From contig JAICXB010000031.1 in assembly GCA_025980765.1 (NCBI GenBank), positions 1 through 50,797 of the forward strand: 50,797 nucleotides of DNA, written 5' to 3'. The notes beneath the pieces were generated by a model. That model made no database searches. It was not told where the DNA came from and was given only the letters and a program-made list of their open reading frames with translations. Each line of letters opens with the position of its first letter. The stretch's first letter is position 1. Of the stretch, positions 1-50,797 are shown one piece after another. The position numbers were made by a program, and so were the translations under genes. Origin of the DNA: Terriglobales bacterium (GTDB taxonomy: Bacteria > Acidobacteriota > Terriglobia > Terriglobales > Acidobacteriaceae).

Positions 1-1829
1 ATACCGGCGTGAAATATGGGTTGGAGCAGACCTGCAATGTCGATGCTGCCGGCCGCATGAGGAATGGCCTGCCCGAGTACGAGGGCAAGACAGTATTCCA
101 GGCCAATCAGCCGATTATCGAGCTGCTGAAAAACCGGGGCGTGCTGATGGGCGAAGCGACAATCACGCACTCCTATCCGCATTGCTGGCGATGTCATCGG
201 CCGGTGATCTTCCGCGCGACGGAGCAGTGGTTCATCGCCATGGAGACGCCGCTACAGGGTTCCACATTTCGGCAGCGAGCACTCGACGAAATCGAGAAGG
301 TGAAGTGGGACCCGAGTTGGGGCAAAGATCGCATCTTCAACATGGTTGCCAGCCGGCCAGACTGGTGCATCTCGCGGCAGCGCGTTTGGGGTGTGCCGAT
401 TCCAATCTTCTTCTGCGAAGTTTGCGATCAGCCACTCAAATCGAAGGCCGCTGACGATGCAGTCGTCGCCCTCTTCGCGCACGAAGGCGCTGACGCTTGG
501 TACACGCGAGAGGTCAATGAGATTCTTCCTGCCGATGTGCGCTGCCCCGACTGCGGCAAGCAAAATTTCAGGAAAGAATCTGACATCCTGGACGTGTGGT
601 TTGAATCCGGTTCAAGCTGGGCCGCGGTGATCGGAGATGTGGTCGCAGACCTCTACACCGAAGGCGGCGACCAGCATCGCGGATGGTTCCAGTCTTCCCT
701 CCTCTGTTCCGTGGGCTCGCGCAATCGTGCGCCTTATCGCATGTGCATGACCAGCGGCTGGACCCTCGATCCGCAAGGCCGCCCAATGTCGAAATCATTG
801 GGCAATGTTGTTTCTCCCCTGGAGATCACTGAGAAACTCGGGGCGGAGATCGTTCGTCTCTGGGTCGCGTCCGTAGACTTTCGCGAAGACGTGCGCAGCT
901 CTGACGAACTCATGCGCCGCGTTGCCGACGACTATCGCAAGATTCGCAATACTTTCCGCTACGTTTTGGGAAACCTCCACGGCTTCGATCCCGAGCGCGA
1001 TCAGGTCACGTTCGAAGAGATGGAATCTCTCGACCGCTACATGATGCTGCGCCTCGCCGATCTGGTAACCGAGATTCGCCGCTGGTACGAAGAGTTCGCG
1101 TTTCATCGCATCTACCATCGCGTGCTGGAGTTCTGCACTGTCGATGTGAGCGCGGTGTATTTCGATGTACTGAAAGATCGCTTGTACACTTATGCTCCGG
1201 CGTGGCGCTCGCGCCGCTCCGGGCAGACGGCGATCTGGCGCATCGGACAGGCGCTGGTGCGCCTGCTCGCTCCCATCATGAGTTTTACTGCCGAAGAAGT
1301 ATGGCAGCTTCTACCCGGCATCGGAGAAAAGCCGCAGAGCGTGCATCTCGCGCTGTTTCCCACCTGTGAAGAAGTCCTGGGCAACACTGAGCGTCCGGAT
1401 GCAAGCGGAAAACCCTTTCCTGCTGAAACCGAGGGCACGCGCGCGGATTGGGACCGCCTCATGCAGGTTCGCGAAGAGGTCTTTAAAGCGCTTGAAGCCG
1501 CGCGCAAGGAGAAAGTAATTGGCAGCGGACTGGAAGCGAAGGTACTCGTCTCGGCTCCGGGTGAGTTGTACCCCTTATTGCTGCGCTATCGCGAAACTCT
1601 ACGTTACCTGTTCATCGTCTCGCAGGTGGAACTGCAGGAAGCTGTTGCGCGTAATGGTGAAGGGACCGCTTTGAGAGTAGAAGTCAGCGCGGCTGAAGGG
1701 AGGAAATGCGAGCGCTGCTGGAATTACTCCACTCTGGTTGGCAGCGATCCCGCCTTCCCGACGGTGTGCGAGCGATGCAGCGCAGCGTTGAAGGATATTT
1801 CTAAGGAGCGGGAAAACGGCCATCACTAA
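1..1829 (+). CDS. ileS: Isoleucyl-tRNA synthetase, C-terminal part (cut by window edge)
   Basis: Charges tRNA-Ile with isoleucine in the cytoplasm. The frame is open to the left edge (codons run from base 3), so the GTG at base 9 is not a start and the N-terminal part with the HIGH motif lies outside the window. Visible parts are the DVWFESGSSW and GDQHRGWFQSS segments of the catalytic core, the class I loop PMSKSLGN (about base 785), a helical anticodon-binding region, and a C-terminal zinc ribbon with paired CERC-type cysteines (about 1707-1785). Length and motif order fit a bacterial IleRS. lspA follows after about 210 bases, a gene order common in bacteria. Confidence 0.97.
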   Translation, partial: TGVKYGLEQTCNVDAAGRMRNGLPEYEGKTVFQANQPIIELLKNRGVLMGEATITHSYPHCWRCHRPVIFRATEQWFIAMETPLQGSTFRQRALDEIEKVKWDPSWGKDRIFNMVASRPDWCISRQRVWGVPIPIFFCEVCDQPLKSKAADDAVVALFAHEGADAWYTREVNEILPADVRCPDCGKQNFRKESDILDVWFESGSSWAAVIGDVVADLYTEGGDQHRGWFQSSLLCSVGSRNRAPYRMCMTSGWTLDPQGRPMSKSLGNVVSPLEITEKLGAEIVRLWVASVDFREDVRSSDELMRRVADDYRKIRNTFRYVLGNLHGFDPERDQVTFEEMESLDRYMMLRLADLVTEIRRWYEEFAFHRIYHRVLEFCTVDVSAVYFDVLKDRLYTYAPAWRSRRSGQTAIWRIGQALVRLLAPIMSFTAEEVWQLLPGIGEKPQSVHLALFPTCEEVLGNTERPDASGKPFPAETEGTRADWDRLMQVREEVFKALEAARKEKVIGSGLEAKVLVSAPGELYPLLLRYRETLRYLFIVSQVELQEAVARNGEGTALRVEVSAAEGRKCERCWNYSTLVGSDPAFPTVCERCSAALKDISKERENGHH

Positions 1830-1880
1830 ATTTCACGTGACGTTGGCACGTCGCAAGCGTCAAAATGGAAGTAGTTATGA

Positions 1881-1971
1881 ATTGTCATTCCTAACCCGCC
1901 ACCGGGGCAGGAGTCTGCTGTTCGGTGCCACAGCGAAAAGCAGATCCCTCGCTGCGCTTCGGGATGACAAC
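1881..1971 (+). repeat. Dispersed palindromic element, copy A
   Basis: About 91 bases lie between ileS and lspA, starting ATTGTCATTCC and ending CTTCGGGATGACAAC, so the ends are inverted repeats. It aligns over nearly its whole length, with many substitutions in the middle, to the reverse complement of 35994-36089. A spurious open frame runs through it (1837-2025). It is likely a non-coding MITE-like or REP-like dispersed element. Confidence 0.75.
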
Positions 1972-2040
1972 TTCAGGCTATTGCCGGTTGTAATCGACGA
2001 AATTGATACGGGAGAGGGCATTTAAGTTCGTAGTAGCAGT

Positions 2041-2580
2041 ATGCGAGACGGGACCTTACGAAAATATGTGCTGCTGATCGCCGGGCTGGTGCTCGCGCTC
2101 GACCGGCTGACCAAATGGATTGTTGCCAGTAACATCCCGCTGTACGGCAACATCAACGTAATTCCTGGTTTCTTCAAGCTGACCCACGTGACCAATCGCG
2201 GCGCAGCTTTCGGTCTTTTCTCCGATTCGCCCTCAGAGTACAAAGTCATTTTCCTGATCTTCTTCTCCATGCTGGCGCTGGTAGTGGTTTCGGCCCTGCT
2301 GTGGAAACACACGGCCGGCTTGAACAGCACCGCGTTCGCGCTCTCGTTGATCCTGGGTGGCGCGCTGGGGAATCTGTGGGACCGCATCCTCTCCGGACAC
2401 GTCGTTGATTTTCTCGAGTTCTATATCGGCCCGTATGTGTGGCCTGATTTCAACATCGCCGATAGTGCGATCGTGATAGGCGCCGCTATCCTAATGGTCG
2501 AAATCCTGTTCGCGCCCAAACCGCACAAAATCTACGAAGAGGTTCCCGGGCCGATCGCCGGGTCAGAAGCTTCGGAATAA
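2041..2580 (+). CDS. lspA: Lipoprotein signal peptidase (signal peptidase II)
   Basis: An inner-membrane aspartyl protease that removes the signal peptide of prolipoproteins after lipidation. The 179 residues are of normal family length with four hydrophobic segments. Family motifs are present: TNRGAAFGLF, GGALGNLWDRI, then VVDFLEF and FNIADSAI, which carry the two catalytic aspartates. An in-frame TAA at 2023-2025 fixes ATG 2041 as the first usable start. The nearest purine-rich stretch (GGAGAGGG, 2011-2018) is rather far away. It follows ileS, the usual partner gene. Confidence 0.96.
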   Translation: MRDGTLRKYVLLIAGLVLALDRLTKWIVASNIPLYGNINVIPGFFKLTHVTNRGAAFGLFSDSPSEYKVIFLIFFSMLALVVVSALLWKHTAGLNSTAFALSLILGGALGNLWDRILSGHVVDFLEFYIGPYVWPDFNIADSAIVIGAAILMVEILFAPKPHKIYEEVPGPIAGSEASE

Positions 2581-2681
2581 CTTCCCGCACGAACAAACTG
2601 CGACAGTGTATACGCAGGTTACGAAAACGGCACAAGTGAACGCTGGCTTAAAAAGGTGAGTTAAAGTGCCTGCAGACAACA

Positions 2682-3194
2682 ATGAAATTTGCACTTTCAT
2701 TCGCCGTGGTATTGCTGGCCGTTGGTCTGGGACTCCTGCTCCACAATCGTAAAAGAGAAATGATGTCGAACTCTAGAAAAGAGCTGACCTTCAGCAGCAC
2801 TGACGGCTTCATCCAGTACATGGCTGAGCAAGCCGTTCGAGACGCACGCCAGGACGGAGTATCTCTCGATTACAGCGTCGACTCCATCGAACGTGCTGAG
2901 CGAGAATTAGGCAAACTGCACGACCAGTACACTGCTGATCCTTCGAGCATCAGCGCAAGAGGCCTCGCTTCGGCGTACGGAGCTTATGTTGGCGAAGTTA
3001 TTCGAAAAACAGAACCGGGCACACGATGGGAACGCGACGATCCAGTGGCCGGCGAGAAAACGTATCCCCTGATCTGGGGAGCGGGTAATTCATATCCCAT
3101 GGCATGGTGCTACCACCGGATTGTCAATGGTCCGGAAGACAATGTATGGGTCAAATATTCGGTGCTGAAAGAGAAGGCACATCGGTCTCAATAG
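2682..3194 (+). CDS. Small exported or membrane-anchored protein of unknown function
   Basis: A 170-residue protein whose first 20 or so residues (KFALSFAVVLLAVGLGLLL) form one hydrophobic segment followed by HNRKRE, so it is a signal anchor or signal peptide. The rest is soluble and mixed alpha/beta, with a conserved-looking stretch GLASAYGAYVGEVIRK and later a WGAGNSYPMAWCYHRI segment. This faintly resembles small families such as DUF3806, but I do not recognise it with confidence. It stands alone between lspA and a convergent oxidoreductase gene 10 bases away. Confidence 0.7.
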   Translation: MKFALSFAVVLLAVGLGLLLHNRKREMMSNSRKELTFSSTDGFIQYMAEQAVRDARQDGVSLDYSVDSIERAERELGKLHDQYTADPSSISARGLASAYGAYVGEVIRKTEPGTRWERDDPVAGEKTYPLIWGAGNSYPMAWCYHRIVNGPEDNVWVKYSVLKEKAHRSQ

Positions 3195-3204
3195 TCGACC
3201 GGCA

Positions 3205-4227
3205 TTATGGGTTCAGCACAATCTTTCCGAACTGCTCGCTTTTTTCCAGGCGCTCGTGGGCGGCGCGAGCTTCGCTGAGCGGGAAAGTGCGGTCTACCAC
3301 TGGCTTCAGCTTGCCGGCGAAGATGTGCCGCAGGACTTGGTGCAGGTCCCCCATTGTTCCCATATAGGAACCCAGAAAAGAGAGTTGCCGGCTGAAGAGC
3401 ACGCGCAGGTCAAACTTGGCCTCGGGCCCCGTGGTGGCGCCACAGGTCACCAGGGTTCCACCTGGACGCAATGAGCGCACGCTGTCCTCCCAAGTGGCAG
3501 TGCCGACGTGCTCAAAAACAATGTCCACGCCCGCTTTGGCCGTGATCTTTCGCACCTCATCGGCGATCTTCTGTTTGTAGTGGTTGATGGTGTGGTCGGC
3601 GCCCAGCTCCCGCGACTTCTCCAGCTTGGCCTCATCGCCGGCGGTGGCGATGACGTTTGCTCCCAGCATCTTGCAAATCTGGATCGCCGCAGAACCCACG
3701 CCAGATCCGCCGCCGAGCACCAACACGGTGTCGCCGGCTTTCAGATGGGAGCGGGCGACCAGCATGTGCCACGCAGTGAGAAACACCAGGGGAACGCTCG
3801 CTGCCTGATCGTAACCGAGGCCCTCGGGAATGGGGATGACGTTCACTTCGGGCACAGAAATAAATTCCGCATTGCCGCCGTCAGTCGCATATCCCAACAC
3901 CGAGAATTCGCGGCAAAGGTTCTGCTCTCCGGATGTGCACTGGAAACACCGATTGCAGAATGTCATTGGCGCCAGCAGCACGCGAGCGCCGGCCTTCACG
4001 CCGGATACATAGTTGCCAACCTCGACCACGTCTCCGGCGATGTCGCTGCCGTTTATGTGCGGCAGCTTGATTCCCGGTAATCCTTTGCGGATCCAGAGGT
4101 CGAGATGATTGAGCGCGCACGCCCTCACCCGCACCAGCACCCGATCTTCCCGCGGTTTCACATCGGGAACATCTTCATACTTCAGGACCTCGGGCCCGCC
4201 GAATTCGTGGAATCGAATCGCTTTCAT
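3205..4227 (-). CDS. Zinc-type medium-chain alcohol dehydrogenase / quinone oxidoreductase family
   Basis: A cytoplasmic NAD(P)-dependent oxidoreductase of the MDR superfamily; the substrate cannot be told. The N-terminal GroES-like domain holds HINGSDIAG and the structural-zinc cysteine cluster FCNRCFQCTSGEQNLC. The Rossmann domain has VLGGGSGVGSAAIQ. The usual catalytic-zinc cysteine is replaced by Asn (ALNHLDLW), as in a subgroup of these enzymes. ATG 4227 (MKAIRFHEFGG) is preferred. A GTG at 4242 would add five residues encoded by a neighbouring inverted repeat, which is unlikely to be protein. Confidence 0.9.
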   Translation of the reverse strand: MKAIRFHEFGGPEVLKYEDVPDVKPREDRVLVRVRACALNHLDLWIRKGLPGIKLPHINGSDIAGDVVEVGNYVSGVKAGARVLLAPMTFCNRCFQCTSGEQNLCREFSVLGYATDGGNAEFISVPEVNVIPIPEGLGYDQAASVPLVFLTAWHMLVARSHLKAGDTVLVLGGGSGVGSAAIQICKMLGANVIATAGDEAKLEKSRELGADHTINHYKQKIADEVRKITAKAGVDIVFEHVGTATWEDSVRSLRPGGTLVTCGATTGPEAKFDLRVLFSRQLSFLGSYMGTMGDLHQVLRHIFAGKLKPVVDRTFPLSEARAAHERLEKSEQFGKIVLNP

Positions 4228-4238
4228 AAACCCTTTCA

Positions 4239-4390
4239 CCACGGAGGCACGGAGAACACGGAGAAAGACGCTTCAGGTTTCAGGTTTCAGGTTTCAGGTT
4301 TCAGGTTTCGGCCATTGTCAACTACATTTCTCGAAACCAGAAGTCTGAAACTCGAAACGATTTTTCTCCGTGTCCTCCGTGTCTCCGTGG
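4239..4390. repeat. Palindromic cassette with 7-bp tandem repeats
   Basis: A 28-base arm (4239-4266, beginning CCACGGAGGCACGGAG) recurs inverted at 4363-4390 with two mismatches. Between the arms lie five perfect tandem copies of TTCAGGT (4272-4306) and a stretch of GAAAC-type sequence (about 4329-4358) that can pair back on them. It sits between two genes on the minus strand and could fold into a long hairpin. It is probably a dispersed repeat rather than a gene. Confidence 0.8.
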
Positions 4391-4398
4391 TTAAGCCG

Positions 4399-5376
4399 TC
4401 AACAGCCCAGTAGATACGCGAAGATCAAGGGTGCCACTATGGTTGCGTCGGACTCGATGATGAACTTTGGCGTGTCCTTGCCCAGCTTGCCCCAGGTGAT
4501 CTTTTCATTGGGCACTGCGCCGGAATATGAGCCGTAACTCGTGGTCGAGTCGCTGATCTGGCAAAAATACGCCCATAATGGGACACTTTCGCGCTGCAGG
4601 TCCTGGTGCAACATGGGAACGACGCATATGGGGAAATCGCCGGCAATGCCGCCGCCGATCTGAAAAAATCCCAGCGGCGTCTTGCTGGTCACGTCGGTGT
4701 ACCAGTCGGCTAGCAGCATCATGTACTCGATGCCGGTGCGGACGGTGTGAACATTCTTCACGTCGCCGGAAATGCAATGCCCGGCATACATGTTTCCCAG
4801 CGTAGCGTCTTCCCATCCTGGAACGAACATGGGCAGATTTTTCTGGGCGGCGGCAATGAGCCAGCTGTCTTTCGGATCGATTTGATAGGAAGCTTTGAGC
4901 TTTCCGCTTAGCAGAATCTTGTACATGAATTGATGGGGGAAAAAGCGCTCTCCGGCTTTGTCGGCCTTGACCCATTCCTCCAGCACTGCCGCCTCAATGC
5001 GTCGCATGGCTTCGTGCTCCGGAATGCAGGTGTCGGTCACGCGATTCATGTGACGGTTAAGGAGCGCTTCTTCCTCCGCGGGCGAAAGTTGCCGGTAATG
5101 GGGAACGCGCTCGTAATGATCGTGCGCCACCAGGTTAAACACGTCTTCTTCCAGATTGGCGCCGGTGCAGCAGATGCCGTGAACCTTGTCTTGCCGGATC
5201 ATCTCCGCCAGCGACAGGCCAAGTTCGGCCGTACTCATCGCGCCGGCGATGGTCATAAACATCCGGCCGCCATCGTCGAGCAGCTTTTCGTAGGCTTTGG
5301 CCGCGTCCACCAGCGACGCTGAGTTGAAATGCCGGTAATGATGTTCAATGAAGCGGGAAATGGGTCCTTTAGGCAA
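4399..5376 (-). CDS. Deoxyhypusine synthase-family protein lacking the active-site lysine
   Basis: Belongs to the deoxyhypusine/homospermidine synthase fold, cytoplasmic and NAD-dependent in known members. Family stretches seen are IAGAMSTAELG, ICCTGANLEEDVFNL, GWEDATLGNMYAG, FFQIGGGIAGDFP and AVPNEKITWGK. In true deoxyhypusine synthase the glycine triplet is followed by V-V-Lys, the lysine that forms the enzyme-butylamine imine. Here it is I-A-Gly, so the standard aminobutyl transfer is doubtful. The TTG at 5376 is chosen because GAGGA stands 6 bases before it and the family-like sequence PKGPISRFIEHHY begins there; a GTG at 5418 is possible. It is divergent from xdhC. Confidence 0.85.
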   Translation of the reverse strand: MPKGPISRFIEHHYRHFNSASLVDAAKAYEKLLDDGGRMFMTIAGAMSTAELGLSLAEMIRQDKVHGICCTGANLEEDVFNLVAHDHYERVPHYRQLSPAEEEALLNRHMNRVTDTCIPEHEAMRRIEAAVLEEWVKADKAGERFFPHQFMYKILLSGKLKASYQIDPKDSWLIAAAQKNLPMFVPGWEDATLGNMYAGHCISGDVKNVHTVRTGIEYMMLLADWYTDVTSKTPLGFFQIGGGIAGDFPICVVPMLHQDLQRESVPLWAYFCQISDSTTSYGSYSGAVPNEKITWGKLGKDTPKFIIESDATIVAPLIFAYLLGC

Positions 5377-5475
5377 TGGTTGTCCTCGGTGCAGAAGTCG
5401 AACCTCTGAACATACCACCCAAGGCCGGGAATGGAAATGAGATTAGAATTGAGACGGATTCGACCGAAGCCCGCA

Positions 5476-6315
5476 ATGGATATCTTCGAGGAAATTGTTG
5501 AACTGCGACGTGCCGGACGCCGGGGATCGCTGGCCACGATTGTGCATGCGCGCGGCTCGATTCCCTCTTTCGAATCGGCCAAGATGCTGGTGCGCGACGA
5601 CGGCACCATCGCCGGCACGATCGGCGGCGGCTGCGTCGAGGCCGAGGTCTGGCAGGCAGCGCGCGAGGTGATGGAAGAAGAGAAGCCGCGCAATCTGACC
5701 TTCAATTTGAATCACGATCCCAAGTACGATTCCGGCCTGGTCTGCGGCGGCACGCTGGAGATCTATCTCGAGCCGATTCTGCCGGTACAAACGCTTTACA
5801 TTTTTGGTGCGGGACATGTCGCTCATAACGTCTATCGAGCAGCGCGCATGACGGGCTTTGAAGTGGTGATCATTGACGATCGCGAGAGCTATGCCAATCG
5901 CGAGCGCTTCCCCGAGGCCAAAGATGTCTATGCCGAGGACTTCGAGCAAAGCCTCTCGCAGCTCGCTCCCAATCAGTCGTCCTACATCGTGATTGTCACG
6001 CGCGGACATCGCGACGACATGCGCGTGCTGCGCTGGGCAGTGGAGACGCCTGCACGATACATCGGCATGATTGGATCGCAGCGCAAGGTAATTACCACGT
6101 ACCGGCAACTGGAAAGCGAGGGCACCGCGCCGGAGAAGCTGGCGCGAGTGTATGCGCCGGTTGGACTGGATATTGGCGCAATCACTCCCGAGGAAATCGC
6201 GATCGCCATCATGGCCGAGATCATTGCCATTCGCCGCTGCGCCGATTCGGTTCCCCATAAGCGCAGCCGCAAAGCTATGGAGATGCTGGAACAGCACTCC
6301 GGCGGCACGGAATAA
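5476..6315 (+). CDS. xdhC: XdhC/CoxI-family molybdenum enzyme maturation factor
   Basis: In known systems XdhC binds molybdenum cofactor, promotes its sulfuration and delivers it to xanthine dehydrogenase-family enzymes. The N-terminal domain shows ATIVHARGSIPSFESAKML and GTIGGGCVEAEVW; the C-terminal Rossmann domain shows IFGAGHVAHNVY, VTRGHRDD and YIGMIGSQRK. About 279 residues from ATG 5476 (MDIFEEIVELRR), where family members start; ATG 5431 would add 15 unlikely residues. It is first in an operon with a MobA-like transferase (22-base gap) and a HAD phosphatase. The likely client enzyme is encoded at 23965-27251, not adjacent. Confidence 0.93.
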   Translation: MDIFEEIVELRRAGRRGSLATIVHARGSIPSFESAKMLVRDDGTIAGTIGGGCVEAEVWQAAREVMEEEKPRNLTFNLNHDPKYDSGLVCGGTLEIYLEPILPVQTLYIFGAGHVAHNVYRAARMTGFEVVIIDDRESYANRERFPEAKDVYAEDFEQSLSQLAPNQSSYIVIVTRGHRDDMRVLRWAVETPARYIGMIGSQRKVITTYRQLESEGTAPEKLARVYAPVGLDIGAITPEEIAIAIMAEIIAIRRCADSVPHKRSRKAMEMLEQHSGGTE

Positions 6316-6337
6316 CTCCTCCTGCTATCGTAAAGAC

Positions 6338-6964
6338 GTGCCTCGTTCACCTGCATTCGCCGGCGTGATCCTTGCCGCCGGCAACTCTTCCCGAATGGGG
6401 ACAGATAAGGCCTTCCTTCGCTTTGGCGGCAAGACCTTTCTCGCCGGCGCCATTGAGATGCTGCAAAGCGCCTGCGATTTTGTGTTGGTCGTGGCCGGCG
6501 AAAACTCCGAGCTGCTGAAGCCAACAATTTACGAAAATTCGGCCTTCCTGGTGCGGAATCCCGAGCCGCAGCGCGGGCAATTCAGCTCGCTGCAGATCGG
6601 ATTGCAGGCCGTGCTTGATCGCGGACGTGACGCGGCGTGCGTCACTCTCGTTGATCGTCCGCCGGCGCTGAGTAGTACCCTTCGCGACCTGCAGCAGGCC
6701 TTCCTGGCGTCTTCGCCTGAGCGGGTTTGGGCGGTGGTTCCGCAATACGACGAGCGCCACGGACATCCGGTAATCTTCGGACGCGAGATGATTGAGGTCT
6801 TCCTGCGAGCAGCGCCGACTGCCGTCGCGCGCGATGTCGAACACCAGCATCAGAACCAAATCGAATATGTGACGGTTGATGATGCTCGCGTCGCTGTGAA
6901 CATCAATACTCCTGAGGATTATTCCGTCCTTTTGCAACACCACTCCCCGGCTGGTGGGGCGTGA
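6338..6964 (+). CDS. MobA/MocA-like nucleotidyltransferase (molybdenum cofactor cytidylyltransferase type)
   Basis: Probably transfers a nucleotide, likely CMP, to molybdopterin to form the dinucleotide cofactor used by xanthine dehydrogenase-type enzymes. The glycosyltransferase-A-like fold begins with GVILAAGNSSRMGTDKAFL, the LAAGxSxRMG..K nucleotide-binding signature, followed by LVDRPPALSS at the metal-binding position and GHPVIFGREM later. 208 residues from GTG 6338; an open frame further upstream overlaps xdhC and is not used. It overlaps the next gene by GTGA. Its place next to XdhC supports a cofactor role over a sugar-nucleotide role. Confidence 0.85.
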   Translation: MPRSPAFAGVILAAGNSSRMGTDKAFLRFGGKTFLAGAIEMLQSACDFVLVVAGENSELLKPTIYENSAFLVRNPEPQRGQFSSLQIGLQAVLDRGRDAACVTLVDRPPALSSTLRDLQQAFLASSPERVWAVVPQYDERHGHPVIFGREMIEVFLRAAPTAVARDVEHQHQNQIEYVTVDDARVAVNINTPEDYSVLLQHHSPAGGA

Positions 6965-7710
6965 ACTCCATCACAATGAATTCTCTTGCTTACGGTTCGT
7001 TCGCGACTCCAGAAGAATTTGTCGAGTTCGTTTCCGACCTGGCCCCTAAGACAGCAGCTTTCGATTGCGACGGCACTCTGTGGTACGGCGATTCCGGCAT
7101 GAAGTTTTTCTATTGGGAGATCGAACAAGGCTTGCTTCCCACCGAGGTGGCACAAGCGGCAATCGACCAATATGAGGAGTACCTCGCAGGACGGATAAGC
7201 GAGGACGATATATGCGCCGAGATGGTGCAAGTCCATCGTGGATTAAGACTGGACAAGGTGCTGAGTTATGCGGAGCGATTCGCGAAAAGCAACGTGATTC
7301 CGCAGTACTTTCCAGAAATGAAACGACTCGTAGCGGTGCTGCAGCATCAACATTGCGATATTTGGGCGGTTTCATCGACCAACAGTTGGGTGATTGAAGC
7401 CGCTGTACGGGAAATCGGTATCCCCGCAAATCGCGTGCTGGCGGTGCGGGCTGAAATCGAGAATGGAGTGATCACCGATCGTGTGGGTGAAATAACTTCC
7501 GGTGCTGGAAAAGCCCGTGCCCTGAAGCGCGCTCTCAATTCGCCGCCCGATATTGCTTTCGGGAACGCAATTTTCGATGTGGAAATGCTCGAACTCGCGC
7601 GCGAGCCGCTGGTCGTAAACCCTAGGGCCGATTTGCTGAAAATCGCTGCGGACAGAGGGTGGCGCGTTTACCAGCCCCAAATCGCGGCGATCACTTCTTC
7701 AACTGCCTGA
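6961..7710 (+). CDS. HAD-superfamily phosphatase, phosphoserine phosphatase-like
   Basis: A cytoplasmic HAD-type hydrolase. Motif I is AAFDCDGTLW (nucleophile Asp), motif II AVSSTNSW, motif III a lysine in GAGKARAL, and motif IV AFGNAIFDVEML. A helical cap lies between motifs I and II, as in SerB-like members. The substrate is unknown. It starts at GTG 6961, inside the stop region of the MobA-like gene (GTGA overlap); ATG 6976 is an alternative. The overlap suggests co-translation with the cofactor genes, though a role in that pathway is only inference. The 3' end overlaps the convergent IscU-like gene by about 20 bases. Confidence 0.88.
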   Translation: MNSITMNSLAYGSFATPEEFVEFVSDLAPKTAAFDCDGTLWYGDSGMKFFYWEIEQGLLPTEVAQAAIDQYEEYLAGRISEDDICAEMVQVHRGLRLDKVLSYAERFAKSNVIPQYFPEMKRLVAVLQHQHCDIWAVSSTNSWVIEAAVREIGIPANRVLAVRAEIENGVITDRVGEITSGAGKARALKRALNSPPDIAFGNAIFDVEMLELAREPLVVNPRADLLKIAADRGWRVYQPQIAAITSSTA

Positions 7711-8050
7711 GCGCGAGTTTAAGGCAATCGATTGCCAGATGACTGGCATGCATGCTCTCGTTGGGCAGGCCGCCCACAGCTTCGAGCACCTGTTCCCGAC
7801 GGATCGCGGCGGCTTCGTCAACACTCTTCCCCAAAAGAAATTCTGTCAAGGCGGAGCCGCATGCGATAGCGGCAACGCATCCACGCACCTGGTATTTGAC
7901 AGCAATAATCTTCTCCGCGCTGACTTGCAGCATCAGCTTCATGACGTCTCCGCAGGCAGGGTTCTCGCTTTGAACGCTCACATCGGGAGCATCCATCAGG
8001 CCGGAATTTCGAGGATGTTGGAAGTGATCGAGAAGCGCCGCCGCATACAT
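7691..8050 (-). CDS. IscU/NifU-like iron-sulfur cluster scaffold protein
   Basis: IscU-fold proteins assemble [2Fe-2S] clusters and pass them to apo-proteins in the cytoplasm. The three expected ligand positions are present: Cys in NPACGDVM, Cys in RGCVAAIACGS and the His/Cys region HASHLAIDCLKL, so the fold looks functional. An extra Cys lies in the second motif. 119 residues is slightly shorter than E. coli IscU. No desulfurase or other isc/suf gene is nearby. It begins one base after the stop of the broken vapC gene (8052-8449), so it may be read from that operon's promoter. Confidence 0.88.
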   Translation of the reverse strand: MYAAALLDHFQHPRNSGLMDAPDVSVQSENPACGDVMKLMLQVSAEKIIAVKYQVRGCVAAIACGSALTEFLLGKSVDEAAAIRREQVLEAVGGLPNESMHASHLAIDCLKLALRQLKK

Positions 8051-8051
8051 A

Positions 8052-8449
8052 TCAACCCCGGCCGTTATTCACGAGCAGAATATCGGTCTTAGGGAATTCA
8101 TCCCCTTTGCACAGCAGCGGCTCACCCATGACTTTGGCCAGAGCGTAGGTCAGGCAGTCCCAAAATTCAATTTCGCAGGATGTCCTCCCTTCCCAAACTG
8201 CCGATATGCTTGTCTGGCGATTTGGGCCTGTTGGACAGTTACAGGAATCACCTGAATGCTGCCTCGATAGCAACCGATCCAGCTCTTTGCCGCCGCTTCG
8301 CCCTTCCGGCTCTCTATCACAATGGAAGTTTCCAGCAGAGTCGCCGCCGAAATGAAACGCTCGCTCGCGGCCTGAATGCAAACATCGAATCGATGTTGCT
8401 CTGGTTCATCCAACAGAACAGCAATCAATGCTGAGGTGTCGATCACCAT
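8052..8449 (-). pseudogene. VapC-like PIN-domain toxin, frameshifted
   Basis: The N-terminal frame (from ATG 8449) gives MVIDTSALIAVLLDEPEQ with the first PIN aspartate, an LLETSIVIES glutamate motif and ends ...HPAKLNFGTA. In the next frame the protein continues as DCLTYALAKVMGEPLLCKGD and TDILLVNN, the conserved C-terminal PIN motifs. One missing G in the run at 8159-8161 (minus strand GGGAC where GGGGAC would restore FGDC) explains the break; repaired, it would be about 132 residues. It is either a real inactivation or a base-call error. The antitoxin gene lies 2 bases upstream. Confidence 0.85.
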
Positions 8450-8451
8450 CT

Positions 8452-8706
8452 CTAGCTTGGCAGTCCGCTTTCGTCGTAACCCAGTATTTCATCAGCCGAA
8501 CGAGTGTCTAGGTCCGGAAGTGCTGCACATCTTTTCCCTATAGCATCCAATTCGTCGGCCAAAGATACACCATTGTTGTTTCCCTTGATTCTTTCGAGCC
8601 GTTCGCAAAGAGAGCGCTCGACGGCCTGGGCTGCACTCTCGCCCGTCTTCTCCGTCACCTTGCGAACCAGAGCTTCGATTTCCGGATTATCGATGTTAAG
8701 TGCCAT
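8452..8706 (-). CDS. VapB-type antitoxin (PSK-type transcription factor family)
   Basis: An 84-residue protein beginning MALNIDNPEIEALVRKVTEK, the characteristic opening of the Rv0623/PSK-type VapB antitoxins, which bind the operator with a ribbon-helix-helix and neutralise a PIN toxin with the C-terminal tail. A variable acidic tail (ALPDLDTRSADEILGY) fits toxin binding. ATG 8706 is chosen to match the family start; TTG/ATG-like codons up to 8736 would add non-family residues. It is followed after 2 bases by the frameshifted vapC. Confidence 0.88.
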   Translation of the reverse strand: MALNIDNPEIEALVRKVTEKTGESAAQAVERSLCERLERIKGNNNGVSLADELDAIGKRCAALPDLDTRSADEILGYDESGLPS

Positions 8707-8734
8707 GATGTAATTATAGATTCGTTGGGCAAGC

Positions 8735-9571
8735 ATGCACGTCTTCTCTCAGCCTGGTGACTTTACCCCACAACGGGTCGTTTCGCTACAGCCGTCGGTC
8801 ACGACGACTCTGGAGCGGCTGGGAGTGTTGGAGCGCCTGGTCGCATGCACGAAGTGGTGTGCCGATGTTTGCCCAGCGGTTAAGGGATTGGACGTCATCA
8901 TCGTGGACGACTCCTGGACGGCGAAAGCGGAGCAAATTCTCGCTCTCAACCCAGACCTGGTGATCGCCTCCGTGCCTTATCAGGTCGAAGCAGTCGCCGA
9001 GATCCTCAAATCTGGAGCGAAGTTCCTGGGACTCGCCCCACACAGTCTGCGCGACATTTACGCCGATATCGCCGCCGTTGCCGGTTTGATGAATGAAACG
9101 AATCGCGGTCAATACTTGATTCGCGAAATGCAAATGGAGATTGAACGAGTGCGTTCGCGCAGCCGGCTGGCTGCGCACCGACCTCGAGTCTACTCCGAGG
9201 AGTGGGGCAAGCCGTTGATCCACTCTCAACCTTGGGTAGCGGAGATGGTAGAAGCGGCTGGCGGAACATTCGTTGGCCAGCCGGGCAAGCAGGTCGATGC
9301 CGATGTTGTCCGCGAGCTGGACCCGGAAATCATGATCGCGGCCTGGTGCGGAGCCGGTGATCGCGTCCCTCTGGAAAAAATCGTTGCGCAGCGCCGATGG
9401 GAGTCGGTGAGCGCGGTTCGAGCAGGAAAGGTCTATTGCATCAACGATGAATTTCTCAACACGCCGGGACCGACTCTGCTGAACGGCTTGCACGCGCTCG
9501 CAGCCGCAATCCGGGATGAGGAAGCTCCGGGGTTGCGCCGAATCCGAACCGCACTCCCGGTGAATCCATGA
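8735..9571 (+). CDS. BtuF-like cobalamin/iron-type substrate-binding protein without signal peptide
   Basis: Belongs to the helical-backbone metal receptor / BtuF-type periplasmic binding fold: an N-terminal lobe with RVVSLQPSVTTTLERLG, a DLVIASVPYQVEA segment, a long linker helix and a C-terminal lobe with EEWGKPLIHSQPW. About 278 residues. No signal peptide or lipobox is visible, so it would stay in the cytoplasm, unlike transporter receptors, and no permease or ATPase is nearby. Such solitary proteins are often called cobalamin-binding. It overlaps mutT by ATGA, so the two are probably co-translated. Confidence 0.82.
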   Translation: MHVFSQPGDFTPQRVVSLQPSVTTTLERLGVLERLVACTKWCADVCPAVKGLDVIIVDDSWTAKAEQILALNPDLVIASVPYQVEAVAEILKSGAKFLGLAPHSLRDIYADIAAVAGLMNETNRGQYLIREMQMEIERVRSRSRLAAHRPRVYSEEWGKPLIHSQPWVAEMVEAAGGTFVGQPGKQVDADVVRELDPEIMIAAWCGAGDRVPLEKIVAQRRWESVSAVRAGKVYCINDEFLNTPGPTLLNGLHALAAAIRDEEAPGLRRIRTALPVNP

Positions 9572-9966
9572 AGCAGGTGGTCGCAGCCGTGATTACCCGG
9601 AATGGGAAGGTGCTGATCTGCCAGCGCACGAAGGATCAACCCATGCCGCTCAAATGGGAGTTTCCCGGCGGCAAGATCGAAGCTGGCGAGGAGCAAACAG
9701 CGGCGCTGGCGCGCGAGCTCGACGAGGAGCTTGGGATTGCCGCCACCATCGGAGACAAGGTGACGACAGTCCAGCATCATTACAAGAAAGGCGGCGCGGT
9801 GGAACTGCATTTCTATCGCGTCCTGGAGTTTCGGGGTGAGTTGGACAATCGTATCTTCGCGCAGATTCGTTGGGTGGATCGCCGCAACCTTCCGCGCTTC
9901 GATTTTCTCGATGCCGACCGCGACTTCGTACGCCAGCTCGCCCGCGGCCACCTGCTGCGTGATTGA
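9568..9966 (+). CDS. mutT: MutT-like Nudix hydrolase (8-oxo-dGTP diphosphatase type)
   Basis: Nudix enzymes hydrolyse nucleoside diphosphates linked to a moiety X; MutT cleans 8-oxo-dGTP from the pool. The full Nudix box is present: a GG..E core (GGKIEAGEE) followed by ARELDEELGI, matching G-x5-E-x7-RE-U-x-EE-x-G-U. Flanking KWEFPGGK and the short 132-residue length fit MutT. The substrate is inferred from family. It starts at ATG 9568, overlapping the stop of the BtuF-like gene, and itself overlaps the porin start by 8 bases. Confidence 0.93.
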   Translation: MKQVVAAVITRNGKVLICQRTKDQPMPLKWEFPGGKIEAGEEQTAALARELDEELGIAATIGDKVTTVQHHYKKGGAVELHFYRVLEFRGELDNRIFAQIRWVDRRNLPRFDFLDADRDFVRQLARGHLLRD

Positions 9967-11374
9967 GTGGAAGCGACTCTATGCGGCAACCCTCGCAATC
10001 AGCTTGGCGCTCGCGAGTTCGGCAGCAGTTGCGCAATCGAATCAGCCACCGAACTCGCAACAATCCGAAGACAAAGCCGATGTGACCCAGCCAGAGACCG
10101 ATCCGACCGTGTTTCCCCACTCGCAGACCTGGCCTTTCTTCATCGGCGGACAAATAAACTTCATCTTCCAGGCGCATCCCCCGTTTCATGCGAAGTATTC
10201 GGGACCGCAGAGCTTGAAGAACACCGGCGAGCACGCGCTTTCACGTGTTGCCACGCTGTACTTGGGCGTGCAAGCCACGCCAAATACTGAGTTGCTCCTC
10301 GACATCGAGGAGACTGGCGGACGCGGCATCAGCGATGCCTTCGGGCTAGCGGGTTTTACTAATCTTGATGTTGTCCGTAATCCCAGTTTGGGAGCGGCGC
10401 CCTATATTGCGCGTGCAATGTTGCACCAGATCGTGCCACTGAGCAGGACGATGCACGAGTCAGATCGCACTTTTCTTTCACTAGCTCCAAGTCTGCCCGA
10501 GCGTCGGCTGGAATTTCGCATCGGCAAACTCGGTGCGGCGGACTTCTTCGACGTCAACGACGTGGGCACCGACAGTCACCTGCAGTTCACCAATTGGACC
10601 ATCGACAACAATGGCGGATACGACTATGCCGCCGACACCCGTGGCTATACCTATGGCGCAATGGCCGAATACCAATCGCCGCGATGGGGTGTCCGCTTCG
10701 GAGAATTGCTCATGCCCAAGGTTGCCAATGGCATCGAACTTGATTTCGACCTCCGCTGTGCGCGAGCGGAGAACCTGGAACTGGAATTCCGTCCTGCACT
10801 CCTGAAGGGCCGCAAGACATCGATCAAGCCGCTTGCCTATCTGAATCACGCCAATATGGGAAGTTATCGGCAGGCGATCAATGCCTTTCTCTCCGGCCAG
10901 GGTTCACGGCCGGACGTTACAGCATTCCGCCACCAGGGCACTCTCAAACAAGGCTTCGGACTTAACGTTCTGCAGGAACTGCCGGGCACGTTCCGTTACT
11001 ACTTCCGCATTGGCTGGAATGAAGGCAAGCACGAATCCTTCGCCTACACTGAGGTGAACAATACCTTCTCAACTGGCCTTGATGTCTCGGGAATGCGCTG
11101 GGGGCGCAAGTACGATCGAGTCGGTATTGCGATGGCGACCAACGGACTGTCCCGAGATCATCGCGAATACCTTGCGCTCGGCGGCCTGGGTTTTCTGCTC
11201 GGCGATGGCGCCCTGAACTACGGACGCGAAAATATTCTCGAGAGCTACTACACGCTGCACACCTGGCGCGGTGTTTATCTGTCACCTCTCCTGCAATACG
11301 TCGCGAACCCCGGATACAACCGGGACCGCGGTCCGGTAATCGTGCCGGGAACCCGCTTGCACGTGGACTTCTAG
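9959..11374 (+). CDS. Carbohydrate-selective porin, OprB-like outer-membrane protein
   Basis: About 471 residues from GTG 9959. A signal peptide follows (basic EWKR, hydrophobic LYAATLAISLALASSAAVA, then AQSNQ). The mature protein has a beta-barrel look: FFIGGQINFIFQ at the start, repeated alternating aromatic strands, YYFRIGWNEGKHESFAYTE, the loop RDHREYLALGGLGFLLGDG seen in OprB-type porins, and a final strand ending in phenylalanine (RLHVDF), typical for outer-membrane insertion. The substrate is not predictable. Its start lies inside mutT. An in-frame ATG at 9836 would give residues read out of frame from mutT and is rejected. Confidence 0.85.
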   Translation: MIEWKRLYAATLAISLALASSAAVAQSNQPPNSQQSEDKADVTQPETDPTVFPHSQTWPFFIGGQINFIFQAHPPFHAKYSGPQSLKNTGEHALSRVATLYLGVQATPNTELLLDIEETGGRGISDAFGLAGFTNLDVVRNPSLGAAPYIARAMLHQIVPLSRTMHESDRTFLSLAPSLPERRLEFRIGKLGAADFFDVNDVGTDSHLQFTNWTIDNNGGYDYAADTRGYTYGAMAEYQSPRWGVRFGELLMPKVANGIELDFDLRCARAENLELEFRPALLKGRKTSIKPLAYLNHANMGSYRQAINAFLSGQGSRPDVTAFRHQGTLKQGFGLNVLQELPGTFRYYFRIGWNEGKHESFAYTEVNNTFSTGLDVSGMRWGRKYDRVGIAMATNGLSRDHREYLALGGLGFLLGDGALNYGRENILESYYTLHTWRGVYLSPLLQYVANPGYNRDRGPVIVPGTRLHVDF

Positions 11375-11405
11375 CTAGCTTCTCCCATTCCCAAGCAAAG
11401 CCGCA

Positions 11406-12683
11406 TTATGAATAAAACAACAGCGTAATCACCAGCGCGATTGCGAGCACGATCATTACGGCGCTGGTGCCCCAGGCGATTACGTTGGCAATGGTCGAGT
11501 TTCGATACTCGCCCATCAGATCGGGGCGGTTTACCAGCCGCAACATGAAGATTACGACGAACGGGATCAGCACTCCGTTCAGCACCTGCGAATACAAAAT
11601 CACTTTAATCAGTGGCATCTGCGGAATCAGGACGAAGCCGGCGCCGCCGACAATGAGGAACGTGTAGAGCCAGTAAAAGACGGGTGCTTCGGAGAATTTC
11701 TTGTTAATGCCCGACTCCACTCCGAGTCCTTCACAGATGTTGTAGGCCGTAGCCAATGGCAGAATCGCCGCGGAGAGCAGGGCCGCGTTCACCAATCCCA
11801 CCGCAAAGAGCAGGGATGCGAATTGGCCAACCAGCGGCCGCAGCGCAAGCGCGGCTTCGGCAGCATCGCCGATTTCATGTTGTCCAGTGACGTATAGAGT
11901 GGCCGCACAGGCGACCACGATAAAAAATGCGACTACATCGGTGATCACGCAGCCGATGATCACATCCCACTTGGAAAGCGCATATTCCTTCTTGCCGATT
12001 CCCTTCTCCACAATCGACGCCTGCAGGTAGAACTGCATCCATGGAGTAATCGTAGTTCCCACCAGTCCGATTAGAGCTATCAGGTATTCCGAACTTTTGT
12101 TCACAACCGGCACGAAGGTATCGCGCACTGCGGCGTGCCAGTCCGGATGCGCATACAGGGCCGAGGCCATATACGTGAAATAAATGAGGGAAAAGAAAAT
12201 CAAAATCTTCTCGACTGGCCGGTACGTACCCTGGACAACTACGAACCAAACCAGCGCCGCGCCGATGGGAACAACGATGTATTTACTCGCGCCGAAAATT
12301 CCCATTCCGGAAGCCAAGCCGGCAAATTCGGCGGCAATATTGCCGAAATCAGCAATGCCCAGGATGAGCATGGTGAATACCGTCATGCGCAACCCGAATT
12401 CTTCGCGGATCAGATCTGAGAGCCCCTTCCCCGTGACCGCACCCATGCGCGCGGCCATTTCCTGCACGACGATGAGCGCGATGGTAGTGGGAATCAGGGT
12501 CCAGAGCAGCGCATAGCCGAACTTGGCGCCGGCTTGTGAATAGGTCAGAATCCCACCGGCATCGTTGTCCACGTTCGCGGTGATGAACCCGGGTCCGAAG
12601 ACAGCAAAAAAAGCGAGCAGCCGGTAGCGCCACACTCGGGCGAGCGACAGTCTTCGCCGTCGATGTTGGATTTGCGTGTCCAC
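11406..12683 (-). CDS. NRAMP-family divalent metal transporter with altered metal-binding motifs
   Basis: A 425-residue inner-membrane protein with about 11 hydrophobic segments, opening with GPGFITANVDNDAGG. In Mn/Fe-type NRAMP proteins helix 1 carries DPGN and helix 6 carries MPH. Here the aligned residues are DAGG and TPW (GTTITPWMQFYLQAS), so the Asp is kept but the Asn and the sulfur ligand Met are lost. That points away from Mn/Fe and possibly towards Mg, as described for NRAMP-related magnesium transporters. The next gene upstream on the same strand (12831-14075) is a MgtE-like regulatory protein, which agrees with this. Confidence 0.88.
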   Translation of the reverse strand: MDTQIQHRRRRLSLARVWRYRLLAFFAVFGPGFITANVDNDAGGILTYSQAGAKFGYALLWTLIPTTIALIVVQEMAARMGAVTGKGLSDLIREEFGLRMTVFTMLILGIADFGNIAAEFAGLASGMGIFGASKYIVVPIGAALVWFVVVQGTYRPVEKILIFFSLIYFTYMASALYAHPDWHAAVRDTFVPVVNKSSEYLIALIGLVGTTITPWMQFYLQASIVEKGIGKKEYALSKWDVIIGCVITDVVAFFIVVACAATLYVTGQHEIGDAAEAALALRPLVGQFASLLFAVGLVNAALLSAAILPLATAYNICEGLGVESGINKKFSEAPVFYWLYTFLIVGGAGFVLIPQMPLIKVILYSQVLNGVLIPFVVIFMLRLVNRPDLMGEYRNSTIANVIAWGTSAVMIVLAIALVITLLFYS

Positions 12684-12749
12684 AGGAAGCTGGCTTTCAG
12701 TGCGAATGTCGGGAATTCACTTCGCGAGCGCGAAGCCTGTTTAAGAGTA

Positions 12750-12814
12750 CCATCCGCGATAGCGGATGGGTCTGCTGGGGACCTGCGATGAAACCCATCC
12801 GCTACCGCGGATGG
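12750..12814. repeat. Two REP-like hairpins (CCATCCGC-N4-GCGGATGG)
   Basis: Perfect 8-bp stems with 4-base loops occur at 12750-12769 (loop GATA) and 12795-12814 (loop TACC), between the MgtE-like gene and the NRAMP gene. The same unit recurs at 15080-15163. It is a small dispersed palindromic repeat. It could also act in the mRNA between the two genes. Confidence 0.9.
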
Positions 12815-12830
12815 TAACCGTTGCTGCCCC

Positions 12831-14075
12831 TTAGCTTTGTTCGCGCAGCAGCGTGATTACGTCGTCTGCGGTGATGATGCCCCGCAAGCGCTGCTGTTGA
12901 TCTACGACAGCCAAGGTGTAGAGATTGTATTTGTCCATCAACTCTGCAACTTTGCTCTGCTTGGCGTGCTCGTGGACAAATACCAGCGGTTTGGCGGTCA
13001 ACTCTGAAAGCGGGGTGTTGGGCGAGGCGAGCACGATGCGCTGCAGTGGCACCGAGCCAACCAGTTTGCCATCGGCATCGGTCAGATAGATAGTGGCCAC
13101 GCTCTCGACGCCACCTTCGAAGCCTCGGAGCATGTCGATGGCCTGATTCGCAGGAGTCTCCGGCCGGGCTGCAAGATACTCGGTAGTCATCCGGCCGGCG
13201 GCAGTTTTCTCGCCGTGCTCGAGGAGTTCTTCCACTTCCTGGCGCTCCTCGGGTTCCATCTCGCCCAGGATCTCGTCGGAGGTATCACGAGGGAGCTGTT
13301 CCAGCAGATCGGCAGCTGCGTCCGGATCCATCTCTTCCACGATGTCAGCGGCGCGATCGGAATCGAGCGACTCCACGATGGAGATCTGGAGTTTCGGGGC
13401 AATCTCCTCCAGAGCCTCAGCGGCCACTTCTTCATCCAATGTTTCGAAAACGGCCTCGCGCTCCGCCGGGGCAAGGTCCTCGACGATGTCGGCAATGTCT
13501 GCGGGATGGAGTTGTGATAGCCGCTCGTGGCCGATGCGCAGCTTCACCCGTCGCGCAGGATCAGTCTCGATGAGATCGACGAACTCCCAGGGAATGACTT
13601 TGGGGCGTAGCTTCTGAACCAGTATCTCGAGCGCGTCAGAGGGCAACACGCCTTTCAGCAGTCGGCGCACGGCACCGCGCAGACCCACATCGACTTCTGA
13701 GATCTTGAGGCCCGTGCCGCCGTTTAACGCCTCGGGAGAAAGATCGACATCGTTCACGCGTACAACTTTGCGTCCGTTCACGTCGATAATCTGCTGGTCG
13801 AGCAAATCACGCTCCAGCAGAAAGAAATCTTCCAAGGTCACGCTCTCGGGCCATTCGGCCAACGGCAACGACGACCGCAACTGCTGGTCGGGGCCAATCT
13901 GGATCATGCTCGGCACCAGAAAGCGATCGCCGCCAGAGGTGTGAATCACAAGTCCCGAGATGCGGCTGGCATCCTCCTGCGGACGCAACGCAACCTCGCG
14001 CACCTTGCCCATCACCGCGCCGCTCGCGTCGGCAACGCGCGTTCCCAGCAGCCGGGACAAGGCCAGAGTGCTCAT
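12831..14075 (-). CDS. PRC-barrel / MgtE N-domain / CBS-pair protein, no membrane domain
   Basis: A 414-residue soluble protein. Residues 1 to about 110 carry PRC-barrel-like segments (LLGTRVADASGAVMGKVREV; IIDVNGRKVVRVNDVDL). About 185-285 is a MgtE N-terminal superhelix rich in acidic heptads (LHPADIADIVEDL, AADIVEEMDPDAAADLLEQL), and about 300-412 a pair of CBS domains ending RGIITADDVITLL. In MgtE channels these cytosolic parts sense Mg2+ and close the pore; here the channel domain is absent. It lies just upstream of an NRAMP-type gene, so it may regulate that transporter. Confidence 0.88.
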   Translation of the reverse strand: MSTLALSRLLGTRVADASGAVMGKVREVALRPQEDASRISGLVIHTSGGDRFLVPSMIQIGPDQQLRSSLPLAEWPESVTLEDFFLLERDLLDQQIIDVNGRKVVRVNDVDLSPEALNGGTGLKISEVDVGLRGAVRRLLKGVLPSDALEILVQKLRPKVIPWEFVDLIETDPARRVKLRIGHERLSQLHPADIADIVEDLAPAEREAVFETLDEEVAAEALEEIAPKLQISIVESLDSDRAADIVEEMDPDAAADLLEQLPRDTSDEILGEMEPEERQEVEELLEHGEKTAAGRMTTEYLAARPETPANQAIDMLRGFEGGVESVATIYLTDADGKLVGSVPLQRIVLASPNTPLSELTAKPLVFVHEHAKQSKVAELMDKYNLYTLAVVDQQQRLRGIITADDVITLLREQS

Positions 14076-14272
14076 GCAGGCAGAATAACGCAGTTTCCCT
14101 CATCCAGGAGAGCCATGCCACCGGCGTGATAACTGGGATCGCCAGAGCCTCAAATCGGCTTCCGTTTGACATTTCTCTCACCTGACAGGCAAACTACGAG
14201 TTTCATTCCAGCGGGCGGGATTCGCACGCACTTTGCGCATCGGGGAATTTCTCGGCTCTTGAAGCAAACTTC

Positions 14273-14719
14273 ATGACCATCGATCGGGTCTCATACACGC
14301 TGGACTCAACGCTCGACAGCGTCAACAAAGCGGAGCAGGCAGCCGAAGAAGCCGCCTGCAAAATACCGTTTGAAGATGAGGACTGTCATCGGATCGCTAT
14401 GGCGGTTCGTGAAGCTGCCGTCAATGCAGTGCTGCACGGCAATGCCTACGATCCGAAAAAGAAAATGACGGTCTCTTTTGAGAACACCGGCGAAAGTTTG
14501 GTTATCAAGATTAGCGACCAGGGTCGCGGTCTCCGGGACGAAGATATTCCCGATCCCTTGGCGGAAGAGAACCTGCTGAAGCAGTCTGGGCGAGGGATTT
14601 TCCTGATTCGTTCTTTCATGGACGAAGTGCACTTCCGGCAACTGCAACCCGGAACCGAGATTACGCTGGTCAAACATATCGGCCACCCCTCAGGGTCGGC
14701 CGCGGAGGCATCAAAGTGA
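14273..14719 (+). CDS. RsbW-like anti-sigma factor / serine kinase (HATPase)
   Basis: A GHKL-type ATPase of the anti-sigma regulatory factor family, 148 residues. The N box AVREAAVNAVLHGN, the G1 box ISDQGRGL and the G2 region SGRGIFLIRSFMDEV are all present. In known systems such proteins bind a sigma factor and phosphorylate a STAS-domain antagonist on serine. The antagonist gene follows directly with a GTGA overlap, so the pair is a partner-switch module. The target sigma factor is not in the window, unless the ECF gene at 19656 is concerned, which has no direct support. Confidence 0.93.
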   Translation: MTIDRVSYTLDSTLDSVNKAEQAAEEAACKIPFEDEDCHRIAMAVREAAVNAVLHGNAYDPKKKMTVSFENTGESLVIKISDQGRGLRDEDIPDPLAEENLLKQSGRGIFLIRSFMDEVHFRQLQPGTEITLVKHIGHPSGSAAEASK

Positions 14720-15063
14720 CGATGAAAGCAAGCAATCGACGCGTGGATGGCGTCACCATTTTGGATCTAAGCGGACGCATCACTTTGGGCGAAGGCAGCG
14801 TAGTGCTCCGCGACCAGATCCGCGATCTGATCAGCAAGGGCGAGAAGAAAATTCTTCTCAATCTGGGTGACGTCACTTATATCGACAGCTCAGGCATTGG
14901 CGAGCTGGTCAGCGCATTCACCACGGTTCGCAATCAGGGCGGCGAACTCAAGCTGCTCAATTTGACCAAGAAGGTCCATGACCTGCTCCAGATCACCAAG
15001 CTCTATACGGTCTTTGACGTGAAGGACGACGAAACTTCGGCCATCAAAGCCTTCACAAAGTGA
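14716..15063 (+). CDS. STAS-domain anti-sigma factor antagonist (RsbV/SpoIIAA-like)
   Basis: A 115-residue STAS domain protein. The phosphorylation-site motif TYIDSSGIGELVSAF is intact; the second serine is the usual target of the RsbW-like kinase. LDLSGRITLGEGS and LLNLTKKVHDLLQITKL match the family's other strands. When unphosphorylated, such proteins sequester the anti-sigma factor. It starts at GTG 14716, inside the stop codon region of the kinase gene, so the two are probably translated in fixed ratio. Confidence 0.94.
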   Translation: MTMKASNRRVDGVTILDLSGRITLGEGSVVLRDQIRDLISKGEKKILLNLGDVTYIDSSGIGELVSAFTTVRNQGGELKLLNLTKKVHDLLQITKLYTVFDVKDDETSAIKAFTK

Positions 15064-15079
15064 AACAGCCGAGTCCGTA

Positions 15080-15163
15080 CCATCCGCGGTAGCGGATGAG
15101 TCAGTACCATCTGCGCTAGTGGATGGGTAAGATGGGAAACTACCGATCCGCTACCGCGGATGG
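15080..15163. repeat. Three REP-like hairpins of the CCATCCGC family
   Basis: Units lie at 15080-15099 (loop GGTA, last base changed), 15107-15126 (two base changes) and 15146-15163 (TACC loop, first two bases missing). They are the same family as at 12750-12814. They fill the gap between the STAS gene and the AhpD-like gene, so they could form hairpins in the STAS mRNA tail or the 5' leader of the next gene. Confidence 0.85.
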
Positions 15164-15171
15164 TACTGACT

Positions 15172-15696
15172 ATGCGCATTTCCCGCCTTGATCGCAATAG
15201 CGTCGACGAAAAGACTGCCGAGATTTTCGACCATTACCGGAAGGTTCGCGGCAATGTGCCGAACATGTTCCGCACCATGGCGCATCGTCCGGAGATCATG
15301 CGCTCCATGATTGCCCATTTCCGTGCGGTCATGGAAACCGGCACTGTTTCCGCAAAATTGAAAGAGTTGGTGATCGTGCGCACGTCACAGATCAACAACT
15401 GCGAGTATTGACTGGCCTCGCATACCGTCTTGGCAAGACGGCTGGGCTGGAGCGATGAGCAGATCGATCACCTGTCAGAATTCGAATCCCGCAGCGACTT
15501 CGACGAGCGCGAAAAGAGCGCTCTACGCCTGGCAGAGATCATGACGCGCAATCCACACTCCTTCGATGACGAGCACTGGAAGAATTTGCGTAGTCACTTT
15601 GATGAAGGCGAGGTCATCGAGCTGGTTGCGGCCATCGGTTTGTTCAACTACTTCAATCGCGTGAACGACCTTCTGAAGATGGAACCGACAAAATGA
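15172..15696 (+). CDS. AhpD-like alkylhydroperoxidase, probable selenoprotein (in-frame TGA at residue 80)
   Basis: Carboxymuconolactone decarboxylase / AhpD-fold peroxidase-related protein of about 174 residues, thought to use a CxxC redox pair. Translation from ATG 15172 runs to INNCEY, meets TGA at 15409-15411, and continues in the same frame as LASHTVLARRLGWSDEQ to the stop at 15696. The TGA stands exactly where the second redox cysteine is expected. Glu65, Cys77, position 80 and His84 have the same spacing as Glu118, Cys130, Cys133 and His137 of mycobacterial AhpD. A hairpin follows (15425-15441). The best reading is Cys-x-x-Sec; a nonsense mutation or base error is the alternative. Confidence 0.82.
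15414..15448 (+). promoter_or_regulatory. Candidate bacterial SECIS hairpin after the TGA codon
   Basis: Directly downstream of TGA 15409-15411 is a perfect 7-bp stem CCGTCTT / AAGACGG (15425-15431 and 15435-15441) with loop GGC. A lower stem GGCC / GGCT (414-417 with 445-448, one G-U) may extend it. The loop begins with G and lies about 20 bases after the TGA. Bacterial SECIS elements are hairpins within the coding region at roughly this distance, with a loop guanine read by SelB. Function is inferred. Confidence 0.65.
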
Positions 15697-15697
15697 A

Positions 15698-15829
15698 TCG
15701 GATCATCGGGTGATCGGGTCATCGAGTCAAGTTAAAACCGTCCGAAGGTGTTTAGTTTCATCTGCGGGGAATTGACCGGCTTCAGGGTTTTACTTCACCC
15801 GATCACCCGATGGCCCGATCACCCGATTG
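15698..15829. repeat. Inverted repeat of GATCGGGTGATC-type sequence
   Basis: The left arm (about 15698-15727) is TCGGATCATCGGGTGATCGG and on; the right arm (about 15797-15829) contains CACCCGATCACCCGATGG and on, its approximate complement. The arms lie between the AhpD-like gene and the convergent MerR gene and could serve both as a terminator. The right arm runs into the MerR reading frame and encodes its last residues. Confidence 0.7.
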
Positions 15830-16216
15830 ATTTTCAAAGATTCCCTTCCCGCATTGCTCGATCGCATCGCAGCGGCAATTGGTCTGAATCCTGCGCAGCA
15901 ACCTGCGCATTACTTCGATCTGCTCGACCATGGCGTCGAGCTCTGCCAATTTTTTTTGCGACACTTTCTGCCAGCGCCTTGAGATCGGAGTGCCTTCACG
16001 AAATCCAAAAAACAGTTGCCGGATTTCCTCGAGCGTGAACCCGCTCTGTCGCGCGCGTTGAATCAGCGCGAGCCGGTACAGCACATTTTTGTCATAACGC
16101 CTTTGTCCACTGCTGCGCTCGGCGGGAGCGAGAATTCCGATTTGCTCGTAATAGCGAATCGCCGACGGCCGCAATCCAACCTGCCTCGCCACTTCTGAAA
16201 TCAACATGCCTGACAT
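15803..16216 (-). CDS. MerR-family transcriptional regulator
   Basis: An N-terminal winged helix typical of MerR proteins, LISEVARQVGLRPSAIRYYE, followed by QRRYDKNVLYRLALIQRARQ and a dimerising coiled coil. The C-terminal effector region holds Cys-x-Cys-x5-Cys (NCRCDAIEQC), reminiscent of SoxR but lacking its first cysteine, so a metal or redox cue is plausible. The start could be ATG 16216 or ATG 16207. The last residues (QSGDRAIG) are encoded by a dispersed repeat and are probably not ancestral. It converges on the AhpD-like redox gene, with which it might share a stress role. Confidence 0.9.
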   Translation of the reverse strand: MSGMLISEVARQVGLRPSAIRYYEQIGILAPAERSSGQRRYDKNVLYRLALIQRARQSGFTLEEIRQLFFGFREGTPISRRWQKVSQKKLAELDAMVEQIEVMRRLLRRIQTNCRCDAIEQCGKGIFENQSGDRAIG

Positions 16217-16689
16217 GCGCACATCATAGGCGAACTGCCGGAGCCTAGTTCAAAGCCGAAACATTCCGGGCGGATCGTAGGTGCCGGCAGAGACGGGGCA
16301 TGCCGCCTCTCCTCATTCCGGTTATCCAGATATCGCGCGTGAATTCGACGCCTCTAGTTTTCGGAACTCATCTCTTCCAGGCCGCCATTTGGGGGAGCGA
16401 ACCAGAGTAAATTGTTCGACAGGAGCCGCGATGGGAAACGCCGCTACTGCGAAATCCAACATCACCGGAGTCGTGCCCTTGTTTGGCGTTTATCGTGAAT
16501 CCCAGACCATCGGTATAGAACTTCAGCGAAGCATAAACGGCACACCGGAGCGCGCGTAGATCTTCAGACAGCCGCCATTCCCTCCATTTCGATCCGGCGC
16601 TAGCTCTCCGCTTACATTTCTTTACACTCACGAAAATCTGCACAACACCGGGACAAGGACAGGGTTTGATCTGGTTGAGTGGAGGAGCC
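16217..16689. other. Non-coding stretch, nothing recognised
   Basis: About 470 bases between the divergent MerR and glycine-zipper genes. A 92-codon open frame (16281-16559) has composition and sequence unlike any family I know and no ribosome-binding site. Both promoters must lie here, but I cannot point to them. Confidence 0.5.
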
Positions 16690-17142
16690 ATGAATCACAT
16701 AAGAATCTCTGGAATGTTCGCGAAACTCAGCACTCATGCAATGAAGAGCTGCCGCTTGCTCGCACTGGGAATGGTTGCAATCTTTACATCCATGGCGCTG
16801 CAAGCTGCACAAGCCCAGAGTTCCGATACCTGGAAGAGCATAGCCATAATCGGCGGATCGACTGCCGCCGGCGCCTACATCGGGCACAAGGTGGCCGGAC
16901 CAACAGGCGCATGGATCGGCGCGGGAGTCGGTGCAACTACCGGGTATGCGATTGACCGTCGCCGTCGCGCCAACGAGTACTACAACCAGTACGGCGATGG
17001 TGGCTACTACGGCAACAATGACGGCTATTATGGAAACGATGGTGGGTATTACGGGAACAACGGTGGGTACTATCGCGGACCTGGCGATGGCTATCCGTAT
17101 CCTGCGGGATTCCAGAGTAACAAGTGCACCAGTCATCGCTGA
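16690..17142 (+). CDS. Exported glycine-zipper protein with Gly/Tyr/Asn-rich tail
   Basis: 150 residues from ATG 16690, which has GGAGGAG immediately before it (16681-16687). A signal peptide ends near AQAQS (residue 43). Next comes a glycine-zipper stretch, IIGGSTAAGAYIGHKVAGP then GAWIGAGVGATTGYAID (about residues 50-88), a membrane-inserting or packing element. Then comes RRRR and a tail of imperfect GGYYGNN repeats. Function unknown; such proteins sit in the periplasm or outer membrane. It is a single gene. Confidence 0.82.
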   Translation: MNHIRISGMFAKLSTHAMKSCRLLALGMVAIFTSMALQAAQAQSSDTWKSIAIIGGSTAAGAYIGHKVAGPTGAWIGAGVGATTGYAIDRRRRANEYYNQYGDGGYYGNNDGYYGNDGGYYGNNGGYYRGPGDGYPYPAGFQSNKCTSHR

Positions 17143-17352
17143 AAGCGAGCTTTGCGCATTCACTACATTTAAAAAGCGGCTTCTGAGCAGGGAGCGCACT
17201 GGCGAAGTGCATCTGAGGAGGCACGGCACTCGCGAGTCGCGCCTAATCACAGAAGCCGTTTCCCTTTCTCGCGGGTGTTAGTTTTCGATAAAGACCCTTC
17301 CCGCTCGTCTTTCCGCTAATTCTTCCCTTCACGATCCAGTCATTAATTCTGT

Positions 17353-17374
17353 CGCGGATCGTGAAAGATCCGCG
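17353..17374. repeat. Hairpin upstream of the VWFA gene
   Basis: CGCGGATC-GTGAAA-GATCCGCG forms an 8-bp perfect stem, and TTCACGATCC at 17328-17337 can alternatively pair with GGATCGTGAA at 17356-17365. The two pairings exclude each other. The position, 37 bases before the start codon, allows a leader role, but a stray repeat is as likely. Confidence 0.5.
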
Positions 17375-17410
17375 TATTCAATCGCTTCGATATGGAGTGA
17401 AAGCACAAGC

Positions 17411-18397
17411 ATGCAGGCCTGGGTTCGTTTGCTTTGGTTCGCCGTGATTCTGCAATTTGCTCTGTCTGCCAGCGCGCATGGACAACAAAGCGCTGCAGGC
17501 GCTCAGGTTATTCATATTAGCGTCGACTTAGTCCAGCTTGACGCTCAAGTGCTGGAAAAGAAGACGGGCCGCCCTGTTGGCTCGCTGAACAAAGACGATT
17601 TCCAGCTCTACGAAGACGGAGTCCCGCAACAAATCACCCAATTGAGCCGCGACCAGCTTCCGCTATCCGTGGTGCTGCTGTTTGACCTTACGTGGAGCGT
17701 TCAGCCAGTGCTCAAGCCTTTGGCCTCCGGAGCCTTACAGGCGATGCAGCACCTCAAGCCGGAAGACGAAGTTGCGGTCATGGTTTACGCAGCAAAGGCG
17801 CAACTCTTGCAGGATTTCACCACCGACCGCGAGCAGGTGGTTACAGCAATTCAAAAAGCGAGTGAGATGGAAAGCGGCGATGCCGCGCTCTTCAATGAGG
17901 CCATCTTCCAAACGGCTGAGCAGTTGAGCAAAGCGAAGAATCCCAGGAGCAGAAAAGTAATTATATGGCTCACCGACAACGTGCCCAACATCCCTCCCGG
18001 TTCCGTACACAGCGAGAGGGACGCGTTCCAGAAGGTATTTGAAACGGGAACGGTAGTTTCCGCACTGGTGGAGCGTAGTGGCATTTCCGATTTTTTCACC
18101 GTGACCTTCAGCAAGAACCCTGCATTTGCTCCTTTCCGCATGCACAATCCTCCAGGGAACGTTTACAAATATGCCGAGCGAACCGGAGGAGAAGTAATGA
18201 AATCCAATAAAGATGAGATCAGCACCAAGCTGGCGCAATTGATTGACGAGATTCGCACGCGATTCACGCTCGGCTACTATCCTGCAGTCCAGCAGCCAAA
18301 AGGCAAGTTCTGCAAAATTAAACTTCGGATCAGACCAGAAACCGAAAAGCGCGAAGGCCGCATGATTGTGCGGACGAAACAGGGCTACTACAGATAA
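17411..18397 (+). CDS. VWFA-related domain protein of acidobacterial type, exported
   Basis: 328 residues with a signal peptide (WVRLLWFAVILQFALSASAHG, cleavage near AHGQQ). A beta-rich VQLDAQVLEKKTGRPVGSL / DDFQLYEDGVPQQI lead-in is followed by a von Willebrand A domain with the MIDAS-like VVLLFDLTWSVQ (DxTxS) and KVIIWLTDNVPN. It ends FTLGYYPAVQQPKGKF, a hallmark of the VWFA-related family expanded in Acidobacteria. Role unknown; such proteins may bind partners outside the inner membrane. It is monocistronic, with a possible terminator at 18401-18464. Confidence 0.9.
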   Translation: MQAWVRLLWFAVILQFALSASAHGQQSAAGAQVIHISVDLVQLDAQVLEKKTGRPVGSLNKDDFQLYEDGVPQQITQLSRDQLPLSVVLLFDLTWSVQPVLKPLASGALQAMQHLKPEDEVAVMVYAAKAQLLQDFTTDREQVVTAIQKASEMESGDAALFNEAIFQTAEQLSKAKNPRSRKVIIWLTDNVPNIPPGSVHSERDAFQKVFETGTVVSALVERSGISDFFTVTFSKNPAFAPFRMHNPPGNVYKYAERTGGEVMKSNKDEISTKLAQLIDEIRTRFTLGYYPAVQQPKGKFCKIKLRIRPETEKREGRMIVRTKQGYYR

Positions 18398-18400
18398 ATA

Positions 18401-18464
18401 AGCACGGAGTTCTCACAAGCGCACCAAATGGGCAGGGCTCTCGGGACTTGCCCTCACCCGTGCT
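18401..18464 (+). terminator. Possible terminator of the VWFA gene
   Basis: AGCACGG (18401-18407) pairs with CCGTGCT (18458-18464), enclosing a smaller GGGCA/TGCCC stem, followed by ACTTCTTTTCC. It begins a few bases after the stop codon. The T-run is interrupted, so strength is uncertain. Confidence 0.45.
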
Positions 18465-18484
18465 ACTTCTTTTCCTCATCATTT

Positions 18485-18513
18485 GCCGTCAGCAAGCGTT
18501 GCATGCTGAAGGC
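18485..18513. repeat. Imperfect palindrome, TTCAGCA family
   Basis: TCAGCA and TGCTGA arms around AGCGTTGCA, framed by GCC/GGC. It resembles the perfect 13-bp palindrome at 19455-19483 in opposite orientation, so the two look like copies of one dispersed repeat. Confidence 0.55.
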
Positions 18514-18644
18514 AAATCGAAATTCAGAAACAACTTCAAACGGCAGGCCTGATAGCCGCCCCTGCTGAGCATGGTTACAAACGCGAGTGAATACCCCGCC
18601 ATTCTTGTGGGTAACAGCTCATCATCGGGGTTAGACTCTCTGAA

Positions 18645-19292
18645 ATGAAAACCATCGTCGTGGGCAATCCGCGTGTAAGTCAATGCCAAAAGCCGACTGG
18701 CTGGTTGGGCCTGTTCCACCTGTGGCGAATGAATTCGCGGCACTCCAACGTAACGGATTGGGGTTTAGCTCACATTTCTGTCGAAAAGCAGTACACAATT
18801 CTCGATGTGGGTTGTGGCGGCGGCAGGACAGTCAGCAAGTTGGCTGCGGCAGCTACTCAGGGAAAAGTGTACGGCGTTGATTTTTCCGAGGAAAGCGTCG
18901 CCGCAAGCAAGAGAAGCAATGCACGCTGGATCGAAGTCGGTCGAGTCGAGATTCGAAATGGCTCCGTTTCTCAGCTCCCATTTCCGGACGGCATGTTCGA
19001 TGTGGTGACGGCGGTCGAAACCCATTTCTGGTGGCCGAATCTGCCGTCAGATTTGCGCGAAATCCTTAGAGTGCTGAAGCCGGGCGGCGAGCTCATCATC
19101 ATCGCAGAAATCTATAAAGGCGCGAACACGACGATGGCAAGGCTTGCAGAAAAATATGTTTCAAAAACGGGAATGACCCTCTTGAGCGTCGATGAACACC
19201 GAAGCGTCTTGGCAAATGCCGGCTATTCGGATGTTCAGATTGTGGAGGAACGCGACAAAGGATGGATTTGTGGTGTGGGCAGAAAGCCCTGA
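18645..19292 (+). CDS. Class I SAM-dependent methyltransferase
   Basis: 215 residues, cytoplasmic. Motif I TILDVGCGGGRTVSKL binds S-adenosylmethionine, VYGVDFSEESVAASK is motif II, LPFPDGMFDVVTAVE is the UbiE-like post-II segment, and ILRVLKPGGELIII is motif III. The substrate is unknown. ATG 18645 starts a frame with a long N-terminal lead (GWLGLFHLWRMNSRHS). It is not in an obvious operon. Confidence 0.88.
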   Translation: MKTIVVGNPRVSQCQKPTGWLGLFHLWRMNSRHSNVTDWGLAHISVEKQYTILDVGCGGGRTVSKLAAAATQGKVYGVDFSEESVAASKRSNARWIEVGRVEIRNGSVSQLPFPDGMFDVVTAVETHFWWPNLPSDLREILRVLKPGGELIIIAEIYKGANTTMARLAEKYVSKTGMTLLSVDEHRSVLANAGYSDVQIVEERDKGWICGVGRKP

Positions 19293-19655
19293 TTAGCGAG
19301 AACTTCGAATCACATAACAAACACGAGAAGTGTCCGGGTGATGATCTTCATGTGAGGTCGGTAAAGCTAGGCTGGACTCAACTGAGGTAACTCGAAATCT
19401 GTAGAGGCGGGTTATCAGGCCCGCCGTGTGAGCGCTATTTCTAACTGCGATTTTGCTTTCAGCACGCAGCGCGTGCTGAAAGCAACGGCCAAAAGAAAAA
19501 CGACATCACGGACCTCGGGCGTGCCGGCCCTCCACTTCGAGCGTTGCTGAGAGCCGAATAGAACCACCCCAGCCGACGGCGGCTGTGCCAAACAAAACCC
19601 TTTTCCTACAATATCGGGACCTTTCATTCGTCTACATCCGTAGAACAACAGCGCA
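19293..19655. other. Intergenic stretch with one perfect hairpin
   Basis: About 360 bases between the methyltransferase and ECF sigma genes. Apart from the palindrome at 19455-19483 I see no gene. Short open frames here have no family resemblance. Confidence 0.5.
19455..19483. repeat. Perfect 13-bp hairpin, GCTTTCAGCACGC arms
   Basis: GCTTTCAGCACGC, loop AGC, then its exact complement. It is related to the imperfect copy at 18485-18513 and looks like a REP-type element. It could also affect transcription into the sigma gene 170 bases on. Confidence 0.85.
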
Positions 19656-20228
19656 ATGAAGCTTGGAGCGATGGCACTCGAAGAGGACCAGCGGATCTCC
19701 GAAGTGGTGGAGCAGGAGCAGTCCCGGCTGCGCAACTTCATTCGCCGGCGTGTGCCCGATCCCCGCGATGCTGAGGACATTCTGCAGGACGTCTTCTACG
19801 AGCTGGTGGAGGCTAACCGCCTGCTGATGCCGATCGAGCACGTCACCGGGTGGTTGTTTCGCGTGGCGCGGAATCGCATTGCGGATTTGTTCCGCAAGAA
19901 GAAACCGGAGAGCCTCAGCGATGGCGCCCTGGTGAATGAAGACGAAGAGCCGTTTTACATCGAGGACCTGCTGCCGTCGCCAGATGCCGGACCCGAGGCG
20001 CTTTACGTCCGCAACGTGCTTTTGAATGAGATCGAGCTGGCGCTCGACGAACTGCCTGAGGAACAGCGCGAGGCATTTGTCGCGCACGAGTTGGAAGGAC
20101 GAAGTTTCAAGGAAATTTCGGCCGACACCGGCGTGAGCGTGAATACGCTGCTTTCGCGCAAACGCTACGCGATCCTGCATCTGCGCGAGCGGCTGCAACG
20201 AATCTACGAAGAGTTCAGGAAAAATTGA
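19656..20228 (+). CDS. ECF-type RNA polymerase sigma factor
   Basis: 190 residues with sigma-70 region 2 (LRNFIRRRVPDPRDAEDILQ, then VTGWLFRVARNRIADLFRKK) and region 4 (ALDELPEEQREAFVAHELEG, FKEISADTGVSVNTLLSRK, the helix-turn-helix for the -35 element). Between them is an acidic linker. It directs polymerase to a small regulon. A small membrane protein follows 10 bases later, its ribosome-binding site overlapping the sigma stop codon, and might hold the sigma factor at the membrane, though it lacks a known anti-sigma domain. ATG 19671 is an alternative start. Confidence 0.93.
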   Translation: MKLGAMALEEDQRISEVVEQEQSRLRNFIRRRVPDPRDAEDILQDVFYELVEANRLLMPIEHVTGWLFRVARNRIADLFRKKKPESLSDGALVNEDEEPFYIEDLLPSPDAGPEALYVRNVLLNEIELALDELPEEQREAFVAHELEGRSFKEISADTGVSVNTLLSRKRYAILHLRERLQRIYEEFRKN

Positions 20229-20238
20229 GGAACTGCAT

Positions 20239-20580
20239 ATGAGAAGGAAACGTATCCTGTGGATAGCTCCACTGGCAATTTTGGCCATTCTGACATTCAT
20301 CGCCATCGGCGGTGAAGTTGTGATGCTTTTGTGGAACTGGCTGCTGCCGTCGCTTTTCGGCTGGCGCCACATTGGCTTCTGGCAGGGAGTTGGACTGCTG
20401 GCCCTCTGTCGAATCCTGTTCGGCGGATTCGGGCACCGCGGCTCGGTTCGATCCAGTCTCCGCCGGCGCATGGCCGAGCGCTGGGAGAACTTAACGCCAG
20501 AGGAACGCGAAACATTTCGTCAGGCCATGGCGAGGCGCTGTGGGTTCGGTTCCTCCAAAGCCGAAAGTACCGAATCATAA
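20239..20580 (+). CDS. Small two-helix membrane protein co-transcribed with the sigma factor
   Basis: 113 residues. Two hydrophobic segments (IAPLAILAILTFIAIGGEVVML; FWQGVGLLALCRILFGGF) with an aromatic WNWLLPSLFGWRHIG loop, then a basic and helical tail, RRRMAERWENLTPEERETFR. I recognise the type from other bacteria, where it also follows ECF sigma genes, but no function is known to me. GAGG (20227-20230) is the ribosome-binding site and overlaps the TGA of the sigma gene. An accessory or anti-sigma role is inference only. Confidence 0.8.
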   Translation: MRRKRILWIAPLAILAILTFIAIGGEVVMLLWNWLLPSLFGWRHIGFWQGVGLLALCRILFGGFGHRGSVRSSLRRRMAERWENLTPEERETFRQAMARRCGFGSSKAESTES

Positions 20581-20698
20581 GAACGGCTGGCGCAAGAGAC
20601 TGAATTCGATGTGTGCCGAACTGATGCGGCAAAATGTCCACAAACGCTAATAGTTCTGCAAGTTGACCGTCACAATTGAAGACGACTCGGAGGACAAC

Positions 20699-22345
20699 AT
20701 GTCAAAGGTTCTCAGATATTGCTTTCTTTTCGTCCTGGCAGGCTGCTTGCTTGCAGCGCAACCGTCAATGGCGGAAGAGGGAGTCAAAGGCCATCTTGTC
20801 GATGACAGCTGGTTGCAGAAAAATCTAAACAATCCCGACATCGTGATACTTGACGCATCGCCGGAGACCTACGCAAAGCAGCACATTCCCGGTGCAATAA
20901 GCGTCAATATCTATGACCTCTTCGCTTACGGCTTTGGCGGCATGCCCATCCCGAAGGCCGAAAAGATGTTCCAGTCCTGGGGAATCAGCCCCGGTAAGAA
21001 AGTCGTGATCTACGGCGCCGGCGGTGAAGAGCTCGCGCCGCGACTTTTCTTTGATCTCGACTATCATGGCGTCCCCGAGAGTGATCTCTTCATCCTCGAT
21101 GGCGGGCTTACGAAGTGGCAAAAAGAGGGTCTTCCCGTAACCAATGTTGCCACGCCCGCCACAAAGGCTGGAACGTTCAAGGTCACAAAGCTGAATGAGG
21201 ATCTGAGAGGACGGCTCCCGGAGGTGGTCACCGCATCCGGAGACACGGCTGACAATGCTCTAGTCGAGGGACTGGGGCCTGACTGGCATTTCGGAGAAGT
21301 CGCTCCCTTTGATCGCGCCGGGCACATTCCCAATGGAATTATGGCGCAGGGCTTCTACAACGAGGATAAGACGTTCAAATCGCCCGAAGAAATCAGAACG
21401 ATGTTGGCATATCTGGGGATCAGGCCGGAACAGCAGATCTATACCTATTGCGGAGGCGGCGTCGCTGCCGCCATTCCGTTCTTCGCGATCAAGTTCATCG
21501 CCGATTATCCCAAAGTGAAACTTTTTCCGGAGTCCGAATTGGGATGGCTCTCCGACGAAAGAGAGTTGCCGTATTGGACCTATGATGAACCTTACCTGAT
21601 GCGGGAGACTGGCTGGCTGCAGTTCTGGGCCGGCCAGATGATCAGGATGTACCTGGGCGCTCCCGTCAGCCTGGTGGACGTGCGCCCGGCTGCCGCCTTT
21701 AATCAGGCACACATCCCATTTTCCCTAAACATCCCTGCAGATGTGTTCAGAAGCAATCTCACGAACCCCGCCAGGCTCGCTGAAATTCTGGGTCCGGATG
21801 GCGTGAATGCGTCTGACGAAGCAGTGGTAATTTCCGGGGCGGGAATCACCAAAGAATCGGCCCTGGCCTTCGTAATGCTGGAGGAACTGGGACAGAAAAA
21901 GGTCTCGATGTTCACCGATTCGATGGACAAATGGACCCAGCTTGGCCAAAAGCTTACGGCCAAAGAGACGGTTGTGGGTCTCAAAAAGGGACAACACGAC
22001 GTTTCCATAATTCCCACAGCCTACCCTGACAATTTCCGCAATGGAGTAGTGATTACCGACCCAAAAAGCACTCACGGACCATTCCCAAAAGTATTCATCG
22101 CCGCAGGCAAGGATGTGCCTGCAAAATCGGAAGACGGAAAAGTCGTTCACGTTCCATACACAGAGCTGCTCAACGCCGACGGCACACCAAAGGCGGCCAA
22201 AGACGTCTGGAACGTTCTGTCCAAAGCAGGAGTTCCAAGATACGCGGAGCTCGTTTGTTACTCCGACGATCCCGGGGAAGCCGCAGTCGATTACTTCATC
22301 CTGAAGCTGATGGGCTTCCCGGATGTGAAGGTGCTAGCGAGTTGA
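20699..22345 (+). CDS. Exported multi-domain rhodanese-like protein
   Basis: 548 residues from ATG 20699, preceded by CGGAGGA at ideal distance. The leader YCFLFVLAGCLLAAQPSMA contains a possible lipobox (LAGC), so it may be a lipoprotein or periplasmic. Three to four rhodanese folds follow. Loop 1 (VVIYGAGGEEL) and loop 3 (VVISGAGITKE) lack the catalytic cysteine. Loop 2 (YTYCGGGVAAA) has it. The C-terminal fold has CYSDDPGEA. So probably only domain 2 is a thiosulfate/polysulfide sulfurtransferase and the rest are structural or binding. It converges on the RT gene 35 bases away. Confidence 0.88.
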   Translation: MSKVLRYCFLFVLAGCLLAAQPSMAEEGVKGHLVDDSWLQKNLNNPDIVILDASPETYAKQHIPGAISVNIYDLFAYGFGGMPIPKAEKMFQSWGISPGKKVVIYGAGGEELAPRLFFDLDYHGVPESDLFILDGGLTKWQKEGLPVTNVATPATKAGTFKVTKLNEDLRGRLPEVVTASGDTADNALVEGLGPDWHFGEVAPFDRAGHIPNGIMAQGFYNEDKTFKSPEEIRTMLAYLGIRPEQQIYTYCGGGVAAAIPFFAIKFIADYPKVKLFPESELGWLSDERELPYWTYDEPYLMRETGWLQFWAGQMIRMYLGAPVSLVDVRPAAAFNQAHIPFSLNIPADVFRSNLTNPARLAEILGPDGVNASDEAVVISGAGITKESALAFVMLEELGQKKVSMFTDSMDKWTQLGQKLTAKETVVGLKKGQHDVSIIPTAYPDNFRNGVVITDPKSTHGPFPKVFIAAGKDVPAKSEDGKVVHVPYTELLNADGTPKAAKDVWNVLSKAGVPRYAELVCYSDDPGEAAVDYFILKLMGFPDVKVLAS

Positions 22346-22380
22346 CGAGCCACTGCGAGAGCTTCGAGGGCGAGTCGTGT

Positions 22381-23691
22381 TCATTCCCATCGGATTTGAT
22401 CGAATGTCCTGCGCAAGCGCATTCCCTTTGCGGGATTGATCATCTCCACGAAGCTCACCCGGCCTTCAAGATGCGCGCGAAAATCAGGGTGAGCATTACG
22501 ATTTTGGGTATGGATTCCGTGTCGGACACAGTTGGTGAGGATAGCCTTTAAACGATCGAATTCATTTCGAACAACATTCAGCCGCTGATTGGCTACCAAG
22601 CCCACTATCCGCTGCCGCACCCCCTGACGCATGATCCGCGTTTTGCGGTAATTCACGACAAAGCCCTCTTCCTGCAAAATTGCGGCCACATGGGCCGAAA
22701 ATCGCTCCACACAACCTTCAAACTCTGCATCGCCGGAGAACGCAAGATCGTCGGCATAGCGGCTGTAGTTCGCGCCGGCGGACTTGGCCAAGCCAGCCAG
22801 TCGGCAATCTATTCGATACGAGCAAAGATTTGCGAGCGCCGGTGATGTAGGTGCGCCTTGCGGCAGATGAGGACGGGAGCATAGCTTGCGAGCTTCCCAT
22901 ATCTGAACTCGATTAAACATGGTATCGATCTGTTTCCAGACGTCGCCTGGCGTCGCATTTGTACAGATACCGGCTAGCAGGTCGGCGACCGATTCGGGGT
23001 AGCCGAGGGTACGAAAGAAAGCCTCGATCCGTGCTGCGCGAAAGGTGTTAAAAAAGTGTCGCAGGTCCATTCGCAGCAGGACCCGTCGACCGACATGGGA
23101 AGCGACATATGTTTTGATTGAGCGCCCCTTGACGAAGCCGTGCGTTGCTGGATGCACCGGTATTTTGTCCAGCATACCGGTGAGAATCCTCTGCTGCAGT
23201 TTTTTGAGGGCTTGCTTTGGCGCCTCAATCAGGCGCATGTTGTGCGAGTCTTTGGCCAGAATGCGGTAATGATAGTGTCTCAATTTGGGACGATTGTATT
23301 TGCACCCGAGACCTTTGAGATCGGCAAACCACTGCAGATAGCTCACATCTGTGCCTAGCCATTGGGCCAAAGCTGCCACCGATTCAATTTTCGGCACCTC
23401 CCAGTTGGCGCCTGCCGGGTTAGGCAGCATGCGCTGTGGCGATGTGACCCAATGCTCCACCGCTAAATGGGAGAAATGCTTCGAATATGCCCGCCTGAAG
23501 CCGATATCGGCGAGAAGGAATTGAATGACAAACTGCCGTCTTGGACGCGTTCGACCGGAAAATCTCGCGACGTATCTTCGGGCCAGCGGTCGGAGCCACC
23601 GCCATTGCTTGCCCAAGGTATGGGTGCAGCGTGCGACCACTGTTTCCACGGTAAGTTCGCCGGCGACGAGAGACTCTGCGAGCGCTTTCAC
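22381..23691 (-). CDS. Retron-type reverse transcriptase
   Basis: 436 residues. The first ~110 form a basic N-terminal extension of unknown fold. The RT core shows RLIEAPKQALKKLQQRIL, HGFVKGRSI (183-191), LLRMDLRHFF (first catalytic Asp209), RPHLPQGAPTSPALANL, YSRYADDLAFSG (YADD 312-315) and NYRKTRIM. This is the retron RT pattern, not group II intron, DGR or Abi. The retron NAxxH box reads YVASH and the VTG box reads IVG, so it is a divergent member. It starts at GTG 23691, the first start codon available. A structured region lies 38 bases upstream (23730-23879). No effector gene is adjacent. Confidence 0.87.
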   Translation of the reverse strand: MKALAESLVAGELTVETVVARCTHTLGKQWRWLRPLARRYVARFSGRTRPRRQFVIQFLLADIGFRRAYSKHFSHLAVEHWVTSPQRMLPNPAGANWEVPKIESVAALAQWLGTDVSYLQWFADLKGLGCKYNRPKLRHYHYRILAKDSHNMRLIEAPKQALKKLQQRILTGMLDKIPVHPATHGFVKGRSIKTYVASHVGRRVLLRMDLRHFFNTFRAARIEAFFRTLGYPESVADLLAGICTNATPGDVWKQIDTMFNRVQIWEARKLCSRPHLPQGAPTSPALANLCSYRIDCRLAGLAKSAGANYSRYADDLAFSGDAEFEGCVERFSAHVAAILQEEGFVVNYRKTRIMRQGVRQRIVGLVANQRLNVVRNEFDRLKAILTNCVRHGIHTQNRNAHPDFRAHLEGRVSFVEMINPAKGMRLRRTFDQIRWE

Positions 23692-23729
23692 GATTGGGAG
23701 GGAAGATGTTAGTGGGCGCGCAGCTGAAA

Positions 23730-23879
23730 TCGGTTCGGCCTCATGAATGCGGCAGAACGCTCCAACCAGTCTGACTCTGCGTGAGCAGTGCTGCGATTCT
23801 CGCAGGGGAAGCTCATGCGACGAAATGCCAGTTATTCACGTTGCCCTGGGGTAACCCCAGAGAGGCCAAATCGAACCGA
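23730..23879 (-). ncRNA. Candidate retron msr-msd RNA
   Basis: Read on the minus strand, TCGGTTCG (23879-23872) and, after a 5-base bulge, GCCTC (23866-23862) pair with GAGGC-CGAACCGA (23742-23730). This is a 13-bp closing stem like retron a1/a2. Inside are a hairpin CTGGGGTTACCCCAG (23860-23846) and a long hairpin (23818-23779) with CTGCGA-GAA-TCGCAG at its tip. Size, position upstream of the RT and order of stems fit msr-msd. The branching guanosine is not identified. This is inference from hand folding. Confidence 0.55.
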
Positions 23880-23964
23880 AGCTAGATTGAGCCAACTTGG
23901 AGCAGTCTGCCGCGAGTGAAATGATACCAGTTACGAGCGCGGTATCTTACACCCGCGCAACCAT

Positions 23965-26646
23965 TCAATCGTCGCCACTGGGCCCTCTTATGCCTGCTCT
24001 GGCTGGATCGGCGGGGTGACGCATGGGACCGCGTCCTTTGAACCATAGCGAGCCGCCGTGCTCACGAAATTGTGATGGATGCACGGGATCGTCGCCGCCG
24101 GCGATGTCCTGCTTCTTCGCGTTGTCGCGGGCTTTGATTGCTGCCAGCACGCGGTCGGGCGTGAACGGGGCCTCCCGCAATCGGATCCCAGCGGCATCGG
24201 AAATCGCATTGGCGATCGCTGGAATGCACGCGGCCAGCGATCCTTCGCTGGCTTCTTTGGCTCCAAATGGGCCTTCGGGATCAACGCTCTCGACGATGTA
24301 GCTGACTACCTCCGGCGATTCCACCGCGGAAGGGGATTTATATTCCAGCAGGCCGGGATTCATCAGCAGGCCGTCTTTCCACACCATCTCTTCCTGCATG
24401 GCCTGTCCCAGGCCCATCCACACCGAGCCGATGACCTGGCCATCGACGGAAACGGGATTCAGGGCGCGTCCGCAATCGTGCGCTGCCCAGATCTTGTGGA
24501 CCGTAACTTCCCCCGTTTCCTCATCGACGCTGACTTCCGCCACTTGCGCCGAATAGGAATACGCTGGCGATGGCCCAACACCAGCGCCCTTGTGCTTGCC
24601 ACCGCGCGCTTCCTGCGGAGGCGCGTAAGAGCCGGTGCCGGTAAGTGCGCCACTGAAATCGATGGCCGCGACCACGGCCTCTTCGAACGACATGTGATCT
24701 TTCGGGCCTTCGTCCTTGCGCTTCTGTTGCACGGAGTGACGGAGAATCTGGCCTTCTACACGGCCCGAGACTGTGGGTTCTGCGGATGCTGGAGACGCAG
24801 CATGCGGCGTCTGTAATACGGGCCCGCGAGGAGTGTCTTTTGTTTCGAGAATTTCGGCTGCGCTTTGCTCGCCGGCAAAGGCGCGGGCCGGGGCGCCCGC
24901 AACCACATGTGCATCGGAACCCAGACCCGTTTTGCCGGTTCTCTTGCTTACGTGATCGTCGCGAATTATTACATCTTCGGGAGGGCAGGCCATTTTGCGG
25001 CAGGCGGCGGCTACGATCTTCTTCTTCACTTCTTGGGCTGCGCGCAGAGCGGCATTGCCGTTCATGAAGGTTACGCGGCTCGAATAGGAGCCGATGTCTA
25101 CGGGAGTGAGATCGGTATCGGCGGCGACAACTTTTACCCGCTGCAAGGTGCAGCCGAGCACTTCAGCGACGATCTGCGCCACCATGGTGTCGGAGCCCTG
25201 GCCGATATCGGAGGCGCCGGTGTACACAATCACGCCCCCATCGCGGTCAATCTTGAGGTTCACCGTCGAGTGCGGCATATCTGACCGGATGATGGAGTTG
25301 GCCGCGCCGCTTACGTAATGGCTGCAGGCAATGCCGAGACCGCGTCCCCGGCCCAGCTTCCCTTTTCGGGACTTCCATTCCGACCCCTCATAAACCCTGT
25401 CAATGCATTCCGGCAGGCCGTAGCTCAGCACGCGTAAGCCATTGACAGTGATACTGGGCGGCTTCAGCAGGTTCACCCGGCGAATCTCGACTGGATCCAT
25501 TTTGATTGCGCCAGCCAGCTCATCGAGCTGCGATTCGAAGGCGAAGCGGACGTTTACGGTGCCGTGTCCGCGCATGGCGCCGCAGGCAGGTTTGTTGGTC
25601 AGCACGCGATATCCGTCATAGCGGATATTGGGAATGTCGTATAACGCCCCCAGCAGAGCGCCCGAGTAGAGAATCGTGACCACGCCGTAGGAACAGTAAG
25701 CGCCGCCGTCCTGAACCACCCGAGCACGCACGGCGGTGATGCGTCCGTCGTTTTTGACTCCGGTCTTCAGGTCGATGATGGTGCGCGGGCGTCCGCGATG
25801 CGCCCAGAACACCTCTTCGCGGGTGTAGGCGATCTTCACCGGCGCTTTGGCTTTGCGGGCGGCGACGGCAGCGATAATCTCCAACGGGATGATCTCGCTT
25901 TTGCCGCCAAAGCCGCCGCCCACCAGCGGCTTGATCACGCGAATCTGCGCCATCGGCAGCTCCAGCACGATCGAAAGCTTGTGCTGCAGGTAATACGGCA
26001 CCTGAGTCGAGGACCAAACGGTCAGGCGTCCCGGCTGCCCAGTTTGGGAATCAAGCTCGAAGCTGGCCAGCGTGGCATGCGGCTCCATCGCCGCGTGCGT
26101 TACTTCACCCGCCAGATATCGTCCTTCCAGAACGCAGTCCGCCTCGGCGAATCCCTTTTCAGGATCGCCGAAGACGTGGTGATAGTCCTTCTCGATATTG
26201 TTCGGACGCTCGGGATGAATGAAATCCGATTTGGCCTTCATCGATTCTTCCGGATCGAAGTATGCAGGCAGGGGCTCGTATTCAACGTCAATCAATTCCA
26301 TCGCCTGCTCGGCAATGGACTCGGATTCAGCAACGACGCAGGCGACGTTGTCTCCCACATAGCGGACTTTATCCACGGCCAGCGCGGTCTCATCGTGTCC
26401 GACGGGAAGAATGCCGTACTTGTTGGGCGCATCCTGGCCGGTCACAACTGTGACAACTCCATCGAGCTTGAGCGCCCGGCTCGCATCGATTCGCGTTATG
26501 TTGGCATGTGGATATGGCGAATGCAGAATCTTGCCGATCAGCATTCCCGACAACGAGAGGTCGTCGGCATATTTGCCCACGCCGGTGGTCTTCCCCGCCG
26601 AATCGATCAGGGCGACTGGTTTGCCGATGATGGAGAACTCTGACAT
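23965..26646 (-). CDS. Xanthine dehydrogenase-family molybdenum-binding subunit
   Basis: About 893 residues; the large subunit of a molybdenum hydroxylase. It opens IGKPVALIDSAGKTTGVGKY, carries the cofactor loop GGGFGGK, the region KPACGAMRGHGTVNVRF, IGQGSDTMVAQIVAEVLG and the catalytic glutamate in GPFGAKEASEG. It lacks the AYxCSFR motif of true CO dehydrogenase; a xanthine, aldehyde or hydroxybenzoyl-CoA-like substrate is possible. A proline/glycine-rich insertion lies near the middle. ATG 26646 (MSEFSIIGKPV, after GGGGAAGAAG) is chosen; the 19 residues upstream come from a repeat. The iron-sulfur subunit is upstream; no FAD subunit is present. Confidence 0.93.
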   Translation of the reverse strand: MSEFSIIGKPVALIDSAGKTTGVGKYADDLSLSGMLIGKILHSPYPHANITRIDASRALKLDGVVTVVTGQDAPNKYGILPVGHDETALAVDKVRYVGDNVACVVAESESIAEQAMELIDVEYEPLPAYFDPEESMKAKSDFIHPERPNNIEKDYHHVFGDPEKGFAEADCVLEGRYLAGEVTHAAMEPHATLASFELDSQTGQPGRLTVWSSTQVPYYLQHKLSIVLELPMAQIRVIKPLVGGGFGGKSEIIPLEIIAAVAARKAKAPVKIAYTREEVFWAHRGRPRTIIDLKTGVKNDGRITAVRARVVQDGGAYCSYGVVTILYSGALLGALYDIPNIRYDGYRVLTNKPACGAMRGHGTVNVRFAFESQLDELAGAIKMDPVEIRRVNLLKPPSITVNGLRVLSYGLPECIDRVYEGSEWKSRKGKLGRGRGLGIACSHYVSGAANSIIRSDMPHSTVNLKIDRDGGVIVYTGASDIGQGSDTMVAQIVAEVLGCTLQRVKVVAADTDLTPVDIGSYSSRVTFMNGNAALRAAQEVKKKIVAAACRKMACPPEDVIIRDDHVSKRTGKTGLGSDAHVVAGAPARAFAGEQSAAEILETKDTPRGPVLQTPHAASPASAEPTVSGRVEGQILRHSVQQKRKDEGPKDHMSFEEAVVAAIDFSGALTGTGSYAPPQEARGGKHKGAGVGPSPAYSYSAQVAEVSVDEETGEVTVHKIWAAHDCGRALNPVSVDGQVIGSVWMGLGQAMQEEMVWKDGLLMNPGLLEYKSPSAVESPEVVSYIVESVDPEGPFGAKEASEGSLAACIPAIANAISDAAGIRLREAPFTPDRVLAAIKARDNAKKQDIAGGDDPVHPSQFREHGGSLWFKGRGPMRHPADPARAGIRGPSGDD

Positions 26647-26667
26647 GTTTGCTTCTTCCCCTTGGGT

Positions 26668-26738
26668 GAACACGAAGGTCACGAAGGAAACAGATAAGGT
26701 CACGAAATAAAATGACCTTCAATTCTTCGTGCTTGGTG
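26668..26738. repeat. CACGAAGGTCACGAAGG-type repeat
   Basis: Reads ACACGAAGGTCACGAAGGAA, then GGTCACGAAA and a partly complementary GACCTTC...TTCGTG, in the gap between the two molybdenum enzyme subunit genes. It can fold back on itself. It extends the large-subunit frame spuriously upstream of its true start. Confidence 0.6.
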
Positions 26739-27251
26739 CTAACCCCTGGTCGCAGCAATTCCCTTCTGTTCCGCCTCAATTGCCGCTTTGATCGCCTGAT
26801 ACATCTGCGTGTAGCCGGTGCAGCGGCACAGGTTCCCGCTGAGCGCGCGGCGAATGTCGTCATCAGTGGGCTCGGGATTGCGCTCCAAGAGCGCTTTCAC
26901 CGTCATCATGAACCCCGGGGTGCAGTATCCGCACTGCGATCCGCCCCAATCCCCGTATGCTTTCTGGATTGCGTTCATAGCGCCGTGCTCAGTGACACCT
27001 TCCACCGTCGTGATTTCGGGCGCGTTTCCTTCTTCGTCCATCGCGACGGATTCCGCCAACATGGTGCAGGAGAGCATGGGCGTGCCATCGATCAGGACGG
27101 TACACGCGCCGCAGGACGAGTCGTCGCAACCGCGCTTTGACCCGGTGAGCTCAAGATCCTGCCGCAAAGCGTCGAGCAGCAGCTTCGCCGGTTCAACGGC
27201 AATCTCGCGCGCGCGGCCGTTTACCCGCAGTTCTATGAGGGTCTTTTTCAT
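26739..27251 (-). CDS. [2Fe-2S] subunit of the xanthine dehydrogenase-family enzyme
   Basis: 170 residues. The N-terminal plant-ferredoxin-like domain binds one cluster through KRGCDDSSCGACTVLID and a later cysteine in MLSCTMLA. The C-terminal helical domain binds the second through GGSQCGYCTPGFMM and LSGNLCRCTGY. It passes electrons from the molybdenum site. The length and both motifs match small subunits of CO dehydrogenase / xanthine dehydrogenase-type enzymes. It is first in the operon with the large subunit downstream on the minus strand. The usual FAD subunit is missing here, so the electron acceptor is uncertain. Confidence 0.95.
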   Translation of the reverse strand: MKKTLIELRVNGRAREIAVEPAKLLLDALRQDLELTGSKRGCDDSSCGACTVLIDGTPMLSCTMLAESVAMDEEGNAPEITTVEGVTEHGAMNAIQKAYGDWGGSQCGYCTPGFMMTVKALLERNPEPTDDDIRRALSGNLCRCTGYTQMYQAIKAAIEAEQKGIAATRG

Positions 27252-27269
27252 GCAGAAGAGCTAATGATT

Positions 27270-27590
27270 TCAGTATATGGGAATGGTGGGATCAACGGTG
27301 CGCGACCAGCGATCGATTCCGCCCGCTACTGACTGCGTTTTTTCGTATCCCTGCTGCCGCAGCCAGGCAGTGACATTCAGTGAGCGCACCCCGCGATGGC
27401 AGATAACGACAATGTGCTCGTCGGGATCGAGTTCCTGGATGCGCGCGGGAATGTCCTGCATGGGGATGTGCAAAGTGTCGGGGATATGTGCCGCCTGATA
27501 TTCCCAGGCATCACGGCAGTCCACAAAGGTGAACTGCGCTCCGGAATCGCGCAGCCGTTGTACTTCGGCGGGTTGGATTTCGTAGTCCAT
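27270..27590 (-). CDS. Single-domain rhodanese-like sulfurtransferase
   Basis: 106 residues from ATG 27590 (MDYEIQPAEVQRLRD). The active-site loop VVICHRGVRSLN holds the catalytic cysteine with CxxGxR-type geometry (CHRGVR), so it is probably active, moving sulfur from thiosulfate or a persulfide. FVDCRDAWEYQAAHIP is the conserved CH2A motif. A longer frame up to 27806 is rejected because family members start at MDYEI and the extra part runs through a hairpin repeat. It sits 18 bases downstream of the iron-sulfur subunit gene, so it may help molybdenum cofactor sulfuration (inference). Confidence 0.9.
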   Translation of the reverse strand: MDYEIQPAEVQRLRDSGAQFTFVDCRDAWEYQAAHIPDTLHIPMQDIPARIQELDPDEHIVVICHRGVRSLNVTAWLRQQGYEKTQSVAGGIDRWSRTVDPTIPIY

Positions 27591-27597
27591 TGACAGA

Positions 27598-27618
27598 ACC
27601 CGCTGTGTAGCAGCGGGT
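27598..27618. repeat. Hairpin ACCCGCTG-TGTAG-CAGCGGGT
   Basis: A perfect 8-bp stem with a 5-base loop between the rhodanese gene and the divergent DUF4139 gene. A half-unit CGCAGCGGGTT recurs around 27651. It is a REP-like repeat in a promoter region. Confidence 0.75.
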
Positions 27619-27749
27619 AGCTTAAATGATAGCCGACGCACCGCCTCTACCGCAGCGGGTTCGGATTTTTCCTGCAAGAACCGCGATTTCTGGTGTCTAT
27701 TCAGAGTAGAAGGTATCTGTGTCTCGACTAACGCCTTCTGGAGAAGATT

Positions 27750-29960
27750 ATGCGAAATCGACAATTCCCATTTCTGCTCGCCCTGCTCACCTGCGGCTTT
27801 CTGCATTCACCTGCGCAGCAAATGATCTCGGCGTCAACGCCGGCGAGCACCGCCGGACGGCTGCCGGTGCGCCATGTGGCTTTGTACAAGAATGGTGTTG
27901 GATACTTTCAGCACGATGGCCAAGTGCGCGGCGATCAGAAGGTGACGATCGCCTTTACCACCGCTCAACTGAACGACGTCTTAAAGTCACTTACAACTAT
28001 CGACCTGGGCGGCGGTCACATCACCGGCGTGAGCTACAACTCGACTGCACCGCTGGGCCAGCGGCTGGACACGCTGCAGATCCCGCTGGGCGAAAAGACC
28101 ACCACAGCCGAGTTCCTCGACGCTCTACGCGGTGCTCGCGTCGAAGTTCGCAATGGAACTGCCGCGCTGACTGGCAGGCTGTTGAGCGTGGAATCGGTCC
28201 CCACCGGACGCGAGAAGCCTGAGGCCGGCGATGCCGCGGAAAAATCTGAATCGCGGACGCAGACCCGCGTTTCCGTCATCACTGATTCCGGCGATCTGCG
28301 CAGCTTTTATCTCACGCCCGCCACCAGCGTGCGCCTGCTCGATCGAGAGTTGAACCAGGAGGTCGGGCACTATCTGGACCTGCTGAGCTCCACTCGCGCC
28401 GCCGACGTGCGCAAGATGACGATCTCCACCGAAGGCAGCGGCGAGCGCGAGCTCAGGGTCAGCTACATCAGCGAGGTGCCGGTGTGGAAGAGTACGTACC
28501 GCATCGTCATGCCCAGCACTCCCAATGCTAAACCGCTCCTGCAGGGCTGGGCGGTGGTGGACAACACTGTAGGCGAGGACTGGGACAACGTGCAGTTATC
28601 GCTGATCGCCGGCGCACCCCAGAGCTTTGTGCAGCAGATTTCGCAACCGTATTACGCACGTCGGCCCGAAGTCGGACTTCCCGAAATGGCGATGCTTACG
28701 CCGCAGACGCATGAACAAACTATGGAGCAATTTGCGCAGCTCGCATCGACATCGTCAAACGGACCACCGGCGGGTGTGGCCGGTGGTGTGCCAGGCGGCA
28801 GGATGGGAGGCGTTCTTGGCGGAATTACAGCAGGAGGTGCGATGAAGGTCGACCGTTTCGGCAGCGGGACTGGTGGAGGAGTTGGGGCAGGACGGGGAGC
28901 CGGCATCGGCGGCGGCGTCTTCCGCGCGGCCCAGAGCGTTGACGTTGAAAACTTAATGGAATCAGAGCAGACCACCGCAGGCACGCAGGATCTCGGCGAT
29001 CTGTTCGAATACGACATCAAGCAGCCGGTCACCATCCACAAGAACCAGTCCGCGCTGGTTCCGATTCTGCAGGCACGTGTGGATGCGGAGAAGGTCACCT
29101 TGTGGCATCCGGGCGAATCACGTCCATTGCGGGCTCTATGGCTCAACAACTCCAGCGGGCTCACACTCGATGGCGGCAGCTTCAGCATTCAGGAAGGACA
29201 AACCTTCGCTGGCGAAGGGCTGATGGACGCGATCCGTCCCGGCGAGAAGCGGCTTATCTCCTACGCCGCCGATCCCGATGTTCAGATTCAATCCAAGGTC
29301 AAAGGCGAGGGCCAGCGCGTGAGCCGCGTGCGCATTTATCGTGGCGTGATGACCCACATCTCAGAGGAACGACAACACCAGATTTACATCGTGCGAAATC
29401 AGGACAAGGCGGCGCGTGCGGTGATCATCGAGCACCCGCAGCGCAAAGGATGGGAGCTGACCGGAGGCGCAAAGCCGGAGGAGACTTCGCCCTCAGCGTA
29501 TCGCTTCCGTGTCAATGTCGGGCCACAGCAGACCGCGCAGCTTGAATTTGACGAGGTGCACTCCTATGGCGCGACTTATCAGCTCACCAATGTCACACCG
29601 GAGCAGATCGCGTTATTCGTCCGGGAAGGCAGCATTAATCCGAAGATCGAAAGCGCCCTCAAGCCGATCATTAAGCAGAAGGACGAAGTTGCCGAGTACG
29701 CCGAGCAGGTCACAAAACTCAACACCAAACTGACTGGCATCTTCGACGACCAGAAGCGGTTGCGCGAGAACCTGCAAGCTCTTAAGGGGAGTGCCGAGGA
29801 ACGAACTCTGGCACAGCGCTACACGACCGAACTCAACCGGCAGGAGGACGAGCTTTCGGCTCTGCGCAAGCAGCGCGATGAAGCTCAGGAAAAGCACGAG
29901 TCTGCCCAAGCCCAATTGAATGACATGCTGGAGAAGCTGGAGCTGGAGGTGAAGCTGTAG
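27750..29960 (+). CDS. DUF4139 domain protein, exported
   Basis: 736 residues with a signal peptide (FPFLLALLTCGFLHSPAQQ). The DUF4139 part has VALYKNGVGYFQHDG at the start and the diagnostic LRVSYISEVPVWKSTYRIV then QGWAVVDNTVGEDWDNVQL. A glycine-rich insertion (about residues 338-390, e.g. GGVPGGRMGGVLGGITAGG) splits the domain, and residues about 634-733 form a long coiled coil. The function of the family is not established; an envelope or mucoidy role has been suggested for some relatives. It is monocistronic, with a 9-bp hairpin after the stop. Confidence 0.87.
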   Translation: MRNRQFPFLLALLTCGFLHSPAQQMISASTPASTAGRLPVRHVALYKNGVGYFQHDGQVRGDQKVTIAFTTAQLNDVLKSLTTIDLGGGHITGVSYNSTAPLGQRLDTLQIPLGEKTTTAEFLDALRGARVEVRNGTAALTGRLLSVESVPTGREKPEAGDAAEKSESRTQTRVSVITDSGDLRSFYLTPATSVRLLDRELNQEVGHYLDLLSSTRAADVRKMTISTEGSGERELRVSYISEVPVWKSTYRIVMPSTPNAKPLLQGWAVVDNTVGEDWDNVQLSLIAGAPQSFVQQISQPYYARRPEVGLPEMAMLTPQTHEQTMEQFAQLASTSSNGPPAGVAGGVPGGRMGGVLGGITAGGAMKVDRFGSGTGGGVGAGRGAGIGGGVFRAAQSVDVENLMESEQTTAGTQDLGDLFEYDIKQPVTIHKNQSALVPILQARVDAEKVTLWHPGESRPLRALWLNNSSGLTLDGGSFSIQEGQTFAGEGLMDAIRPGEKRLISYAADPDVQIQSKVKGEGQRVSRVRIYRGVMTHISEERQHQIYIVRNQDKAARAVIIEHPQRKGWELTGGAKPEETSPSAYRFRVNVGPQQTAQLEFDEVHSYGATYQLTNVTPEQIALFVREGSINPKIESALKPIIKQKDEVAEYAEQVTKLNTKLTGIFDDQKRLRENLQALKGSAEERTLAQRYTTELNRQEDELSALRKQRDEAQEKHESAQAQLNDMLEKLELEVKL

Positions 29961-30297
29961 AACCTGTTCTCCACGGTTTCCTGAGAACAGGGGGAAAATA
30001 CAGGAAAAAATATGAGTACAGCGCCAGCTCTGCGTTTTCTGCCCAGAAATCGCAAAATCTGCCCGAAGCTGAGGAAAGGAACAGGAAAGGAGCAGGAAAG
30101 CTGCGATTTTTCTTCTAAGTATCTGAATTTTGTTGCAGCTAGCCAGCCAGCAGCTGGTAACTGGTCCAAATTAACAGGAAACGAACAGGAAAGGCGGGCT
30201 CGGTTGCTAGTTTTCCACAGCCCGGGTTATCAAAACGAAAACCCCGGCCCCGCGAAGCGGAACCGGGGATTTCTGCGAGGGCCCCGTGCCAGAGGTG
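29961..30297. other. Intergenic stretch with hairpins and AACAGGAAA repeats
   Basis: CCTGTTCTC (29963-29971) pairs with GAGAACAGG (29983-29991) right after the DUF4139 stop and may act as its terminator, though no T-run follows. Further on, AACAGGAAA-like units recur about four times (near 30079, 30090, 30172, 30183). The terminator of the convergent gene is at 30232-30268. I see no gene. Confidence 0.6.
30232..30268 (-). terminator. Rho-independent terminator of the GGDEF/HD-GYP gene
   Basis: On the minus strand, CCCCGG-TT-CCGC-TTCG-CGGGGCCGGGG (30268 to 30242) forms a GC-rich hairpin followed by TTTTCGTTTTG. It lies about 30 bases beyond the stop of the gene at 30298-32736. A clear intrinsic terminator. 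Confidence 0.85.
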
Positions 30298-32736
30298 CTA
30301 ATTCACCTTTGCGGCTCGAGGAACTTCTTGGGAAATATCGATGCCTGCGTGGTGCTGTTGCTTTACCACGTACATGCGGCGATCGGCTTCGGCGAGCAGT
30401 TGCTCGGCGTCGCGTCCGTCGCGCGGATAGAACGCCGCGCCCACACTTAGCGAGATGATGTCCTCCCCGGTCACCTGGCGTCCCGCTTCCATGGCCAGTT
30501 GATTGAAGTAGTAGGTCTTCTCCAGGCTGGTTTCCGGAGTAAGTCCGGGAGCGACGATCACGAACTCGTCGCCGCCCATGCGGGCCACATAATCGTACTC
30601 GCGGCAGGAATCCTTCAGCTTCTGCGCAAAAGCGCGCAGCAGGCGATTGCCTTCGAGGTGTCCAAAGCGATCATTGACCTGCTTGAAGCCATCGAGATCG
30701 CAGACCAGCACAGTGAGCGCCTCTTCATGACGGCGGCAGCGCGACATCTCGCGATCCAGGTGCAGGAAGAGCGACCGCGCGTTCGGCAAGCCCGTGAGGT
30801 AATCGGTGGTGGCTGACGTTTCCGCCAAACGATACTTCAAAGCGTTCTCTATCGAGAGCCCGAGCTTGGAAGCGATCGCCAGCAAAATGCGCAGGTGATC
30901 GTTGGTGAAGGCATCTTTCTCGCTGTGATACAGCGAAAGAACGCCGAGCACGCCTTGCAGTCCTTCGAGCGGAACTGCCAGCGCCGAACGTAGGGTACTG
31001 AACTTGGTGTCGTCGGCCAAGTATCCGGGCTCGACCGACGGATTACCGTTGACGATGGCCTTGCGGTTCTGCGCCACCCATCCGGACAAGCCCTGGCCCA
31101 TCGGTATCTGCAACGATGAGAACAGGCGGAAGTTGTCGCCGGTGACGAATTCCGGAACCAGGCGGTCGTCTTTCTTGCAGTAAATAGCAATCGAGTCGTA
31201 AGGAATCAGTCGCTTCAGGCGCACTGACAGCACCGACAATGTCTCGTCCAGAGAGAGCGAATTGCCGATGGTTTGGCTGAGCTCGAAGAGCATCTGCGCT
31301 TCCTGCCGGGCGCTGGCGATGGACGACAGGAATTCGACATGCTGGGTCTTGGCCACCGCGGCCTGCTGGAGCTTGCCTTCGTTGTGCTCGAGCCCGGCAG
31401 CAGGCACGCCCTTTTCGACCTTCACGTCGGTAGAAAGCTTGGCCAACGGGTGGTCCTGCCCCTGCGCTTTGCGTTCCAACTCCTGATAATGCTGTTTGAG
31501 TACAGTCACGACCTGCGGGTCAAAGCTGATGCCGGACTCCATCTCGACATGCCGCATGGCATCATCAAGCGGCAAAGCGCGACGATACTGGCGGTCAGAG
31601 GCCAGGGCGTCCAGGCAATCGACGGCTGCGAGAATGCGCGCCCCAATCGGAATTTCTTCCCCACGAAGGCCGAAGGGATATCCACTACCGTCCCAACGCT
31701 CGTGATGAGCGCGCACGATGGGCACCACCGGATACGGGAACTGCACGCGCTGCAGAATCTCCGCCCCTACGATGGGGTGGATCTTCATCTTCTCGAACTC
31801 TTCCGGCGTCAGTTTTCCCGGTTTGGAAATGATGTGCTCCGGGACGGCCAGCTTGCCGATATCGTGCAACAGCGAGGCCGCGCGCAGCGCTTCCAGTTCG
31901 TCAGACGAAACTTTCATCTTCTGCGCCACTTCAACCGCGTACACTCGGACGCGCTTCAGATGTTCGTGCGTAGTGTGGTCCTTGGCCTCAATGGCCAGCG
32001 CTAAGGCTTCAATGGTTCGCAAGTGCAGCGAAGCCATCTCCTCGACGTGGGTCTTTTCTTTCTCCAGACGCTCGAGGTACAGGCGATAAGAACGGTAGAT
32101 CCAATACACCGCGGGGAAGGCCAGCAGCGATGTTTCCCATCCCGCATAGCGGTTGATAAGGTGTGCCAGTCCGGTAATAGCCGCCCCAAACAGATAATAG
32201 GGGAAGCACCAGAAGTAGCATTCCTTCCAGACTTTCTGGACCGACTTGTGCTCAGTGAGCGAAATTACGATGGCAATCGGGACCGTGTTGGCCAGAAAGT
32301 AAGTCGATGCCGCGGCAATCAGCGACAGCGGCAAGCTGTGTCCAAACGGCCCGTTGTCGACATACTGATAGGCGGCATAGGACGCGCCGATGGCAGCCGC
32401 ATTGCCACCCAGATTGAAAATAAGATGGATGGGCTTGACGTTTCGCGACTTCCACAATGACTGCGTAAGGATTCCCGTGATGCCGATCAGCAGTGTTTCC
32501 GGAAGATTGAGTTCGACGATTCCCAGCAGGACGAAAAGAAAGTTGACCGACATCGTCCCATTCACGCCCGGCAGGCTGACTTTCAAGCCGGAAGCCACGG
32601 CGGCAATAAGAACGTACACCGCCAGCCGGATTAGGTCCTGGGAATGCCAGTGCAGCATCCCATAGGCAAAGACTGACGAACCTATGAGCGCCACCAAACT
32701 GATGAATACACCAGCCCTGAGTCGTTCGGTTTGCAC
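30298..32736 (-). CDS. Membrane GGDEF/HD-GYP hybrid (cyclic-di-GMP turnover)
   Basis: 812 residues. Residues 1-220 hold about seven membrane helices, a sensor-like region. HD-GYP domain at about 235-420 with LLHDIGKLA (His291-Asp292) and HHERWDGSGYP (344-354), a phosphodiesterase signature. GAF-like domain about 475-635. GGDEF domain about 640-800 with ARMGGDEFVIV (GGDEF 721-725) and an RxxD inhibitory site (712-715) five residues earlier. So both making and breaking of cyclic-di-GMP look possible. It is divergent from two sigma-54 activators, one with a PilZ-like tail. An intrinsic terminator follows. Confidence 0.95.
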   Translation of the reverse strand: MQTERLRAGVFISLVALIGSSVFAYGMLHWHSQDLIRLAVYVLIAAVASGLKVSLPGVNGTMSVNFLFVLLGIVELNLPETLLIGITGILTQSLWKSRNVKPIHLIFNLGGNAAAIGASYAAYQYVDNGPFGHSLPLSLIAAASTYFLANTVPIAIVISLTEHKSVQKVWKECYFWCFPYYLFGAAITGLAHLINRYAGWETSLLAFPAVYWIYRSYRLYLERLEKEKTHVEEMASLHLRTIEALALAIEAKDHTTHEHLKRVRVYAVEVAQKMKVSSDELEALRAASLLHDIGKLAVPEHIISKPGKLTPEEFEKMKIHPIVGAEILQRVQFPYPVVPIVRAHHERWDGSGYPFGLRGEEIPIGARILAAVDCLDALASDRQYRRALPLDDAMRHVEMESGISFDPQVVTVLKQHYQELERKAQGQDHPLAKLSTDVKVEKGVPAAGLEHNEGKLQQAAVAKTQHVEFLSSIASARQEAQMLFELSQTIGNSLSLDETLSVLSVRLKRLIPYDSIAIYCKKDDRLVPEFVTGDNFRLFSSLQIPMGQGLSGWVAQNRKAIVNGNPSVEPGYLADDTKFSTLRSALAVPLEGLQGVLGVLSLYHSEKDAFTNDHLRILLAIASKLGLSIENALKYRLAETSATTDYLTGLPNARSLFLHLDREMSRCRRHEEALTVLVCDLDGFKQVNDRFGHLEGNRLLRAFAQKLKDSCREYDYVARMGGDEFVIVAPGLTPETSLEKTYYFNQLAMEAGRQVTGEDIISLSVGAAFYPRDGRDAEQLLAEADRRMYVVKQQHHAGIDISQEVPRAAKVN

Positions 32737-33164
32737 CTTGGTACCCTCGCGACCTTCATGAGTGCAAGCGGACTACCAGCGCGCGCCATCGCCGAGTGCT
32801 AGCGTTTTCTTAGATTTGGCTGGATTTTCACCCTTCGGCGTACGTCACAAAATGAGACATCTTGTCTCACCCGGCGCCGTAGCGCGACAGGTTGTCTCCA
32901 AGAAGCTGCTGGCTTCCAGCTGCTGGCTGCTAGTCAAAACCCTAAAAAGCTGTGCAGCGTGGGTCCATGATGAGAATCGCAGGTGGCAGCGAAATGCGGA
33001 AAGAGAGATTGCAAAGCCAGCATCTAGTAGCTAGCAGCTACTAGGGCTTAACCATCGGCATTATCGGGCCAAGTACTGCTTTTTATTTGAGTTGCGGCCA
33101 TCTACTCTGCTGGCCTACACTCCGCCCTTAGGAGAGGTGTGTCGTCGCAGCCGATGCCGAACCC
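32737..33164. other. Regulatory gap between divergent signalling genes
   Basis: About 430 bases with no gene. It holds the palindrome TGAGACA-TCT-TGTCTCA (32853-32869), a second TTGTCTC at about 32893, and a perfect hairpin CTAGTAGCT-AGC-AGCTACTAG (33024-33044), a likely dispersed repeat. Promoters of both divergent genes must lie here; I could not find a convincing sigma-54 site. Confidence 0.55.
32853..32869. promoter_or_regulatory. Possible operator, TGAGACA-TCT-TGTCTCA
   Basis: A perfect 7-bp inverted repeat with a 3-base centre, about 117 bases upstream of the GGDEF/HD-GYP start and 295 bases upstream of the first sigma-54 activator. The half-site TGTCTC recurs 25 bases further on. The symmetry fits binding by a Fis-type dimer such as those encoded next door, but this is inference. 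Confidence 0.35.
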
Positions 33165-34511
33165 GTGATTCTGGAGCTGCCTGGAGTCCAGGCGGTGTTT
33201 CGCAGCGAGCCCATGCGACGACTGTTTCAGATGGTCGAGCGGGTTGCGCATCACAATGCGGCCGTGCTGATCATCGGCGAAACCGGAACGGGCAAAGAGC
33301 TCATTGCGCGCGCAGTGCATCATCATTCGCTGCGCTGCGATCTGCCATGGATCGACGTCAACTGCGGCGCCCTTCCCGAGCACCTTGTTGAAAGCGAACT
33401 CTTCGGCTATGAGAAAGGCGCATTCAGCGGCGCCGATGGAGGAAAGCCCGGCTTTTTCGAGTTAGCGCACAAAGGTACGTTGTTTCTGGACGAAGTCGGA
33501 GAGCTCGAGTCCAAGCTGCAAGTGAAGCTGCTGCGCGTTCTCGACGGAGTGCCCTACTATCGCCTGGGTGGAACAAAGAAGGTTACAGTCGACGTCCGGC
33601 TGGTCGCGGCGACTAACAAGGAACTCGATCGTTCGGTACATGAAGGCAAGTTTCGCGGCGATCTTTACCATCGCTTATCGCAGTTCCAACTCCGCGTGCC
33701 GCCGCTGCGCGAGCGCAGGGAAGATATTGCCTTGCTTGCCGAGCACTTCCTCACCAGTATCCATCCCGGCGCGCACCTTTCGCCCGAAGCTGCGGCGAAG
33801 CTGGAAGCCTACCGCTGGCCGGGGAATGTGCGCGAACTGCGCAACGTGATCGTTCGCGCCGGCGCACTGTGCCATGAGCGCAAAATCTGTGTCTCCGACC
33901 TTCCGCCGGAGATCGCATACTATGAGCCACAAACGAGCAGCGCTGCGGCCGCTCCGCAACGGGCATCGAGTTTCCCCTCTCCGCCGCCTGCGAGCGGAGG
34001 AGAACTCCGCGACATCAAGAAACAACGCATTCTCGAAGCGCTGGCACGACACAACGGTCATCAAGGATTGGCGGCGGAAGAGTTGGGAATTTCCCGCCGG
34101 ACGCTAAGCCGGCAGCTGAAACTCATGCGCGAGCAGGGAGAAGAATCGCCCGACAGCCTGGGCCAACTCAGCCATCGGCAGCAACACTATTTCCGCAGCA
34201 TCGTGGAAGTGCCGGTCCAGGTAAGGACGCCGGACGGAGCAGAGTTCACCGCTCAATCATCGAACCTGAGCATAGGCGGAATTGCGCTGGCGGCATTTCC
34301 CGCCGAAGGCCAGCAGTCCGGAAATGTGCAACTGCGCTTCCTCCTGCCCGGCGCGCAAATGGAAATTACTACCCAGGCAATGGTCGCCTGGCGTACTCGC
34401 GACGGCCGCGCCGGCCTGCAATTCGCAGAAATGGAAGAGCGCGACGCGACCGAACTCAAACGCTGGATTCTCCAGCGGCAATTCGAAGAAGGCTGGACGG
34501 CGCTGAAGTAG
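33165..34511 (+). CDS. Sigma-54-dependent activator (AAA+, Fis HTH) with C-terminal PilZ-like domain
   Basis: 448 residues. AAA+ domain from residue ~20: Walker [26 protein letters not shown] (the sigma-54 contact loop GAFTGA reads GAFSGA), Walker [11 protein letters not shown], arginine-finger region [13 protein letters not shown] and [12 protein letters not shown] Fis-type helix-turn-helix follows ([18 protein letters not shown]). The last ~110 residues resemble Pil[11 protein letters not shown] is kept but the RxxxR cyclic-di-GMP arm is not clear. No N-terminal receiver domain. It starts at GTG 33165; no earlier start exists in frame. It is divergent from a cyclic-di-GMP enzyme, which suits a PilZ-type sensor. 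Confidence 0.92.
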
Positions 34512-34928
34512 GCAGTCGGCACTCAAAGTAATTACCTCGTGGCGCGAGCCGTCTAGTTGATTGTCATCCGAGGACGAGTAATCAACTCCGCGCAGCGGAG
34601 TTGATGGGGAGGACGAAGGACCTCTACAAATGCGTAGGTCCCCTGTGCAGATTGCGACTCTTCGGCCAACGATCGTGGTTGAGGAGCCCCGCAACCAGCT
34701 ATTTTGTTGTTCCCATCGCAGGGGATCCTTCGGCCGCTACGCGGCACTCAGGAGACAGAGATCGGTTTGTCTATTCGCATTCCAATGCACGAATGTGGGT
34801 CAGGTTACTCACGGTCATTGACCGAAGGTAACTGCCCGCCTGCCTCTCCCGTATTGACCCGTGTACAGTTGGGGACTACCTTGTTAGTCGCTCCCGCTAG
34901 TTCCCCTCACTAGCCCTTCGTCTAACCC
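34512..34928. other. Intergenic stretch with one hairpin
   Basis: About 415 bases between two sigma-54 activator genes. A perfect hairpin CAACTCCGC-GCA-GCGGAGTTG lies at 34583-34603, within a GTCATCCGAGGACGAG-type repeat. Open frames here look spurious. I see no gene. Confidence 0.55.
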
Positions 34929-35873
34929 TTGTCAATCGTGTCCAATCCGCCGAAAGCGGGCTCGCTTCCCATTGTGTGCAGCCCTGCTCTGGCTGCGGTC
35001 ATGAGCATGGCCGAGCGGGTGGCCCGCACCGGTGCTTCGATCCTCATCACCGGCGAGACCGGCAGCGGCAAGGAGATTGTCGCCCGCGCCATTCATCAGC
35101 AATCGTTGCGCTGCAGTAAGCCCTGGGTAGATGTGAACTGCGCTGCATTGCCTGAGCATCTGGTCGAGAGCGAGCTTTTTGGATACGAAAAAGGCGCGTT
35201 CAGCGGCGCGGATGCGCAGAAGCCGGGCTTCTTCGAACTCGCCGATGGGGGCACCATGTTCCTGGACGAAGTGGGCGAGCTCGAGCCTCGGACTCAGGTG
35301 AAGTTGCTGCGTGTATTGGACGGCGCGCCTTACTACCGCGTGGGAGGACAAAAGAAGGTTGCCGTCGATGTGAGAGTGATCGCGGCGACTAGTCGCGATC
35401 TGGAGAACTCCGTTACTCGCGGGAACTTTCGCAACGATCTGTACCATCGCTTGAATCAGGTGCACCTTCGGGTTCCGCCCTTGCGCGAGCGCAAGGAAGA
35501 CATCATTCCCTTAGCCAACTTCTTTCTTCACGAGACCTATCCGCACATCAACTTTTCCGAAGAGGCCAAAGCCACGCTGCTGCAGTACTGCTGGAGTGGG
35601 AATGTCCGCGAATTGCGGAACGTGGTGCTCACTGCCGCGGTGTTCTGCCTGGGAGAAACCATCACCGTGCATGAGTTGCCGGCAAACATTCAGCAAGCGC
35701 GTCCCAGACCGGCTTCGCTGGCCTCTACCGAACCGCTGCAGAAAATGGAACAGGACCTGATCCTGGAAACGCTAAAAGGAACCGCAGGACACCAGCAGAA
35801 AGCTGCGCGCATCCTCGGCATCTCGCGCCGCACCCTCAGCCGCAAGCTGCGTGCCTATTCCCTTCACCGGTAA
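34929..35873 (+). CDS. Second sigma-54-dependent activator (AAA+, Fis HTH), no sensor domain
   Basis: 314 residues, a paralogue of the preceding gene. Walker A GETGSGKEIVARA, contact loop [10 protein letters not shown] (again GAFSGA), Walker [27 protein letters not shown], and a C-terminal helix-turn-helix [20 protein letters not shown]. It has neither a receiver domain nor the PilZ-like tail, so control must be by partner, expression level or small ligand. It starts at TTG 34929 or GTG 34938. Identity with the upstream gene over the AAA+ part is high, so tandem duplication is likely. Confidence 0.91.
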   Translation: MSIVSNPPKAGSLPIVCSPALAAVMSMAERVARTGASILITGETGSGKEIVARAIHQQSLRCSKPWVDVNCAALPEHLVESELFGYEKGAFSGADAQKPGFFELADGGTMFLDEVGELEPRTQVKLLRVLDGAPYYRVGGQKKVAVDVRVIAATSRDLENSVTRGNFRNDLYHRLNQVHLRVPPLRERKEDIIPLANFFLHETYPHINFSEEAKATLLQYCWSGNVRELRNVVLTAAVFCLGETITVHELPANIQQARPRPASLASTEPLQKMEQDLILETLKGTAGHQQKAARILGISRRTLSRKLRAYSLHR

Positions 35874-35993
35874 ATGCCTCACCGGCCGAGTTACTTCCAG
35901 ATGTCCCTCCACGCCAATAACGCTGGACTAGCACATGTCTGGCTGTCACTATTTGCAAGTAACAGCCATTTAAGCCTAGCGGAATGACATTGA

Positions 35994-36089
35994 AATTGTC
36001 ATCCCGAAGCGAAGCGAGGGATCTGCTTTTGCGAATGCTCTCGAAACAGCAGATTCCTCGCGCCAAAAATCGCGCTCGGAATGACAATC
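35994..36089 (-). repeat. Dispersed palindromic element, copy B
   Basis: About 96 bases, the inverted counterpart of 1881-1971: it starts ATTGTCATCCCGAAGCGAAG and ends CGGAATGACAAT. The ends are inverted repeats and both copies share GCAGATCCCTCGC near one end. Non-coding, between the second activator and the transporter operon. Confidence 0.8.
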
Positions 36090-36134
36090 ACATGGGTCAA
36101 CCACTCCCAAGCTGATGTCGGCGGAGCCTTGTGA

Positions 36135-37001
36135 ATGACACTACGTGCCATCGGACGGCAGCTTATAACGATTGTTCTGGTCGCACTTTTTGGCGGCCTG
36201 CTCGGGGCTCTGCTCGTCCGCCTCGCGCCCGGTTTTGGAACTCACGACGAGGACCTCAGCACTCAGCTTAGCGCCGCAAGCCGGCAAGCGGTGCATGCTC
36301 AGGACGAAGCTGAACGCCATGTCTTCACGTACTACCTTCATTACCTCGGCGGACTTGTCCACGGCGATTTCGGCTACTCTCGGTCCCTGGATCGTCCCAT
36401 TTCAGAACTGTTACGCGATCGCGCGCCGGAAACACTGCGGTCCATCGGGACCGGCGTTTGCGGCGGGTGGCTGTTGGGACTCGCGCTGGCCCTGCCGGCA
36501 ACCTGGAAGCGCTCGCCCGCATACAGCACACTGGCGACGCTGATCACCGGCGTTTTTTTGTGCATTCCTTCGGCGGTGCTGGCGCTGCTTTTTTTGGTCG
36601 TCGGATCTCCAGGACGAATTGCGATTGCCCTGATCGTCTTTCCCAAAGTCTTTCGCTTTTCACGTAACCTGCTGCTCAAAACTTACGCGATGCCGCACAT
36701 TTTGACGGCGAAGGCCAGAGGCCTGGGTGGACTGCGAATTTTGTGCTGGCACGTTTTCCCCAATCTTGCCGGACCGATGCTGGCCCTTGCAGGCGTGACG
36801 GTGAGCATGGCGTTGGGAGCGGCGATCCCGGTGGAAGTTGTTTGCGATTATCCCGGGATTGGCCAACTCGCATGGAAGGCCGCGCTGGCCCGCGACGTTC
36901 CCCTGCTCGTCAACCTCACACTGATCATTGCTGTGATAACGGTGGTTGCAAATTCCTTTGCTGACCTGCTGGCTCCAGCGGCCACTCGAGATCTGATATG
37001 A
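36135..37001 (+). CDS. Peptide/nickel-type ABC transporter permease (DppB/OppB-like)
   Basis: 288 residues, inner membrane, about six helices. It begins RQLITIVLVALFGGLLGALLV and has GDFGYSRSLDRPISELL, the periplasmic lead typical of DppB, and the EAA-like cytoplasmic loop (HILTAKARGLGGLRILCWHV) that contacts the ATPase. It is somewhat shorter than DppB of E. coli (339). First of a four-gene operon with DppC-like, binding protein and ATPase; the next gene overlaps by ATGA. Substrate is a short peptide or similar solute by family. Confidence 0.9.
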   Translation: MTLRAIGRQLITIVLVALFGGLLGALLVRLAPGFGTHDEDLSTQLSAASRQAVHAQDEAERHVFTYYLHYLGGLVHGDFGYSRSLDRPISELLRDRAPETLRSIGTGVCGGWLLGLALALPATWKRSPAYSTLATLITGVFLCIPSAVLALLFLVVGSPGRIAIALIVFPKVFRFSRNLLLKTYAMPHILTAKARGLGGLRILCWHVFPNLAGPMLALAGVTVSMALGAAIPVEVVCDYPGIGQLAWKAALARDVPLLVNLTLIIAVITVVANSFADLLAPAATRDLI

Positions 37002-37801
37002 AACGAGTGCGCTGGATTGCAATCGGACTGCTGGGTTTGGTTTTTCTGGGCGCATTGGGAGCGAGCTTCATCGCGCCCGCTTCTTACGAAAAGCAATTTC
37101 GCGAGGACCCCGATCATCCGCCTTCACGGCAATATCCTCTGGGCACCGACGATCTTGGGCGCGATCGCCTTTCTCGGCTTCTTTACGGCATGCGCATCTC
37201 GCTGCTGCTCGCACCGGCTGCGGCCCTGATTGCGACTCTCCTCGCGGCCATTATCGGCGGGGCCGGCGCTTATGCCGGCGGAATGTGGGACCAGTTCACG
37301 CGCGCCTTCATCGATCTGTTTCTCAGCTTGCCTTGGCTCTTCCTATTGCTGACCGTACGCGCGGTGTTGCCGCTAAACATTCCCGCTGTCGCCTCGGTGG
37401 CGATCACGTTTGTATTGCTGGGAACGCTGGGTTGGGCAGCTTCGGCCCGCGTGGTTTCGGCGGCGGTGCGGGAAATGCGCAATTCTGAGTTCGTTCTCCA
37501 GGCGCGCGCGGCTGGATGCGGGCGCTGGCGTTTGCTCTTCGCTCATGTGCTTCCAAACGTGCGTCCCATCTTGCTGGCGCAATTCTGGATTTCGGTGCCG
37601 CTGTTCATATTGACCGAAGCCAATTTGGGAATGCTCGGACTGGGTGTTACTGAGCCTTTGCCGTCATGGGGAAATTTGCTGCGCGAGCTGGAAAATTATT
37701 CGGCTTTTGCCAGCAGCCCGTGGTTGTGGGCGCCGTTGGTTTCTTTATTTGTGGTGGTGAGTCTGTTTCAGTTTGCTTTGGGCGAGGGGGAGTACGCGTG
37801 A
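36998..37801 (+). CDS. Peptide/nickel-type ABC transporter permease (DppC/OppC-like)
   Basis: 267 residues, inner membrane. Opens RWIAIGLLGLVFLGALGASF, then HPPSRQYPLGTDDLGRDRLS, the conserved DppC lead-in, five further helices, and an EAA-type loop FVLQARAAGCGRWRLLFAHV. The helix GMLGLGVTEPLPSWGNLL is typical of DppC C-termini. It overlaps the upstream permease (ATGA) and the downstream binding protein (GTGA), so all are translated together. It forms a heterodimer channel with the DppB-like protein. Confidence 0.92.
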   Translation: MKRVRWIAIGLLGLVFLGALGASFIAPASYEKQFREDPDHPPSRQYPLGTDDLGRDRLSRLLYGMRISLLLAPAAALIATLLAAIIGGAGAYAGGMWDQFTRAFIDLFLSLPWLFLLLTVRAVLPLNIPAVASVAITFVLLGTLGWAASARVVSAAVREMRNSEFVLQARAAGCGRWRLLFAHVLPNVRPILLAQFWISVPLFILTEANLGMLGLGVTEPLPSWGNLLRELENYSAFASSPWLWAPLVSLFVVVSLFQFALGEGEYA

Positions 37802-39417
37802 TACGGCTTGCTCACGCAATTTACGGTCTACTTGTTTTTCTTTTGGCGCTCCCCCTTTGGTCGCAGAGCGGGGGAGAATTGCATTTCACTATCAAGTCGG
37901 ATCCGAAAACCACGAACCCGCTGCTGGTGGAAGATGATTCTTCGGAGATCGTACGCTATCTCACCGGTGGGGTGCTGATCCGCGTCAATCGCAAAACCCA
38001 GGAGAACCAGCCCGAACTGGCGACCTCGTGGAAGGTCACCGAGAACGGACGCCGCATCACGTTCAAGCTTCGCCAGGGCATTCAGTTCTCCGACGGCTCG
38101 CCCTTCACGTCCGATGACGTGGTGGCCACCATCACGGCATTGATGGATCCGAAGCTGCATTCGTCCACCGGAGACGCATTCCGCGCAGGCTCAGGAAAAG
38201 TTCTGGCTCAAACGCAGGGGAAATATGCGGCGACAGTCCTGTTTCCGCAGCCGATCGCCGGACTCGAACGCCTGTTTGACCAGGTTGCCATTTCTCCGGC
38301 GCGCATGGCGGGAAAAGCTGACGCTAGCACCGTGCTGGGGCCATTCATGGTGACGGAGCAAAAGGCGGGCGAGTATGTTCTGCTCAGGCGCAACCCACAT
38401 TATTGGAAGAAGGACAGCGCGGGTCATGCGCTTCCCTATCTCGACGCGGTGCGGCTGTACATTATGCAGAACCGGGACACGGAGCTGCTGCGCTTTCGTC
38501 GCGGCGACATTGACGTAATCAACAACCTGTCCCCGGATCTTTATGAGCAACTCCATGCCCAGGATGCGTCGGCTGCACGCGACCTCGGTCCGTCAGCAGA
38601 GTCGGAGGAACTTTGGTTTAATCAGGTCGCCAGGTCTCCCCTCCCCGAATATAAGAAGGCCTGGTTTCGTTCTGAGAATTTTCGGCGGGCGATCTCGATG
38701 TCCATCAATCGCGCGGATCTGGCCCGGGTAGCCTTTCGCGGACATGCAACGCCTTCTGTCGGACTGCTCAGTCCAGCCAACAAGTTTTGGTTCGATCAGT
38801 CGCTAAAACCTCAGGGTTACGACCCGAAAGGAGCGCTCGAACTGCTGCAACAGGACGGGTTTCATAAAGACGGCGAGGTGCTGAAGGACAAAGCCGGCAA
38901 TGCGGTTGTATTTTCTCTGATTACCAATTCGGGAAACAAGCCCCGCGAACGAATGGGAAGCCTGATGCAGCAGGATCTGGCCCAGATTGGAATCAAGCTG
39001 AATTTCGTGCCGCTGGACTTTCCCTCGATTATCGAGCGCATTACCAGAACGTTTGACTATGAAGCCTGCATGCTGGGCCTGACGAATGTCGATCTCGATC
39101 CTGACGGACAGATGAACGTGTGGCTCAGCTCGTCGGACCTGCATCAATGGAACCCCGCGCAGAAGACGCCGGAGACTCCCTGGGAGAAGAACATTGACAA
39201 GCTGATGCATGCGCAGGCTTCCACCCTCGATCGCAACAAACGCAGGGCGGAGTTCGACAAGGTTCAGGAGATTGTAGCCGCGGAAAATCCGATGCTGTAT
39301 CTGGTGGACAAGAATGCCCTAGTGGCGGTCTCATCGCGGGTCAAGGGCGCCGATCCGGTAGTGCTGACGCCGCAGACATTTTGGAATGTCGAGTATCTTT
39401 CCCTGAACAGGAACTGA
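37798..39417 (+). CDS. Peptide-type ABC transporter substrate-binding protein (SBP family 5)
   Basis: 539 residues from GTG 37798, which overlaps the permease stop (GTGA). Signal peptide IRLAHAIYGLLVFLLALPLWSQ. Mature part: FTIKSDPKTTNPLLVEDDSS, ITFKLRQGIQFSDGSPFTSD and the RRNPHYWKK region are family 5 marks; EDIVNNLSPD-like and FRRAISMSINRADLARVAF follow. It captures solute in the periplasm for the adjoining permeases. A frame open from 37666 is not used because it reads into the permease gene. Confidence 0.92.
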   Translation: MIRLAHAIYGLLVFLLALPLWSQSGGELHFTIKSDPKTTNPLLVEDDSSEIVRYLTGGVLIRVNRKTQENQPELATSWKVTENGRRITFKLRQGIQFSDGSPFTSDDVVATITALMDPKLHSSTGDAFRAGSGKVLAQTQGKYAATVLFPQPIAGLERLFDQVAISPARMAGKADASTVLGPFMVTEQKAGEYVLLRRNPHYWKKDSAGHALPYLDAVRLYIMQNRDTELLRFRRGDIDVINNLSPDLYEQLHAQDASAARDLGPSAESEELWFNQVARSPLPEYKKAWFRSENFRRAISMSINRADLARVAFRGHATPSVGLLSPANKFWFDQSLKPQGYDPKGALELLQQDGFHKDGEVLKDKAGNAVVFSLITNSGNKPRERMGSLMQQDLAQIGIKLNFVPLDFPSIIERITRTFDYEACMLGLTNVDLDPDGQMNVWLSSSDLHQWNPAQKTPETPWEKNIDKLMHAQASTLDRNKRRAEFDKVQEIVAAENPMLYLVDKNALVAVSSRVKGADPVVLTPQTFWNVEYLSLNRN

Positions 39418-39419
39418 CG

Positions 39420-40223
39420 ATGCAGGAAGCGCTTCTCTCGATCTCGATTTCAGCCGACTACTCCGGCAAACCCGGCGTGTTGCGCGATCTCCGGCTGGAA
39501 ATGGCCCCCGGCGAAATTCTCGGGCTCGTTGGTGAGAGCGGCTCCGGAAAAAGTACGCTGGCGCTGTCCATTCTGCGACTGCTCGATCTCAAAGGCGGCA
39601 AAACTTCAGGGAGCGTTCGCCTGAATGGCCGCGAGCTGATGGAGCTAAGCGAAGCGGAAATGCGCGCCATTCGCGGACGCGACATTGGCCTGGTGCTGCA
39701 AAGTCCGATGTCGTCGCTGAATCCCGCGCTCAAGATCGGCACGCAAATGCATGAAGCCTGGCGCGCCCATCGTCCCGGCAGCCGCAAGGAATGCACGCCG
39801 CGATTTCTCGATCTGCTGCGCAGCCTCAACCTGGATGTGGATGAAAAATTCCTGAAGCGCAAGCCGGCGCAACTCAGCGTTGGGCAAGCGCAGCGCGTGC
39901 TTATCGCAATCGCAGTGTTGCACAAACCGCCGCTGCTGCTGGCCGACGAATGCACCAGCGCGCTGGATTTGATCACGCAGAAAGAAGTCTTGAATATTTT
40001 CAGGCAACTGAGCCAGGAGATGGGCACCGGCATTCTCTTCATCTCCCACGATCTCTTGGCGGTTTCCTCGCTATGCCACCGAATTGCGATTTTGCGCCAC
40101 GGAGAACTGGTGGAGGTCGGGCCAACGCATGAGATCCTCAGCCGTCCAGTGCATCCTTACACGCGAGAATTGGTCAGTGCACTGCCAGTCTTAAACGCCT
40201 TGACGATTGACTCATCAATATGA
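39420..40223 (+). CDS. Peptide-type ABC transporter ATPase (DppD/OppD-like)
   Basis: 267 residues from ATG 39420, two bases after the binding protein stop. Walker A GLVGESGSGKSTL, Q-loop VLQSPMSSLNP, ABC signature LSVGQAQR (usual LSGGQ), Walker B LLLADECTSALD (Cys where Pro is usual), switch His in ISHDLLAV. The C-terminal RPVHPYTRELVSAL is the OppD/DppD tail. Peptide transporters usually have two ATPases (D and F); only one is here, so it may form a homodimer or pair with a distant partner. Confidence 0.91.
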   Translation: MQEALLSISISADYSGKPGVLRDLRLEMAPGEILGLVGESGSGKSTLALSILRLLDLKGGKTSGSVRLNGRELMELSEAEMRAIRGRDIGLVLQSPMSSLNPALKIGTQMHEAWRAHRPGSRKECTPRFLDLLRSLNLDVDEKFLKRKPAQLSVGQAQRVLIAIAVLHKPPLLLADECTSALDLITQKEVLNIFRQLSQEMGTGILFISHDLLAVSSLCHRIAILRHGELVEVGPTHEILSRPVHPYTRELVSALPVLNALTIDSSI

Positions 40224-40241
40224 GTCAACTAGACTCCTGAC

Positions 40242-40499
40242 ATGTCTAAGCGGCTGCAAGTTATTCTCCAGGATCCCGAATACCGCGATATTCAGCGGAT
40301 AGCGCGTTCGCGACGAATGTCGATTGCGGAATGGGTGCGCCAGGCGCTCTCTCATGCCCGACGACAAGAACCCGGGGGGGATGTTTCCAAAAAACTCGCG
40401 GCCGTCCGCGCCGCTGCACGGCATAATTTTCCGACCGGCGATATTGACCAGATGCTGGGGGAAATCGAGAGCGGGTATAACTCCGGAATGAAGCCGTGA
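40242..40499 (+). CDS. Ribbon-helix-helix antitoxin of a VapBC-type pair
   Basis: 85 residues. [19 protein letters not shown] and [17 protein letters not shown] make the ribbon-helix-helix that binds the operator. The C-terminal tail ([18 protein letters not shown]) probably wraps the toxin. The toxin gene follows, overlapping by GTGA, the typical antitoxin-first order. It is unrelated in sequence to the PSK-type antitoxin at 8452-8706. It begins 18 bases after the ABC ATPase gene, so it may be partly read from that operon. Confidence 0.88.
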
Positions 40500-40891
40500 C
40501 CTTCGTGGACTCCAATATCCCCATGTACCTTGTAGGGAGTGATCATCCGCACAAGGCTGACGCCCAGCGGCTGCTTGAAAGACTGATTAGCGAAGGCCAG
40601 CGTCTGGTCACTGACGCCGAGGCGCTGCAGGAAATTCTGCATCGCTACACCGCAGTCAACCGTCACGATTCAATTCAACCAGCCTTCGATGCCATGTTGG
40701 CCGTGGTCGATGAGGTGTTGACCATTGATAAAGCCACAGTACAGAAAGCCAAGGAAATCATTCTGGGCCGTCGTCGCATATCGGCACGCGACGCAGTACA
40801 TCTTGCAGTTATGGGTCAGCACAAAATCGAGCGGATCTTGAGTTTTGATTCTGGTCTTGACGAGTTTCCTGGCATCACGCGCATCTCCTAA
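40496..40891 (+). CDS. vapC: VapC-type PIN-domain toxin
   Basis: 131 residues from GTG 40496. A PIN ribonuclease with the acidic residues intact: [32 protein letters not shown] and [13 protein letters not shown]. In known systems it cleaves tRNA or rRNA and stops growth when the antitoxin decays. In contrast to the PIN gene at 8052-8449 it has no frameshift. The target is not predictable. Confidence 0.92.
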
Positions 40892-41016
40892 GCTACGAGT
40901 GTCTCATCCTATCTCCTGGCAAAATTGCGAGCGATTCGGATCCTCCGAAGAATTTCACTCGTTCTGCGCGCATTCTCATCTCCGCCGGCGAAGCCTCGGG
41001 CGAGAACTACGGCGCG

Positions 41017-42099
41017 ATGCTGATTCCCGAATTGCGTAAGCTGCTCGGAGATGGCACGCAGTTTTTCGGAGTTGGTGGTGAGCGCATGCGGTCCGCCGGC
41101 TGCGAGATCGTCGTCGATTCGGCAAAAGTGGCGGCGGTCGGAATCACCGAGGTCATCAAGCATATCGCGACCATTTATCGCGAGTTCTTTCGCATGGTGT
41201 CTCGCGCGCGCGAGCGGCGTCCGGATCTCGCCATCCTGATCGACTGTCCTGACTTCAATTTGCGACTGGCGCAGAAGCTGCATGGGCTCGGTGTGCCGGT
41301 GGTTTACTTCGTGTCTCCCCAGCTCTGGGCGTGGAAGCAGAGGCGCATCCGGCGGGTGAAGAGCTTTGTCGACCGCATGCTGGTGATTTTCCCTTTCGAG
41401 GAACGCTACTACCGGGAACGCGGAGTAGCAGCGGAATACGTGGGGCATCCGTTGGCCGACCTCTCACTCCCCTCGGTTGCGCGTGAGAGCTTTGCGCAGG
41501 AGCACCGGCTGGACCCGGCGAAGCAGTGGATTGCTCTGCTCCCAGGAAGCCGCCGGAAGGAACTACTGCTTAATTTGCCAGTCATGCTCGAAGCTGCAAA
41601 GCAGCTCGATGAAGAATATGAATACCTGCTGCCGGTTGCTACCACGCTGTCGCCGGAGTGGGTTGCACAGCAAACTTCCGGCAGCCGCGTTCATCTGGTC
41701 GATGATGTTCGCGCCGCTCTCCTGCATTCGCGAGCTGCTGTGGTCGCCAGCGGCACCGCAACGGTGGAAGCGGGACTGATCGGAACACCCTTCGTAATCG
41801 TGTACCGCGTGAGCCGGCTCACTTATGAAATCGGGCGCCGCCTGGTGAAGGTGAAGAATTATGGGATGATCAACCTGATTGCAGAACGCGAGATCGTTCC
41901 AGAGCTGATCCAGAACGACTTCACCGCGGAAAATGTAGTCAGTCACTTGCGCCGATTAATCCCAGAGGGAAACGCCCGGGCGGAGATGCTGCACAACCTG
42001 CGGCAGGCAGGGGAGAAGTTGCACTCGGTCCCAACCTTCGCGGGCCGAACTGCCATTGAGCGCGCGGCCCAGGCTGCAGCCGAACTCGTCAGCAGGTAA
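41017..42099 (+). CDS. lpxB: Lipid-A-disaccharide synthase
   Basis: Joins UDP-2,3-diacylglucosamine and lipid X in lipid A synthesis, at the inner membrane. Motifs: FFGVGGERMRSAGCEIV, GITEVIKHI, DLAILIDCPDFNLRLA, VYFVSPQLWAWKQRRI, IALLPGSRRKEL and VASGTATVEAGLIGTPFVIVYRV. The family N-terminus ISAGEASGE is encoded in the same frame upstream of ATG 41017 (from about 40978), but no ATG, GTG or TTG exists in frame between the TGA at 40858 and 41017. The real start is therefore either a rare codon (ATT 40924 or 40972) or hidden by a frameshift. 360 residues from 41017 is slightly short. Confidence 0.92.
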   Translation: MLIPELRKLLGDGTQFFGVGGERMRSAGCEIVVDSAKVAAVGITEVIKHIATIYREFFRMVSRARERRPDLAILIDCPDFNLRLAQKLHGLGVPVVYFVSPQLWAWKQRRIRRVKSFVDRMLVIFPFEERYYRERGVAAEYVGHPLADLSLPSVARESFAQEHRLDPAKQWIALLPGSRRKELLLNLPVMLEAAKQLDEEYEYLLPVATTLSPEWVAQQTSGSRVHLVDDVRAALLHSRAAVVASGTATVEAGLIGTPFVIVYRVSRLTYEIGRRLVKVKNYGMINLIAEREIVPELIQNDFTAENVVSHLRRLIPEGNARAEMLHNLRQAGEKLHSVPTFAGRTAIERAAQAAAELVSR

Positions 42100-42269
42100 A
42101 CTATTTATGCGTCTCGTTCGTTATTAAAATAGAGATGAGAATTGCCGTTCCGGTGCGGGGCCCCCGCTTGACCTGTTCTCCACGTCGAGCCTGGCTTGTG
42201 AGAGCAATAAATCAGCATCTATCCTGGTTTCCCGTTGCATCCTAGAAAAGCGGCTACTCTGGAGCACGA

Positions 42270-44273
42270 ATGAGTTTGATTGTTCGAATGCGCTGCCAGC
42301 GCATTCCTGAGTTTGTGGTTCGGCTGCTGCTTTGTGCAGCCTGCATTCTAGCCATCGCCGGCCCGGCCGCCGCGGCCGAGAAGCCCCGCATTCATGTTGA
42401 AGACTACGTTATCGATGCCGAGCTCGCGCCCAAAACTCATCATCTGACCGCCAAGGCCAAGGTGAAATTCACCGCGCTTGAGGACATCAGCACCGCGGTC
42501 TTTGAGCTCAACAATGCCTTGCGTGTGACTCGGGTCACAAACGAAGCAGGCAAGGCGCTGCAGACCGAGCGCGTGACCCAGGACTATACCGTCAGAGTGA
42601 CTCTCCCAGAAGGGCTCTCGAAGGACCAGTCGCAGACCTTGACATTCGAATATGAGGGCACACTCGCCACCGGCGATGACAGTCCAGTCGAAGGATTGAA
42701 GCTCGCATACGTGGGCCCGGATACGTCGTACCTGCTCTATGCCAGCCGATGGTTTCCCATGGTCGGCTACGGCACCAACCGATTCACCGCCGCGATCAAC
42801 GTGACGGTTCCGGCTTTCTTTGAAGTAATCGGCAGCGGCGCCAAGCCTGCTGCTACGCATGCCGCAGCGGGAGGAAACAAAACCTTCAGCTTTGAATGGC
42901 AGACGCCCAGCTTCCCGGGCACGATCATTGCCGGAACCTTTGTGCCGGCGAAGATCGGCAATATGAGCGTGTACTTCAAACCCAATCACAAGCAACTGGA
43001 ACAGCTCTATTCCGAAACGGCTGAAAAAGAGATCGCGTTCTTCAGCAACCTGTACGGACCCTTGCCGTCAGTGAACATCAGCATTGTTGAATTGCCGGAT
43101 GACACGGTGCCCTCCACTTCCGCGCCCCTCCTGACGGCGATCGCCGCGCGCGGCATCACGCAGAAAGTGAATTATCGCCTCCTGGCCAACAATCTGGCCC
43201 ACCAATGGTGGGGGAATTCTGTGAGTCCGGCGAGCAAAGATGATTTCTGGATCACCGAAGGCGCAGCCCGCGACAGCGAAGTGCGCTACGTGCAGGATGC
43301 CGCCGGCGAAGCCGGCTTCGAAGAAGCTACTAAAGACATGGCGGTCGGCGCCCTCGCCTACGACAATATTCCCCTTTCGGGAGTGGGCAAGCTCGATCCG
43401 TTTTCGCCGGAGTTCCAGTCGCTGGTCACCGATAAGGGCGGCATGATCTTCCACATGCTGCGCTGGGAAGTTGGGGACGCGAACTTCGATCGCACGATGA
43501 AGTCCCTGGCCCAGCAGTACGCGGGCAAGCCCATCACCACCGATCAGTTCCGCGGGCTTACTGAGCAAATTTCCGGTCAGAAGCTGGGAGCGTTCTTCAC
43601 CCAGTGGCTCGATGGCACCGGCGCGCCCGAGTTCAAGAACCAGTACACCGTCTATCGTTTGGGCAATAACAAGGGGTTCCGCATTGTGGGTCAGGTAAAT
43701 CAGGACCTCGATCTGTTTCGCATGCCGCTGGAAATCCGCGTCGATACCGATGGCAAGAGCGAGATGAAGCGCATCGACGTTGCCGGGACGCAGTCCACCT
43801 ACTCGGTGGAAACATTCGGCAAGCCGCGACGCATTGTCCTCGATCCTAACAATTGGGTACTGAAGAACTCACCCGAGCTGCGCGTTCGGGTCGCCATTCT
43901 TCGCGGACAGCAGCTCGCCGCTCAAGGTGATTTGAGCGAAGCATTGAAGGAATACCAGAAAGCGCTGGACGCCAACCACAACAGTTCTCTCGCCCACTAC
44001 CGAATTGCCGAGGTGTTCTTCCTGCAGAAGAACTATCAATCTTCGGCGAACGCCTATCGCGAATCCCTCAATGGCGATGGCGAGCCCAAGTGGACTGAGG
44101 TCTGGAGCCACATTCAACTTGGCAAAATCTTCGATCTAACCGACCAGCGCGAACGCGCGACCAACGAGTACCGCCAGGCACTGCAGACCAACGACAATAC
44201 GCAGGGAGCGCTGGACGAAGCGCGCCGCTATCTGAACACGCCATACAAGCGGCAGGAGAGCAGCGGACAGTGA
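42270..44273 (+). CDS. M1-aminopeptidase-like protein with degenerate zinc site and TPR tail
   Basis: 667 residues with a signal peptide (LLLCAACILAIAGPAAAA). The N-terminal beta domain and the core follow the M1 peptidase pattern, but the zinc motif HExxH reads NNLAH (residues 307-311), so the first His and the catalytic Glu are lost; the downstream Glu of WITEGAA (330) remains. The usual GAMEN motif is not seen. The last ~110 residues are TPR-like (GDLSEALKEYQKALDANHN). It is probably not a peptidase but a binding protein in the periplasm. Start ATG 42270 with GGAG before it. Confidence 0.88.
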   Translation: MSLIVRMRCQRIPEFVVRLLLCAACILAIAGPAAAAEKPRIHVEDYVIDAELAPKTHHLTAKAKVKFTALEDISTAVFELNNALRVTRVTNEAGKALQTERVTQDYTVRVTLPEGLSKDQSQTLTFEYEGTLATGDDSPVEGLKLAYVGPDTSYLLYASRWFPMVGYGTNRFTAAINVTVPAFFEVIGSGAKPAATHAAAGGNKTFSFEWQTPSFPGTIIAGTFVPAKIGNMSVYFKPNHKQLEQLYSETAEKEIAFFSNLYGPLPSVNISIVELPDDTVPSTSAPLLTAIAARGITQKVNYRLLANNLAHQWWGNSVSPASKDDFWITEGAARDSEVRYVQDAAGEAGFEEATKDMAVGALAYDNIPLSGVGKLDPFSPEFQSLVTDKGGMIFHMLRWEVGDANFDRTMKSLAQQYAGKPITTDQFRGLTEQISGQKLGAFFTQWLDGTGAPEFKNQYTVYRLGNNKGFRIVGQVNQDLDLFRMPLEIRVDTDGKSEMKRIDVAGTQSTYSVETFGKPRRIVLDPNNWVLKNSPELRVRVAILRGQQLAAQGDLSEALKEYQKALDANHNSSLAHYRIAEVFFLQKNYQSSANAYRESLNGDGEPKWTEVWSHIQLGKIFDLTDQRERATNEYRQALQTNDNTQGALDEARRYLNTPYKRQESSGQ

Positions 44274-44296
44274 TGGGTTAGGTAAAACTCGAAGCT

Positions 44297-45541
44297 TCAC
44301 TCGTAGCGCAGTGCTTCAATTGGATCCAGATTCGCCGCCTTCATGGCCGGCAGCATGCCGCTAACAATTCCCACAATGGACAAGATCGCGGTGGCGACAA
44401 TCAGAGTCGTCGGATCGATGATCAACCTGATGTCGGCTGCCTCGGCGTTCTTCGCGATCGCGCTGTAGAGCGTGATGCGGCCCACACCAAAAGAAATCAG
44501 ATACGCCAGCGCTATTCCCACAATGCCGCCGACGAAAGTTATCGTCAGCGCCTCGGCCAGGAACTGGAAGAGGATGTCTTTTTTGCGCGCGCCCAGCGCT
44601 TTCTCCACACCGATTTCACGCGTGCGCTGTGTCACCGACACCAGCATGATGTTCATCAGGCCGATTCCGCCGATGCCGAGCGTGAGCGCGCCGATGAAAG
44701 CCAGCAATACTTTAAGTCCCAGGGTGATGATCTCGAACTGCGTCACCTGCTGCATGGAGTTGAAAAGAAACACGGCGCGACGGTCTTTTACGTCGTATCC
44801 GTGCAGATGGGCCAATGCTCCGCGCACAGCCTCTTCCACGCCGTTGTAGTTGAAGGTGACGTAATCGAGCCAGATGCCGTCGATGTAGCGAATGTCTTTC
44901 AGATCGCCCATGCTGTTGAAGGGGATCAGGATTTGCCGGTTGGAGTCGTCCTGTCCGCCCTCCTGCATCTTCGTCGCGAGCACGCCGATCACTTCGAAGC
45001 TGATGCCGTCAATGCGAATTTTTTCGCCAAGCGCGTATTGTCCGGAAAAAAGTTTCGTTTTGGCTTCCGATCCGATCACCACCACGCGAGCATGCGTTTC
45101 GTTATCGCGCTCGTCGTAGAAGCGTCCCATATCGACCTTGTAATTGAGGATGCTCTGCACCGACGGATAATAGCCATTCACAGGAAAAGTAAACGTGCGG
45201 TTCCCATATTGAACGCTTTCATCCTTGGAAACCTGCGGGGTGATGTGCTTGACCAGGGGGACCGTGCTGGCAATGTAATCCACGTCTGCGAGCTGAAAAC
45301 GGATCTGGGTCCCGGCCTTCGTGCCGCCCGCCTGCAGCGAGGTCCGATTTGGGAAAACTCCAATCACCTTCGCGCCCCAGTTCTGGAAGATGGCGTTGAT
45401 CGCGCGTCCAAAGCCGGAGCCGTAGGCAAGCAGCAGCACCACCGTGGCAATGCCCCAGGCCATGCCCATCATGGTGAGAGCGGTGCGCCTGCGGTCGTGC
45501 CGCATGGCGCCGTAAGATTGGCTAAGCAGATCGCGGACCAT
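44297..45541 (-). CDS. MacB/FtsX-type ABC transporter permease
   Basis: 414 residues. One N-terminal helix (RRTALTMMGMAWGIATVVLLLAYGSGFG), a large periplasmic domain of MacB-PCD type, then three C-terminal helices with the FtsX-type segment VTQRTREIGVEKALGARKKDIL and a final LDPIEALRYE. It lies three bases after a paralogous permease gene, which precedes it on this strand. The matching ATPase is not next to it. Likely part of an efflux or lipoprotein-type exporter of unknown cargo. The opposite strand holds long spurious frames. Confidence 0.92.
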   Translation of the reverse strand: MVRDLLSQSYGAMRHDRRRTALTMMGMAWGIATVVLLLAYGSGFGRAINAIFQNWGAKVIGVFPNRTSLQAGGTKAGTQIRFQLADVDYIASTVPLVKHITPQVSKDESVQYGNRTFTFPVNGYYPSVQSILNYKVDMGRFYDERDNETHARVVVIGSEAKTKLFSGQYALGEKIRIDGISFEVIGVLATKMQEGGQDDSNRQILIPFNSMGDLKDIRYIDGIWLDYVTFNYNGVEEAVRGALAHLHGYDVKDRRAVFLFNSMQQVTQFEIITLGLKVLLAFIGALTLGIGGIGLMNIMLVSVTQRTREIGVEKALGARKKDILFQFLAEALTITFVGGIVGIALAYLISFGVGRITLYSAIAKNAEAADIRLIIDPTTLIVATAILSIVGIVSGMLPAMKAANLDPIEALRYE

Positions 45542-45544
45542 GTG

Positions 45545-46804
45545 CTATTCCCTGCGCAGCGCTTCGACCGGCTGCAGCATCGCCGCCTTGCGCGCGGGAT
45601 AGAGTCCCGCGACCAGGCCGGCGAGAGTGAGGCAGCCAATCGCCAGCGCCGCCGATGCAGGCACAAGTTTGGGGGTATCGAATCCGGGCGGTGAAGGCAG
45701 CGTGCCCAACGCGGCCATCAGTCCGGCGGCAGCCGCCATTCCAATCCCGCCACTGAACACAGTCAGCAAAATGCCTTCGAGAAAAAACTGCATCAGGATG
45801 CTGCGATTGGTTGCGCCCAAAGCTTTTCGCAGTCCAATTTCGCGGGTGCGCTCGGTCACAGATACCAGCATGATGTTAATGATTCCGATTGCCCCCAGCG
45901 CCAGCGTTACCACTCCCACGCTGCCGAGGAATCCATCCATCGCATCGAAGATCTTGCCCACCATATGCTCGCTCTGAATGGTGTCCCACTCTTCGAAGGC
46001 GTCCGCATTCTTCGCGTCGAATTGATGGTTGCGCGCAATGATCGCGTGCACATCCTGCTTTGCGAGATCATTGTCGTCGTGGGTGAGCGGCTGATAATTG
46101 ATGGTGGAGATCGCGTCCGGCGTTTCTCCCACATTGGTCAGCGGGAAGTACTGGTGCATCGCTGAATACGGCACGTACACGCGATTGTTGGTGGAGTTGT
46201 TTTCATGCACTCCAATGGAACTGACAATGCCGACGATCTGAAAGCGCACGCCATTCAGCAACAGCGCAGCTCCAAGGGGAGATGTTCCCGGATACAGATT
46301 GCGGGCCATCTCGTCGCCAATCACGGCTACATTTCGTTTCTGGGTCTCGTCATCGTCATTCAACCAGCGGCCTTCGCCGATGGGAATATTTCGGATCTGG
46401 TTCAGGTTGGGCGTGGTACCGAAGACCTGTCCGTTGGCATTGGTGAAGTCGCTGACCGCGCGAATGTCGCTGCGGTTCAAAATGGGAGCGGCATTGCGCA
46501 CGTGCCGGGCTTCACGCGCGACATCCTGATAGTCGCGGAAGGTCAGATAATACTGGCGCATTCCGGTGCCGCTGCCGGCGACTGCAGGCACCCGTCCTGA
46601 CCAGATCATGATGATGTCCTGACCAAGGGTGGCCAACTGCTTCTGATTTCCCGTGCGGAATCCTTCACCCAACCCAACCAGCAGCAGCAGCGACCCGACT
46701 CCCCAGGCGATGCCGAACATCGTGAGAAACGACCGCAGCTTATGCGCCCACAAAGTGCGCAGAGTCTGGCTGAAGATGTCGAAGGCGATCTGCATGTTGT
46801 TCAT
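45545..46804 (-). CDS. MacB/FtsX-type ABC transporter permease (paralogue)
   Basis: 419 residues. WAHKLRSFLTMFGIAWGVGS makes the first helix, followed by a periplasmic MacB-PCD domain (GRWLNDDDETQKRNVAVIGD) and the FtsX helices with VTERTREIGLRKALGATNRS and VEALRRE at the end. It is first of a two-gene permease operon with the gene at 44297-45541. No ATPase, HlyD-type adaptor or outer-membrane channel is present in the window. ATG 46804 or 46795 may be the start. Confidence 0.92.
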   Translation of the reverse strand: MNNMQIAFDIFSQTLRTLWAHKLRSFLTMFGIAWGVGSLLLLVGLGEGFRTGNQKQLATLGQDIIMIWSGRVPAVAGSGTGMRQYYLTFRDYQDVAREARHVRNAAPILNRSDIRAVSDFTNANGQVFGTTPNLNQIRNIPIGEGRWLNDDDETQKRNVAVIGDEMARNLYPGTSPLGAALLLNGVRFQIVGIVSSIGVHENNSTNNRVYVPYSAMHQYFPLTNVGETPDAISTINYQPLTHDDNDLAKQDVHAIIARNHQFDAKNADAFEEWDTIQSEHMVGKIFDAMDGFLGSVGVVTLALGAIGIINIMLVSVTERTREIGLRKALGATNRSILMQFFLEGILLTVFSGGIGMAAAAGLMAALGTLPSPPGFDTPKLVPASAALAIGCLTLAGLVAGLYPARKAAMLQPVEALRRE

Positions 46805-46909
46805 GAATACGGGCCCGGCAGAGCCTCAGTTCCATCTAAAGGACTCCAACCGCAGAGGTCCCCCCGGAAGGAACCATCTTCAGCTAAAGACTGTTTAGGA
46901 GCAGGAATG

Positions 46910-47818
46910 TTAGTGGCCCAGGTTGGCTTCTGTAGTCCTTTGTTTGTCTTTGCTCTTTTGCGAGTCGGGATATTCGAAGACCCCGCGCCCCGATTTTCGT
47001 CCCAAACGCCCCGCCTTTACGTGCTGCACCAGCAGCGGAGCCGGGCGAAACTTCTCGCCCAAGGACTTGTGCAGGTATTTGAGGATGTGCAATCGGGTGT
47101 CGAGCCCCACCAGGTCGACGAGCTCAAACGGGCCCATGGGATGATTCAGGCCCAGCTTCAATGCTTTGTCGATGTCTTCCGCCGAGGCAATTCCCTCTTG
47201 CAGCATGTAAAACGCTTCATTGCCGATCATGGCATTGATGCGGCTGGTGATGAAGCCGGGCGATTCCCTGATCACAACTACTTCCTTGCCCATGCGCCGA
47301 CCAACATCCGCCACCGCAGAAATCGTCTCCTGGTCGGTCTCAAGCGCGCGCACTACCTCCAGCAGCTTCATCTTGTGTACGGGGTTAAAGAAGTGCATGC
47401 CCACACATTTGCGCGGGCGATACGTGACCGAGGCAATCTCGGTAATGCTTAAGGACGAGGTATTAGAAGCGAGAATGGTCGCAGGCCGGCAAATCTTATC
47501 GAGCAGTGTGAAGATTTCGATCTTCGAATCCATCTCTTCGGGGACAGCTTCGATCACCAGATCGGCTTCCCTGGCTGCCTCCTCCACGGTCCCGGCGAAT
47601 TCGATGCGCGAGAAAGCCGCTTCGGCCGCAGCCTTATCGAGCTTTCCCAATTCGACACCTTTGTCCAGATTGCCGCGAATTTCACTTTCTGCCCTGCGCA
47701 GGCTGGCCGGCAAAATGTCTTCGAGAATGGTGCGATATCCGCCTAAGGCGGACACGTGGGCGATTCCACGGCCCATGATGCCGGCTCCGATCACTGCAAC
47801 CGTCTGGACTGAAGCCAC
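46910..47818 (-). CDS. 3-hydroxyacyl-CoA (3-hydroxybutyryl-CoA) dehydrogenase
   Basis: 302 residues, cytoplasmic. Oxidises 3-hydroxyacyl-CoA with NAD in fatty-acid or butanoate metabolism. The Rossmann motif is VAVIGAGIMGRGIAHVSA, the middle has ADLVIEAVPEEMDSK and ASNTSSLSITEIA, the catalytic histidine stands in GMHFFNPVHKMKLLE, and the C-terminal domain has NHPMGPFELVDLVGLD. Standard length for Hbd/PaaH-type enzymes. It is preceded 2 bases upstream by a 61-codon gene on the same strand, so the two form an operon. Confidence 0.95.
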   Translation of the reverse strand: MASVQTVAVIGAGIMGRGIAHVSALGGYRTILEDILPASLRRAESEIRGNLDKGVELGKLDKAAAEAAFSRIEFAGTVEEAAREADLVIEAVPEEMDSKIEIFTLLDKICRPATILASNTSSLSITEIASVTYRPRKCVGMHFFNPVHKMKLLEVVRALETDQETISAVADVGRRMGKEVVVIRESPGFITSRINAMIGNEAFYMLQEGIASAEDIDKALKLGLNHPMGPFELVDLVGLDTRLHILKYLHKSLGEKFRPAPLLVQHVKAGRLGRKSGRGVFEYPDSQKSKDKQRTTEANLGH

Positions 47819-47820
47819 CG

Positions 47821-48006
47821 CTAGCTTCCCTTCTCCAGCTTTTCGATCATTCCCATGTAGTTCGGATCGGCCTTGCGCATGTATTCGGCCAGTCGCTTGC
47901 GCTCTTCGTCGGTCATGAACGGAATGTTGGCGGCAATGCGGCGCAGCGTGGTGGAAATATCGTCAACATAATTCATCATGCGGATGGCTTCACCGGAAAT
48001 GACCAT
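47821..48006 (-). CDS. Small protein co-transcribed with the dehydrogenase
   Basis: 61 residues from ATG 48006, preceded by a strong ribosome-binding site (AAGGAGAG). It is helical and charged: MNYVDDISTTLRRIAANIPF then MTDEERKRLAEYMRKADP. No known domain to me. The tight 2-base spacing to the acyl-CoA dehydrogenase gene suggests a role with it, but nothing in the sequence shows which. Confidence 0.75.
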   Translation of the reverse strand: MVISGEAIRMMNYVDDISTTLRRIAANIPFMTDEERKRLAEYMRKADPNYMGMIEKLEKGS

Positions 48007-48241
48007 AACTCTCCTTAAATTTCGATTTCGCCCGCTCGTGCAGACGAACTTCTATTTTGCGCATACGCTCGCGGTTTCGTCCAGCAGGCGAGAAAGTGTA
48101 TTGGGAGTTTGGGCAACATCCCCTGTGAAACCACAGGCATCTATACTTCGCTCGCCGGAATCCGAAACGAGGCTGCCGCTCGCACGAAATCAGCAAGCGG
48201 GAGTATGATGTCAGCCCTCCCTGGCGGAGTGGGAGTAAGTC

Positions 48242-48402
48242 ATGCCCAGCGCCTACGACGTTCAGCGTGTTGCCGAAGATACTGCCCGCAGAGCTCGGGC
48301 GGTCGAAGAAGAAGAACAGAAACGCCAACTGGGGAATCTTGCCTTCACGTCGCGATCATCCTGGTAGTGCTCTGCCTTCTCAGCCTGAAGTTTGCGGGAT
48401 AG
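48242..48402 (+). pseudogene. Small membrane protein gene, apparently frameshifted
   Basis: ATG 48242 follows GGGAG at good distance and encodes a charged helix (MPSAYDVQRVAEDTARR...EEEEQKRQ) that soon stops at a TAG (48365-48367). In another frame the sequence continues as LHVAIILVVLCLLSLKFAG, a membrane helix, to a stop near 48402. A charged helix followed by one transmembrane segment would make a sensible ~53-residue protein, so one or two bases seem lost or gained near 48330. Not certain: it may be chance. Confidence 0.4.
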
Positions 48403-48436
48403 TCGGTGGTCCGTTCCACGGTAGGAGGGCCAACGT

Positions 48437-48651
48437 TGAAGGACCGTCGCCCGCCCTCGGGCGTCTTTCCAATCGGTGACGAGCCACTCAACGGCGGGGC
48501 GGCGAAACGCATTTCACGATGTACTCACGAGCATGTGTGCAAGTTTTGCAGAACCCGCTCGGCAAAACCAATGAACTCCCAAAGACCAGCCGCAAGCGTG
48601 CGGTCACACAGGTCTGGCTAAAGACGCCCGAGGGCGGGCGACGGTCCTTCA
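48437..48651. repeat. Element bounded by perfect 32-bp inverted repeats
   Basis: The left arm (48437-48468, TGAAGGACCGTCGCCCGCCC...) recurs exactly inverted at 48620-48651. The 151 bases between encode no gene I recognise. It is MITE-like in size and symmetry. A GGAGG occurs near each side (48424-48428 and 48652-48656), but no clean target duplication is seen. It lies between the broken small gene and pspC. Confidence 0.85.
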
Positions 48652-48676
48652 GGAGGATTGTTCAACAACTGCCTTC

Positions 48677-49003
48677 CTACGGCATCGGCGGCCCAGACTG
48701 CGGCTGCACTACCTGAGCTTGTGGAGCGTAGATCGGTTCTTCCGGAATCACAATCCAGCCCACCAGGTAAGCGATACAGCCCATTCCGCCGGTAAACAGC
48801 GCGACCACCAGCGTCAACAGCCGAATCAAGGTGACATCCACATCCAGATGCCGGGCCAAACCCATGCACACGCCGGCGACCTTGCGCCCTTCTCGCGCGC
48901 GCTCCAGCGGACGCCGTGCAACACGAGTCCCAAGCTGGCGACCACAGGCCGAGCAATACAGCGCATCATCCGGCATAGTGCGTCCGCAAAAATTGCAATA
49001 CAT
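48677..49003 (-). CDS. PspC-domain protein with N-terminal zinc ribbon
   Basis: 108 residues. MYCNFCGRTMPDDALYCSACG is a zinc ribbon of two CxxC pairs. Next comes a PspC domain, GRKVAGVCMGLARHLDVDVT followed by a membrane helix (RLLTLVVALFTGGMGCIAYL) and GWIVIPEEP. The proline/glutamine-rich tail is short. PspC proteins sit in the inner membrane and sense or respond to envelope stress; the zinc ribbon would be cytoplasmic. It is a single gene in the minus direction. Confidence 0.92.
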   Translation of the reverse strand: MYCNFCGRTMPDDALYCSACGRQLGTRVARRPLERAREGRKVAGVCMGLARHLDVDVTLIRLLTLVVALFTGGMGCIAYLVGWIVIPEEPIYAPQAQVVQPQSGPPMP

Positions 49004-49070
49004 ACGACCCTCCTACGCAAAAGAAACGCAGATGAACCAACAAAAGTTCCAGTTCGTTAAATATGTCTCC

Positions 49071-49088
49071 TGAGGGCGCAAGCGCCCG
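49071..49088. repeat. Small hairpin GGGCGC-AA-GCGCCC
   Basis: A 6-bp GC stem with a two-base loop inside CTGAGGGCGCAAGCGCCCGA, followed by AGGACCTCGCAAG. It lies between pspC and the TPR gene; similar words (GAAGGACC) occur in the 32-bp repeats at 48437-48651, so it may be a relic of the same family. Confidence 0.45.
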
Positions 49089-49164
49089 AAGGACCTCGCA
49101 AGTGTGTCTGGAGCAGTACTGCGGAAGAATCATCGGGCGACACGCGTAAAAACAATTTTCAGCC

Positions 49165-50427
49165 CTACTGCAAGTGATACGGCTCCTTCAACAACCGGCG
49201 CGCGAGATCGGCTTGTGCCGAGGTATTGTCAGCTGCAATTACCTCTTCATACTCCCGCACTGCCTGGCCTCGGCGGCGCAGCAGATCGTCCATCTCTCCG
49301 GCTGCCAGCGCGGCGCGTTGGCGCAAGCTCAACTGTCCATCGGGCACGCTGCTGGTGAACTCATATTGGCTCAATGCGGCTTCGTAGTTTCGCTGCCCGC
49401 GCAGGCTTTCTGCCAGTCCGAAAGACGCGAACGCGACCTTGGCTCCGTTGTATTGTCCCGTTTTGGCGCCTGCCAGCAGCTTCGTGTAGCAGGAAACTGC
49501 TTCGGCGCCTTTGCCGCCATCCTTCAGCAGATTGCAGTGTTCAAGCGAAAAGAGAAAATTGCGCGGATATTGATCCACCAGCGTGGCCACCAGATCACTC
49601 GCTTCGCCGTAGCGGCCTTCACGACGCAGGAACAGCGCCAGCGCCACACGGGCGTCCGAGCTGGACTCGCCGCCTGCCCTGACTGCTTCCTCCAGGTATT
49701 CCAGTCCTTTTTTCTTGCTTCCGCCCAGACCCGCCATGCCCGCCAGCAGCTTCACCGGCAGCGGCAGACTGCCGACAACGTAGTTATGCGCCCCGACGAT
49801 GGTCTTGGCGTCTGCGTAACCCGGATCGATTTGCAAGACCCGCTCGTGATCGCGACGCGCAGCTACGGCTCCGCGCAACGCCGCAATGAAGCTCTTGTCC
49901 ACCAAGGCCACGTAAGTGGAATGCAGGCCGCGCGCGACTCCGCGCAGGTAGAGCGCATCCACGTCGTTCGCATTCTGCTTCAGGCGCGCATCGCACAGGC
50001 TCACCGCCTGCGCCGTAAGCTGGTCCACACGCCGCCGCACCGCCGGGTCGCCATTTGCTGCCTTTCCAGTCAGAAACCCATCATGGGAATACAGCGTCGT
50101 GTCCAGCAGGTTCAGCCGGTATAACTCGCGGAAGACCACCGCCTGCAGCAGATGGGTTGCTGCCAGCGGATCGTCGGGATGCGCCTTCTCCAGCCGCTCG
50201 AATATGGCGACCGCCTTGTCGTAATCGAGGTTATAGAAGTCATCAAGTGCCGACTTGATTAACGGGTCGCTGCGCGACTGGCGCACGTCTGTCCTGGTGA
50301 TTTGATCGACGGCAAAAGCCCTCACCCGCGCACTGGTTGCGAGCATTACTAAACCGATACCGAGTGAAAACAGTAGACAGGCGGCCGGGCCGCGATGGGG
50401 GGAGCTAAGGACCGGGTAAGGCTTCAT
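49165..50427 (-). CDS. Exported TPR-repeat protein
   Basis: About 420 residues from ATG 50427 (MKPYPVLSSPHRGP), with a signal peptide (ACLLFSLGIGLVMLATSARVRAFA). The rest is helical TPR-like: DDFYNLDYDKAVAIFERLEK, ALFLRREGRYGEASDLVATL, GLAESLRGQRNYEAALSQYE and GQAVREYEEVIAADNTSAQA. Such repeats bind other proteins; it would act in the periplasm. A longer frame from 50607 adds residues with no signal peptide logic and is rejected. Function unknown. Confidence 0.85.
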   Translation of the reverse strand: MKPYPVLSSPHRGPAACLLFSLGIGLVMLATSARVRAFAVDQITRTDVRQSRSDPLIKSALDDFYNLDYDKAVAIFERLEKAHPDDPLAATHLLQAVVFRELYRLNLLDTTLYSHDGFLTGKAANGDPAVRRRVDQLTAQAVSLCDARLKQNANDVDALYLRGVARGLHSTYVALVDKSFIAALRGAVAARRDHERVLQIDPGYADAKTIVGAHNYVVGSLPLPVKLLAGMAGLGGSKKKGLEYLEEAVRAGGESSSDARVALALFLRREGRYGEASDLVATLVDQYPRNFLFSLEHCNLLKDGGKGAEAVSCYTKLLAGAKTGQYNGAKVAFASFGLAESLRGQRNYEAALSQYEFTSSVPDGQLSLRQRAALAAGEMDDLLRRRGQAVREYEEVIAADNTSAQADLARRLLKEPYHLQ

Positions 50428-50520
50428 GGCAGGGTCATTCCGAAGTTTACCTGATGTCTCACGTACTCTGAAGCAGGTACAAAGAAGCTGCCCCCCGAAT
50501 GACTGCGAGATACCACACAT

Positions 50521-50790
50521 ATGGAAAAGCCGTTGAAATCGGCAGATGATGTGTACAACGAAGCAGAAGCTGCCGCCGAACTCAGGATCTCCATTGAGAG
50601 GCTGCACACCTTGCTGGATCGCAAGGTATTCAACGAGGGCTCACCCCGACCCGGATCGCTCAGCTTCCAATCCAGCGATCTGCTGCTGCTGCGCTTCTGG
50701 CTGGAACAAGACCCGCCCAGAGTCATCCAGATGCCCGGACGCCGCATTCGCCGCGGCACCGGAACCGACGATTTCGAAACGCAAAGGTAA
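50521..50790 (+). CDS. Small helix-turn-helix (MerR/excisionase-like) protein
   Basis: 89 residues. EAEAAAELRISIERLHTLLD looks like the helix-turn-helix start of MerR/excisionase-type DNA-binding proteins, followed by LSFQSSDLLLLRFW, which fits the wing and third helix, and a basic tail GRRIRRGTG. I know similar small proteins from Acidobacteria but no function. It is divergent from the TPR gene, whose promoter lies in the same 90-base gap. The stop at 50788-50790 lies just inside the window. Confidence 0.72.
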   Translation: MEKPLKSADDVYNEAEAAAELRISIERLHTLLDRKVFNEGSPRPGSLSFQSSDLLLLRFWLEQDPPRVIQMPGRRIRRGTGTDDFETQR

Positions 50791-50797
50791 AACTTTC

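What the first reader, a model, noticed from the sequence alone, without database searches (positions are those of the whole stretch)
15172..15696. AhpD-like gene with TGA at the second redox cysteine: probable selenoprotein
The frame is uninterrupted from 15172 to 15696 except for one TGA (15409-15411), which falls exactly at the second cysteine of the CxxC motif (INNCEY-TGA-LASH). Glu65, Cys77, position 80 and His84 match the spacing of the catalytic residues of AhpD (Glu118, Cys130, Cys133, His137). AhpD-like families with Cys-x-x-Sec are already known from metagenomes, so the type has precedent, but annotation tools will split this gene into two. The rest of the protein is intact, which speaks against decay.
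Basis: partly seen in the sequence, partly recalled or inferred. Interest (0 to 1): 0.93.

Follow-up and report, generated by a model that had tools for sequence, protein, structure and literature searches.

The report
Acidobacterial AhpD-like selenoprotein gene
This bacterial gene looks broken by a stop codon, but that codon sits exactly at the position of an active-site cysteine, is followed by a conserved RNA hairpin and is kept in dozens of relatives, so it is very likely read as selenocysteine to make a predicted peroxide-reducing enzyme of an already known family.

Summary
The frame 15172-15696 is open except for TGA 15409-15411, at the second redox position of CxxC (C77-E-Y-U80), with E65 and H84 in AhpD spacing. 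Forty-three distinct sequences (this one and relatives 38-74% identical, mostly Acidobacteriota, some Eremiobacterota and others) have TGA at that codon; 46 have Cys. Twenty nt after the TGA comes the GGC loop of a 7-bp hairpin: all 7 pairs in 40 of 43 TGA forms, with compensatory changes, against a mean of 2.0 in Cys forms. The genome has tRNA-Sec, selB and a selD with its own in-frame TGA and a hairpin of the same geometry; selA was not found (assembly 84% complete). In the family, 19 of 19 genomes with the TGA form have at least two of tRNA-Sec, selB and selA, against 3 of 11 with the Cys form. It scores over the TIGR01926 cut-off; AhpD-like CxxU selenoproteins of TIGR01926 are in print, so this is a new member of a known kind. 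Less expected: Cys77 is kept in all 43 Sec forms but is Thr in 31 of 46 Cys forms, and a second AhpD-like selenoprotein gene sits beside selB in several relatives. Selenium insertion and activity are untested.

The parts
15172..15696 (+). Predicted AhpD-like (TIGR01926, CMD-fold) selenoprotein gene, 174 aa with Sec80
   Evidence: one internal TGA; Pfam CMD 63.2 bits, cut-off 23; TIGR01926 98.4 bits, cut-off 81.8; AlphaFold pLDDT 95.6, best Foldseek match 2prr, TMq 0.91
15409..15411 (+). In-frame TGA, inferred selenocysteine codon 80 (the Cys133 position of AhpD)
   Evidence: TGA at this codon in 43 distinct sequences, Cys in 46
15400..15402 (+). Codon of Cys77, inferred resolving partner of Sec80
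   Evidence: Cys in 43 of 43 TGA forms; Thr in 31 of 46 Cys forms
15364..15366 (+). Codon of Glu65, inferred catalytic glutamate (AhpD Glu118)
   Evidence: Alignments, (Gln in one TGA form, L047)
15421..15423 (+). Codon of His84, inferred catalytic histidine (AhpD His137)
   Evidence: Alignments
15425..15441 (+). Inferred bacterial SECIS hairpin: arms 15425-15431 and 15435-15441, loop GGC 15432-15434, loop 20 nt after the TGA
   Evidence: All 7 pairs in 40 of 43 TGA forms, mean 2.0 of 7 in Cys forms, synonymous control; covariation; model R1 61.5 bits (the sequence is in the model)
14273..14719 (+). RsbW-like HATPase_c_2 (anti-sigma kinase-like) gene, upstream neighbour kept in many Sec-form relatives of the family
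   Evidence: Pfam PF13581 94.0 bits; synteny; the name RsbW is inferred
14716..15063 (+). STAS-domain (anti-anti-sigma-like) gene, immediate upstream neighbour kept in many Sec-form relatives of the family
   Evidence: Pfam PF01740 61.9 bits; 17-236 bp upstream (between alignment ends) in 13 of 17 fetched family TGA loci

Best explanation
The frame 15172-15696 carries one in-frame TGA at position 80, where Cys-form relatives have the second redox cysteine, followed by a conserved 7-bp GGC-loop hairpin, and this TGA is very likely decoded as selenocysteine by the host's predicted SelB and tRNA-Sec, giving a predicted AhpD-like (TIGR01926) CxxU peroxidase-related enzyme. Shown: the position of the TGA, its conservation, the covarying hairpin, genes scoring as tRNA-Sec, selB and selD, and the co-occurrence of the TGA form with Sec machinery. 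Inferred: SelB binds the hairpin and delivers Sec-tRNA to the UGA; Sec80 attacks the peroxide (or another oxidised or halogenated substrate), Cys77 resolves the selenenic acid as a selenenylsulfide, Glu65, Tyr79 and His84 relay protons as in AhpD, and a thioredoxin-like reductant regenerates the pair. Also inferred: expression with the RsbW-like and STAS genes upstream, that is, a link to a stress-response switch.
For: TGA at codon 80 and no other internal stop. Of 396 genomes of the phylum, 29 have a match at E<=1e-38: 20 with one TGA, 9 with none. Of 47 loci in named genomes, 13 have TGA at position 80, 33 have Cys, 1 does not cover it. Hairpin: 294 of 301 possible pairs in the 43 TGA forms, against a mean of 151.7 (sd 6.9, maximum 180 in 2000 runs) when codons 85-90 are resampled synonymously; Cys forms mean 2.0 of 7. 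Covariation (43 rows, 42 distinct): 97.6% of cells paired against 33-54% for slid partners, 61 two-sided changes against 16.0 in shuffles, 0 of 500 as high. Geometry fits the published bSECIS model (loop 3-9 nt, G in the first two loop positions, 16-37 nt spacing; passages of PMC13188914). Own selD has an in-frame TGA and a 7-pair GGT-loop hairpin at the same offset. tRNA-Sec 64.9 bits, cut-off 47, anticodon tca; selB 376.8 bits, cut-off 242. Machinery: 19 of 19 TGA genomes have at least two of tRNA-Sec, selB, selA (13 have all three); of 11 Cys genomes 3 have all and 8 none over cut-off; Fisher p 2.8e-5, not corrected for relatedness. Fold.
Against: selA was not found in the genome, and the mnmE-selA neighbourhood of the same-genus relative is not kept there, so its absence is not explained by position. 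Folded alone, the region is not clearly more stable than shuffles (z -0.88, -1.01, 0.03; in the 65-nt stretch another fold wins); the bare hairpin is -7.4 kcal/mol against the model's limit of -7.5. Two of five covariation measures did not exceed shuffles (172 of 500 and 323 of 500 as high). Three of 43 TGA forms lack the full stem, L026 badly (2 of 7). Of the 19 TGA genomes four lack a tRNA-Sec match and one a selB over cut-off. The same-genus genome G054 has the machinery but no close orthologue. The RsbW/STAS neighbourhood was seen only in the window's family. No reads, protein or activity data.
Confidence: 0.95

Rival explanations
1. A sequencing error or recent nonsense mutation has made a pseudogene.
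For: The assembly is a draft (95 contigs, 84% complete) and no reads were available.
Against: The same TGA occurs in 43 distinct sequences from many assemblies and several phyla, with a covarying hairpin that Cys forms lack.
Confidence: 0.02
2. The genome reads TGA as tryptophan throughout (a code-4 or code-25 type reassignment).
For: Three JGI metagenome proteins (P0002-P0004) have W at this site.
Against: The RsbW-like and STAS genes and this gene itself end in TGA; Cys is the residue at this site in the 46 stop-free forms and in 112 of the 120 listed database proteins (5 more not parsed); hairpin and machinery fit Sec. The W readings are most simply an automatic code choice on short contigs (inference).
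Confidence: 0.01
3. TGA is a real stop and the two halves are separate products, by reinitiation or as a two-chain protein.
For: ORF lists give two ORFs, 15160-15411 and 15430-15696, the second with a TTG start.
Against: The cut would sever the redox motif; residue 80 is Cys in all 46 stop-free forms and no TAA or TAG was seen at the codon; the hairpin covaries at bSECIS distance.
Confidence: 0.02
4. It is a selenoprotein, but its reaction is not peroxide reduction: for example reductive dehalogenation, as in the AhpD-like debrominase Bmp8, or thiol-disulfide exchange.
For: Bmp8 (6ohi, 6ohj) is among the sequence and fold matches; TIGR01926 is named only 'peroxidase-related'.
Against: Bmp8 is not the closest match; uncharacterised peroxidase-related proteins and D. 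radiodurans AhpD (6k40) rank higher in fold. No test of substrate.
Confidence: 0.3

Closest known systems
AhpD-like selenoprotein family (CxxU; TIGR01926 in the 2026 review PMC13188914; COG2128 in the Sargasso Sea 2005 and GOS 2008 papers)
   Same: CxxU motif, TIGR01926 score over cut-off, bSECIS-type hairpin after the UGA, Cys homologues
   Different: Lineage (Acidobacteriota and others here), RsbW-STAS neighbourhood in the window's family, frequent Thr at position 77 in the Cys forms; the listed example protein was not fetched for comparison, and that COG2128 and TIGR01926 name the same set is my inference
NF053654 YciW-related (seleno)protein
   Same: Second best NCBIfam match, 87 bits over almost the whole length
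   Different: Far below its cut-off of 310 bits: not this equivalog
Mycobacterium tuberculosis AhpD
   Same: Spacing of Glu, Cys, Cys, His of the proton relay
   Different: Cys133 position is Sec; His132 position is Tyr79, as Tyr50 in PA0269; fold match to 1gu9 weak (E 0.17); no TIGR00777 match at E<=0.001 for this protein
Peroxidase-related proteins 2prr, 2oyo, 2pfx, 3c1l and D. radiodurans AhpD 6k40
   Same: Closest solved folds, TMq 0.87-0.91
   Different: 22-29% identity; by their titles mostly uncharacterised; whether any is a selenoprotein was not looked up

Membership tests
Bacterial selenoprotein | In-frame TGA aligned with Cys of homologues | tested here: met
   43 TGA and 46 Cys forms at codon 80
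[quoted passage not shown]
   7 bp, GGC loop, 20 nt; covariation (model). Energy: the bare 17-nt hairpin is -7.4, just short; the 50-nt stretch from the TGA is -16.5
Bacterial selenoprotein | Host has tRNA-Sec, SelB and SelD | tested here: met
   All over cut-off; of 14 control genomes 5, 2 and 2 are over cut-off for these models
Bacterial selenoprotein | Host has SelA | tested here: inconclusive
   None found in an 84%-complete genome; the same-genus G054 and the 18 other TGA genomes of the family sample have it
Bacterial selenoprotein | Selenium shown in the protein | not testable with these tools
   Needs labelling or mass spectrometry
AhpD-like selenoprotein (TIGR01926, CxxU) | TIGR01926 score over cut-off | tested here: met
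   98.4 against 81.8 bits. Of six relatives scanned five are over it; the diverged TGA form L116 is below, 68.5
AhpD-like selenoprotein (TIGR01926, CxxU) | CxxU motif | tested here: met
   C77-E-Y-U80
AhpD-like selenoprotein (TIGR01926, CxxU) | Hydroperoxide reductase activity | not testable with these tools
   No assay
NF053654 YciW-related (seleno)protein | Score over cut-off | tested here: not met
   87 against 310 bits
NF041238 AhpD_rel_CFYUT (seleno)protein | Score over cut-off | tested here: not met
   41.8 against 175 bits

The most novel reading that the evidence does not exclude
This gene lineage is a natural experiment on what selenocysteine demands of its partner: while position 80 is Sec, Cys77 is locked (43 of 43), and after Sec is replaced by Cys it is freed and repeatedly becomes Thr (31 of 46 Cys forms, about four origins by parsimony), turning a CxxU selenenylsulfide enzyme into a one-cysteine enzyme with a new reductant or a new job. 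In the Sec form of the window's family the enzyme serves as the redox arm of an RsbW/STAS stress switch.
Probability: 0.35. Interest if true: 0.6.

Novelty: new member of a known kind. Interest (0 to 1): 0.42.

Why it matters
The gene shows as two fragments in an ORF list, and as a Trp protein in some metagenome calls, so a conserved redox selenoprotein of a large environmental phylum is likely missed or misread in many annotations. The set of about 90 homologues with Sec, Cys-Cys and Thr-Cys forms would let one test what Sec does in an AhpD-type site, and the covarying hairpin is a clean example of a bSECIS with a fixed seven-pair stem and GGC loop.

Tried and rejected
Rfam at gathering threshold finds no family in the window; I take this as saying nothing against the hairpin. 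Folding the host sequence alone was not informative; the alignment was. selA by its neighbour mnmE: the neighbour in this genome is a gyrase-like frame (named by eye), so no explanation for the missing selA. The hairpin model R1 gives this gene in the own genome (E 9e-16) and then six matches at E 0.08-4.8; the two best of these lie in short open frames. R1 also carries sequence signal: 16 of the 25 Cys loci given match weakly at the cognate place (9.8-18.4 bits), and it did not list the selD element in L015, so it is a gene-specific model and not a general SECIS finder. The first motif tally of database proteins matched nothing and was redone in capitals with another pattern. Pseudogene, code change and two-chain readings were rejected for the reasons under rivals.

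The direction Sec to Cys rests on midpoint-rooted trees with long branches: four Sec/Cys changes by parsimony with a Sec root. Thr at 77 marks two clades, L088 and L118; parsimony leaves open whether the large Cys clade began as Cys-Cys or Thr-Cys. About 36% of tree length is in Cys or switching branches, so four Thr origins all falling there has a rough chance of 0.017; this is post hoc. L118 is a long branch, and L095 (27% identical, Chitinophaga) is counted among the Cys forms though it is probably not an orthologue.

Full report
Observation. With TGA read as Sec, window 15172-15696 gives 174 residues with one internal stop, TGA at 15409-15411, codon 80, inside INNCEY-U-LASH. Table 11 splits it into 15160-15411 and 15430-15696. 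E65, C77, Y79, U80 and H84 keep the spacing of the five-residue relay of AhpD (Glu118, Cys130, His132, Cys133, His137; passages of PMC3141380), with Tyr for His132 as in PA0269.

Family and fold. Pfam CMD 63.2 bits; NCBIfam TIGR01926 'peroxidase-related enzyme' 98.4 bits, cut-off 81.8; NF053654 and NF041238, both '(seleno)protein' models, score far below their cut-offs. AlphaFold gives mean pLDDT 95.6 and a helical chain without strands; the best solved folds are 2prr, 6k40, 3c1l, 2pfx and 2oyo, with the debrominase Bmp8 somewhat lower and M. tuberculosis AhpD weak. Sequence matches name the same proteins.

Conservation of the TGA. One search covered 100 genomes of the window's family; 93 have some match at E<=0.001, and I took the 30 best, all at 59% identity or more (L019-L048), as orthologues: 19 with one TGA, 11 with none. 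One further short fragment (G099, residues 36-96, 59%) was left out; G078 is in two pieces and G090 is cut. One search covered 396 genomes of the phylum: 29 matches at E<=1e-38, 20 with one TGA and 9 with none. One search gave 47 loci of named genomes; 13 have TGA at position 80, 33 Cys, and 1 (L094) does not cover it. The three sets overlap. After removing loci with identical surroundings: 43 TGA, 15 C77-C80 and 31 T77-C80 forms. TGA forms come from records titled Candidatus Korobacter versatilis, Acidobacteria, Thermoanaerobaculia, Candidatus Eremiobacterota, Candidatus Eisenbacteria and, once, Ktedonobacteria; bin labels of single loci may be wrong.

Hairpin. Counted from the T of the TGA, bases 17-23 pair with 27-33 around a GGC loop. 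All seven pairs form in 40 of 43 TGA forms, 38 with Watson-Crick pairs only; exceptions are L026 (2 of 7), L047 and L110 (6 of 7). The loop is GGC in 42 of 43. Resampling codons 85-90 synonymously gives a mean of 151.7 pairs of 301 (maximum 180 in 2000 runs) against 294 observed; Cys forms average 2.0 of 7. Pair counts: 97.6% of cells paired, six of seven pairs with two-sided changes, 61 such cells against 16.0 in shuffles; slid structures 33-54%. Two measures (pairs with two-sided change; further pair types) do not exceed the shuffles. A covariance model built from these sequences scores the window element 61.5 bits and the best of 25 Cys loci (of 46 distinct Cys forms) 18.4; 16 of the 25 match weakly at the cognate place, by sequence. 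The geometry fits the published bSECIS model (PMC13188914, passages).

Machinery. Own genome (G000, 84% complete): tRNA-Sec 64.9 bits, cut-off 47, also called by ARAGORN with anticodon tca; selB 376.8 bits; selD 369.8 bits with one in-frame TGA, which is followed by a seven-pair stem (one G-U) with a GGT loop at the same offset. selA none. In the 100 family genomes tRNA-Sec is found in 58, selB over cut-off in 60 and selA over cut-off in 66. All 19 TGA genomes have at least two of the three and 13 have all; the gaps are tRNA-Sec in G001, G060, G074 and G096, selB in G029 and selA in G000. Of 11 Cys genomes 3 have all and 8 have none over cut-off, one of these (G087) being only 73% complete. 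Fisher p 2.8e-5, uncorrected for relatedness. The same-genus genome G054 has all three but no close orthologue.

Evolution. The trees (88 rows, L048 left out as short; 86 rows without L095 and L121) place a well-supported Cys clade of 42 rows among Sec forms and a separate Cys form (L033) in a Sec clade; L088 and L118 are further Cys forms. All 43 Sec forms keep Cys77, whereas 31 of 46 Cys forms have Thr there, with Glu65 and His84 kept in the Thr rows. PMC3141380 (passage) says that a relative with Ser at the Cys130 position is taken to lack peroxidase activity, so the Thr-Cys forms may have changed function (inference). The three family Cys genomes that keep Sec machinery (G046, G019, G040) all keep Cys77.

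Neighbourhood. The RsbW-like and STAS genes lie just upstream on the same strand. Of 17 family TGA loci fetched with flanks (G090 was not fetched with flanks), 15 hold both genes in the stretch and 13 have STAS 17-236 bp upstream between alignment ends; the nested Cys form G046 keeps them, two members of the large Cys clade (G017, G019) do not. The 43 loci of named genomes tested (L051-L093; 12 of them TGA forms, some with short flanks) show none of the 12 neighbour genes tested at E<=1e-8, so the arrangement was seen only in the window's family. MgtE-, NRAMP- and NUDIX-like genes are often kept further out in that family. Co-regulation is inferred.

Literature. AhpD-like selenoproteins with CxxU were found in the Sargasso Sea (27 sequences, COG2128; PMC1088965, passages) and GOS data (299 sequences of AhpD-like 1, COG2128; PMC2398784, passages); the 2026 review lists 'AhpD-like protein, TIGR01926, CxxU' (PMC13188914, passages). 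Acidobacteria were credited with 4 selenoproteins in 2006 (PMC1794560, passages), and one acidobacterium with three known selenoprotein genes in 2025 (PMC12013277, passages; which genes was not shown). In the listings I saw no paper on this acidobacterial form, its Thr-Cys derivatives or the selB-side paralogue; these were listings with the start of abstracts, and the library lacks most subscription journals. That position 133 is the attacking cysteine in AhpD is recalled, not read here.

Verdict. Confirmed observation; selenoprotein with high confidence; known family; moderate interest because of the Sec/Cys/Thr series and the neighbouring finds.

Noticed in passing
L147-L164 (18 relatives, beside selB): A second AhpD-like gene (26-37% identical) lies within about 1 kb of selB in 18 of the 60 family genomes with selB over cut-off (a lower bound, as the match list was cut). 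Of the 18 fetched, 9 have TGA at CxxU with a stem and GTC loop of their own (7 of 7 pairs in 8, 6 of 7 in 1; L156 also has a TAA in the match), 7 have Cys (1-6 pairs; the one with 6 may be a SECIS relic), 2 are of another type with TGA. No AhpD-like match at E<=1 around selB in this genome (L123).
   Followed up: partly
window 15078-15165 and 12748-12816; genome-wide: A REP-like palindromic repeat (TACCATCCGCGGTAGCGGATG) has 42 copies with up to 3 mismatches in the genome (reversed-pattern control 1) and lies between STAS and the start codon of this gene.
   Followed up: partly
P0002, P0003, P0004 (JGI metagenome proteins): The three best-scoring database proteins have W where Sec is expected (CEYW), so TGA was probably read by a TGA=Trp code on contigs of 1.2-1.4 kb; 3 of the 120 listed.
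   Followed up: no
L015 (own genome C90): selD is itself a predicted selenoprotein with a hairpin of the same geometry.
   Followed up: partly
L165 (G054), L160 (G072): A third AhpD-like type with CPYU-x-DSH and in-frame TGA, in a same-genus genome among others; only 3-4 of 7 pairs form at the register used here, other registers were not tried.
   Followed up: no
window 15803-16222: A MerR-family regulator gene on the opposite strand lies just downstream.
   Followed up: no
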